Source: Clostridiales bacterium (GTDB lineage: Bacteria; Bacillota; Clostridia; Christensenellales; Aristaeellaceae). From it: a DNA stretch of 39,179 nucleotides. This document shows, in pieces, positions 1 through 39,179 of the stretch; position 1 is the first letter of the stretch, and each line of letters starts with the position of its first letter. Position numbers and translations under genes: made by a program. The notes beneath the pieces were generated by a model, which was given only the letters and a program-made list of their open reading frames with translations, made no database searches and was not told where the DNA came from. The stretch lies in NCBI GenBank assembly GCA_015056325.1, contig SVGL01000019.1:1-39179 (forward strand). The letters are read 5' to 3'.

Positions 1-1
1 C

Positions 2-688
2 TTCACCCGTCTGATCGACCGCAACACCACCATCCCCACCAGCAAGTCCCAGGTGTTCTCCACCGCCGCTGACGGCCAGACCACCGTGGAAATCAACGTC
101 CTGCAGGGCGAGCGCCAGATGGCTTACGACAACAAGTCCCTGGGCCGCTTCATGCTGGACGGCATCGCTCCCGCTCCCCGCGGCGTGCCCCAGATTGAGG
201 TCACCTTCTCCATCGACGCCAACGGCATCGTGAACGTCTCCGCTAAGGACAAGGCCACCGGCCGCGAGCAGAACATCACCATCACCGCCTCCTCCAACCT
301 GTCCGAGGAAGAGATCAACCAGCGCGTGAAGGAAGCCGAGATGTACGCAGAGCAGGACAAGAAGCGCAAGGAAGAGGTCGAGACCCTCAACCACGCCGAC
401 GGCATGATCTACGAGATCGAGAAGCAGCTGCGCGAGAACGGCGAGAAGCTGTCCGAGGAGGACAAGGCTACCATCCAGACCGAGATCGACGCGTTCAAGA
501 AGGTCCGCGAGGGCGGCAACGCTGACGAGATCAAGTCTGCCATGGAGGGCTTCACCCAGAAGGTCTACGCCATCTTCGGCAAGATGTACCAGCAGCAGGC
601 TCCCGAAGGCGCCGCTCCCGACATGGGCGCTCAGGGCTACCAGCCCAACGCTGACGGCACCTACGACGCCGACGGCGACATCCATTGA
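2..688 (+). CDS. dnaK: Chaperone DnaK (Hsp70), C-terminal part, 5' truncated by window edge
   Basis: This is the last 228 residues of the ATP-dependent Hsp70 chaperone, which binds exposed hydrophobic peptides in the cytoplasm with DnaJ and GrpE. The visible part starts in the substrate-binding domain with the family signature [20 protein letters not shown], then [14 protein letters not shown] and the beta-sandwich segment [20 protein letters not shown]. The helical lid follows ([20 protein letters not shown]). The usual acidic EEVD-like bacterial tail is replaced by a Gly/Gln/Asp-rich end terminating in DADGDIH. The frame is open at the left edge, so the start lies outside. A strong terminator follows the stop, so dnaJ 0.3 kb downstream probably depends partly on readthrough or its own promoter. 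Confidence 0.98.
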
Positions 689-710
689 TCGGCTGATAAT
701 AGCTAATACA

Positions 711-744
711 CCGGGAGTGCCATCCACCGGCGCTCCCGGGTTTT
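711..744 (+). terminator. Rho-independent terminator after dnaK
   Basis: The arms CCGGGAGTGCC (711-721) and GGCGCTCCCGG (729-739) form an 11-bp stem with one G-T pair and a 7-nt loop, followed by GTTTT. It begins 22 nt after the dnaK stop. Confidence 0.85.
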
Positions 745-778
745 CAGGGTTTATGGGGGCATCCGCTGCGGCGGGGAA

Positions 779-941
779 CTCCCTCAGTCAGCGAGCAAGC
801 TCGCTGCCAGCTCCCTCGAGAGGGAGCCTTTATCTGGGTTGCTCTTGGGCTCTTCCATTGCGCCGGTTTAGTGCTGCAGCAAGGAAGACAACCAAAAGGC
901 TCCCTCTCGAGGGAGCTGTCGCCGCAAGGCGACTGAGGGAG
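779..941. repeat. Inverted-repeat (MITE-like) element between dnaK and dnaJ
   Basis: The left arm, 779-828, runs from CTCCCTCAGTC to GAGAGGGAGCC. The right arm, 898-941, runs from GGCTCCCTCTC to GACTGAGGGAG and is close to its reverse complement. Each arm also carries its own hairpins: AGCGAGC/GCTCGCT in the left, GTCGCC/GGCGAC in the right, and a CTCGAG-centred palindrome in both. About 70 bases of unrelated sequence lie between the arms. No coding sequence is seen. The organisation fits a short non-autonomous or intergenic repeat element; whether it recurs in the genome cannot be seen here. Confidence 0.6.
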
Positions 942-982
942 CGTAGTTCCGGATTCGACAACCTGCAAGAGGTGAAATATTA

Positions 983-2110
983 GTGGCCAACAAACGCGAT
1001 TACTATGAGGTGCTGGGCATTGACAAGAATGCCACGGATGACGATATCAAGCGCGCCTTCCGCCGCAAGGCCAAGGAGTGCCATCCCGACCTGCACCCCA
1101 ACGATAAGGAAGCCGAGGCCCGCTTCAAGGAGCTGAACGAGGCCAACGAGGTGCTGTCCGACCCGGACAAGCGCGCCCGCTACGACCAGTTCGGTTTTGA
1201 GGATCCCATGGCGGGCATGGGCGGCGGCGGGAATCCCTTTGGCGGGATGGACTTTGGCGGCATGGGCGATATCCTGGAGCAGATGTTCGGCATGGGCGGT
1301 ATGGGCGGCATGGGCGGCCAGCGCCGCAATGCACCCCGCCAGGGCGCGGACGTCCGCTATGACCTGCGCATCTCCTTTGAGGAGGCTGCCAAGGGCTGCA
1401 CCAAGTCCCTGGAGTTCTTCCGCAACGAAAACTGCACCACCTGCAGCGGCACCGGCGCCAAGCCCGGTACCAAGCCCGAAACCTGCAGCATGTGTAAGGG
1501 CACGGGCCAGATCCGCCAGTCCGGCGGCTGGATGACCACCGTGCGTACCTGCCCCGGCTGCGGCGGCGCGGGCAAGGTGATCAAGGACAAGTGCCCTGGC
1601 TGCGGCGGCTCCGGCCGCATGCGCGTCAAGCGCACCTTGGATCTGAAGGTGCCCGCTGGTGTGGATGATTCCATCGTGCTTTCCAAGCGCGGCGAGGGTG
1701 AACCCGGTATCAACGGCGGCCCCGCCGGTGATCTGAACATCCGCATCCTGGTGCGCCCCCATAAGCTTTTCCGCCGTGAGGGTACCAACATCCGCCTGGA
1801 TATGCCCATCTCCTTCACCCAGGCGGCCCTGGGCGCGGAGATAGAAGTTCCCACCCTGGACGGCAAGGTCAAGTACCAGATCCCTGAGGGGACCCAGACG
1901 GACACCGAATTCCGCATTCGCGGAGAAGGTATCCAGCAGCTGGGCAGCAACCACAAGGGTGATCTGATCTTCCGCGTGCGGGTGGAAATCCCCAAGCGTA
2001 TGACCGACAAGCAGCGCGAGCTCCTGCGGCAGTTTGACGAGAACTCCACCGGCAGGGAGTACGAGCAGCGCAAGTCCTTCTTTGACAAGGTGAAGGATCT
2101 GTTCAACTAA
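983..2110 (+). CDS. dnaJ: Chaperone protein DnaJ (Hsp40)
   Basis: This is the co-chaperone that delivers unfolded clients to DnaK and stimulates its ATPase. It has 375 residues, the normal type I DnaJ length. It begins at GTG 983, preceded by AGAGGTG at 967-973. The J domain carries the catalytic HPD (ECHPDLHP) around residue 36, followed by a Gly/Met/Phe-rich linker with GGMGG repeats. The zinc-finger domain has all four CxxCxGxG-type motifs (CTTCSGTG, CSMCKGTG, CPGCGGAG, CPGCGGSG) at about residues 151-214. A C-terminal substrate-binding region follows. It lies downstream of dnaK in the usual order, but a terminator and a repeat element separate the two genes. Confidence 0.98.
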   Translation: MANKRDYYEVLGIDKNATDDDIKRAFRRKAKECHPDLHPNDKEAEARFKELNEANEVLSDPDKRARYDQFGFEDPMAGMGGGGNPFGGMDFGGMGDILEQMFGMGGMGGMGGQRRNAPRQGADVRYDLRISFEEAAKGCTKSLEFFRNENCTTCSGTGAKPGTKPETCSMCKGTGQIRQSGGWMTTVRTCPGCGGAGKVIKDKCPGCGGSGRMRVKRTLDLKVPAGVDDSIVLSKRGEGEPGINGGPAGDLNIRILVRPHKLFRREGTNIRLDMPISFTQAALGAEIEVPTLDGKVKYQIPEGTQTDTEFRIRGEGIQQLGSNHKGDLIFRVRVEIPKRMTDKQRELLRQFDENSTGREYEQRKSFFDKVKDLFN

Positions 2111-2131
2111 AGCTGATCAGGAAAAACGAAA

Positions 2132-2155
2132 GGCTCTCCGTTTGGAGAGCCTTTT
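2132..2155 (+). terminator. Rho-independent terminator after dnaJ
   Basis: GGCTCTCC (2132-2139), loop GTTT, GGAGAGCC (2144-2151), then TTTT. It is a compact 8-bp perfect stem 21 nt after the dnaJ stop. Confidence 0.92.
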
Positions 2156-2211
2156 CGCGTACATAAAATCGCGCTTTTCCGTCAATGCTATGTCTGAAAG
2201 GAGAATGAGCA

Positions 2212-2496
2212 ATGACAGAAAAGCACGACATTTTTGATGAAGACAACCTGGTGAGCGCCACTGAATGCACCGGCGCGGCTCCCCGAGCCATGGACGAGGA
2301 AGCGGCAGAGACCATCGCGGACATCACAAACGCACGGTGCTCGCCGTCGTATTCGGCTGAAGACCCATCTCATTCGCCACTGCTTGGTGGAAATGGGCGT
2401 CTTTCTGATACACATAGTTCACGGACGAATCAATCCACGTCCCGTCGGGCCACAAAATCCGGCCTGTTCCGTCGGCTGCTAGGCCGTAATCGGTGA
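2212..2496 (+). CDS. Small protein with SATECTG motif; 3' half probably not original
   Basis: An excellent ribosome site (GAAAGGAG, 2198-2205) precedes ATG 2212. The first 40 or so residues, including DEDNLVSATECTG and an acidic stretch DEEAAETIADI, resemble a short clostridial protein type of unknown function that I recall as carrying a DNLVSATECTG motif. That comparison is from memory. From about residue 40 onward the frame is simply the antisense of the 3' end of the serine hydrolase gene on the other strand (overlap 2324-2496), and that part is Ser/Arg-rich with no recognisable pattern. The gene may have lost its own 3' end by a deletion that joined it to the convergent gene. The N-terminal half is likely translated; the C-terminal half is doubtful. 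Confidence 0.5.
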   Translation: MTEKHDIFDEDNLVSATECTGAAPRAMDEEAAETIADITNARCSPSYSAEDPSHSPLLGGNGRLSDTHSSRTNQSTSRRATKSGLFRRLLGRNR

Positions 2497-3526
2497 TGGA
2501 TTTGCCTGCCTCCGGCACCAGCACCGTCAGCCGATTCTGCACCCGGTTGCCCAGGAACAGCGCAAACACGCCGGTTTCCACATCCACAGACAGGTGATGC
2601 CCGGTGAAGCCGGACAGGCTGATGGCCTTGTCGCTCTCGTAGACGGGTACCTCGCTGTGCCGCTGGACGGGGTGCTTGACGTAGCACTGGGCACCCAGGT
2701 ACTGTTGGTAGGAGCCGTCCGGGCGGAGATGTCCGGTGCGGTTGCGGCTCATGAAGAGCAAGCTGTCCCGGCTGATCACGTCATAGCGCAGCAGTCCCTG
2801 GCAGAGCTTCACCATGTCCCCTGCCGTGGAGAACAGCCCCGCATGACCGCAGGGCTCCGGGGACAGCACCCGTGCCTTGGGGTCGTGGGGGGTACCGGGG
2901 AGGATGCCGCTGCGGAGGATATACTGCCCCCGCTCGATGCGGTGCTCGTTGTTGCAGCTCACGCAGAGACTTCGTCTCTCCTTTGGAACAATGAGGTGCG
3001 TATTCCGCATGCCCAGCGGCACAAGGATGCAGCGGTTCAGCAGAGCGGCGTAGTCCTCCTGGGCGGCGCCCTCGATCACATGCTTGAGCACCATTGCGTG
3101 CATGTCGGAATAGGCGCGGCCGGTCACCACGCCCGGGCGGATATCGAAGAGCAGCGTTCTTCCCGCTTCGGGCGTTGTTTGCGTGTCCACACGGGCGGTG
3201 GTGGTCAGCGCGACCTCGAAGCCCAGCACCTGACCCACCGTCACATTGTCCAGGCGGCAAAACTGGGGCGCATAGGCTGTGACAGGCTTGTCCAGGTCAA
3301 GGCGGCCAACCTCGCGCAGATGCATAACGAGCAGCCCCGTGAACAGCTTGGTCAGGCTGGCCAGGTCGAAGATGGAATCCGCCGTAAGGGGCGCGCCGGT
3401 ATCTTCATCAGCCAGGCCGCCCAGGGCCGTGATGGCTTTGTCCGCCGTGCCGCAGGCCACGGACAGGCCGGGCATGATATGGCTCTCCTCCGTGAAAAAA
3501 CGGATGGAATCCTGCAATGTCATCAT
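2324..3526 (-). CDS. Serine hydrolase of the beta-lactamase / penicillin-binding-protein family
   Basis: This is a 400-residue class C-type serine hydrolase fold, probably an esterase or D-Ala-peptide hydrolase; the family is not diagnostic for antibiotic resistance. The catalytic SxxK is seen as SLTK (DLASLTKLFTG). The YSD motif, where the family has Y-x-N/D, lies in GRAYSDMHAM. The segment GHAGLFSTAGD is typical of the third motif region. No signal peptide is visible, so it is probably cytoplasmic. GGAGGGG stands just upstream of ATGATG, so the start is put at 3526 (or 3523) rather than at the ATG 15 nt earlier. The last 20 or so residues overlap the convergent small gene. It follows the ProB-like kinase gene with a gap of about 53 nt and may be co-transcribed with it. 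Confidence 0.85.
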   Translation of the reverse strand: MMTLQDSIRFFTEESHIMPGLSVACGTADKAITALGGLADEDTGAPLTADSIFDLASLTKLFTGLLVMHLREVGRLDLDKPVTAYAPQFCRLDNVTVGQVLGFEVALTTTARVDTQTTPEAGRTLLFDIRPGVVTGRAYSDMHAMVLKHVIEGAAQEDYAALLNRCILVPLGMRNTHLIVPKERRSLCVSCNNEHRIERGQYILRSGILPGTPHDPKARVLSPEPCGHAGLFSTAGDMVKLCQGLLRYDVISRDSLLFMSRNRTGHLRPDGSYQQYLGAQCYVKHPVQRHSEVPVYESDKAISLSGFTGHHLSVDVETGVFALFLGNRVQNRLTVLVPEAGKSITDYGLAADGTGRILWPDGTWIDSSVNYVYQKDAHFHQAVANEMGLQPNTTASTVRL

Positions 3527-3579
3527 ATCCCCTCCTTCCATGCGGTGGTTCTCAACAGGAAACAGTCAACCCAACCGCA

Positions 3580-4413
3580 TTAAAAGGGTCGAAGACCCCC
3601 GATTCTGGTACAGGGCACGCGGCCCTCGGTGAGATCGCTGAGGTGGTGGCGGGCATGGCCGATGATCACCGTCGTGCCCTGCAGCGCGGACTTGAGGGCG
3701 AACTCCAGCTTGGCCCTGGCGCCGTTCGCGCCGGCGCGGGAGGCGCCCACGCAGCTCTCCTGCAGCTTTCGGACGGCGGCGGTCAGTTCCTCCGGGGTGG
3801 AAGCCATGACGTCCCTCACGAGGGTCGTCGAATCTGCCGGGTCGCGGTAAATGCCCTCGGTGGAGGTCATCAGCACCAGGGTTCGTGCCTTCACCAGGCC
3901 GGCAATGACTGCGGCGGTCTCGTCATTATCGACGCACTCCACCACGTCCTCGCCGTGCTCGCGCCGTACCGCCAGCTCCATCTTGCGGATTTCCTCGTCG
4001 CTTACCGGGTCGTTGTAGTTAACGATGGGCACGGTGCCCTGCTGCGCCGCGCGGACGAGAAGCTTGCGGATATACTCACGCTTTTCGACGTCGTTGAAGT
4101 GGGTGTGCTCCACCAGCAGCTGCCGCACGCCCACGGTGTGGGGGATAAACTGGCGGTAGTTCTGCATGAGGATGGACTGGCCCTGGGCAGCGTAGTCGGC
4201 CTTGATCTCGTCCGCTGCGCCGGTCAGCTCGTGGCCCGCGCGTTTGATGTAGTCCAGCCGGCCGATTTCCGCCGCGCCGGAGGTAACCCAGATCATGCCA
4301 GGCTTCAGCTCCGCGCCAAGGCGGGAGAAGATATTGTAGTCAATGTCATTGTCCTCGCGGCGGATGAGGGCCATGGAGCCGATCTTGCCCACGAGGTCGA
4401 ACTGGTAGTCCAA
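3580..4413 (-). CDS. Amino-acid-kinase family protein, glutamate 5-kinase-like, without PUA domain
   Basis: This is a kinase of the carbamate/aspartate/glutamate kinase fold. Matches to glutamate 5-kinase are visible in order: an N-terminal VGKIGSMAL glycine region, WVTSGAAEIGR (ProB VSSGAIAAG-like), RQLLVEH, VPIVNYNDPVS (ProB PIINENDTV-like) and VDNDETAAVIAGLVKA (DND-L-ALVA-like). A C-terminal RAKLEFALK aligns with the ProB TKLEAA segment. The protein is about 277 residues and ends without the PUA domain of full-length ProB. The start is taken as TTG 4413 because AGGAGGG lies 6 nt upstream of it; an earlier TTG at 4431 is possible. No proA is adjacent, so the substrate is uncertain. Its neighbours are aromatic-pathway genes. 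Confidence 0.7.
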   Translation of the reverse strand: MDYQFDLVGKIGSMALIRREDNDIDYNIFSRLGAELKPGMIWVTSGAAEIGRLDYIKRAGHELTGAADEIKADYAAQGQSILMQNYRQFIPHTVGVRQLLVEHTHFNDVEKREYIRKLLVRAAQQGTVPIVNYNDPVSDEEIRKMELAVRREHGEDVVECVDNDETAAVIAGLVKARTLVLMTSTEGIYRDPADSTTLVRDVMASTPEELTAAVRKLQESCVGASRAGANGARAKLEFALKSALQGTTVIIGHARHHLSDLTEGRVPCTRIGGLRPF

Positions 4414-4436
4414 CAGGATCCCTCCTATCAAGAGAA

Positions 4437-4453
4437 GGGCGGATTGTCCGCCC
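4437..4453 (-). terminator. Hairpin between flavodoxin-like and kinase genes
   Basis: GGGCGGA (4437-4443), a 3-nt loop, then TCCGCCC (4447-4453) is a perfect 7-bp stem. On the minus strand it is followed by TTCTCTT, so it is a weak terminator or attenuating/processing hairpin just after the flavodoxin-like gene. Confidence 0.45.
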
Positions 4454-4463
4454 TGGAATGCGC

Positions 4464-4931
4464 TTATTTCAGGATGCTTTCGCCGTCAATACGGGCAGGG
4501 CGGTAATCCTTGCCCCATACCGCCCAGATGGAGGAGGCAGCCAGATGCTTTTCCTCCAGAGTCTTGTCCAGCCAGGAAATCAGCGACTTGTGGCGCATCT
4601 TGATGCCCTTGTGGATGATCACATACTCCACATTGTGCAGATTCCCCGCTTCCTGCCGGATGAAGGTGCGCATGGGGGCGCTCATCATGCCGCAGATGAC
4701 CGGTACCATCAGCACAATGCGGTCGTACTTTTCAAAGTCTACCTTGTACAGGTCGATCTCCATCGGGCGGCGGGTCAGGGTGGAGACGGTATAGTTCAGC
4801 ACCTCCTTGAGGGTGCCGCGCCAGGCCATAGGGATGATCTCCAGGCGGGAGGCGCCGATGCGGTGCGCCCAGGAGCGCGCAGCCTTTGCCGTGCGGCCGG
4901 TACGGGAATAATACACGATGATGCTCTTCAT
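4464..4931 (-). CDS. Flavodoxin-domain protein
   Basis: This 155-residue protein has the flavodoxin fold. It opens with MKSIIVYYSRTGRTAKAARS, whose SRTGRTAKAA loop is the FMN-phosphate-binding signature. The central YDRIVLMVPVICGMMSAPMR corresponds to the second FMN loop region and resembles HemG/menaquinone-dependent protoporphyrinogen-oxidase-like flavodoxins. It probably shuttles electrons in the cytoplasm. The start is ATG 4931, preceded by GGGAGGA; an upstream ATG 12 nt earlier has no proper spacing. It lies 15 nt downstream of the shikimate kinase gene in the same transcription unit. The redox partner is not apparent. Confidence 0.85.
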   Translation of the reverse strand: MKSIIVYYSRTGRTAKAARSWAHRIGASRLEIIPMAWRGTLKEVLNYTVSTLTRRPMEIDLYKVDFEKYDRIVLMVPVICGMMSAPMRTFIRQEAGNLHNVEYVIIHKGIKMRHKSLISWLDKTLEEKHLAASSIWAVWGKDYRPARIDGESILK

Positions 4932-4946
4932 GGTTCCTCCCAATGG

Positions 4947-5480
4947 TCAGCGGCGATCAGGGTTGGCCGGGATGTTGAACAGCGTGCGGATGAGCTTCTC
5001 CATGCCGTTCACGCCGGCGTAGTAGCCGTGGCCGTTATCCAGCACTGCATCGGCGATGCTGCGGTAGGTCTCGATGCGCTCGTGGTAAAGACGCTCCACC
5101 TCGGGCAGGCCTTTCTGGGCCAGCAGAGGGCGGCGGTTGAGCTTGATGTCCCCCATGATTTCGTCCAGCGGGCGGTCAATGAGGACGATGATGCCGTGGT
5201 TGCGCATGATCTCCCGGTTGTTTTCGCGCAGCACCATGCCGCCGCCGGTGGAGACCAGGCTGCCCGGCTCCCGGGTCAGCTGAATGAGGGTGTTGGTTTC
5301 GGCGTTGCGGAAGGCTTCCTCGCCGTAACGCTCGAAAATCTGTGCCGTGGGGCAGCCAAAGGCCGCCTCGATGCGCTGGTCGGTGTCCACATAGTTCAGC
5401 CCCATGTTGGAGGCAACTTTCTTGCTCAGGCTGGACTTACCGCAGCCCGGCATGCCGATGACGAAAATATGCCGATCCAT
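4947..5480 (-). CDS. aroK: Shikimate kinase
   Basis: Phosphorylates shikimate at the 3-hydroxyl using ATP, in chorismate synthesis. The 177 residues fit the family. The P-loop GMPGCGKSS is near residue 9, the shikimate-binding Asp pair lies in VDTDQRIE, the STGGG substrate loop is present, and NRRPLL carries the lid arginine. The start at ATG 5480 overlaps the stop of the chorismate mutase gene as TAATG, showing translational coupling. Together the two genes are parts of one aromatic amino-acid unit under the promoter at 5802-5830. Confidence 0.93.
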   Translation of the reverse strand: MDRHIFVIGMPGCGKSSLSKKVASNMGLNYVDTDQRIEAAFGCPTAQIFERYGEEAFRNAETNTLIQLTREPGSLVSTGGGMVLRENNREIMRNHGIIVLIDRPLDEIMGDIKLNRRPLLAQKGLPEVERLYHERIETYRSIADAVLDNGHGYYAGVNGMEKLIRTLFNIPANPDRR

Positions 5481-5770
5481 TACGCGTCCTTCCCTTCTTC
5501 CAGGAGCAACCCTTCCTGCTCCTGGCGGCTCAGTGCCATGATGCATTCGTACAGCGCGCGGACGCTGCCTGCGAAGTGCCCGTCCTTCAGCATGGACACG
5601 CGGGACGCCAGCACCATTTCCTCGCGGGATTGATCCAGCACGGGAAGAGCGTGGGCGATTTTGTACCTGGCCACATCCCTTGCGACCATCATGCGCTGTT
5701 CAAAAAGGCGGACGATATCCCGATCCACCTCGTCCAGCTGCTGCCGGCATTCCTCCAGGGATCGCATCAT
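5480..5770 (-). CDS. Chorismate mutase (AroQ type)
   Basis: Converts chorismate to prephenate. This all-helical protein has about 96 residues, typical of a stand-alone AroQ-class enzyme. The pattern LDEVDRDIVRLFEQRMMVARDVARYK matches the first long helix, with the active-site Arg and Lys. Three consecutive ATG codons (5773, 5770, 5767) follow GGAGG; the middle one has the best spacing of 6 nt. A sequence further upstream is open in frame but contains the promoter, so it is excluded. It is first in an operon with shikimate kinase, the flavodoxin-like protein and the ProB-like kinase. Confidence 0.88.
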   Translation of the reverse strand: MMRSLEECRQQLDEVDRDIVRLFEQRMMVARDVARYKIAHALPVLDQSREEMVLASRVSMLKDGHFAGSVRALYECIMALSRQEQEGLLLEEGKDA

Positions 5771-5801
5771 CATCCGCCTCCATTCAACAATATTTGCTAT
5801 C

Positions 5802-5830
5802 ATTATAGCGGAAAATGCCCGCTTGTGCAA
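5802..5830 (-). promoter_or_regulatory. Sigma-A promoter of the chorismate mutase-aroK unit
   Basis: On the minus strand TTGCAC (5830-5825) is separated by 17 nt from a perfect TATAAT (5807-5802), about 30 nt upstream of the start codons. Confidence 0.85.
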
Positions 5831-5899
5831 GGGAGATGCTAAACAGTTTCGTGCGGCGAGACAAAAAATGTCCACGAATGCAGCAGGGGGGAGCGGCTG

Positions 5900-6937
5900 T
5901 CAGCGAGACTGTTTGCCGTGCATCTTCTGGAAAGCTAGCTGGCAGATATGGTGGATCATGGCTGCCAGGCATACTGTCAGGCTGATGGCTGCCAGAATGA
6001 ACCAGCCCGAGCTGAGCCCGGGGGCAATCATGCCAATCAGTCTGAATACGGGCGAATGGATCAGATAAACCTCAAATGAGATGTCGCCCAGGAACGCGCT
6101 GATCCGGTTCCCGATCCTGAATCTGCTGTTGAGGCTCAGGATGAAGCACAGGATCGCAAGCCCCAGAAGAATCTTCAGCACATAGTCGCCCCAGAAGACG
6201 ATGGTTTTGCTCTGCAGGTACAACAGGCCCAGTGTCAGGGAGAGCAGGCATGAAACGACGGTGCTGAGCCACCAATGACGCTGGAAGCACACTTTGATTT
6301 TGCCATAGTTGGCATACAAAAGCGTACCCCAAACAAAGCCCATGACCTCTGTCCACCAGGTGGAGCCCTGTATGATGCCGGTCCGCTCCAGGAAATATCC
6401 GGCGAGGCTGATACTTGTTACCAGCAGGCAGACGATCAGGTGAGGACTGCATTTCTGGCACTCTGGACGATGGACAATCCAGAAGGCGGCGTAGCACAGC
6501 AGCAGCCACAGCAACCATCTGTTGATATGGAGGAGGCTGAGGAGATGAAAGGCTTCTCCGTATGTCACAAGGAACAGGAGGGAAAAGAAGAGATTGGCCG
6601 TCCAGTTGGGGATGATCAGCCTGGGCAAGCGGTTTCTCCAGAATGTATGGATTGAATCGGGCTTGCTGCCAAGGCTTGCAGACAGACCATAAGCGGAGGC
6701 CATGAAGAAAAACGTCACGCCGATATAAGCAAAACTGCCGGCCAGATCCTGGATGGTGTTCTGGTATGCCTGGGGAATATGGACCAGAATGATCACCACA
6801 CTCCAGAAGCCGCGCATGGCTCGGGTGCTCTGCCGGTCAAAAAAAGCATCGTTTCCAACGGGGGTATATCTTGCTTTGAAGGCAAGCGTGAAAAATAAGA
6901 AAAGAACGATTCCGCACGTGATGACATAATCGAGCAT
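5900..6937 (-). CDS. Membrane acyltransferase (acyltransferase-3 family)
   Basis: This integral membrane protein of about 345 residues has some ten hydrophobic helices, resembling O-acyltransferases that decorate surface polysaccharides or lipids. Family-like features are RGFWSVVIILVHI (helix 1 with the catalytic-type His), FFFMASAYGL and, near the end, SFEVYLIHSPVF. The start is ATG 6937, preceded by AAGGTGG. The frame stays open to a TTG at 7027, but that codon is part of the -35 box of a good promoter, so translation cannot begin there. Base composition is noticeably more AT-rich than the neighbours. It stands alone between two unrelated operons, which suggests horizontal acquisition. The substrate is unknown. 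Confidence 0.8.
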   Translation of the reverse strand: MLDYVITCGIVLFLFFTLAFKARYTPVGNDAFFDRQSTRAMRGFWSVVIILVHIPQAYQNTIQDLAGSFAYIGVTFFFMASAYGLSASLGSKPDSIHTFWRNRLPRLIIPNWTANLFFSLLFLVTYGEAFHLLSLLHINRWLLWLLLCYAAFWIVHRPECQKCSPHLIVCLLVTSISLAGYFLERTGIIQGSTWWTEVMGFVWGTLLYANYGKIKVCFQRHWWLSTVVSCLLSLTLGLLYLQSKTIVFWGDYVLKILLGLAILCFILSLNSRFRIGNRISAFLGDISFEVYLIHSPVFRLIGMIAPGLSSGWFILAAISLTVCLAAMIHHICQLAFQKMHGKQSR

Positions 6938-6999
6938 CAATGCAACCACCTTCTGTAAGTCTTCGACTGTGCGCGGTTTGAAGATAAGAGACTGAATCC

Positions 7000-7027
7000 A
7001 GTATATCATACACGCACAATCTGTCAA
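7000..7027 (-). promoter_or_regulatory. Sigma-A promoter of the acyltransferase gene
   Basis: On the minus strand TTGACA (7027-7022), 16-nt spacer, TATACT (7005-7000). It lies inside the upstream open frame and so decides the start at 6937. Confidence 0.8.
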
Positions 7028-7083
7028 GCGGCCGCCTCCCGCAGGAAGCTGCGGCGTGAGGATCTTTTTGTAGGATCTGCCGC

Positions 7084-7112
7084 TTGCAATCCTCCGGCGA
7101 ATATGCTATACT
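7084..7112 (+). promoter_or_regulatory. Sigma-A promoter of the ctsR-clpC operon
   Basis: TTGCAA (7084-7089), 17-nt spacer, TATACT (7107-7112). The CtsR operator begins 7 nt after the -10 box, at the transcription start. Confidence 0.88.
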
Positions 7113-7118
7113 TGAAAT

Positions 7119-7135
7119 AGTCAAAGATAGTCAGA
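7119..7135 (+). promoter_or_regulatory. CtsR operator (heptad repeat)
   Basis: AGTCAAA-GAT-AGTCAGA matches the known CtsR box, a tandem RGTCAAA heptad with a 3-nt gap, with one mismatch in the second heptad. Its position over the transcription start indicates autorepression relieved by heat or protein-stress. Confidence 0.88.
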
Positions 7136-7151
7136 CAAGGAGGCTGCAAAG

Positions 7152-7640
7152 ATGCGACTCAGTGATTCCATCGAGAGCTTCATCAAAACCCTCATGACTC
7201 AGGAGGAGCCGGAGGTCGAGCTCAAGCGCAACGAGCTGGCGGAGTATTTCGGCTGCGCGCCCAGCCAGATCAACTATGTGCTGGCGACCCGCTTTTCCCC
7301 TGATCATGGGTATATTATCGAATCCCGGCGCGGCGGCGGAGGATATATCCGCATTGTCCGCGTGGTGCAAAGCGGCGCCCAGCGCCTGATGTACCTGACC
7401 AACGAGCGCATTGGCGAGGCCATCACCGAGGCAGAAGCGGTGCGGCTCATTCACCAGCTGGTGGAGCAGGGCCTCGTCAGCCTCGCGGAAGGGGAGATCA
7501 TGCGCTCCGCTGTGTCCGCCCAGGCGATGAGCGTGCCGATCCCCGATGCGCTCAAGGCCGCCCTGCGCGCACGGACGCTGAAAACCATGCTGATGACCAT
7601 TGCCAGGCAGAACCGCGAAGGAGGTGGCATTCATGGCTGA
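7152..7640 (+). CDS. ctsR: Transcriptional repressor CtsR
   Basis: Heat-sensing repressor of clp genes. It has 162 residues, near the family norm. The N-terminal winged helix-turn-helix includes KRNELAEYFGCAPSQINYVL, and the wing motif ESRRGGGGYIRI, the Gly-rich tetrad that senses temperature and contacts the minor groove, is intact. Translation starts at ATG 7152, preceded by AAGGAGG. The 3' end overlaps mcsA by 8 nt. A CtsR box in its own promoter shows autoregulation. Confidence 0.97.
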   Translation: MRLSDSIESFIKTLMTQEEPEVELKRNELAEYFGCAPSQINYVLATRFSPDHGYIIESRRGGGGYIRIVRVVQSGAQRLMYLTNERIGEAITEAEAVRLIHQLVEQGLVSLAEGEIMRSAVSAQAMSVPIPDALKAALRARTLKTMLMTIARQNREGGGIHG

Positions 7641-8193
7641 GAATGAAAACGGCTTCTCCCTGTGTGAGGAGTGCGGCGTGAACGAGGCCTGCTACACCAT
7701 CTCCGTCATGATGGGCGGGCAGATCACCCAGCGCCATTTGTGCGCGGATTGTATGGCCAAGATGAACATGAACCTGGCAGCCGGCAACGTCAAGCACCTG
7801 CTCAGTGCGATCATGAGCGCCATTTCCGGCTCGGTGGAGGAGGCTGCTGCTTCTGCCGCCGAGGAGGCGGAGGAGACCGCGGCCATCGTGTGCGAGCGCT
7901 GCGGCACCAGCCTGAGCCAGTTCACCAAGTCCGGCAAGCTGGGTTGTCCGAATTGCTACCAAGCCTTCCGCGAGCAGCTGACGCCCATGCTCCAGCAGAT
8001 CCATGGCCGCGTCCAGCATGCGGGCCGCAAACCCCTTGATGATGAGGCTGCCCAGCGCCGCCGTGCGCTCTACGACCGCCTGAGCCGGCAGCTGGAGCAG
8101 GCCGTGGCCATGGAGGACTTTGAGACCGCCGCCATATTGCGCGACCAGCTCCGCCAGCTGAGCAATGCGGAAGGGGGTGAGCACAATGCGTAA
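7633..8193 (+). CDS. mcsA: McsA, activator of the McsB arginine kinase
   Basis: Zinc-binding adaptor that activates McsB and modulates CtsR. The 186 residues carry four CxxC pairs (CEEC, CADC, CERC, CPNC), then a C-terminal UVR motif (QLEQAVAMEDFETAAILRDQ). An Ala/Glu-rich linker (SVEEAAASAAEEAEETAA) separates the two zinc modules. The start is ATG 7633, preceded by GGAGG; it overlaps ctsR by 8 nt and mcsB by 8 nt, so the three are translationally coupled. Confidence 0.95.
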   Translation: MAENENGFSLCEECGVNEACYTISVMMGGQITQRHLCADCMAKMNMNLAAGNVKHLLSAIMSAISGSVEEAAASAAEEAEETAAIVCERCGTSLSQFTKSGKLGCPNCYQAFREQLTPMLQQIHGRVQHAGRKPLDDEAAQRRRALYDRLSRQLEQAVAMEDFETAAILRDQLRQLSNAEGGEHNA

Positions 8194-9184
8194 CGATGTT
8201 GTGCTGTCCTCCCGGGTGCGGCTGGCCCGCAACTACGAGGATATCCCCTTTGATGTGTCGGGTCGCCCGGAGTTCGCGGCGGTGTGCGCGTCCCGTACGG
8301 TGAACGCTCTGAAGGCTGCCGGGGTGGACAAGGGCTTCGATCTGTTCCGGCTGAAGGATATGTCTGACGCCTCTCGCAAGGCCATGGCGGAAAGCCGGCT
8401 CATCAGCCGCGATCTGCTGAATAACGCCCAGTCGGCTGCTGCGCTGATTCGTCCCCAGGACGCCGTCACCGTCATGATGGGCGAGGACGACCACCTGCGC
8501 ATCCAGGCCATCCGCCCGGAGATGGATCTGCTCAGCGCTGCAGCCGCCTGCTTCCGGGTGGACGACGCCCTCAGCCGCCAGGTGAACTTCGCCTTTGACG
8601 AGCAGCTGGGCTACCTGACTGCCTGCCCCACAAACACCGGCACCGGCATGCGCGCCTCGCTCCTGATGCACCTGCCCATGCTCACCAAGGCCAAGAAGAT
8701 GGGCGACGTGGGCCAGTTGGTGGCGAAGGTGGGCCTCAATATCCGCGGCGTGTATGGCGAAGGCAGCGAAGCGCTGGGCAACATCTACCAGGTATCCAAC
8801 CAGGTTACCCTGGGCCGTACAGAGCAGGAGCTCATTGCCACCGTGACCGCCCTGGGCAACCAGCTTTGTGACATGGAAAACGCCCTGCGCGACAAGGCAA
8901 AGAACGAGGGGCGCATCCCCCTGGAGGACATGGTTTTCCGTGCCTGGGGAGCGATGACCAACGCCCGGCTCATGCCCCTGAACGAGTTCTACCAGCATTG
9001 GTCGAACCTGCGTCTGGGCGCGGCGATGGGGCTTTTGAAGCTGCCTTTGCCCCTGGTGGACGCGCTGCTGGACCACGCTCAGGAGGCCCATCTGTGCGTC
9101 TGGGCGGAGGAAGCTCTCTCCGGCGCAGCCCTGGAGGAAGCCCGCGCCACCCGCATCCGCGAGATGCTGGGGATGGCAAAATGA
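8186..9184 (+). CDS. mcsB: Protein-arginine kinase McsB
   Basis: Phosphorylates arginines on aggregated proteins and on CtsR, tagging them for ClpCP. The 332-residue protein has the guanido-kinase catalytic domain: SSRVRLARN near the N-terminus, the conserved cysteine loop CPTNTGTGMRASLLMHLP, and RGVYGEGSEALGNIYQVSNQ with the substrate-positioning Glu. The C-terminal pArg-binding helical domain follows. ATG 8186 was chosen over an upstream ATG because AAGGGGGTGA lies at proper spacing. Confidence 0.95.
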   Translation: MRNDVVLSSRVRLARNYEDIPFDVSGRPEFAAVCASRTVNALKAAGVDKGFDLFRLKDMSDASRKAMAESRLISRDLLNNAQSAAALIRPQDAVTVMMGEDDHLRIQAIRPEMDLLSAAAACFRVDDALSRQVNFAFDEQLGYLTACPTNTGTGMRASLLMHLPMLTKAKKMGDVGQLVAKVGLNIRGVYGEGSEALGNIYQVSNQVTLGRTEQELIATVTALGNQLCDMENALRDKAKNEGRIPLEDMVFRAWGAMTNARLMPLNEFYQHWSNLRLGAAMGLLKLPLPLVDALLDHAQEAHLCVWAEEALSGAALEEARATRIREMLGMAK

Positions 9185-9213
9185 TGATGTCTTAGAACAG
9201 AAAGGATCCATAT

Positions 9214-11865
9214 ATGCCGATTTTCGCATCCTTTTCCAAGCGGGCGCAGCTGGCGATCAAGCTCGCCCGGGATGCTGCCGCCGCGCAGAAGCAGCCCTTC
9301 GTGGGCACGATGCACCTGCTGCTGGGGCTGCTCCAGGCCGGGGGCAACTACCCTGCCTGCCTGACCGATCGCGTGACCACCGAGCATGTGCAGCAGCAGC
9401 TTGACAACATGCCCCACGAGGTGGAGTCCATCCCCGAGGGGGTGAACCCTGCCGCCGCGCCGGGGAAGATTGCCCTGACGCCCCATGTGCGCCAGGTGTT
9501 TCAGCGGGCGGCCCAGCTCACGCCCATTGCCGGGGCCTTCGTCACGGCGGAGATGCTCATGCTGACGCTCGTGGGCGAGCATCCCTACGGCGCGACGCAG
9601 TTGCTGCGTCAGCTGGAGGTGCCCTTTGAGCAGGCGCAAAAGGAGCTGATGGCCATCATCCGCGCGGCCCGGGGCGCCAATATGCCTGCCGTGAACGTGG
9701 AGAAGCCCGATCAGTCCGACGAACAGCCCAAGAAGCCCCAGCTGCCGCCCCAGCCCGGCATGCCGCCGCTCTTCCCCTTCATGCAGCGCCCCCAGCAGCC
9801 GAACCAGCCGGCCCAGCCCCAGGAGGGCAAGGGCCGCCGCGCACCCTCCATGCTGGAGCAGTATGGCCGCGACCTGACGGAGCTGGCCGCGAAGGGTGAG
9901 CTTGATCCCGTTATCGGTCGTGACAATGAGATCCAGCGGCTGACGCAGATCCTCATCCGCCGCACGAAGAACAACCCCGTCCTCATCGGCGAGCCCGGCG
10001 TGGGCAAGTCCAGCGTGATGGAGGGCCTGGCCCAGCGCATCGCCAGCGGCAACGTGCCGGAGATGCTGCTGCACAAGCGGGTCATCAGTCTGGATATCGG
10101 CTCCATGGTCGCGGGCAGCAAGTACCGCGGCGAGTTCGAGGAGCGCCTGAAGAACACCCTGGCCGAGATCCGCAAGAGCGGCGACGTGCTGCTGTTCATC
10201 GACGAGATGCATACCATCGTCGGTGCGGGCTCTGCTGAGGGATCCCTGGACGCGGCGAACATCATGAAGCCCGCCCTGGCCCGCGGCGAGCTGCAGTGCA
10301 TCGGCGCGACGACGCTGGATGAATACCGCAAGCACATCGAGAAGGATGCGGCCCTGGAGCGCCGTTTTCAGCCCGTGCGTGTGGGCGAGCCCACCGCCGA
10401 GGAGGCGCTCGATATCCTCCACGGCCTGCGGGAAAAGTACGAGGAGCACCATCACGTCCGCATCACCGACGAGGCGCTGAGTGCCGCTGTCACCCTGGCG
10501 GATCGCTACATTGCTGACCGCCATCTGCCCGACAAGGCCATCGACCTGATGGACGAGGCCTGCTCTCGCGTGCGCATCGCGGCCTACACCGCGCCGCCGG
10601 ATCTGCGCATGCAGGAGAAGGAGCTCGAGGCCATCGAGAAGGACAAGAAGGCCGCCATCGAGCATCAGGATTACGAGGCTGCCGCCAACCTCCGCGACCG
10701 CGAGCGCTGCCTGCGCCTGGAGATCGACAAGAAGCGCGAGGCCTGGAACGCTTCCCAGGGAACCGACGGCGAGACCGTTACCGAGGACGATATCGCGGCT
10801 GTCGTTTCCACCTGGACGGGCATCCCTGTCACCAAGATGACCCAGAAGGAAATCGACCGCCTGCTCCAGCTGGAGAGCGTGCTGCACCAGCGGGTCATCG
10901 GCCAGGAGGAGGCCATCGGCGCTGTCAGCCGTGCCATCCGCCGTGCCCGCGCGGGCCTGCAGGACCCCAAGCGCCCCATCGGCAGCTTCATCTTCCTGGG
11001 TCCGACGGGCGTGGGCAAGACTGAGCTGTGCCGGGCATTGGGCGAAGCCATGTTTGGGGACGAAAACGCCGTCATCCGCGTGGATATGTCCGAATTCATG
11101 GAGAAGCATACCGTCAGCCGCCTGGTGGGCTCGCCCCCCGGCTATGTGGGCTACGAGGAGGGCGGTCAGCTGACCGAAGCCGTCCGCCGCAAGCCCTACG
11201 CCGTCGTGCTGCTGGACGAGGTGGAAAAGGCCCACGGCGATGTGTTCAACATCCTGCTGCAGATTCTGGAGGACGGCCGTCTGACCGACTCCACGGGCCG
11301 GGTGGTGTCCTTCAAAAACACCATCATCGTCATGACCTCCAACGCCGGCGCTCACGCCATCAGCCACGGCCGCCAGCTGGGCTTCGGCGCGAAGGAGCGC
11401 GTGGACGCCACCAACTACGAGTCCATGAAGGACAGCGTGATGAAAGCGGTGAAGGACGTCTTCCGTCCGGAATTCATTAACCGTGTGGACGAACTGATTG
11501 TGTTCCACCCGCTGACGGAGGCGAACATCGAGTCCATCGCCGCGCTGATGCTGAATCAGGTCGCGGACCGCCTCCACGACCGGGCCATCGCGTTGGCCTG
11601 GGAGCCCGAGGTGGTCACCAAGCTGGCCCGCGAGGGCTACGACCCGAAGTACGGTGCGCGTCCGTTGCGCCGCCTGATCCAGCGCACGGTGGAGGACGGC
11701 CTCTCCGAGGAGCTCCTTGCAGGCCGTATTGCCCTGGGCGACAGCGTGCGCCTGGTGGTGGAGGCAGACAGAATCATCGCCAAGCGGGTTGACAACCTCG
11801 CCACGCCGGAGGAAGTGGCTGCACTGCCTGCTGCGGCTCCTGCACTGATGGAAGCAACTGAATAA
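9214..11865 (+). CDS. clpC: ATP-dependent Clp protease ATPase subunit ClpC
   Basis: AAA+ unfoldase that feeds ClpP and recognises arginine-phosphorylated substrates. It has 883 residues. The paired N-domain repeats (residues 1-150) are followed by an unusual Pro/Gln-rich linker of about 50 residues (roughly 160-210). D1 has Walker [10 protein letters not shown] (about 259-267) and Walker B FIDEMHT; the Ser replaces the usual Thr after GK. The middle domain holds a UVR-like [19 protein letters not shown]2 has Walker [10 protein letters not shown] (596-604) and [12 protein letters not shown]. Start ATG 9214 is preceded by AAAGGA. It is last in the ctsR operon. Confidence 0.97.
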
Positions 11866-11871
11866 AATGTG

Positions 11872-11907
11872 CCCTGACTGGATGTGTAAGTCCAGCCAGG
11901 GCGTTTT
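11872..11907. terminator. Terminator after clpC, probably bidirectional
   Basis: CCCTGACTGGA (11872-11882), an 8-nt loop, then TCCAGCCAGGG (11891-11901): an 11-bp stem with one mismatch, followed by CGTTTT. The other side is AT-rich and faces the end of the convergent gene at 11911. Confidence 0.8.
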
Positions 11908-11910
11908 GTG

Positions 11911-13065
11911 TCATTTGAGGGTGACGGGCAGCTTAATGCGGAAGCCGTCCTCCGTTTCGTAGACGAGGATGACCGTGTCGGGCAGGGACTGCGCAACCTC
12001 GATCAGGCAGCAGTCAAACTGGCGGAACCAGGTGCCGTCAGGGGACTCCTCCACGGTGATCTCGTACATGGGCATCAGGCACATGCCGTAATGGTCAAGT
12101 TCGTTGCCGTCTTCGTCGTAGAAGGCAAAATTCATGCTGTCTGACCAGCGGACGATGTCCTCATAGTTGGCATTTTCCGGGGTGAAGGTCGCGACAATGT
12201 GGGTCTGCAAGGGTGAGATGCTGATGCTCTGCACGGCGAGGGTCGTGCCGTCCTTGATGACGGGAGCGGGGAGCTCCGGCGTACGGACGGAGGCACGGGC
12301 GGCCTTCAGGTCGAGGTCGAAGCCAACCTTCATTTCACTGCGGGAAAGGCCCACGCCGGTCACCTGGTTCACCGGGCCGAAGCCCTGCACCAGCCCTTCC
12401 TCCGGGTCGTTGATGATGAATCCGTCGCCTCCGGCGATGACATAATAGCCCTCGTTCCACTTCTGCCGGATGGCGTCAGCATCGAATTCGTCCATCAGGT
12501 ACACCGGCTTGTCCGGGGTATACACGCTCACAATCATCTCCACATGGAGGGTATTGCCGGTGAGGGAGGGCAGATTAACCCATTCGCCGTCCATCATGGT
12601 GCCGTCGTTGCACCAGCCTGGAAGCCATTGGTAATCGAAGTCATCGGTGCCATCGGTAAAGATGGTCTCACCGTTGGCGGTGAAGTCTTCTACCACCAGA
12701 TATACCGGCGTTTCCGGCTTGGTATTGCTTACGGCGTAGTCAAAGGCCAGGTACTCGCCATCCGTGATGGCGCTGTCGATACGCAGGGTCACATTGCCGG
12801 TCTTTGCGTTGGCGGACACCGGCTGCATCAGCGTCTGCGCGTCGCTGTCCGGCTGGATGCCCAGGAAGGCCAGCACATTCCAACCCTCCGCAATGGCAAC
12901 GGTGGTCATCAGGGTCAGAATCGCGGCCACCAGAATGGCCACAGGGAATTTGCGCTTCATGGGTTCCTCCTCCTTCACGGAGCGGGCGGCGTCCATCAGC
13001 GCGGCGCGGCAGTCATCCGGCATGGCCGGGTAGGCAGCGCGCAGGGTGAAATCCTGATTCTTCAT
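11911..13065 (-). CDS. Putative membrane anti-sigma factor (DUF4179-like)
   Basis: This 384-residue protein has a cytoplasmic N-terminal segment of about 36 residues, one transmembrane helix (about 40-60, PVAILVAAILTLMTTVAIA), and a long beta-rich extracytoplasmic domain. The layout and its position directly downstream of an ECF sigma gene, with ATGA start/stop overlap, are those of membrane-bound anti-sigma proteins of the DUF4179 type in Bacillota. Function is inferred mostly from context. The start ATG at 13065 has GGAGCTGGAGG upstream. The domain assignment should be treated as tentative; no catalytic motif is visible. Confidence 0.65.
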   Translation of the reverse strand: MKNQDFTLRAAYPAMPDDCRAALMDAARSVKEEEPMKRKFPVAILVAAILTLMTTVAIAEGWNVLAFLGIQPDSDAQTLMQPVSANAKTGNVTLRIDSAITDGEYLAFDYAVSNTKPETPVYLVVEDFTANGETIFTDGTDDFDYQWLPGWCNDGTMMDGEWVNLPSLTGNTLHVEMIVSVYTPDKPVYLMDEFDADAIRQKWNEGYYVIAGGDGFIINDPEEGLVQGFGPVNQVTGVGLSRSEMKVGFDLDLKAARASVRTPELPAPVIKDGTTLAVQSISISPLQTHIVATFTPENANYEDIVRWSDSMNFAFYDEDGNELDHYGMCLMPMYEITVEESPDGTWFRQFDCCLIEVAQSLPDTVILVYETEDGFRIKLPVTLK

Positions 13066-13517
13066 ACCTCCAGCTCCTTTCTCAGTTGTTTTTTTGCGCG
13101 GGCGATGCGGCCCCGCACGGTGGTTTCCGGCAGATGCAGCACCCGCGAGATTTCATGATAGGACATGCCCTCGGAGTACTGGAGCATCAGCGGCAGACGC
13201 AGATCTTCCGGCAGCGCGCGCAATGCCAGAGATAGCGCAACATCCGGTGGGGGAGCGGATGCTTCCGGCGCATCCTCCAGGGACAGGACGGACCGCCGCT
13301 TGCGCAGCATCCCCCGGCAGACATTGATGCAGATGCGTGTCGCCCAGGTGCCAAAGTAGGCCTGATTGCGCAGAGCGCCCCGGTGCTGCCAGGCGCGCAG
13401 GGCAGTCTCCTGCAGAGCATCGGCTACATCGGCATTGTTCCCCAGGATGGTCCAGGCCACCCGGTAGAGGGAATCCGCCCGCTCGTCTATCAGCCGGACG
13501 AAGCTTTCCTTGTCCAT
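13062..13517 (-). CDS. ECF-family RNA polymerase sigma factor
   Basis: This 151-residue sigma-70 family protein has only regions 2 and 4. Region 2 runs through SLYRVAWTILGNNADVADALQETALRAW. Region 4 is LPEDLRLPLMLQYSEGMSYHEISRVLHLPETTVRGRI (quoted in parts: MSYHEISRVL is the helix-turn-helix). A Pro-rich spacer joins the two. Start ATG 13517 is preceded by AAGGAGAA. The stop overlaps the downstream putative anti-sigma gene as ATGA. The signal sensed is unknown. A perfect 12-base palindrome lies just upstream. Confidence 0.92.
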   Translation of the reverse strand: MDKESFVRLIDERADSLYRVAWTILGNNADVADALQETALRAWQHRGALRNQAYFGTWATRICINVCRGMLRKRRSVLSLEDAPEASAPPPDVALSLALRALPEDLRLPLMLQYSEGMSYHEISRVLHLPETTVRGRIARAKKQLRKELEV

Positions 13518-13548
13518 GAGGGCTTCTCCTTTCGCGTGCATCATGTGC

Positions 13549-13581
13549 TGTAACGTTACACTTATTAGAGTTCCTGGTCAA
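13549..13581 (-). promoter_or_regulatory. Candidate promoter with perfect palindrome upstream of the ECF sigma gene
   Basis: On the minus strand TTGACC (13581-13576) is followed after 17 nt by TAACGT (13558-13553), a weak -10. The -10 lies inside the perfect palindrome TGTAACGTTACA (13549-13560). A GGAAC element also occurs here, but its spacing to CGTTA (about 14-15 nt) is short for an ECF promoter. Confidence 0.4.
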
Positions 13582-13600
13582 GCATTTCCTCACGGGCAAA

Positions 13601-13632
13601 TAAAAAATCGCATGAGCATCTGCCCATGCGAT
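13601..13632 (-). terminator. Terminator after the HtrA-like protease gene
   Basis: ATCGCATG/CATGCGAT (13607-13614 and 13625-13632) is a perfect 8-bp stem with a 10-nt loop. On the minus strand it is followed by TTTTTTA. Confidence 0.88.
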
Positions 13633-13640
13633 CATGTGGA

Positions 13641-14963
13641 TTACTTCTGCTGCTCAAAGAGCATGCCGGGATCCTCTTCCTCCGCCATGGCGTCGGCTTC
13701 GATGATCTCCAGGGTGACCTCCACGTCGATGTACTCACCGTCGGGGGCGTCCTCGTTGGCGCTGCGCTCCAGCAGGCCCTCGGCGCGGTAAACCTTCACC
13801 TGGAGGGTGTCGCCGACCTTGTACTTGCCCACCAGGGCGATCAGCTCCGCGGTGTCGGTGATGATGGTGTCGTTCACTTCCACCACGATGTCGCCCGCGA
13901 TGAGGCCGGCCTTGTCGGCAGGACCGCCCTTCTCCACCTCGGTGATGAACACGCCGTCGGGGATCTGGCCCAGGCGGGCGGCGCGGCTGGAGGCATTCAC
14001 GTTGGCGATGGAGACGCCCAGGCGGGGCTTGCCGGTCAGGTCATCAGCCGGGGCAGCCTCGGACTTTTCCTTTTCGGGCTTGACCAGCTCCACCTTGCCG
14101 GAGAGCACGTCCTCGATCATGGGCTTCACCGCATTGATCGGGATGCACATGCCGATGCCCTCTACGGAAGCGCCGGAGTAGTAGCTGCCGGTGTACTTGA
14201 GGGTGGGGATGCCCATCAGCTCACCGGTGACGGAGAACATGCCGCCGCCGGAGTTGCCGGAGTTGATGGCAGCGTCCACCTGGATCATGGCGTTGGTGAT
14301 GGTCTCCTTGCGGCCGTACTTGTCGTAGGTCTCGGACTCAATGCCGCGGTTGAGTGCGCTGATGATGCCCACGGTTGTGGTCTTGGCAAACCCCAGGGGA
14401 TTGCCGATGCAGATGGCCCAGTCGCCCACCAGTAGCTTGTCGCTGTCGCCCAGGGTGACGTGGGGGAGCTTGCAGTCAGGGGCATAGAGGATGGCCGCGT
14501 CCATGGTTTCGTCCCAGGCGATGAGGCTGGCGGCATATGCGGTGGTTTCGCCGGCATCGTCGGTCACGGTGACCTCCAGGCGGTCCGCCTCTTCCACCAC
14601 ATGGTAGTTGGTCAGCACGAAGCCTTCGCCGATCACCACGCCGGAGCCGGTGGAGGCCAGCTGCTCGCGGGTTTCGGGCTCCTGCTCGCGGCCGCGGTCA
14701 CCATAGTCGAAGCCGAAGCCGAAGTAGAATCCGCCAAAGCCATTGCTGTAGTTGGAGTAGGTGACCTCCTGATAGTTGCTCACACCCACCACGCTGTCAC
14801 GCACCTGGGCAATGGCAGCGGTGAAGGGGGAGGTGTGGATGACGGTGGTGACATTTCCCTCCGCCAGGGCGGCAGGGGCGGTGAGGCTGATGGCGGAGCC
14901 GATCATGATGCAGCTCAGCGCCAGGGCGACGCAGCCAATAAAGCGACGCATACGGTTGCTCAT
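13641..14963 (-). CDS. HtrA/DegP-like S1C serine protease with PDZ domain
   Basis: This envelope quality-control protease has 440 residues. One N-terminal hydrophobic segment (about 8-35, ending AALAE) acts as signal or anchor. The trypsin-like domain shows the full triad: His121 in LTNYHVVEEAD, Asp155 in DETMDAAIL and Ser238 in NSGNSGGGMF. A Tyr/Gly/Phe-rich loop sits at about 68-90. One PDZ domain (about 318-415) contains GGPADKAGLIAGDIVVEVN. The protein ends in an acidic tail. Start ATG 14963 is preceded by AGGAGG. It closes the locus that begins with the response regulator at 21176, as htrA genes do in many walRK loci, but has its own 128-nt upstream region with repeat motifs. Confidence 0.93.
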   Translation of the reverse strand: MSNRMRRFIGCVALALSCIMIGSAISLTAPAALAEGNVTTVIHTSPFTAAIAQVRDSVVGVSNYQEVTYSNYSNGFGGFYFGFGFDYGDRGREQEPETREQLASTGSGVVIGEGFVLTNYHVVEEADRLEVTVTDDAGETTAYAASLIAWDETMDAAILYAPDCKLPHVTLGDSDKLLVGDWAICIGNPLGFAKTTTVGIISALNRGIESETYDKYGRKETITNAMIQVDAAINSGNSGGGMFSVTGELMGIPTLKYTGSYYSGASVEGIGMCIPINAVKPMIEDVLSGKVELVKPEKEKSEAAPADDLTGKPRLGVSIANVNASSRAARLGQIPDGVFITEVEKGGPADKAGLIAGDIVVEVNDTIITDTAELIALVGKYKVGDTLQVKVYRAEGLLERSANEDAPDGEYIDVEVTLEIIEADAMAEEEDPGMLFEQQK

Positions 14964-15049
14964 ACGATAACCTCCTGTATATGAATCATGGGATGAACCG
15001 GCCTTAATCCGGCTGACAAGCACAGGATAACAGATGCATTTGTCCTGGG

Positions 15050-15066
15050 TTTGAACGAATTGTGAA
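15050..15066 (-). promoter_or_regulatory. Candidate OmpR-family response-regulator binding repeats upstream of the protease
   Basis: On the minus strand TTCACA (15066-15061) and TTCAAA (15055-15050) are two half-sites 11 bp apart, the helical phasing used by OmpR/PhoP-family regulators. The 10-mer GAATTGTGAA (plus strand, 15057-15066) recurs exactly in the promoter of the response regulator (21244-21253). Confidence 0.4.
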
Positions 15067-15091
15067 CATGTGCATAAAATCGGTGAATTTT

Positions 15092-16591
15092 TTACCGGAG
15101 GATCTTGTTTTCCAGCGCGATGAGCAGGAACACCGCGGCGCCCACCAGCAGCGAGAAGGCCAGGGGCAGCAGGGCGGCGAGTCCCTGCAGTGCGCCGATG
15201 ACGATCAGCACCAGCAGCATCACAGCGGAGACAGCCAGCATCATACGGGGTAGGCGGCTGGCTGCTCCTTTGAGGGTGAATCCCTTGCCGCAAAGGCGCA
15301 TCGCTGCACTGCAGGCGCCGGCCACGGAGATCAACCCGCTGGCCATGAAGGCCAGGACGCCGGGCTGCGACAGCAGGAAGAGCCGCGTCAGCAGCGCGAT
15401 TACCATCAGGATGATGGCGGTGGGCAGCCGAAGCTTGGGGGCGGTCAGATCCACGCCGATGGCGATGGCCCCGAAGAGCATCAGTCCCGCGATGAACAGC
15501 GGCACCCAGGTGCTGCCGGCAAGCACTGCCACCCCCAGGGCAGTCCCCAGGAAGAGGGCGAAGTGCCGCAGCGTCTCCTCAATGGTGCGGAAGCGCTGGC
15601 GCAGCTGGGAAATGGGTTCCACCAGAGATTCGCCGGGCACGCGGGTGACGCCCAGGGCGCTTTCGCCGGTGATGGCGTCGGGGGTCAGCCGGATGTCGGG
15701 GCGGGCGTGGTGATCGGGCAGCTCCAGCAGCATGCGGAGGCTCGCCAGGTCGGTATCAGCCTGGGCGTCGGCATCCAGCATGACGGTCAGGCCCATCGCG
15801 CGCAGCTCGGAAACCTCCTGCAGGGCGGAAAGGTGAAGCTCTTCGCCCACGCCGGCCATGCCCAGAAAGATGGGCTGCTCGTAGTTCAGCGCTGTGCCCC
15901 AGGCCATCACGCGGCAGTTTGCCTGGGTGATGTAGCCCTCGGTATCGGCAATGCGGATTTTGTCATGATCAGTCAGGGGACGGGTGCTGCCTTCCCAGAT
16001 CGCAGGGCACAGATTTGCAACAGCCATGGGAGCACCCAGGTAATAGCGGCGCTCGTTCATGCCGTCCCGCACGGTGATGACGGTGACGTCCCCCTGCTTT
16101 TCCCGGGCAAGCACCGGGTTGTGGCTGCGCAGCCGATCCGGTTTGATGTTCAGGGCCTGCACTGCGCTGAGGATGGCGGCACGGTCTGCCGGTGGCAGGG
16201 TATCTGCGGTGAGGGTCATGGCCGCGCCCAGCAGCAGCGCGCCGGAGCCCAGGCGCATGCTGAGGGAATCAGCCACGTCCACGGGCTGAGCGGCAGCGCG
16301 CAGTCGGGTACCTTGGCCGATGAGGGATGCGTCAATGGTGACGGTCTCGCACAGGGCGTCCTTGGGGCGGGGCGTGCGCTGATAGACTGCCCCGAAGGCG
16401 TGGTGCCGATGCAGCAGATACAGGAGCAGCACTGCGTTTATGAGCAGCAGCGCAGGCAGGCTCAGCCAGGTCAACCCCAGCAGCCACGACAGCAGCAGAA
16501 TCAGCAGATTTGCCGCCGGATACAGCCACTTGCGGTGGCCTTGCAGGGCCGCATCGCACCAGCGGGCCAGCTGGTAGGAGTTCAGTTTCAT
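15092..16591 (-). CDS. Degenerate P-type-ATPase-like membrane protein (probable pseudoenzyme)
   Basis: This 499-residue protein is laid out like the second half of a cation P-type ATPase. There are two helices (about 24-62), a large cytoplasmic part (65-335), then six helices (about 344-493) like M5-M10. The middle shows N-domain-like LGAPMAVANLC (KGAPE-like, 185-195), RPLTDHDKIRI and FLGMAGVGE, then P-domain-like LRAMGLTVMLDADAQADT. There the TGD motif is replaced by DAD, and IDASLIGQ (86-93) stands where DKTGTLT is expected. FRTIEETLRHFALFL resembles the linker into M5. The A domain and GDGxND are not seen. ATP-driven transport is therefore unlikely; a regulatory or scaffold role is inferred. 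Start ATG 16591 has GGAGG upstream; the gap to the GerMN gene is 14 nt. Confidence 0.7.
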   Translation of the reverse strand: MKLNSYQLARWCDAALQGHRKWLYPAANLLILLLSWLLGLTWLSLPALLLINAVLLLYLLHRHHAFGAVYQRTPRPKDALCETVTIDASLIGQGTRLRAAAQPVDVADSLSMRLGSGALLLGAAMTLTADTLPPADRAAILSAVQALNIKPDRLRSHNPVLAREKQGDVTVITVRDGMNERRYYLGAPMAVANLCPAIWEGSTRPLTDHDKIRIADTEGYITQANCRVMAWGTALNYEQPIFLGMAGVGEELHLSALQEVSELRAMGLTVMLDADAQADTDLASLRMLLELPDHHARPDIRLTPDAITGESALGVTRVPGESLVEPISQLRQRFRTIEETLRHFALFLGTALGVAVLAGSTWVPLFIAGLMLFGAIAIGVDLTAPKLRLPTAIILMVIALLTRLFLLSQPGVLAFMASGLISVAGACSAAMRLCGKGFTLKGAASRLPRMMLAVSAVMLLVLIVIGALQGLAALLPLAFSLLVGAAVFLLIALENKILR

Positions 16592-16605
16592 GGGGAACCT
16601 CCAGG

Positions 16606-18099
16606 TTAATGGGAAATCAGGGCGGGGTGATAGAGAAACTCGCCGTCCCAGGCGACGCTGCTGTCCAGGTCAGGGAGCTGTTCGCCTGCGAAGAAGAAGC
16701 GAACCCGCCGAACCTCCAGCATCTCACACAGGGTATTGACCATCGCGTAGGCCATCAGACGCTGATCCATGCCGGATTGGCGGATTATGTCCGAATACCT
16801 GGCGGAAAAGTTTACCAGCAGGGTATCTCCGTGGACGGACAGGCCAAGGATATCTGCGTCGGCAAGACCTGCAGGCAATGCGCCCACGGCGGGGGATGCC
16901 ATGGCCAGCAGCACGGCGCGGGGATTGGTCACGCTGCGGTAGGGCAGGGACAGTGTGCTGGCGGTCAGCTGAGTGCTGTCAGGGATGTATACCGTGGTCT
17001 GGCCCATCAGCGTCTGGGGGAAGGAGGCGCGGGTCATCAGTGCGCCGGGGAAAAGCTGCGAACCCAATGTGGGGCTGTACAAGCTGGTCAGCGCGCCATC
17101 GCCCATGAGGATGCACACCTGATGCAGCGAGGGTACAAAGCTGGTCAGCGTGGTGGTGATGGCGGCAAACATGCACGCCGGGTCACAGCCGGCTGCGGTA
17201 ATACGCTCCTTCACGTCGGCGGTAAAATGAAGGGTGACACGCCGTCCGCCGCTTTCCAGGTCTGTGACTTCCGGCTTGAAGAGAAGCATGGCGTTCAGGT
17301 CGGGCATATCCGCCGCGCCGGTCAGGGCGTCCGCACCGGAGGAAAGCGCGCTGAGCAGGGCAATCACCTGCTGCTGGGGGTGCTGTCCGGGGAAGGCGAT
17401 GCGCCGGGCTTCTGCGACGATGCCCTTGCCGTCCGCCAGCGGGAAATACAGCGCGGCGGCGGCAGTCAGAGGCGTTTGGGCTGGCAGATCGCCCACGGGG
17501 GTGCGGCGGGCGGCCATTTGATCCCAGAGCACAGGCAGCTCCTGGGCGGGCGGGGCGGTCAGCAGGCCCAGGGGCAGGTTGCCGCCCACATCCATGGCCA
17601 CAGGCCGTCCGGCGATGAGAAGATTCACATAATCGACGTCATCCAGCTCGCACAGGGTGGCTGCGATGGCAAGCGCTGCGGTGTACAGCTCCTGGCTGGA
17701 CAGCGACAGTGCGCTGGCGGAGAGGTTGACGGTGCACAGGCTGCCAGAGATCTCCACCGGGTTTGCGCCGTAGAGGGAGATCTCCGCCATCCCTGCAATG
17801 GGACGTACGCGGCTGTTCCCCGGATGGGTCAGCAGGGCCTGCAGGATGGCCTGAGCGGGATGCTGATCCCGGGTGAGCAGCAGGGGCTCGTAGAAGGTGA
17901 GCAGGGTCTGTCCGTCCTGGGAGGGCAGATGCAGCGCCGCAATGACCTCCTGCTGGAGGCCGGCGTCACCGATGGGAGCTTCCGGGGCGGCAGGGGCTGG
18001 GGGCAGCGTGACGTTGGGAGCAAGGGGTGCTGGGGTAGTGCAGCTGCTCAGCATGGCTGTGCAGAGCAAAAGGCAGGCAAGGCATTTTATGGTTTTCAT
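16606..18099 (-). CDS. GerMN-domain lipoprotein, tandem domains
   Basis: This 497-residue exported lipoprotein has the signal MKTIKCLACLLLCTAMLSSC with lipobox LSSC (Cys20). Two GerMN-type segments are visible. One is around YTAALAIAATLCELDDVDYV with LIAGRP. The second, near the C-terminus, includes LLVNFSARYSDI, MAYAMVNTLCEM and VRRVRFFFAGEQ. GerMN domains occur in spore-germination protein GerM and in lipoproteins encoded beside WalRK-type kinases. The start at ATG 18099 overlaps the preceding lipoprotein gene's stop as ATGA, so the two are coupled. It probably acts at the outer face of the membrane, perhaps sensing or modulating the kinase (inference). Confidence 0.85.
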   Translation of the reverse strand: MKTIKCLACLLLCTAMLSSCTTPAPLAPNVTLPPAPAAPEAPIGDAGLQQEVIAALHLPSQDGQTLLTFYEPLLLTRDQHPAQAILQALLTHPGNSRVRPIAGMAEISLYGANPVEISGSLCTVNLSASALSLSSQELYTAALAIAATLCELDDVDYVNLLIAGRPVAMDVGGNLPLGLLTAPPAQELPVLWDQMAARRTPVGDLPAQTPLTAAAALYFPLADGKGIVAEARRIAFPGQHPQQQVIALLSALSSGADALTGAADMPDLNAMLLFKPEVTDLESGGRRVTLHFTADVKERITAAGCDPACMFAAITTTLTSFVPSLHQVCILMGDGALTSLYSPTLGSQLFPGALMTRASFPQTLMGQTTVYIPDSTQLTASTLSLPYRSVTNPRAVLLAMASPAVGALPAGLADADILGLSVHGDTLLVNFSARYSDIIRQSGMDQRLMAYAMVNTLCEMLEVRRVRFFFAGEQLPDLDSSVAWDGEFLYHPALISH

Positions 18100-19064
18100 G
18101 GCAGTGCCTCCCTTCCTGTCAGCTGGGAGAGGCCTACGCGCCAAAGCCCCTTCTCCCGGGTCAGACGCAGCACCATGCCCTCAAAGGGCGTCTCCCTGCC
18201 GTCGGTCATCCATGCGCCGCTGACGGTATAGGTGGCGGTCTGCCCCCCGAAGGACACGCTGCCGCCTTTGACACGGACGTGCAGCAGATGGGGCTGCGCT
18301 GCCATAGCTTCCAGGAAGGCTGTCTCGTCGGGGCGGATGGCGTTGGTGGCCGGATCGGTGCGGGCGATATAGCGATACAGTCGGGCAAAATCCCGCTCCT
18401 GCCAGCACTGGAGGATGACTTCCGCCGTGCGCGCCGGTGTGAGAAGCAGGCTTTCGTCACGGATGAGGGGATCAGCCAGATCCATGTTGCCATCCAGGGT
18501 ATAGTAATCCTGGCGCAGGCGGAGGCTGTCGGTGGCATTGCCGGTCTGTTCCACCAGGATGACCACCCTGTCAACCGCGAAGTTTTCCGTGATGGTGGCA
18601 GCAATGGACTGCATGGCCAGCTGGCGGCGCAGGGGAACTTCGATGGCCCAGGCGGTCTGGGTGCGCCAGGCAGCAGGCTCATCGGGATAGCTGTTCATGA
18701 TATGGCGGGAGAGGGTGACGAACATCACCGGGCCGGCCTGTGTGGCGGAGATCACCTGCGTCCCTGTGGGGAAGAGGCTGTTCAGACCGGCAGATGCAGT
18801 GCTGGGACCGGCCACCAGCGCGCGGAGGATGGCCAGGGCGTGTCCCTCTGTGCGGGAGTGGGTGATGGCGCGGCTTTCGGCAGCCAGGAAGGGTTCTTCG
18901 CCATAGCGGAACCAGAGGGTAGCCTGATCCTCATTTTCCGGCAGACCATCGATGATGGGGGCGGGGATATCGGCGGGGGCAGTCTGCACAACGGAGGTGA
19001 GGGGGGCACGGCTGCAGCCGGTCAACAAGAAAGTCAGGAGCAGCAGGGGCAGAAGCTTGCGCAT
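18096..19064 (-). CDS. GerMN-domain lipoprotein encoded next to the histidine kinase
   Basis: This 322-residue exported lipoprotein has lipobox LLTGC with Cys17. It contains one GerMN-type region (EGHALAILRALVAGP, LNSLFPTGTQVISA, ATITENFAVDRVVILVE) and a C-terminal segment resembling a small NTF2/TPM-like accessory region that I cannot assign. The ATG overlaps the stop of the histidine kinase gene by one base, and its own stop overlaps the next GerMN gene. This tight coupling places it in the same signalling unit, in the position occupied by walH/walI in classical loci. Confidence 0.82.
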   Translation of the reverse strand: MRKLLPLLLLTFLLTGCSRAPLTSVVQTAPADIPAPIIDGLPENEDQATLWFRYGEEPFLAAESRAITHSRTEGHALAILRALVAGPSTASAGLNSLFPTGTQVISATQAGPVMFVTLSRHIMNSYPDEPAAWRTQTAWAIEVPLRRQLAMQSIAATITENFAVDRVVILVEQTGNATDSLRLRQDYYTLDGNMDLADPLIRDESLLLTPARTAEVILQCWQERDFARLYRYIARTDPATNAIRPDETAFLEAMAAQPHLLHVRVKGGSVSFGGQTATYTVSGAWMTDGRETPFEGMVLRLTREKGLWRVGLSQLTGREALP

Positions 19065-20446
19065 CAGGCGTCCCCCTTTCGGATAGGCAGTGTCACAGTG
19101 AAGGTGGAACCCTTGTCGGCGGCGGAATCCACGGTGATTTCGCCCCCGTGGAGCTGCACCATCTGCCGCACGATGGAAAGTCCCAGACCGGTGCCGCCGG
19201 TGGCACGGGAGCGTGCCTTATCCACCCGGTAGAATCGGTCGAAGATGTGGGCAACATCCTCTGCAGGGATGCCGATGCCTGTGTCGCGGACGGTCAGGAC
19301 TGCCTCCCGGTTGTCTGCGCGGAGGCAAACCTCCACTGTGCCGCCTTCGGGGGTGTACTTGACAGCGTTGTCGATCAGGTTGTACACGACCTGGCTGAGT
19401 TTGGATTCATCGCCGGTGAGAAGCACGTTCTCATCCAGCTCTGCCTGCAGGGTGAGGCGGGCCTTCTCGGCAGCGGGGCGAAGGGCATGGACGGTATCCT
19501 CGCACAATTCAGTCAGGCTGATTTTTTCCAGTTTAAGGCTGGCTGCGTGGCTGTCCATCTGGGTCAGGGTCAGCAGATCGGTAATGATGCCGGAGAGTCG
19601 GTCGATCTCGTGGTTCATGTCCTGCATGAACTCTGCCCGGAGCTCCGGAGGCATATCGGGCTGGTAGATCAGGTTTTCCAGCAGGATTTTCATGGTAGCC
19701 AGGGGCGTTTTCAGCTCGTGGGATGCATTCTGAACAAACTGGCTGCGGCTCTGGTCGAAATGCTCAATCTGTTCTGCCATGGCGTTGTAGCTGTCAGCCA
19801 GATCTTTGAGCTCTCCCGTGGCGCGGACGTCAGCACGGGCGCTCAGATCCCCCTTGCCCATCCGGCGGATGGTGGAGGTCAGGGACTTGATGGGCGCTGT
19901 CAGGGTAAACGCGAAAATCAGCGCTGCGATCAGCGCAGCAGCAGCCACCACGATGAACACGGTCATGAGCTGGCGCTCGACGTGCTGGATGGCCTGGTGC
20001 AGTTCGATGACTGGCGTAGAGATCAGCACTGCGCCGATGATCTCGCCATCATGCACCACGGCGGCGGCACAAAGGGCGGCATAGTCGTCCGTGGTTTCCA
20101 ATCGGTGGATGCCGTAGGCCTGGGTTTCGGCGCCGGAAAGGACGGTCATTACCTCCGGGGTTTGGCTGCGGGTCCCCTCCAGGAGGGCCAGGGTGTCCAG
20201 CTGAATTTTGCCGCTCTGATCAATCAGGAGGATGCGTCCCTCTGCGTCAGCGGCGGCGGCATCCAGGGTATCCGCCAGAGTTTCCAAATCGGCGGAGGCA
20301 AAAAAAGGCGCAGCCGACGCAGCCAGCTTCTCTGCATAGAGGCTGGCCTGACGGGTGCGCTGTGCATACAAAGTGGACGACACCAGCCCCGTCAGCAGGG
20401 CGGCCATCGCCGCAAAAGACGTCCCCAGAATGATGAGGAATGTCAA
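19064..20446 (-). CDS. Sensor histidine kinase, WalK-like position, no PAS domain seen
   Basis: A 460-residue membrane kinase. Two helices (about 2-25 and 162-183) flank an extracytoplasmic sensor domain. HAMP follows (LTAPIKSLTSTIRRMGKGD), then HisKA with phospho-acceptor His243 in NASHELKTPLATM. The ATPase boxes are NLIDNAVKYTPEGG, DTGIGIP, FDRFYRVD and GGTGLGLSIV. HAMP leads straight into HisKA, without the PAS domain of Bacillus WalK. The given start is TTG 20446, which has only a weak ribosome site. In-frame CTG codons at 20473 and 20479 would add basic residues (NSIRWK) before the first helix and lie closer to the regulator stop. The true start is therefore uncertain. Confidence 0.93.
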   Translation of the reverse strand: MTFLIILGTSFAAMAALLTGLVSSTLYAQRTRQASLYAEKLAASAAPFFASADLETLADTLDAAAADAEGRILLIDQSGKIQLDTLALLEGTRSQTPEVMTVLSGAETQAYGIHRLETTDDYAALCAAAVVHDGEIIGAVLISTPVIELHQAIQHVERQLMTVFIVVAAAALIAALIFAFTLTAPIKSLTSTIRRMGKGDLSARADVRATGELKDLADSYNAMAEQIEHFDQSRSQFVQNASHELKTPLATMKILLENLIYQPDMPPELRAEFMQDMNHEIDRLSGIITDLLTLTQMDSHAASLKLEKISLTELCEDTVHALRPAAEKARLTLQAELDENVLLTGDESKLSQVVYNLIDNAVKYTPEGGTVEVCLRADNREAVLTVRDTGIGIPAEDVAHIFDRFYRVDKARSRATGGTGLGLSIVRQMVQLHGGEITVDSAADKGSTFTVTLPIRKGDA

Positions 20447-20483
20447 AAGTATTTTCCAGCGGATGCTGTTCAGCTGCAGCCGC

Positions 20484-21176
20484 TTAGTCCTGATCGGTGA
20501 AATAGTAACCCACCTTCCACTTTGTCAGAATGAACTCAGGCTGATTGGTGTTGCGCTCGATCTTCTCACGCAGGCGGCGGATGTGCACGTCCACGGTGCG
20601 GGCGTCGCCGGTGTAGTCATACTTCCACACGTTCTCCAGCATTTCCTGGCGGGAGAAGGGACGGCCGCGGTGGGTGATAAACAGATGCAGCAGGTCGAAT
20701 TCCTTGGCCGTCAGCCGCACATCCTCGCCGCCCAGCTTCACCGTGCGCTTGAGGAGGTTGACCTCCAGGTCGCGCACCCGCAGGATCTTCTTCTCCTCCA
20801 TGGGCGTCACGGCCCCGGCGCGGCGCAGTACCGTGCGGATGCGGGCGCGCACCTCCAGGATGTTGAAGGGCTTGGTCATGTAGTCGTCCGCGCCATATTC
20901 CAGACCAAGGATCTTGTCCATATCCTCGCCCTTGGCAGTGAGCATGATGATCGGCACGTTGGACTGCTCGCGGATGCGCTGGCACACGCTCAGGCCGTCC
21001 AGCTTGGGCAGCATCACATCCAGCAGCACCAGGTCAAAATTTTGCGTTTGGAATTTGGCCATCGCCTCTTCGCCATCCATGGCAAGGTCGGTTTCGTAGC
21101 CTTCCTGTTCCAGCGTATATTTTAGGCCCTTGAGCATCAGGGGTTCGTCGTCTACCAGCAGAATGCGCTTACCCAC
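20484..21176 (-). CDS. OmpR/PhoB-family response regulator, WalR-like
   Basis: A 230-residue two-component regulator. The receiver domain has the acidic pair VDDEP, phospho-acceptor Asp53 in LVLLDVMLPKLDG, and the TKPF lysine around residue 103. The winged-helix DNA-binding domain includes LTAKEFDLLHLFITHRGRPF, SRQEMLENVWKYDY and RTVDVHIRRLREKIE, all very close to WalR. Translation starts at GTG 21176, preceded by GAGGTGA. It is first in the minus-strand unit with the kinase and GerMN lipoproteins. The 10-mer in its promoter also occurs upstream of the protease, which suggests autoregulation and a shared target. Confidence 0.95.
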   Translation of the reverse strand: MGKRILLVDDEPLMLKGLKYTLEQEGYETDLAMDGEEAMAKFQTQNFDLVLLDVMLPKLDGLSVCQRIREQSNVPIIMLTAKGEDMDKILGLEYGADDYMTKPFNILEVRARIRTVLRRAGAVTPMEEKKILRVRDLEVNLLKRTVKLGGEDVRLTAKEFDLLHLFITHRGRPFSRQEMLENVWKYDYTGDARTVDVHIRRLREKIERNTNQPEFILTKWKVGYYFTDQD

Positions 21177-21200
21177 GTTATCACCTCATATGTTGAACCG

Positions 21201-21221
21201 CCCGTCTTTCTGAATGACGGG
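21201..21221 (-). promoter_or_regulatory. Hairpin in the 5' leader of the response-regulator mRNA
   Basis: CCCGTC (21201-21206) and GACGGG (21216-21221) form a perfect 6-bp stem with a 9-nt loop between the promoter and the ribosome site. Role unknown. Confidence 0.4.
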
Positions 21222-21233
21222 GGAGTTGCTTCT

Positions 21234-21262
21234 ATTGTACGATGAATTGTGAAAAAAATCAA
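21234..21262 (-). promoter_or_regulatory. Sigma-A promoter of the response-regulator operon
   Basis: On the minus strand TTGATT (21262-21257), 17-nt spacer, TACAAT (21239-21234). The spacer contains the shared 10-mer (GAATTGTGAA on the plus strand, 21244-21253), so a bound regulator would cover the promoter. Confidence 0.78.
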
Positions 21263-21282
21263 GCACTGATGAAACCGATTCG

Positions 21283-21984
21283 TTACACCTGTAAGGGGAA
21301 TTTATCCTTTTTAGCAAAAAAATCCTGTGCAAGGCGGCCGTTTTCAATGCAAAGACGCCGCTGGGCACGTTGGGCAACCTGCATATCATGGGTGATGAGC
21401 AGCAGTGTGTGGCCTTCCTGGTTCAACTGATCCAGCAGAGCAAGGATGTCCCTTGTGGACTGGGGATCCAGGGCGCCGGTGGGTTCGTCTGCCAGGAGAA
21501 GGGGCGGATGGAGGCTCAGCGCCCGGGCAATGGCGACCCGCTGCTGCTGGCCGCCGGATAGCTGAGCTGGCCGGTGGTGCAGCCTTTCCCCCAGGCCGAC
21601 ACGATGCAGGAGAACTTCGGCCCGGGCGAGCCGTTCCTTCTCCGGGACGCCGCGGAGCATCATGGGCAGCGCTGTGTTTTCCAGCGCCGTCAGCCGGGGA
21701 ATGAGCTGACACCCCTGGAACACGAAGCCGATCTTCTCTCCACGCACCCTGGAAAGCTCCTGCTCGGACAGATGGGAGACATCCTGGCCGTCCAGGATAT
21801 AGGCGCCGGCAGTGGGACGATCAAGGCAACCAAGCAGGTGCATCAGCGTGGACTTGCCTGATCCGCTGGGCCCAACAATGGCGGCGTATTCACCCGGTGC
21901 GATGTGAAAGCTCACGTCTGACAGGGCATCGACGGACTGGCCGTTCATCGTGTAGCTGCGGCAAAGATGGCTGACGCGGATCAT
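21283..21984 (-). CDS. ABC transporter ATP-binding protein, MacB/LolD type, without adjacent permease
   Basis: A 233-residue ATPase of the FtsE/MacB/LolD class. It shows Walker [10 protein letters not shown], the class signature [20 protein letters not shown] signature [15 protein letters not shown], Walker [13 protein letters not shown] and H-loop THD. Start ATG 21984 is preceded by GAGGAAA. MacB-type ATPases act with an FtsX/MacB-fold permease, usually encoded next door, but none is present here. Upstream lies the structured element and downstream the regulator promoter. It could serve a permease elsewhere or be the remnant of a broken operon. Confidence 0.9.
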
Positions 21985-21999
21985 ACTTTTTCCTCCGGC

Positions 22000-22033
22000 A
22001 CAAAAAACTCCCGGAGCTATCATGCCCCGGGAG
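22000..22033 (-). terminator. Terminator copy 1 (near-identical to 22320-22354)
   Basis: On the minus strand CTCCCGGGGC and GCTCCGGGAG form a long stem followed by TTTTTTG. It differs from copy 2 only by one A/T in the U-tract. It sits upstream of the ABC ATPase gene and downstream of the structured element. Confidence 0.75.
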
Positions 22034-22319
22034 CGGCATCAGAATAGCGGCTGACGCCACTATTTTGAGTATTGCACTCCGTCGCTGGTCGAGCCAAAGG
22101 CTCTCCCGGCCGCTCCTCCGCGTAAGGAATGAATTTTGCTTTCAGCTATCACCGAGACAGGCTCGGCGCTGGCTGCGCTTGCACATTGCAAGCAATGAGC
22201 TGCGCTGCTGGGCATCGCTAGCCTCAACGCAAAATTCGCCCCGCCCGCGCGGCAAAGCCCCGCGATGCGATTACAGTCAGAGGGCCTGCGGGCCCTCCGA
22301 CACCTCCCGGAGATTGTGG

Positions 22320-22354
22320 ACAAAAAAACTCCCGGAGCTATCATGCCCCGGGAG
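22320..22354 (-). terminator. Terminator copy 2, after the dipeptidase gene
   Basis: It has the same stem as copy 1, on the minus strand CTCCCGGGGC/GCTCCGGGAG followed by seven T. It begins 16 nt after the dipeptidase stop and is evidently that gene's terminator. Confidence 0.88.
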
Positions 22355-22369
22355 GATGGATCATATCGC

Positions 22370-23272
22370 TTATTTGATGCGGGCGAAGTAGTCCAGCAGA
22401 TTCTGGCCGGCGATCTTTTCGATGGCGTCCTCGCTGTAGCCGAAGTTGCGCAGGGCGTTCAGCAGGTTCTCCATCTGACCGGGATGGCGCAGGTCGTCAG
22501 GGTAGCGCTCGATGCCGTCGAAGTCGGAGCCGAAGCCCACGATTTCCGCGCCGCCCAGCTGGCAGATGTGGTCGATGTGCTGGGCGAGGGTAACGGTGTC
22601 GGCCTCCTTGCTCTCGGAGAGGAAGGCGGGGTAGAAGTTCACACCGATGAAGCCGCCGTACTGGATCATCAGGCGGATCTGGTCATCGGTGAGGTTGCGG
22701 AAGTGGTCGCACAGGGCACGGCAGCAGGAGTGACTGGCCATGGGCGGACGGCTGCCCTTCATGAACAGGTCGTAGAAGCCGCGCTCGTTCAGGTGGCTGA
22801 CGTCCACCGCCATGCCGCAGCGCTGCATCTCATTGATGACCTTTACGCCGTAGTCGGTCAGGCCGTCGGTGGCGTTCTTCTTGGCGGGGGTGGCCAGGGC
22901 GTTTTCGTTGTTCCAGACCGGCGCGCCCATGCGGATGCCGCGCTCCCGCCAGAAGGCTACCTTCTCGATGCCGTCCTGGAAAACCTCGCAGCCCTCCAGG
23001 CTCAGCAGGAAGTGGGGCTTGCCGTCCACGGCCTCGGAGGGATCATCCACCTGGGGGATGCCGGCGTCGATGAACTGCTGGCGGGCGGCATATTCCTTCT
23101 CTGCAATGCCGGCATAGTCGCCGCCGGGGCCCTTGGGGCCGGACCACAGGGCGAAGGTCTGCAAGGTCACACCGCCCTCATGCAGGCGTGCAGGGGTGAT
23201 GTCCACCTCGTCGATCTTCATGCCGCGGGCCAGGTTGAACAGGGTGTCAGAGTGGGTATCTGCGATAAACAT
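22370..23272 (-). CDS. Membrane-dipeptidase family (M19) zinc peptidase
   Basis: A 300-residue renal-dipeptidase-type metallohydrolase that cleaves dipeptides, often with D-residues. Zinc ligands are visible as HxD in ADTHSDTLFNLA near the N-terminus, the bridging Glu in LSLEGCE, His in DVSHLNERGF and MASHSCCRAL, and Asp in GFGSDFDGIERYP. No signal peptide is present, so it is cytoplasmic, as usual for bacterial members. ATG 23272 is preceded by AAGGAGG and lies 12 nt after the glycosyltransferase-like gene, probably in one unit with it and the metal transporter. Confidence 0.93.
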   Translation of the reverse strand: MFIADTHSDTLFNLARGMKIDEVDITPARLHEGGVTLQTFALWSGPKGPGGDYAGIAEKEYAARQQFIDAGIPQVDDPSEAVDGKPHFLLSLEGCEVFQDGIEKVAFWRERGIRMGAPVWNNENALATPAKKNATDGLTDYGVKVINEMQRCGMAVDVSHLNERGFYDLFMKGSRPPMASHSCCRALCDHFRNLTDDQIRLMIQYGGFIGVNFYPAFLSESKEADTVTLAQHIDHICQLGGAEIVGFGSDFDGIERYPDDLRHPGQMENLLNALRNFGYSEDAIEKIAGQNLLDYFARIK

Positions 23273-23284
23273 AAGAGGGCCTCC

Positions 23285-24736
23285 TTACTCAATATCGGTG
23301 GTCAGGCGGGTGAAGAGCTGCCGCTGTACGGGCAGCACCACCAGCTGGAACCAGTCCGGGTGCTCGCGGATCATCAGCTGCCACAGCTCGATTTCGGTGG
23401 GCAGATCGCCCCGCTGGTTCAGGAAGGTCAGGCAGCGGGCTTCCATCTCCCGCGCCAGGGTCAGGATCAGCTTTTCCGGAACGACGAACATCGTCGGATC
23501 CGGCTCGCCGTTCACCATGGCGATCATGATTTTGTCCGTGCAGACCTGCTTGAAGCGGAACACGGAGCCGGTGTACAGCGGTACCTGCACGCAGTCCGCA
23601 TCCAGCCAGATGTAGTGGCTGTGGGTCAGCTCCCGGTCGCGGGCCTTGGCCAGAATGGCAGCCTTGGAGAGCTTCTGCAGCAGCTGGGGTGCGTCCACCG
23701 GCAGGTCCATCATGTACCGGGGCTTGAATTCCAGCACATTGGGCAGGAAGTCAGTGATCTTGCGCAGCTGCATGGGGTCGGCATAGGCAAGCAAGGGCAG
23801 GTGTTTCAGTCCGGCCAGGCGCTCCAGCCAGCGGCGGGTCTCCTTGGGCATGTCACCCGTGCACAGGGTGACGCACAGGGGCTGAGGCGCTTTTCCGGCG
23901 GCCTGCTGGCGACCCTGCTGCCACAGGCGGAAGCGTTCCTGCACCTTGACGGCGACAGGTACCTTCATGCGGAAGTTCAGCTCCTCGTTCACCATGCCGC
24001 GGCGGCTCTGGGCACTGAGGCTGCCGGTGCGGAAGTCCACGCCAAACACTTGGGCGAAATCTTCACACAGCGGGTGTTCCGGGGCAACGCGGCAGGGGGG
24101 GACGGGAACATCCCACACCAGGCGGATGACCGGCTTGGGCAGCGTGTAGAACTGCCAGCCGCCCTCGAAGGCCCGCAGGAAGAGGGGATCGACGCTCTCC
24201 TCAGCCATCTGCCGGAAGAACCCTGCCGGGGCAAAGGCAAAGTCAGGGTGCAGGAAAGGGCCCCGCTCCAGGCCTGTGGTGTACTTCAGCGGCGTGCCGT
24301 GACGGAAGGTGAGCTCGCCATCCACTGTGAAGGCGTCAGCGCCCACGGGGCACACGGCGTCCAGCGGATCCTCGCGCACGGGCAGGCAGCCGGTAAGGAC
24401 GTTCAGGGCCTTCTCGGCATTGGGGCAGCGGCGCAGCTCATGCAGGAGCGCCTTGTCCCAGCCCTTGGTGAAGCGCATGGCGGGATGGGCCATCAGCACA
24501 TGGCTCTCGCCCTGCCACAGCTCCGGCATGGAGCGCCAGGCATTCTCCTCCGGGCAGAGGAACTGGATGTTGCCCAGGGCGGCCATCAGGGCGTGAGATT
24601 CTTCGTCCGGCTCGTTTTCCAGCGTCACGCCGAAGGACAGCGTTGCCGGGGCGGCGGCGTTCTCCTTGGCGGAATAAAGTGCAGTCTGCGCGTCCAGGAA
24701 ATCCGCAGCGGACATGAGGATAAGGATGCGATCCAT
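23285..24736 (-). CDS. Two-part glycosyltransferase-like protein of unknown role
   Basis: I do not recognise this 483-residue soluble protein as a named family. The N-terminal half (about 1-270) opens with MDRILILMSAADF and contains LMAHPAMRFTKGWDKALL, reminiscent of GT60/GlcNAc-transferase-like enzymes with a metal-site region followed by a W-D pair. The C-terminal half (about 290-483) contains YIWLDADCVQVPLYTG with a DxD motif flanked by a strand, typical of GT-A glycosyltransferases, and ends in an IELWQLMIREHPDWF helix. No signal peptide or membrane helix is seen. ATG 24736 is preceded by AAGGAGG. Neighbours (metal ABC genes upstream, dipeptidase downstream) give no clear clue. Confidence 0.55.
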   Translation of the reverse strand: MDRILILMSAADFLDAQTALYSAKENAAAPATLSFGVTLENEPDEESHALMAALGNIQFLCPEENAWRSMPELWQGESHVLMAHPAMRFTKGWDKALLHELRRCPNAEKALNVLTGCLPVREDPLDAVCPVGADAFTVDGELTFRHGTPLKYTTGLERGPFLHPDFAFAPAGFFRQMAEESVDPLFLRAFEGGWQFYTLPKPVIRLVWDVPVPPCRVAPEHPLCEDFAQVFGVDFRTGSLSAQSRRGMVNEELNFRMKVPVAVKVQERFRLWQQGRQQAAGKAPQPLCVTLCTGDMPKETRRWLERLAGLKHLPLLAYADPMQLRKITDFLPNVLEFKPRYMMDLPVDAPQLLQKLSKAAILAKARDRELTHSHYIWLDADCVQVPLYTGSVFRFKQVCTDKIMIAMVNGEPDPTMFVVPEKLILTLAREMEARCLTFLNQRGDLPTEIELWQLMIREHPDWFQLVVLPVQRQLFTRLTTDIE

Positions 24737-24752
24737 AAGGAACCTCCTTGTT

Positions 24753-24784
24753 AATTCAGAATTCGGAATGCGGAATTCTGAATT
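24753..24784. repeat. Perfect 12-bp inverted repeat (EcoRI-like core)
   Basis: AATTCAGAATTC (24753-24764), 8-nt spacer, GAATTCTGAATT (24773-24784), between the permease stop and the next gene's ribosome site. The AT-rich composition stands out from the surroundings. There is no T-run, so it is more likely a small intergenic repeat or mRNA-processing hairpin than a terminator. Confidence 0.7.
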
Positions 24785-24797
24785 GAGAATGTGGGGC

Positions 24798-25640
24798 TTA
24801 TTTGATAAACCGGCGCAGCGCCAGGGACACGAAATAGCAAGCTGCCGCATACAGCACGATGGCCGCGCCGGCAGAGGTATCCCAGGCGTAAGCGCTGAGC
24901 AGGCCTGCCACGCCGCTGAACAGGGCAAGGCTGACACTCCACACCGCGTGGCTGCGGCTGGAACGGGCCAGGTTACGTCCGGCGGCGGCAGGGAGGATCA
25001 GCAGCGCATTGATGAGCATCACGCCCACCCACTTGATGGCCAGCATGACCGCCACGGCCACCAGTACGACGAAGAGGCACTCCACCACGCGGGTATGTAC
25101 GCTGCGGGTGCGGGCCAGGGAGGTATTGATGGAGCCCAGCAGCAGGTGGTTGTACATCGCTGCCCAAAGGGACGTGCCGGCGATCAGCGCGATCAGCAGA
25201 TAGGCGAGGTCAGCGGGGGTAACGGCCAGCACGTCGCCCACCAGCAGGGTCGAATATTTGGCAAATCCGCCGCCGCGGGAGAGGATCAGCAATCCCGCCG
25301 CAATGGACGTGGAGGAGAACACGCTGATGACCGTATCGGTGGAAGCCGCGCCGGTCTGCTTGATGCGGCTGATCAGCAGTGCCCAGATGACGCCGAAAAC
25401 GAGCATCGCCAGCAAGTCGCTGGAGACGCCCAGCACGATGCCAAGACCGATGCCGGTCAGCGCGCTGTGGCCCAGGGCGTCGGAGAAGAAGGCCATCTGC
25501 TGATTGACCGCCATTGTACCCAGCAAGCCCAGCAGGGGCGTGAGCAGCAGAATCGCCAGGAAGGCGTTCTTCATGAAGGTGAAGCTCAGGGCCTCGATGG
25601 GCAGGAGGGTATCAATAATGCTGTAAATGAAGTCCATCAT
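24798..25640 (-). CDS. znuB: Metal (zinc/manganese-type) ABC transporter permease
   Basis: A 280-residue permease of the ABC-3 family with about eight hydrophobic helices. Typical features are the NQQMAFFSDALGHSALTGIGLG segment (QQMAFFSDALGHSAL is the coupling helix region) and KWVGVMLINALLILPAAAGRNL, as in ZnuB/AdcB/MntB. It works with the ATPase encoded immediately upstream; the ATG at 25640 overlaps that gene's stop. The extracytoplasmic metal-binding lipoprotein (ZnuA) is not in the window. Zinc versus manganese cannot be decided from the sequence. Confidence 0.9.
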   Translation of the reverse strand: MMDFIYSIIDTLLPIEALSFTFMKNAFLAILLLTPLLGLLGTMAVNQQMAFFSDALGHSALTGIGLGIVLGVSSDLLAMLVFGVIWALLISRIKQTGAASTDTVISVFSSTSIAAGLLILSRGGGFAKYSTLLVGDVLAVTPADLAYLLIALIAGTSLWAAMYNHLLLGSINTSLARTRSVHTRVVECLFVVLVAVAVMLAIKWVGVMLINALLILPAAAGRNLARSSRSHAVWSVSLALFSGVAGLLSAYAWDTSAGAAIVLYAAACYFVSLALRRFIK

Positions 25641-26452
25641 GCCTCGCCTCCTTCCTGATTGTCGAAGGTGGTGCGGGGCGTCCAGCGCTCCACGCCGTGA
25701 TGGCGGGCGGAGGTCAGGTTGCGTGCGCCCACCGCGAATGCCTTCTGGAACTCGGGGGAGGCGTAGACATAATCCGGCGGCCCCTGCACCAGCACGGACT
25801 TATCCAGCAGCACGACGTGGTCGGCGTACTGGCGCACCAGGTTCAGGTCGTGACTGACCAGGAGAATTGCCATGTGGTGCTGCTCCTTGAGGCGGTTGAC
25901 GGTGTCAAGGAACATGCGCAAGCCGTTCTGATCCACGCCGGAGACGGGCTCATCCAGCACCAGCAGGTCGGGGGCGGGGGAGATGGCCAGGGCCAGCAGC
26001 ACGCGCTGCAATTCGCCGCCGGAGCAGCGGCCCAGGGGGCGCTTCAGCAGCTCTTCGCCGTTCACGTCACGAAGGGCGGCGCGCACCTTCTCGCGGGTAC
26101 GGCGGCTGATGCCCGTCCATACCGGGCGCTTGGTGAAGGCCGCGGCCATGAAATCCTCCACGGTAACGGGCATTTCCTTGTCAAAGTCCAGGTGCTGGGG
26201 CACATAGCCGGTGCGCAACCGGGGCACGGCGCGGCCATGGTCATCCACATGGCGGATGGCGCCGCCGTGGGGCAGCTCTCCCAGCAGGGCGCGGATAAGG
26301 GTCGTCTTGCCGGCGCCGTTCTGGCCGATGAGCACGGTCAGCTGGCCGCAGTGGATGTGCATCGACACATCCTGCAAAAGGGTCTGTCCGCCGCGCACGA
26401 CATTGACCTTGTCCAGCGCGATGCGGCACAGGGAACAAACTTGATTGGGCAT
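25637..26452 (-). CDS. znuC: Metal ABC transporter ATP-binding protein
   Basis: A 271-residue ATPase of the ZnuC/MntB class. It shows Walker A GQNGAGKTTL, Q-loop region GYVPQHLDFDKEMPVTVEDF (typical for metal-type ABC-3 ATPases), signature CSGGELQRVLLALA, Walker B DLLVLDEPVSGVD and H-loop SHDLN. The ABC signature begins with Cys instead of Leu (CSGGE). ATG 26452 is chosen because GGAGG lies 5 nt upstream. It is the first gene of the minus-strand unit znuC-znuB-(glycosyltransferase-like)-(dipeptidase). Confidence 0.9.
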   Translation of the reverse strand: MPNQVCSLCRIALDKVNVVRGGQTLLQDVSMHIHCGQLTVLIGQNGAGKTTLIRALLGELPHGGAIRHVDDHGRAVPRLRTGYVPQHLDFDKEMPVTVEDFMAAAFTKRPVWTGISRRTREKVRAALRDVNGEELLKRPLGRCSGGELQRVLLALAISPAPDLLVLDEPVSGVDQNGLRMFLDTVNRLKEQHHMAILLVSHDLNLVRQYADHVVLLDKSVLVQGPPDYVYASPEFQKAFAVGARNLTSARHHGVERWTPRTTFDNQEGGEA

Positions 26453-26484
26453 TCTTGCCTCCGGAATAGCAATCGTCAAAAATG

Positions 26485-26511
26485 GGTATAATCCTACAAA
26501 TACATTATACC
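26485..26511 (-). promoter_or_regulatory. Promoter/operator of the metal transporter: TATAAT in an inverted repeat
   Basis: GGTATAAT (26485-26492) and ATTATACC (26504-26511) are a perfect 8-bp inverted repeat with an 11-nt gap. On the minus strand the second arm gives TGGTATAAT, an extended -10 (TGnTATAAT), about 50 nt upstream of znuC. No good -35 at 17 nt is seen. The repeat could bind a metal-responsive repressor. Confidence 0.5.
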
Positions 26512-26620
26512 ACGCCCGTCAAGGGTTTTCTACCGGAAAAAAGAAGGAATCGACGGACTTTTCGCGTATATATTCAGGAGAGAAACATCCGGCACCGCCG
26601 GTTATGAGGAGGATATGCGC

Positions 26621-27067
26621 ATGATCGCACTGGCGAGCGACCACACCGGAATTGAAATGAAGAAGGAAATCATGAAGATGCTGGACGAGATGGGCCTTGA
26701 ATGGAAGGACTTCGGCACCAACGAGCCCGTCTCCTGTGACTACCCCATCTACGGCTACCGTGCGGCCAAGGCTGTGGCGGACGGCGAGTGCGACCGGGGC
26801 ATCCTCATCTGCGGCACGGGCATCGGCATCGGTATCGCTGCCAGCAAGGTCAAGGGCATCCGCGTGTGCACCTGCTCCGATGTGTATTCTGCTGAGCTGA
26901 GCAAGCGCCACAACAATTCCCAGATCCTGACCATGGGCGCCCGCGTGGTGGGCGTTGACCTGGCCAAGATGATCGCCAGGCACTGGCTGACTGCCGAGTT
27001 CGAGGGCGGCCGCCATCAGCGCCGGGTGGATATGATCACCGCGATTGAGAACGGCGAAGTGCTGTAA
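26621..27067 (+). CDS. rpiB: Ribose-5-phosphate isomerase B
   Basis: Interconverts ribose 5-phosphate and ribulose 5-phosphate in the pentose-phosphate pathway; the family also includes galactose/allose isomerases. The 148 residues are the normal length. ASDHTGIEMK at the N-terminus, the catalytic cysteine loop ILICGTGIGIGIAASK, the RHNNSQILTMGARVVG segment and the C-terminal FEGGRHQRRVDMI are all family hallmarks. The ATG at 26621 lies 8 nt after AGGAGG; the ATG at 26615 is only 2 nt away and is too close. Confidence 0.95.
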   Translation: MIALASDHTGIEMKKEIMKMLDEMGLEWKDFGTNEPVSCDYPIYGYRAAKAVADGECDRGILICGTGIGIGIAASKVKGIRVCTCSDVYSAELSKRHNNSQILTMGARVVGVDLAKMIARHWLTAEFEGGRHQRRVDMITAIENGEVL

Positions 27068-27104
27068 CAGAAAAAGCTCCCTTTGGGGAGCTTTTTCTGT
27101 TACA
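27063..27104. terminator. Perfect bidirectional terminator containing both stop codons
   Basis: TGTAACAGAAAAAGCTCCC (27063-27081), loop TTTG, and its exact reverse complement (27086-27104) form a 19-bp perfect stem. The TAA of rpiB (27065-27067) and the TAA of the convergent gene (27102-27100) both lie in the arms. Each strand presents a T-run after the GC core. Confidence 0.92.
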
Positions 27105-27450
27105 GATCGATGCGAACCTTCACGCCCTCTGCGGTATCGATGGAGGCCAGCGGCAGTCCGCCCATGAGATAGCGGGAATCCCGCAGAGCGGTCAGCATTT
27201 CTTTGGCTTGCTCGGCGGTGATGGGTGGAGGGAGCTTTTCGGCAGCCTGTACATCCTCAAGAGAAATCATGTCGTCCAGATCGCCGCTTCGCCACAGGGC
27301 TGCGACCTTTTTGTCATAGTCCTTGCGAGCTTGGGAGGACATCATCCTCGATGCGATATACATGCCCAACCGGCTGAACAGAAAGCCCGTGGGGATGGTG
27401 ATGGTCTTTTCTTTGTCTTCCTCCGGTATGTAAATGCGGATCTTCATCAT
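27100..27450 (-). CDS. Small hypothetical protein, SHOCT-like C-terminus
   Basis: This 116-residue cytoplasmic protein opens with a beta-rich segment (KIRIYIPEEDKEKTITIPTG) and a short hydrophobic stretch (FLFSRLGMYIASRM). It ends with EQAKEMLTALRDSRYLMGG and ASIDTAEGVKVRIDL. The plan resembles short clostridial proteins encoded next to XRE regulators, which end in an L-AL-...-VDV-S-DG-V-I-L pattern. Function is unknown. ATGATG at 27450/27447 follows AGGAGGG; either ATG may be used. It lies 9 nt downstream of the XRE regulator gene and shares its promoter. Confidence 0.75.
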   Translation of the reverse strand: MMKIRIYIPEEDKEKTITIPTGFLFSRLGMYIASRMMSSQARKDYDKKVAALWRSGDLDDMISLEDVQAAEKLPPPITAEQAKEMLTALRDSRYLMGGLPLASIDTAEGVKVRIDL

Positions 27451-27459
27451 CAGCCCTCC

Positions 27460-27975
27460 TTACTCCACCCAAATGGCGAGCATGTCGCCCGCGTTCACCA
27501 ATGTACCCCGCGCGCCTTGCTCAATCAGGAGGACGATGGCGCGGAAATCCACCTGTGCAAGCTGCTGGGCAAGTTCTTCTGCGTCCAATTCGCCTTCCTT
27601 GGCGCTGAAGGTGAAGGAGAACAGATCGTGTAAAACGCCCAGGCGGAACACTGGGAATGGAAGATTCAGACACACACGTGCGTCGTTCTCCGGCTGGATG
27701 GCTATACGGACGATCAGCTCCTCCGCGGGTTTGACAGGTGTGGCGGGGGCGGATTCGATGTATTCGCCCGTCAGCAGGGTATCAACGGTGATGTGCAGCT
27801 CCCGGGCCAGCATGGGCAGAGACATGATATCGGGGCAGCTCAGGTCATTCTCCCATTTGGAGACGGCCTGGGGCGTCACGCCCATGCGCTCGGCCAGGGC
27901 GTCCTGGGTGAGGCCTTGTTCCTTGCGCAGTGTCTGAATGCGGCGGCCCAGGCTGAGGCTCTTGAGGTCAGTCAT
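27460..27975 (-). CDS. XRE-family transcriptional regulator
   Basis: A 171-residue protein with an N-terminal Cro/C1-type helix-turn-helix (about 9-64: RRIQTLRKEQGLTQDALAER, VTPQAVSKWEND, PDIMSLPMLARELHITVDTL). The C-terminal half is a beta-rich domain of unknown ligand. Start ATG 27975 is preceded by GAAAGGAGG. It probably regulates itself and the small companion gene: two identical 10-base direct repeats lie at its promoter, one overlapping the -35 box. Confidence 0.9.
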   Translation of the reverse strand: MTDLKSLSLGRRIQTLRKEQGLTQDALAERMGVTPQAVSKWENDLSCPDIMSLPMLARELHITVDTLLTGEYIESAPATPVKPAEELIVRIAIQPENDARVCLNLPFPVFRLGVLHDLFSFTFSAKEGELDAEELAQQLAQVDFRAIVLLIEQGARGTLVNAGDMLAIWVE

Positions 27976-28001
27976 GGTGGAAACCTCCTTTCGATGCCCT
28001 A

Positions 28002-28030
28002 ATGATAACACAACGGCTGGTTGAGTTGAA
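28002..28030 (-). promoter_or_regulatory. Sigma-A promoter of the XRE regulator gene
   Basis: On the minus strand TTCAAC (28030-28025), 17-nt spacer, TATCAT (28007-28002), about 27 nt before the start codon. Confidence 0.7.
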
Positions 28031-28049
28031 GGGAACATCGGTTGAGTTG
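28019..28049. promoter_or_regulatory. Direct repeat GGTTGAGTTG, two copies 21 bp apart
   Basis: Identical 10-mers at 28019-28028 and 28040-28049, start to start 21 bp (two helical turns). The first overlaps the -35 box of the XRE regulator. This is a good candidate operator for that regulator. Confidence 0.55.
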
Positions 28050-28050
28050 G

Positions 28051-29199
28051 TCATTTGTGCAGGAAATCGACGACTTCTTTCACCGTTTCCGCGTGCTCTG
28101 CGCCGCCCAGGCCGTGGTCGAGGGTAGCCTTCTCCACCACACGGCAGTGGGGCATCACTTCGCCGTAGCGGCGGATGTTATCCCCGAAGACCACGCCGTC
28201 CGCACCGGCGATGACGGCCAGCGTATCCCCTCGAAATTGCCCCGTCACCTCGTAAATTGGAAGCTTCTGCGCCATGCGGAAGTACAGCCCGCCCAGGCGG
28301 GTTGCTCCCACCCTGACAGTGTCGGGAATGCGCTGCGGGTCGTACACGGTGCCCATGCACTGCCCCTGAATGGCATCGGTCTTGAGGGAGGCCGCGGGAG
28401 CCAGCATGACCAGTTTTTCAATCTTGTCGTGGTAATAGCCTGCCAGCATACCCGCCACCACGCCGCCCTGGGAGTGCCCCAGGAGGGAGATGCCCGTCAC
28501 ATCCGGCAGCTGCATTGCGTACTGGAGGAAGGCGGCAGCGTCCTCGATTTCGCTGAAGACGGTCATGTCCCGGAAGGCACCCTGGCTGTTGCCGTGGCCG
28601 TTAAAGTCAAAGCGCAGTGTGGCAAAGCCGGCGGAAGTCAGCGCGTCGCTCCACTCCTGGAACCAGCCGCCAGGGAATGCGTCCATCCGCCCGCCAAAGC
28701 CGTGGAGCATCAGCACCAGCGGCGCGGGGCCTTGCACGTGCTTCTCCAGTACGCCGCGCAGGGTCAAACCGGCCCTGCGAAGGGCGATGTGCTTCACCCC
28801 GGGGCGATCCTCGGAGCTGATGACGATCTCGATGTGATCGGGAAAGTGCTCGATGGCGCCGCGCAGGTCAGCGGACTCCAGCCAGCGCAGGCTCTCGCTG
28901 TCCGTGCGGATGACGGGATAGGTGACCATCTCGACGTCCCCATCCATGACGGCGGCGTTGTCGATGAACAGATGGCAGGGCTTGCCCTGATCGTCAACGC
29001 CCTCCAGGGTGTAGCGGGCGGACAGCGTGCCGGTGCCGTCGGGATAGATCCGTTGGGTATCCACGCCGCCGGGGAGGATATTGCCCTTGAACAGCGGGCA
29101 ATCGCATTCCCCGGTGAAGGGCAGCATGACGGCGGTGTCCGCGGATCCTTTTGTGACGATGCTGCCGGTCAGATAAACCTTGATTCGCAGAATCTCCAT
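28051..29199 (-). CDS. DUF3237-like domain fused to an alpha/beta hydrolase
   Basis: A 382-residue cytoplasmic protein in two parts. Residues 1-150 look like a DUF3237 barrel (LPFTGECDCPLFKGNILPGG, DTQRIYPDGTGTLSARYTLE). Residues 155-382 are an alpha/beta hydrolase with oxyanion region LMLHGFGGR, nucleophile elbow LLGHSQGGV, and a C-terminal LDHGLGG supplying the histidine. Serine-esterase or acyl-hydrolase chemistry is likely; the substrate is unknown. ATG 29199 has GAGGA upstream, inside the end of metF, so the two genes are coupled (stop-to-start 10 nt). Confidence 0.8.
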   Translation of the reverse strand: MEILRIKVYLTGSIVTKGSADTAVMLPFTGECDCPLFKGNILPGGVDTQRIYPDGTGTLSARYTLEGVDDQGKPCHLFIDNAAVMDGDVEMVTYPVIRTDSESLRWLESADLRGAIEHFPDHIEIVISSEDRPGVKHIALRRAGLTLRGVLEKHVQGPAPLVLMLHGFGGRMDAFPGGWFQEWSDALTSAGFATLRFDFNGHGNSQGAFRDMTVFSEIEDAAAFLQYAMQLPDVTGISLLGHSQGGVVAGMLAGYYHDKIEKLVMLAPAASLKTDAIQGQCMGTVYDPQRIPDTVRVGATRLGGLYFRMAQKLPIYEVTGQFRGDTLAVIAGADGVVFGDNIRRYGEVMPHCRVVEKATLDHGLGGAEHAETVKEVVDFLHK

Positions 29200-29209
29200 A
29201 ATCAATTCC

Positions 29210-30073
29210 TCAGCCCATGTGGATGATGGAAGACAGGTTTTCCACGATCTTCCGCGCGATCCAGGGCTTGTTCATGGTGTAGAGGTGGATGTTGGTGACG
29301 CCGTTGGCCACCAGGTCGATGATCTGCTCGGTGGCGTAGGCGATACCGGCCTGGGCCATGGCCTCCGGGTCATGGGCGAAGCGGTCAGCGATGGCGGCAA
29401 AGCGCGGCGGCATGATGGAGCCGCTCAGCTGCACGGCGCGCTTGACCTGCCGGGGGTCGCAGATGGGCATGATGCCCGCGCAAACCGGCACGTCGATGCC
29501 CGCTCTCAGGCAGCGGTACAGGAAGTTGTACAGGATGCCGTTGTCGAAGAACATCTGCGTGGTGAGGAAGTCCACGCCGGCATCCACCTTGCGCTTCAGG
29601 TTTTCGATGTCCTGCATGCGGCTTGCGCATTCGGGATGGCCCTCCGGATAGCAGGCTGCGCCCACGCAGAAATCCCCCTGGGTGTGGATGAATTCCACCA
29701 GCTCCGAGGCATAGGCGAAGTCCCGGCAGGGTTCGCCCGCTGCGGGCAGATCGCCCCTGAGGGCCAGGACGTTTTCCATGCCGGCGGCCTTCATGTCGGA
29801 AAGCACCTGGGTTACGTGTTCCTTCGTGGACTGCACGCAGGTCAGGTGGCACAGGGGGGTAACGCCGGCATCCTGCACGGTCTGGGCGACGGCCAGGGTA
29901 TGTCCCGGTGTGGAGCCTGCCGCCCCGTAGGTGACGGACATGTAAGCGGGCTTCAGAGCGGCAATCTCCCGCGTGACCTCCTGGGCCTGGGCGATGCCGT
30001 CAAACTTCTTGGGCGGGAAGACCTCGCAGGACAGACGGACCTTGTCGTCCCGGAGGATGGTCGATATGCGCAT
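29210..30073 (-). CDS. metF: 5,10-methylenetetrahydrofolate reductase
   Basis: FAD-dependent reduction of methylene-THF to methyl-THF, supplying methyl groups for methionine or, in acetogens, the Wood-Ljungdahl path. The 287 residues match the bacterial catalytic barrel. Recognisable parts are LSCEVFPPKKFDG, MSVTYGAAGSTPGHT, HLTCVQSTKEH, NVLALRGDLP, FCVGAACYPEGHPE, FLTTQMFFDN and PVCAGIMPICDPRQ. Start ATG 30073 is used because AAGGAG lies upstream; that site is enclosed in a 6-bp hairpin. No zinc-finger partner gene (MetV) is adjacent. Confidence 0.95.
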   Translation of the reverse strand: MRISTILRDDKVRLSCEVFPPKKFDGIAQAQEVTREIAALKPAYMSVTYGAAGSTPGHTLAVAQTVQDAGVTPLCHLTCVQSTKEHVTQVLSDMKAAGMENVLALRGDLPAAGEPCRDFAYASELVEFIHTQGDFCVGAACYPEGHPECASRMQDIENLKRKVDAGVDFLTTQMFFDNGILYNFLYRCLRAGIDVPVCAGIMPICDPRQVKRAVQLSGSIMPPRFAAIADRFAHDPEAMAQAGIAYATEQIIDLVANGVTNIHLYTMNKPWIARKIVENLSSIIHMG

Positions 30074-30074
30074 G

Positions 30075-30089
30075 GGAAGGGCTCCTTCC
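30075..30089 (-). promoter_or_regulatory. Hairpin covering the metF ribosome-binding site
   Basis: On the minus strand GGAAGG-AGC-CCTTCC is a perfect 6-bp stem with a 3-nt loop, whose 5' arm and loop contain the AAGGAG Shine-Dalgarno. It ends 1 nt before the ATG. It may reduce translation initiation. Confidence 0.5.
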
Positions 30090-30104
30090 AAAGTACTTGC
30101 CTTC

Positions 30105-30134
30105 ATTGTATACCAGGAGCGCGCTGGATGTCAA
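30105..30134 (-). promoter_or_regulatory. Sigma-A promoter of metF
   Basis: On the minus strand a perfect TTGACA (30134-30129) is followed by TACAAT (30110-30105, spacing 18) or TATACA (30112-30107, spacing 16). The leader is too short for an S-box riboswitch. Confidence 0.82.
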
Positions 30135-30176
30135 TTCCCGAGAGAAAACCGGGAAAAAGGACAAAATATCTATCTT

Positions 30177-30191
30177 TTGAAAACGTTACCG
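30177..30191 (+). promoter_or_regulatory. Candidate catabolite-responsive element (cre) upstream of the alpha-glucosidase
   Basis: TTGAAAACGTTACCG matches the CcpA cre consensus WTGNAANCGNWNNCW at all but the last base. It lies about 100 nt before the GH31 start, upstream of a possible -10 TACAAT (30222-30227). Confidence 0.4.
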
Positions 30192-30277
30192 GCAGGATTC
30201 TCCTGCTTTGCGCCGAAATGTTACAATCAAGCCTGATGGGTGAAAGAGTATTTGATAAGAAAGGGGACGAAGTCCTC

Positions 30278-32353
30278 ATGATCCGCAGATATGATTTTGG
30301 CACCCCAATCTTTACCCACGCCATCGCTGTTCCCCAGCCCGTCTGCACAGACGCGATGCCCCGCTTCACCGTGGAGAAAAACGGCGACGAAGTGTCCTTC
30401 CGCGTGTATCTGGACGAGGACGACCAGATCTTCGGCCTGGGTGAGAGCGTCCGCGGCATCAACAAGCGCGGCCACCGTTACCGCGCCTGGTGCTCCGACG
30501 ATTTCTCCCACACCGAGGACAAGGCCAGCCTCTATGCGGCCCACAATTTTGTGCTGTTTTCTGGCAAGTCCGGCATTTTCGGCCTGTATGTGGATGATCC
30601 CGGTGCGGTCACCTTCGACCTGGGCTACACCCGCGGCGACGAGGCTGTCATCACCTCTGAAAACGGCAATTTCTCCGCCTATTACATTGAGGCGGACAGC
30701 CTCATCGGCGCGGTAAAGGAGTTCCGCCACATGATTGGCCGCAGCTACCTGCCGCCCAAGTGGGGCCTGGGTTACATCCAGAGCCGCTGGGGCTATGTGA
30801 CCGAGGAGGATCTGCGCGAGGTGGCCAGGAACCACCGCGAGCGCCACATCCCGCTGGACATGCTGTCCATGGACATCGACTATATGGAGGACTTCAAGGA
30901 CTTCACCTGGGACACGAAGAAGTTCCCCGATTTGAAGGCCATGATCGCCGATTTCAAGGCCGACAACCTGCGCGTGGTGCCCATCATCGACGCAGGCGTG
31001 AAGCTCTGCCCCGGCGATCCAACCTATGATGAGGGGGTGGAGAAGGACTACTTCGTCAAGAAGAAGGATGGCTCCACCTTCGTGGGCGCGGTGTGGCCCG
31101 GCAAGGCCGTCTTCCCGGATTTCATGCGCAACGACGTGCGCCAGTGGTTCGGCGACAAGTACCACGGCATGCTGGAGGCCGGCGTGGAGGCCTTCTGGAA
31201 CGACATGAACGAGCCCGCCATCTTCTACTCCGAGGAGGGGCTGGCGGACGCCTACGCCAAGGCCGACAAGCTGCGCAATAAGAACATCGGCGTGTATGAT
31301 TACTTCGCCCTGAAGGACGCCTTCACCGGCATGTCCAACTCCATGGCGGATTACCAGCGTTTCTACCACGATGTGGACGGCCAGCGCATCCGTCATGACA
31401 AGGTGCATAACCTCTACGGCGCCATGATGACCAAAGCCGGCGCTCAAGGCATGAAGTCCTTCAACCCGGACAAGCGCCATCTGCTATTCAGCCGTGCGTC
31501 CTTCATCGGCGCCCACCGGGACGGCGGCGTTTGGCAGGGCGACAACTTCTCCTGGTGGAGCCACATCGCGCTGAACCTGCGCGAGCTGGCCGGGATGAAC
31601 ATGTGCGGCTTCCTCTACACGGGTGCGGACCTGGGCGGCTTCGGCCAGAACACCACCGAGGATCTGCTCCAGCGCTGGCTGCAGCTCGGCGTTTTCACGC
31701 CCCTGATGCGCAATCATGCAGCGCTTGGCACCCGCGACCAGGAGATCTACCGTTTCCGCAACTGGGAGCAGATGCGTGACACCCTGACCGTCCGCTATGC
31801 GCTCATTCCTTTCCTGTACTCCGAGCTGGTCAAGGCCGCGATTAAGGACGACATGCTCTTCCGCCCGCTGGCCTTCGACTATCCTGCTGACAAGCGCGCC
31901 TGCCGTGTGGAGGATCAGCTGATGCTGGCGGGCTCCTGCATGATCGCGCCCGTCTACGAGCAGAACGCCCGCGGCCGTTATATGTATCTGCCCGAGGACA
32001 TGCTGATGGTCCGCTTCCGCTCTGCGGAGGACTATGACTGCATCCCCATGACAAAGGGTGATCACTGGATCGACCTCGAGATGAACGAGTTTCCGCTGTT
32101 CATTAAGAAGGGGCAGGTGATCCCGCTGGCGAAGGGGGCCGAGTGTGTCGCCCAGGTGGACGAAACCAGGCTGGCCCTGCTGGGCTGGCTGGAGCATGGC
32201 ACGGCCTGCACCCTCTACGATGATGACGGCGAGTCCATGAACATCGACCTGGCTGCGGGCCTGACTCTCATTGACGTGCAGGTCAAGAGTGGAAAGGCCA
32301 TCGCCAAGGCGCAAGGCATTGACCTGGATGCGAGTCGCATCATCGTCGGCTGA
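30278..32353 (+). CDS. Alpha-glucosidase-type glycoside hydrolase, family 31
   Basis: A 691-residue GH31 enzyme that hydrolyses alpha-glycosidic bonds (maltose, isomaltose or related). The N-terminal beta domain contains IFGLGESVRGINKRGHRYRA. The barrel has GLGYIQSRWGY, LDMLSMDIDYMEDFKDFTWD and the nucleophile Asp309 in FWNDMNEPAIF. The acid/base Asp422 lies in VWQGDNFSWW, and a C-terminal beta domain follows. No signal peptide: intracellular, acting on imported oligosaccharides. The start is set at ATG 30278 after AAAGGGG; an in-frame ATG at 30236 is possible but has no ribosome site. A candidate cre site suggests carbon-catabolite control. No transporter gene is adjacent. Confidence 0.92.
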   Translation: MIRRYDFGTPIFTHAIAVPQPVCTDAMPRFTVEKNGDEVSFRVYLDEDDQIFGLGESVRGINKRGHRYRAWCSDDFSHTEDKASLYAAHNFVLFSGKSGIFGLYVDDPGAVTFDLGYTRGDEAVITSENGNFSAYYIEADSLIGAVKEFRHMIGRSYLPPKWGLGYIQSRWGYVTEEDLREVARNHRERHIPLDMLSMDIDYMEDFKDFTWDTKKFPDLKAMIADFKADNLRVVPIIDAGVKLCPGDPTYDEGVEKDYFVKKKDGSTFVGAVWPGKAVFPDFMRNDVRQWFGDKYHGMLEAGVEAFWNDMNEPAIFYSEEGLADAYAKADKLRNKNIGVYDYFALKDAFTGMSNSMADYQRFYHDVDGQRIRHDKVHNLYGAMMTKAGAQGMKSFNPDKRHLLFSRASFIGAHRDGGVWQGDNFSWWSHIALNLRELAGMNMCGFLYTGADLGGFGQNTTEDLLQRWLQLGVFTPLMRNHAALGTRDQEIYRFRNWEQMRDTLTVRYALIPFLYSELVKAAIKDDMLFRPLAFDYPADKRACRVEDQLMLAGSCMIAPVYEQNARGRYMYLPEDMLMVRFRSAEDYDCIPMTKGDHWIDLEMNEFPLFIKKGQVIPLAKGAECVAQVDETRLALLGWLEHGTACTLYDDDGESMNIDLAAGLTLIDVQVKSGKAIAKAQGIDLDASRIIVG

Positions 32354-32386
32354 ATACGGGAAACATTATAAGTGCAGCCCTGATTC

Positions 32387-32415
32387 TTGACACATAAAGT
32401 TCATGGTGATATGAT
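32387..32415 (+). promoter_or_regulatory. Sigma-A promoter of the gene at 32478
   Basis: TTGACA (32387-32392), 17-nt spacer, TATGAT (32410-32415): a strong promoter 63 nt before the start codon. Confidence 0.85.
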
Positions 32416-32477
32416 ATTGTCCAACTGATACGTGCGTTTTATTGATTCCGCGCACAGAAAAAAGGAGTGTTTTCCCA

Positions 32478-33125
32478 ATGGCTAAGGTCCACAAGGCTCG
32501 CAAGAGCAACACGAAGTACAATTTCCAGAAGAAAAAGATCAATCCCAAGCTGCTGCTGGTCATCCTGGCGGTCATCGTTGTTGCCGCCATCGGCCTGAAG
32601 GTCGCTTATGACAAGCACCTGAACGGTGAGTTCGAGGTTGCCGCCCCCACTGCCGAGCAGATGGCCAATATCGCCGACAACTGGGAAATCCTGAATACCC
32701 ACACCGACAAGATCATGAACTACTACACCCTGATGGGCCTGTCTGCTGACGGTACCGACGGCAGCGGCAACGTGCTGCTGATCTACACCGGCCATGAGGA
32801 CATCGAGGAGATCTCCATCCAGATCCTGGGTGCCCAGGAAGTCACCGAAGTGACCGCCACCGGCGCTTTCGCCCGCACCAACCTGGCTGACTTCATCAAC
32901 GGCGTTGCGCCTTGGAACCAGGCCGTCAAGCAGATCGTTGCTGAGAATGGCAAGTGTGCCATCGTCATCTATGACGAAGCCACCGAAGCCCTGGACGGCG
33001 CCATCCTGGCGGAAGTCATCGCTGAGCTGGAAGCCATCATCGCCGAAGGCCCCGTCGTGACCGAGGAAGCTCCCGCTGAGGAAGCTCCCGCCGAGACCAC
33101 CGAGGAAGCTCCTGCTGCTGAGTAA
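32478..33125 (+). CDS. Single-pass membrane protein of unknown function with acidic repeat tail
   Basis: I do not recognise this 215-residue protein. The N-terminus is strongly basic (AKVHKARKSNTKYNFQKKK), then one transmembrane helix (about 24-43, LLLVILAVIVVAAIGL), giving an N-in, C-out topology. The outer domain (about 50-185) is a mixed alpha/beta segment containing ILNTHTDKIMNYYTLMGLSA and VLLIYTGHEDIEEISI. The C-terminus is a low-complexity Glu/Ala/Pro tail with repeated EEAPAE units. ATG 32478 follows AAAGGAG. It is monocistronic, with a strong promoter and its own terminator, which suggests abundant expression. Confidence 0.8.
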   Translation: MAKVHKARKSNTKYNFQKKKINPKLLLVILAVIVVAAIGLKVAYDKHLNGEFEVAAPTAEQMANIADNWEILNTHTDKIMNYYTLMGLSADGTDGSGNVLLIYTGHEDIEEISIQILGAQEVTEVTATGAFARTNLADFINGVAPWNQAVKQIVAENGKCAIVIYDEATEALDGAILAEVIAELEAIIAEGPVVTEEAPAEEAPAETTEEAPAAE

Positions 33126-33148
33126 TCAGCCCCCAAAACAAGAAAAAG

Positions 33149-33176
33149 CCTCCTGCTTGTGCAGGAGGTTTTCCTT
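33149..33176. terminator. Terminator after the membrane-protein gene, usable on both strands
   Basis: CCTCCTGC (33149-33156), loop TTGT, GCAGGAGG (33161-33168), then TTTTCCTT; the other side is AAAAAG. It separates two convergent genes. Confidence 0.9.
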
Positions 33177-34143
33177 ATGCGTTGATATCCAGCCCAAAGC
33201 CGGCAAAGTGTACCGGGGGCGTCTGGGCGCGGTATGCTGCATCGCCGCCGGCAGCATTGACGCCGGCCACGCGCCCCATTGCCTCCGCCTCGGGCCAAAG
33301 GCCATACGAGATGCCGCAGGCTGCGCAGTCGCCCGCTGCGTACACATCCGGAGCGGAGGTCTGCATGTGCTCGTCCACGATGATCTTGCGATCCACCCGG
33401 ATGCCCGCTGCGGCTGCGATCTCTGCATTGGCACGGATGCCGGCAGAGACAATCACCAGATCCGCCGGGAGGCTGCGCCCGTCCTTCAGGTGGAGGCCGG
33501 TGTCATCCAGCCTGACGGCGCTGGCGCAGGTGTAGAGCTTCACGCCATGATCCTTCATCGCGCGGGCGATTTGTTCGGAGGTGTCGGCATCCACCTGGCG
33601 GGCCATGACCCGGGCGTCGAATTCCACCACGGATACGGTGAGTCCGCCCTGATGCAGGCTCCAGGCGGCCTCCAGCCCGAGCACGCCGCCGCCGATGACC
33701 ACGGCGTTCCTGGAGGATTTGGCCAGCTCCCGGACGCGGATGGCATCCGTCATTTCGCGCACAGCGATGACATTGGGCCTGTCGCTGCCCTCAAAAGCCG
33801 GGATGAAGCACCGTGCGCCCAGGGCATACACCAGCTTGTCATAAGTGAAGACGTTGCCATCCTTCAGGCTGATGGTCTTCTTCTCCACGTTGATGGCGGA
33901 AACGGTGCGGCCGTTCAGCGTCACGATATCCCGGCCCGGCGCGTCGTACCAGGCGGCCGTCTCGATGGCAATATCCGCTGCAGAAACACTTCCCAGCAGC
34001 TGCTTGGTCAGCGCGGGGCGGTAGTAGGGGAAGGCGCTCTCGCCGGAAAGCATAACAATCAGCCCGCTCTTATCGGTTTCGCGGATGGCCTTTGCGGCGG
34101 ACAGGGCGGCAATTCCCCCGCCGAGGATAAAATAGCGCTTCAT
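33175..34143 (-). CDS. Small FAD/NAD(P)-dependent oxidoreductase (rubredoxin-reductase-like)
   Basis: A 322-residue pyridine-nucleotide-disulphide-oxidoreductase fold without dimerisation domain. The FAD-binding motif is YFILGGGIAALSAAKAI and the NAD-binding motif is AVVIGGGVLGLEAAWSL. The second FAD region is SAPDVYAAGDCAAC, and the N-terminal substrate loop includes YYRPALTKQLLG, as in NADH:rubredoxin reductases and NirB-type N-terminal domains. It probably passes electrons from NAD(P)H to a small redox carrier. ATG 34143 is 8 nt from AAGGAG. It is divergent from the Coat_F/ferritin-like gene, with a promoter at 34175-34202. Confidence 0.88.
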   Translation of the reverse strand: MKRYFILGGGIAALSAAKAIRETDKSGLIVMLSGESAFPYYRPALTKQLLGSVSAADIAIETAAWYDAPGRDIVTLNGRTVSAINVEKKTISLKDGNVFTYDKLVYALGARCFIPAFEGSDRPNVIAVREMTDAIRVRELAKSSRNAVVIGGGVLGLEAAWSLHQGGLTVSVVEFDARVMARQVDADTSEQIARAMKDHGVKLYTCASAVRLDDTGLHLKDGRSLPADLVIVSAGIRANAEIAAAAGIRVDRKIIVDEHMQTSAPDVYAAGDCAACGISYGLWPEAEAMGRVAGVNAAGGDAAYRAQTPPVHFAGFGLDINA

Positions 34144-34174
34144 GTGCATCGCTCCTTCAGGTGTCGTTGGGTTC

Positions 34175-34202
34175 ATCATACCGTGTTCTGAGAAAGTTGA
34201 AA
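34175..34202 (-). promoter_or_regulatory. Candidate promoter of the FAD/NAD oxidoreductase gene
   Basis: On the minus strand TTTCAA (34202-34197), 16-nt spacer, TATGAT (34180-34175), about 32 nt upstream of the start. Confidence 0.55.
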
Positions 34203-34256
34203 CATCCGTGCATGAAAAATCCAGGTTGGGACAAACTGCATGCCGAGGTGATGAAC

Positions 34257-34712
34257 ATGAACTGGACGCAAAAAGAAACGTCCCTCCTGAAAGACCTGAA
34301 GGACCAGGAACAGCTTTGCGTGGACAAGTACGCCGAGTATGCCAAGCGGGCCCACGACCCGGAGCTCAAGCAACTCTTTGAGGACATCCGCCAGACCGAG
34401 CAGCAGCATCTGACCACGGTCTGCAACTGGCTGGGCGAACAGCCGCCCAAGGCCTGGGATCTGGTGGGCGCGCAGCACCGCGGCGTCAACAAATTTGCCG
34501 ACGATCCCGCCGCCAAGGAAGAAGACAAATACCTCTGCCAGGACGCCTTGTGCACCGAGAAGGAGGTCAGCGGGGCCTACAACACCAGCATCTTTGAGTT
34601 CCGCGATCCGCAGGTGCGCCAGCAGCTGCACCAGATTCAGGGCGCAGAGCAGAAGCATGGCGAGATGATCTACCAGTACATGGCCAAGAGCGGCATGTAT
34701 CAGGCACAGTAA
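34257..34712 (+). CDS. Coat_F-type spore coat / ferritin-like protein
   Basis: A 151-residue helical protein of the CotF-like family. The start MNWTQKETSLLKDLKDQEQL is characteristic, followed by DPELKQLFEDIRQTEQQHL, with an EExxH-like E-Q-Q-H pair. C-terminal helices include FRDPQVRQQLHQIQGAEQKH. The family is related to ferritin-like four-helix proteins and is found in spore formers. The ATG at 34257 is 6 nt after GAGGTG; an earlier in-frame ATG lacks a ribosome site. No clear promoter was found, so it could be read from a sporulation-type promoter that I cannot recognise by eye. Confidence 0.85.
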   Translation: MNWTQKETSLLKDLKDQEQLCVDKYAEYAKRAHDPELKQLFEDIRQTEQQHLTTVCNWLGEQPPKAWDLVGAQHRGVNKFADDPAAKEEDKYLCQDALCTEKEVSGAYNTSIFEFRDPQVRQQLHQIQGAEQKHGEMIYQYMAKSGMYQAQ

Positions 34713-34720
34713 CAAAAAGG

Positions 34721-34757
34721 GGGCTGCCGCATGTGTCTACAGACAGTGCAGCAGCCC
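34721..34757. terminator. Bidirectional terminator between two convergent genes
   Basis: GGGCTGC (34721-34727) pairs with GCAGCCC (34751-34757) around a partly paired loop. A-tract GGG on the left and TTT on the right give T-runs in both directions (TTTTTG on the minus strand). Confidence 0.75.
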
Positions 34758-34767
34758 TTTGAGGTGT

Positions 34768-35979
34768 TTACTGTTTGGCGTCCTCCAGCGGGATGACCTT
34801 TGAAATGTCCAGCTCATTTTCAATCAGGCCGTCCTGCTTGAGCATCTTCTCCAGGATTTCCACGTCCAGCGTGGCGCTGAGCATCTCGCCCTTGTAGAGA
34901 TGATCCAGCAGCTTCTGGCAGGCATCAAGGATCATGTCCAGGCCCTTAAGTGTGGAGGTGCGAACCTCGTCAACCCTTTCCGTGGATACGCCGCTGAGGC
35001 TGATCTTTCGGAAGGCGCTTACCAGGTGCAGCGCGGTGGGCAGGTAGTAATTCAGCAACCGACGGCATTGCTGCTCCCGGGCTGGGACTTCCTGGGCGGC
35101 TTTGATAATGCGGCGGCATATCGTGATCAGGGCATCTGCCTTGGCGTGCACGGCCTGATCGCTCATCTGATCGGCCTCATCCTGAATCTGCCGCAGCATT
35201 TCCGCGGCTTTGTCGGTGAAGGGCGCGTTGGCGGAAGCTTCAGGGAGCCTTGCCGGTTCAGCGGGCTTCCGGCGGCGCAGCAGGATCATCACCAATGCAG
35301 CCGTCATCACGGCAACGGCCAGCACGGGGTAGATAGGAACAACAGGCGTCTCAGATTGCGTGGGCAGCTCATCGAGGGGTGCTGTATCGGTGATGACGTA
35401 GACAGGTGCATCGCCGGCATGGGCGGCAGGATACCCCTCATAATCGATGTAGAGTGTGGCGGCGTAGCGGCGAACCTCCCCGTTGACCTCGTAGCTGTAC
35501 AAGTATACCTGATCGATCAGCACCGGTGCGCCCTGTGCGTCACGGGGCAGATAGATGGGTTCCTGGTAAACATCCGTCAATGTGATCGGCGCAGAGAGGG
35601 TGTATTCTCCGCTGCGGCGGTTACCGGAGCCTACCCAGAGGGTTGCCTTGTGGGGAATGTCGATCACGACGGTGCCGATCAGCAGTGCATTGCCGTCCGG
35701 CGTGACAGAGAACTGCCCGGAGGGAAGCGTCATTTCGTACACAGCGCGGGTCTTGCCGCCGTAGACCATCAGGGCTTCCTTGAAGCTGAAACGGTCATCC
35801 TCCAGCAGGTATTCTTCCCCCTGAAAGATCAGCTTGTTCACCTCATTGTTGAGATGCATCTGGAAAGCCTCATCCCCATAGTGCATATCTGGGAAGGTCA
35901 CGGCCGTGTCAGCCTGTGCCGCCCCGAAAAGAAGGCAAAGCGTGCAGACCAGCAGAAGAAACGTGTTAAGCTTTTTCAT
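34768..35979 (-). CDS. Exported/membrane protein with cytoplasmic XpaC-like domain
   Basis: A 403-residue protein. The signal peptide is about 1-23 (MKKLNTFLLLVCTLCLLFGA, cleavage near AQA-DT). A beta-rich extracytoplasmic domain spans about 24-210, and a transmembrane helix about 215-234 (VLAVAVMTAALVMILL) is followed by RRRK. The cytoplasmic helical domain (about 255-395) contains RRLLNYYLPTALHLVSAF and TLDVEILEKMLKQDGL. These are close to XpaC (5-bromo-4-chloroindolyl-phosphate hydrolysis protein), a family linked to TelA but without known biochemistry. No telA is nearby. ATG 35979 follows AAAGGAT. It lies 26 nt from acpS on the same strand. Confidence 0.75.
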   Translation of the reverse strand: MKKLNTFLLLVCTLCLLFGAAQADTAVTFPDMHYGDEAFQMHLNNEVNKLIFQGEEYLLEDDRFSFKEALMVYGGKTRAVYEMTLPSGQFSVTPDGNALLIGTVVIDIPHKATLWVGSGNRRSGEYTLSAPITLTDVYQEPIYLPRDAQGAPVLIDQVYLYSYEVNGEVRRYAATLYIDYEGYPAAHAGDAPVYVITDTAPLDELPTQSETPVVPIYPVLAVAVMTAALVMILLRRRKPAEPARLPEASANAPFTDKAAEMLRQIQDEADQMSDQAVHAKADALITICRRIIKAAQEVPAREQQCRRLLNYYLPTALHLVSAFRKISLSGVSTERVDEVRTSTLKGLDMILDACQKLLDHLYKGEMLSATLDVEILEKMLKQDGLIENELDISKVIPLEDAKQ

Positions 35980-36005
35980 GGTGTTCTGTATCCTTTCCGT
36001 GGGGT

Positions 36006-36365
36006 TCAGGCCTGCCAGACAGCCATGGCGGCGGCCATACCGGCCTCGTGGGTGATGGACAGCAGGAAATGACCGCCTTTTTCTGCGGCCTTGCCCGTCA
36101 GGGTGACAACGGGCTGTCCCAGATCGGTGTGGGTAATGCTGATGTCCGTCATGGGGAGGGTAAGTCCCGTGCCCAGGGCCTTCAAAATGGCTTCCTTCGC
36201 GGCGAAAAGCCCGGCCATGGTCTGGGCGGCAGTCACGCCCTTGCTGCGGATGTAGGCTTGCTCCTCCTCGGTGAACAGCCGCCGCAGGGGGTAGTCGTCC
36301 TCCAGCCAGCGCTGCATTCGCGCGATTTCGCACAAATCCAGCCCAATTCCGCGAATATCAGACAT
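36006..36365 (-). CDS. acpS: Holo-[acyl-carrier-protein] synthase
   Basis: Transfers the 4'-phosphopantetheine arm from CoA to the serine of acyl carrier protein, starting fatty-acid synthesis. The 119 residues are typical. The magnesium-binding motif GIGLDLCEIARM is at the N-terminus, and the second, FAAKEAILKALG, at about 54-65. SITHEAGMAAAMAV ends the fold. The ATG at 36365 lies inside the birA end (8-nt overlap), with GGAG upstream, so it is coupled to birA. Confidence 0.95.
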   Translation of the reverse strand: MSDIRGIGLDLCEIARMQRWLEDDYPLRRLFTEEEQAYIRSKGVTAAQTMAGLFAAKEAILKALGTGLTLPMTDISITHTDLGQPVVTLTGKAAEKGGHFLLSITHEAGMAAAMAVWQA

Positions 36366-37149
36366 AGCCCATCACTCCTCTCACGCTCACGTCGCCCGCC
36401 AGCACCCGGCGGAGCTCGCTCTCTGTGCGTACCAGCAGTGCGCCGGTTTCGTCAATGTCCTCTGCGGTGCCGGTAAAGCTGTTATCAGCTCCCAGCACAT
36501 GCACCTGGCTGCCCAGGGTGATGCACTCCCGGCGGAAGTCCTGAGCGATGCCTGAGAAGCCATGCTGCTCCACGGCAGTCAGTGCATCCTCCAGCGCGGC
36601 CAGGTACGCCGCGACGATGGCGCCCCGGTCAGGAATGTCCGCGCATTCCTCAATGGAGGTGGCACGCGCGGCCAGCTCCGGGGGATAAGCGCCCCGGCGG
36701 ACGTTCAGCCCTGTGCCAGCCACGACGTAGTACCCCTGCGCCTCAAAGCCCATCTCAAGCAGGATGCCGCAGAGCTTCTTGCCCTGCAGCACCAGGTCGT
36801 TGGGCCACTTGACCTTCGCGTCCAGCGAGGTCACTTGGCGGACGGCTTTCGTCATCGCCAGCGCGCAGCAGAAGGTGATCAGCGGGGCGCTTTCGACGGG
36901 CATATTGGGCCTAAGCAGTACGCTCAGCCACACGCCCTGTCCCTCGGGGGAGGACCAGGTGCGGTCCATGCGGCCGCGTCCGGCGGTCTGGCACTCACAC
37001 AGGCACAGGCTGCCATGGGGCGCGCCTTGGCGTGCCATGTCCTTGAGGACGAGGTTGGTGGAGGTCAGCGTGTGCTCGTAGTGATTGACGGCGCGGCCCA
37101 GGGCGCGGGTTTGCAGCAGGGAAGTCCAGTGGGCGGGCAGGAGGGACAT
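36358..37149 (-). CDS. birA: Biotin--[acetyl-CoA carboxylase] ligase, without N-terminal DNA-binding domain
   Basis: Activates biotin with ATP and attaches it to carboxylase carrier domains. The 263 residues form the catalytic and C-terminal domains only: STNLVLKDMA (near the start), the biotin/AMP loop TAGRGRMDRTWSSPEGQGVW, KWPNDLVLQGKKLCGIL and GTGLNV, then a C-terminal SH3-like segment. The helix-turn-helix of bifunctional BirA repressors is missing, so it should not regulate biotin genes. It has its own promoter and is coupled to acpS; both serve carrier-protein modification in fatty-acid synthesis. Confidence 0.95.
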   Translation of the reverse strand: MSLLPAHWTSLLQTRALGRAVNHYEHTLTSTNLVLKDMARQGAPHGSLCLCECQTAGRGRMDRTWSSPEGQGVWLSVLLRPNMPVESAPLITFCCALAMTKAVRQVTSLDAKVKWPNDLVLQGKKLCGILLEMGFEAQGYYVVAGTGLNVRRGAYPPELAARATSIEECADIPDRGAIVAAYLAALEDALTAVEQHGFSGIAQDFRRECITLGSQVHVLGADNSFTGTAEDIDETGALLVRTESELRRVLAGDVSVRGVMGYV

Positions 37150-37179
37150 GGGATCAGCTCCAATTGGTGTGATGAGGAT

Positions 37180-37208
37180 ATTGTACCTGATTTGCAGCGG
37201 GTTGGCAA
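37180..37208 (-). promoter_or_regulatory. Sigma-A promoter of birA-acpS
   Basis: On the minus strand TTGCCA (37208-37203), 17-nt spacer, TACAAT (37185-37180), about 30 nt before the birA start. Confidence 0.78.
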
Positions 37209-37241
37209 GGGATGGCGAATTGTAAATTCTTCGGCGGAGGG

Positions 37242-37270
37242 TTGACGGCGCGGCGGGGAGGGGGTATCAT
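37242..37270 (+). promoter_or_regulatory. Sigma-A promoter of the membrane-protein gene at 37294
   Basis: TTGACG (37242-37247), a 17-nt G-rich spacer, TATCAT (37265-37270), 23 nt before the start codon. Confidence 0.7.
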
Positions 37271-37293
37271 GGAGAAAAAGGAGGCGATTCGCC

Positions 37294-37734
37294 ATGACAA
37301 GATGGCAGCGGTTCTGCTGGGCGCTGGGATATACGATGCTGACCGTATTCGGTGTGTTTATGTGGATGTACGCCACGGATACAGGCGTGTTCAACTGCCT
37401 TGGCGCGACGTCGTTGATTTATGGCCTTGGGGTCGGTGCTTACGCAGAGAATGAGTTGATTGGCGGTGCCATGTTTATTCTTTTCCTGACGATAGGTGCG
37501 GGGCTGCTGATCGTGCCTGTGCTGACTGCATTCAATCTGAAAGTGCCTGTGTATGTGCTGATGGGGCTGGACGTGCTGGGCCGTATCATTTTGATCGTCA
37601 ATAAGGCACTGGATCGGGATGCATATATGCTGGGGGAGATCATCCTTGGCCTGATCGTGTCCATCGGCGTGCTGGCTGGGACGATCCGCATGTTCCGTCA
37701 GCCGGAAAAGACTGCAGAAGCGCAGGTGCTATGA
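37294..37734 (+). CDS. Small integral membrane protein of unknown function
   Basis: A 146-residue hydrophobic protein with about four helices (roughly 9-29, 53-78, 82-103 and 113-133) and short loops, ending in a charged cytoplasmic tail. It contains no motif I recognise. ATG 37294 follows AAAAGGAGG and has a promoter of its own. It stands divergent from birA and upstream of rpsO, with no link to either apparent. Confidence 0.75.
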   Translation: MTRWQRFCWALGYTMLTVFGVFMWMYATDTGVFNCLGATSLIYGLGVGAYAENELIGGAMFILFLTIGAGLLIVPVLTAFNLKVPVYVLMGLDVLGRIILIVNKALDRDAYMLGEIILGLIVSIGVLAGTIRMFRQPEKTAEAQVL

Positions 37735-37804
37735 GTGGTTGCACTTGCCTCGCTAATTTCGCATAAATTCCCCCTTCCCGGCGAAAATAATGCGTGAAAC
37801 CCCA

Positions 37805-37833
37805 TTTACAAACGGCAGGAAATCTGCTACAAT
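37805..37833 (+). promoter_or_regulatory. Sigma-A promoter of rpsO
   Basis: TTTACA (37805-37810), 17-nt spacer, TACAAT (37828-37833). The leader to the start codon is about 115 nt. Confidence 0.82.
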
Positions 37834-37839
37834 AGCGTG

Positions 37840-37956
37840 TGGGTCTGTGAACCTCCCGCGCAGGCGTCCGATCACTCCGACGGCGCACTTCGTAGGAAGG
37901 CGATTGCCCGCAAATAAAGCCGTCCATGATGACGGCAAGAAAATGGAGGAATCCCC
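37840..37956 (+). promoter_or_regulatory. Structured rpsO leader, candidate S15 autoregulatory site
   Basis: The leader contains GCCGTC-CATGAT-GACGGC (37919-37936), a perfect 6-bp hairpin just before the GGAGG ribosome site. A GGCGTCCG/CGACGGCG-rich segment further up (about 37863-37883) could pair alternatively with the same GACGGC. S15 is known to repress its own mRNA through leader structures in several phyla. Whether this leader does so is inference. Confidence 0.45.
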
Positions 37957-38226
37957 ATGAATCTGGCCGAAATGACCAAGTCCGAGATCATCGCCGCCTT
38001 TGCCCAGCACGAGGGCGACACCGGCTCCCCCGAGGTGCAGGTTGCTCTGCTGACTGCTCGCATCAATCACCTGAACGAGCACCTGAAGAAGAACCGCAAC
38101 GACCATCACTCCAACCGCGGCCTGCTGCTGATGGTTGGTCAGCGCCGTGGTCTGCTGGAGTACCTCAAGAAGACCGACATCGAGCGCTACCGTGCTCTGA
38201 TCGCCAAGCTGAACCTGCGTAAGTAA
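37957..38226 (+). CDS. rpsO: Small ribosomal subunit protein uS15
   Basis: The 89-residue primary-binding 30S protein that contacts the 16S rRNA central domain. Highly conserved segments are [60 protein letters not shown] and a terminal NLRK. The start ATG 37957 has GGAGG upstream. It precedes pnp, the usual rpsO-pnp order in bacteria. Confidence 0.99.
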
Positions 38227-38540
38227 TGCGGGGCAGGCCCCGCGGCCATTTCCGCCAATCTTGGATGACGGTTGAGTCGTCTTCCGCGACTGGAACTTGT
38301 CTGACGCTTGAATGACGGAATGGTGGGGCAGCGATCGACTGGCGGTTTGTATAGCTGGAACCGCTGTTGGGGTTTAAAGCCCTTGCAGCGGTTCTGCTAT
38401 GCAACGGACAATCCCCATGTAAGCAAGCCAGGGGATGTTATCCCATGAAAATCCTTAGGGGTTTTCAAACGATAGCATCTCCCGGCTGAATAGGGCAGGG
38501 CGTGGCGCTCTGCCTGTGTGTAGAAGAAGGAGAAGAGAAA
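38227..38540 (+). other. rpsO-pnp intergenic region with several hairpins
   Basis: No gene is seen. Three stems are clear: GCGGGG/CCCCGC (38228-38243) directly after the rpsO stop, without a T-run; AACCGCTG/CAGCGGTT (38359-38393); and GAAAATCC/GGGTTTTC (38447-38466, one G-T pair). No convincing sigma-A promoter was found, so pnp may be read through from rpsO. Elsewhere PNPase is autoregulated through its leader RNA. Confidence 0.5.
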
Positions 38541-39179
38541 ATGGAAGCCAAGAAGTATACAATGGACCTGGCTGGCCACAAGCTCAGCCTGGAATTCGGC
38601 AAGTACTGCGAGCAGGCTGCCGGCTCCGTGTGGGTGTCCCTGGATGACACCGTCGTGATGGTCAACGCCACCATGTCTCCCGTGGCCCGTCCCGGCGTGG
38701 ACTTCTTCCCCCTGGCTGTTGACGTCGAGGAGAAGCAGTACGCTGCCGGCAAGATCCCCGGCGGCTTCATCAAGCGCGAGGGCCGTCCCACCGAGAAGGC
38801 GACCCTGACCTGCCGCCTGATCGACCGTCCCCTGCGTCCCCTGTTCCCCAAGGGCATGCGCAACGACGTGCAGGTGGTTGCCACCATCCTGAGCGTTGAC
38901 AAGCAGAATCCCCCGGAGATCCCCGCCATGATCGGTTCTTCCATCGCGCTGGCTGTGTCCGATATTCCGTGGGGCGGCCCCACCGGCTCTGTCGTGGTGG
39001 GCCTGATCGACGGCGAGTTCGTCTGCTGCCCCACCGAGGAGCAGATGGCTGCTTCCCAGATGCACCTGACCGTGTCCGGCACCCGCGACGCTGTGCTGAT
39101 GGTTGAAGCCGGCGCCAAGGAAGTGTCCGAGAAGGTCATGCTGGACGCCATCATGTTCGCCCATGACTGGATCAAGAAG
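38541..39179 (+). CDS. pnp: Polyribonucleotide nucleotidyltransferase (PNPase), 3' truncated by window edge
   Basis: Phosphorolytic 3'-to-5' exoribonuclease of RNA turnover. The first 213 residues are present, covering the first RNase PH domain. Conserved segments are [52 protein letters not shown] and [20 protein letters not shown], then [17 protein letters not shown] and [11 protein letters not shown] 38541 follows AAGGAG. The frame is open to the right edge. It stands in the usual place after rpsO. Confidence 0.98.

Follow-up and report, generated by a model that had tools for sequence, protein, structure and literature searches.

The window analysed here, 39,179 nucleotides from a draft Clostridiales genome (3.06 Mb, 84.9% complete), carries on its minus strand a two-component operon in which genes for a response regulator, a histidine kinase and two GerMN lipoproteins are followed by a gene for a P-type ATPase relative that has lost its catalytic motifs. 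We refer to this protein and its counterparts in other genomes as dead forms. The features of the locus are, in the direction of transcription:

20484..21176 (-), OmpR/PhoB-type response regulator (NCBIfam matches)
19064..20446 (-), sensor histidine kinase, WalK/PnpS/MtrB-like (NCBIfam; the 25 matches listed are all below cut-off)
18096..19064 (-), GerMN1, first GerMN lipoprotein (PF10646, E 9.6e-9; lipobox with 18.3 bits, E 0.003, where the cut-off is 20 bits)
16606..18099 (-), GerMN2, second GerMN lipoprotein, immediately upstream of the dead gene (PF10646 Germane, E 7.9e-24)
15092..16591 (-), pseudo-P-type ATPase, 499 aa (open reading frame, homology, predicted fold)
16397..16534 (-), N-terminal helix pair, residues 20-65, M3-M4 equivalent (AlphaFold helices 20-38 and 41-65)
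16313..16336 (-), IDASLIGQ, residues 86-93, in the position of the DKTGT phospho-acceptor (32 intact pumps aligned)
15842..16312 (-), N domain, residues 94-250
16049..16066 (-), DGxxxR, residues 176-181 (column counts in 26 dead forms)
15761..15784 (-), VMLDADAQ, residues 270-277, at the place of TGD (alignment)
15116..15619 (-), six C-terminal helices, residues 325-492, M5-M10 equivalents (AlphaFold model)
13641..14963 (-), HtrA-type serine protease with a PDZ domain, next downstream (Pfam)

The ATPase gene comprises 499 codons and starts with an ATG that lies 14 bases behind the GerMN2 stop codon and is preceded, 6 bases on its 5' side, by GGAGG. In composition, the kinase, the regulator and the GerMN lipoproteins resemble the MtrAB-LpqB system: PF10646 is found in both lipoproteins, and these stand beside a kinase and a regulator. 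The likeness stays below the cut-offs of that system (234.7 against 300 bits for MtrA, 224.1 against 450 bits for MtrB); the window operon has two GerMN lipoproteins, and neither has a match to the LpqB propeller domain at E <= 0.01, only Germane and the lipobox being detected. Right after the HtrA gene, at 11911-13544 (-), lie genes for an ECF sigma factor and for a 384-aa protein with a weak, sub-cut-off match to DUF5643. At 8165-11865 (+), genes for an ATP:guanido phosphotransferase and, after it, a Clp-type AAA+ protein form a pair that we take to resemble mcsB-clpC.

Relationship to P2A-type pumps and loss of catalytic motifs

Structure prediction of the window protein by AlphaFold (mean pLDDT 88.1) reproduces the P-type order that the original prediction had read from the sequence: the helix pair, a mixed alpha/beta region and six terminal helices (325-358, 363-378, 389-406, 411-437, 443-467 and 471-492). 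The alpha/beta region is predicted to contain the N-domain fold of P2A pumps, and this strong structural match to the P-type N domain is one on which the original prediction had made itself depend. The A domain, which had not been seen in the sequence either, is missing from the model, and the modelled chain starts at the M3 equivalent. Given that the A domain and M1-M2 are both predicted to be absent, the helix pair is to be read as M3-M4, a correction to the earlier reading.

Searched alone against Pfam, NCBIfam and PDB sequences, the window protein has no significant match. Among the 65 aligned members of its clade, TIGR01522 (PMR1-type Ca2+ pump) matches 28 (best E 3.1e-6) and TIGR01116 matches 16 (best E 4.1e-6), both at E <= 1. 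Pairwise comparison by hhalign of the 65-member profile with 12 intact pumps of the same family gives a probability of 98.7% and E 2.4e-16 over residues 116-273, and the N-domain traces singled out beforehand (LGAPMAVANLC, RPLTDHDK, RVMAWGTA and FLGMAGVGE) are indeed aligned with intact P-type ATPases in this comparison. A profile of 27 dead forms retrieved intact pumps from other genomes (best E 4.8e-26); in the profile search of PDB sequences the best matches were SPCA1 chains (E 0.036). Precomputed PF13246 labels of some window-clade homologues were not reproduced by our own Pfam scans. On the strength of these sequence comparisons, the dead protein is related to P2A-type (SPCA/PMR1-like) ion pumps. 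It shares with the P2A Ca2+-ATPases the predicted N-domain fold, a P-domain remnant, the M3-M10 order and the profile matches, but has neither DKTGT, TGD at its place nor GDGxND, and is predicted to lack the A domain and M1-M2.

Alignment with the intact pumps puts IDASLIGQ where DKTGTLT had been expected, although a second alignment of the close relatives (A1 clade) shifts the register by two residues, and VMLDADAQ replaces TGD, as proposed. DKTGT and GDGxND are each absent from all 65 A1 members and from all 43 loci read in other genomes, the absence of GDGxND having been anticipated from the window alone. TGD occurs in none of the 65 and at one of the 43 loci (G037), there away from the motif's place, while TGES strings are present in 4/65 and 0/43; the stray TGES of the window protein sits C-terminal of the N domain.

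Residue counts were made on 26 of 33 dead forms (L029, L033, L044, L049, L109, L115 and L117 were left out, both here and in the tree below) and on 32 intact pumps, which were chosen by DKTGT and GDGxND and therefore hold these columns, though not the others, complete by construction. The intact row L048 was also left out; it lacks DKTGT because the contig start cuts the gene. The GDGxND columns are gaps in 26/26 dead forms. In the DKTGT columns, K and G are found in 0/26 each, and the position of the phospho-aspartate is still D in 15/26. The glutamate of the PEGL ion site in M4 is E in 1/26 dead forms versus 32/32 intact pumps, and the N-domain lysine is retained in 3/26, namely the soluble ones. 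Other residues are conserved among the dead forms: P103 in 25/26, and D176, G177, R181 and L263 in 24/26 each. D176, R181 and L263 are atypical of intact pumps, whereas G177 is G in 10/32 of them. P103 is P in only 3/32 intact pumps, which are exactly the sister pumps of genomes G033, G144 and G171, in agreement with the ATPase tree.

The gene is under constraint. Of 119 homologues, 118 are 480-508 aa long; the 64 that were aligned with the window protein show 42-89% identity, and 31 columns are invariant in the 65 sequences. Twenty-nine of these columns fall in the cytosolic residues 79-324 and two in the stalk, with none in residues 20-65 or 343-499. Mean entropy follows the same order, rising from 1.13 (79-324) through 1.61 (helix pair) to 2.0 (C-terminal helices, 343-499). 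Four pairs of dead genes gave dN/dS values of 0.27, 0.25, 0.45 and 0.57, with the frames of the pairs L043/L045 and L038/L041 untrimmed at the 5' end and thus possibly including a stretch that overlaps GerMN2; neighbouring genes, available as controls for the first three pairs, gave 0.04-0.19. This indicates purifying selection, but weaker constraint than on the neighbours. No internal stop is present in 41 of 44 matches from the window's GTDB family, and in the other three a TGA appears solely where the match ends at the C-terminus. Decay of the gene in a single strain, which the original prediction had named as its possible undoing, is ruled out by the 119 homologues and by the spread of the gene through its family (see below). 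With the catalytic motifs lost and the predicted fold and selection kept, the protein is a putative pseudoenzyme, and the proposal that catalysis was lost while the fold was retained is supported.

Distribution and descent of the dead forms

The profile of 27 dead forms, six of which had originally been found via the operon, detects a dead form at 162 bits or more in at least 44/308 genomes of the window's GTDB family, belonging to 6/50 genera. The next best family matches are intact pumps (142 bits in G033, 76 bits in G171, then lower). Among 297 genomes of the order, nothing outside the family exceeds 91 bits and all matches of at least 27 bits lie in frames of at least 876 aa, some weaker ones being in shorter frames or near contig ends. 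Among 341 genomes of the class, the only matches within E 1e-20 are the window genome and a single frame of 1005 aa; weaker relatives would be missed at this cut-off. These multi-genome searches scored the top candidates of each genome, and all counts are lower bounds.

At 41 of the 43 other loci the dead gene lies directly 3' of GerMN2 on the same strand, at most 147 bases from frame to frame. The remaining two are G119, with the dead gene directly after GerMN1, and G178, with no operon gene within the 15 kb examined; their dead forms are sisters in the ATPase tree (100/98). Both genomes are of one genus and have the dead gene and GerMN2 on separate contigs (L047 and L112 in G119, L042 and L110 in G178), as if the operon had been split. 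The full order from response regulator to HtrA is found in 6/6 named loci, all metagenome-assembled genomes of Clostridia or Clostridiales and four of them from the gut of sheep, goat or roe deer; these are probably six of the 44 genomes and hence not independent cases. In two genera, the place that HtrA takes in the window, next to the dead form on its 3' side, belongs to a ComEC-like gene (Competence/DUF4131; L043 8368-10809 and L032 5091-5732).

The operon is far more common than the dead gene. GerMN2-like matches occur in at least 190/200 family genomes (E <= 0.001; some are other GerMN proteins), compared with at least 44/308 for the dead form, which implies that the operon mostly exists without it and that this part is accessory. 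A survey of the slot downstream of GerMN2 at 60 family loci found a dead form at 8 and no P-type relative at 52; given that the loci were picked from GerMN2 matches, mostly in genomes not then known for a dead form, the survey is not used as a frequency, and its negatives include three loci with less than 1.5 kb downstream as well as G119 and G178, which hold the dead gene elsewhere. At GerMN2 loci of other families, a P-type relative was found in 0/20 (one with only 195 bases downstream), which marks the dead form as an add-on rather than a core component.

The ATPase tree was built from 58 catalytic-core rows, of which 57 are distinct (act_L056 and ord_L163 are one gene). All 26 dead forms stand on one side of a single branch (100/99), and together with the intact pumps of G033, G144 and G171 (29 rows) they are split from the 29 other intact rows (99/95). 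The intact pump of a further genome, G509, is 94% identical to that of G144, 65-71% to those of G033 and G171, and 47-49% to three pumps of the other clade. The original prediction had called for relatives that still carry DKTGT: these four intact pumps are the nearest to the dead forms, and one of them occupies the same operon slot. This is the pump of G171, 146 bases behind the GerMN2 of a response regulator-kinase-GerMN1-GerMN2 series. In G144 and G509, the intact pump follows GerMN2 on the same strand with an opposite-strand helix-turn-helix gene in between (Pfam HTH_3; L217 8714-9397 and L213 7935-8582), and the G033 contig breaks off short of the gene upstream of the pump. A rule that the intact pump always sits directly in the slot was thus rejected, as only G171 conforms to it. 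G035 (L173 4825-12371) has a different gene order, with an intact pump of the other clade upstream of a regulator-kinase pair that converges on the GerMN pair; it was not counted among the slot pumps.

Taken together, the intact pumps in or near the slot in G171, G144 and G509 and the ATPase tree make it most likely that a pump already encoded in the operon lost its catalytic chemistry there, and catalysis was probably lost once, early in the GTDB family. The GerMN2 tree does not fully agree with one loss, and later gene losses must be assumed: it places the dead operons on three branches, with G033, which has an intact pump, next to the largest. Independent losses in several genera, as this tree would suggest, were rejected for two such groupings on the ATPase tree (p 0.005 and 0.0004); the grouping of G033 with the largest dead branch is the one rejected at p 0.005 in the AU test, where long branches could mislead. 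With this caveat, a single loss is kept as the simpler reading.

A proposed regulatory role and its alternatives

The operon position, the pattern of conservation and analogy with other systems suggest that the dead protein is regulatory, and we think it rather probable that it serves the operon's own histidine kinase as a non-catalytic partner. The ancestral operon-encoded pump, after losing its chemistry, may have been kept for its cytosolic module, which could contact the cytosolic or HAMP region of the kinase. For the membrane class we envisage that the helices anchor the N domain next to the kinase and the two GerMN lipoproteins, where the N domain would bias kinase activity such that the state of the envelope is passed to the kinase. 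For the soluble class, with its retained N-domain lysine, the signal may be the binding of a nucleotide. Tentatively, we put forward the full scenario: a bacterial ion pump gave up catalysis while encoded in its two-component operon and turned into a separate protein for signalling, in effect part of a receptor, and a soluble branch of its descendants may sense ATP directly.

Accessory control of a kinase of this type has a counterpart in mycobacteria, where phosphorylation of MtrA needs TapA, an accessory activator that binds MtrB even without its kinase domain (PMC12338722). In the available text of that source, MtrAB-LpqB with TapA shares with our operon the combination of response regulator, kinase and GerMN lipoprotein, and TapA, an accessory protein that tunes the kinase, is not described as a pump or as related to one. 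The dead pump may do the same kind of job on its kinase as TapA does on MtrB. With regard to the protein itself, the closest precedent is Plasmodium GC-beta, whose degenerated P4-ATPase domain is fused to a cyclase (PMC6592433). As far as that source was available, the alveolate guanylate cyclases, GC-beta in particular, likewise tie a P-type domain without most signature residues to a signalling enzyme; they are eukaryotic, P4-type and a single chain, whereas the dead form is bacterial, stand-alone, P2A-type and part of a two-component operon. The yeast glucose receptors Snf3 and Rgt2 are described, in the portion of the text at hand, as using transporter architecture for sensing instead of transport (PMC12740885), as would the dead form in its putative role; they are eukaryotic, have the major facilitator fold and a known ligand, in contrast to a bacterial P2A-type protein. 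PcrP (PA2803) is likewise a HAD-superfamily protein with a role independent of catalysis, as proposed here for the dead form, and the accessible text does not describe it as a P-type ATPase (PMC12632274).

P-type ATPases are usually treated as pumps, and the title of one section in a 2023 review asks whether eukaryotic metal P-type pumps are transceptors (PMC10654040). We found no free-standing P-type pseudo-ATPase in the literature searched (titles and the beginnings of abstracts, with few subscription journals), and the dead forms, if our reading is true, would be the first such family within it. One family offers a natural series: the slot is occupied by an intact pump or by dead membrane forms, and a further dead form is predicted to be soluble. 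The series shows what part of a pump is worth keeping after pumping stops. Whether pumps can signal thereby becomes a question that a single operon and an assay of its kinase could address.

Hydropathy analysis of the 26 dead forms predicts 0, 2-4 or 4-8 membrane helices, and this variable number argues against a single membrane mechanism for all of them. The soluble class comprises 28 database relatives, none with DKTGT or GDGxND; no membrane helix was detected in the three members scanned, the one member folded shows a predicted N+P fold (pLDDT 92.0), and the one protein scanned passes the PF13246 cut-off (34.3 versus 21.7 bits). Its N domains hold the lysine equivalent to K515 in 26/28, Tyr for Phe487 in 23/28 and Arg for K492 in 15/28 (we take K515, F487, K492, R560 and E309 to be SERCA residue numbers). 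Such a pocket on the N+P fold would suit a nucleotide sensor, that is, an N domain that binds ATP without phosphoryl transfer and reports its bound state to the kinase as an energy signal. The window class speaks against it, with Leu in 40/65 and Lys outside the six commonest residues of the K515 column, and a gap in 65/65 at Phe487. As these pocket residues are gone, the idea applies at most to the soluble class unless the pocket was rebuilt, and we regard it as rather unlikely.

It is improbable that the dead form acts instead on an intact paralogous pump from another locus of the genome, as its inhibitor or partner. At least 12/44 dead-form genomes do have a PMR1-type match in a frame of at least 729 aa (motifs inspected in three of these, G024, G119 and G154), but the dead gene keeps its place with the kinase operon and not with a pump, and the window genome, at its 84.9% completeness, yields five TIGR01522 matches in two frames (690 and 839 aa), of which none exceeds the family cut-off. 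Slightly less probable again is a passive channel or scaffold, in which the transmembrane bundle would conduct without ATP coupling and the cytosolic domain would be left over. The predicted M5-M10 equivalents do persist in the window class, and pump folds can be channels, as the title of a structure-match entry on Na,K-ATPase forming a cation channel with palytoxin indicates; yet the membrane part is the least conserved region by entropy, the PEGL glutamate is almost lost, and no membrane part is predicted for the soluble class.

That the gene is a slowly decaying relic without function would fit its dN/dS above that of neighbouring genes and a length that varies between genera, but is highly improbable in view of the near-uniform length of the homologues, dN/dS below 1 in 4/4 pairs, the invariant columns, the reading frames free of internal stops or with a terminal TGA only, the short distance from GerMN2 to the ATG, and residues conserved among dead forms and not among pumps.

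A minor observation concerns the C-terminus: five dead forms of genus g1 (L027, L028, L029, L031 and L033) end in (L/M)ECS after the variable last helix, and three other printed forms of this genus do not.
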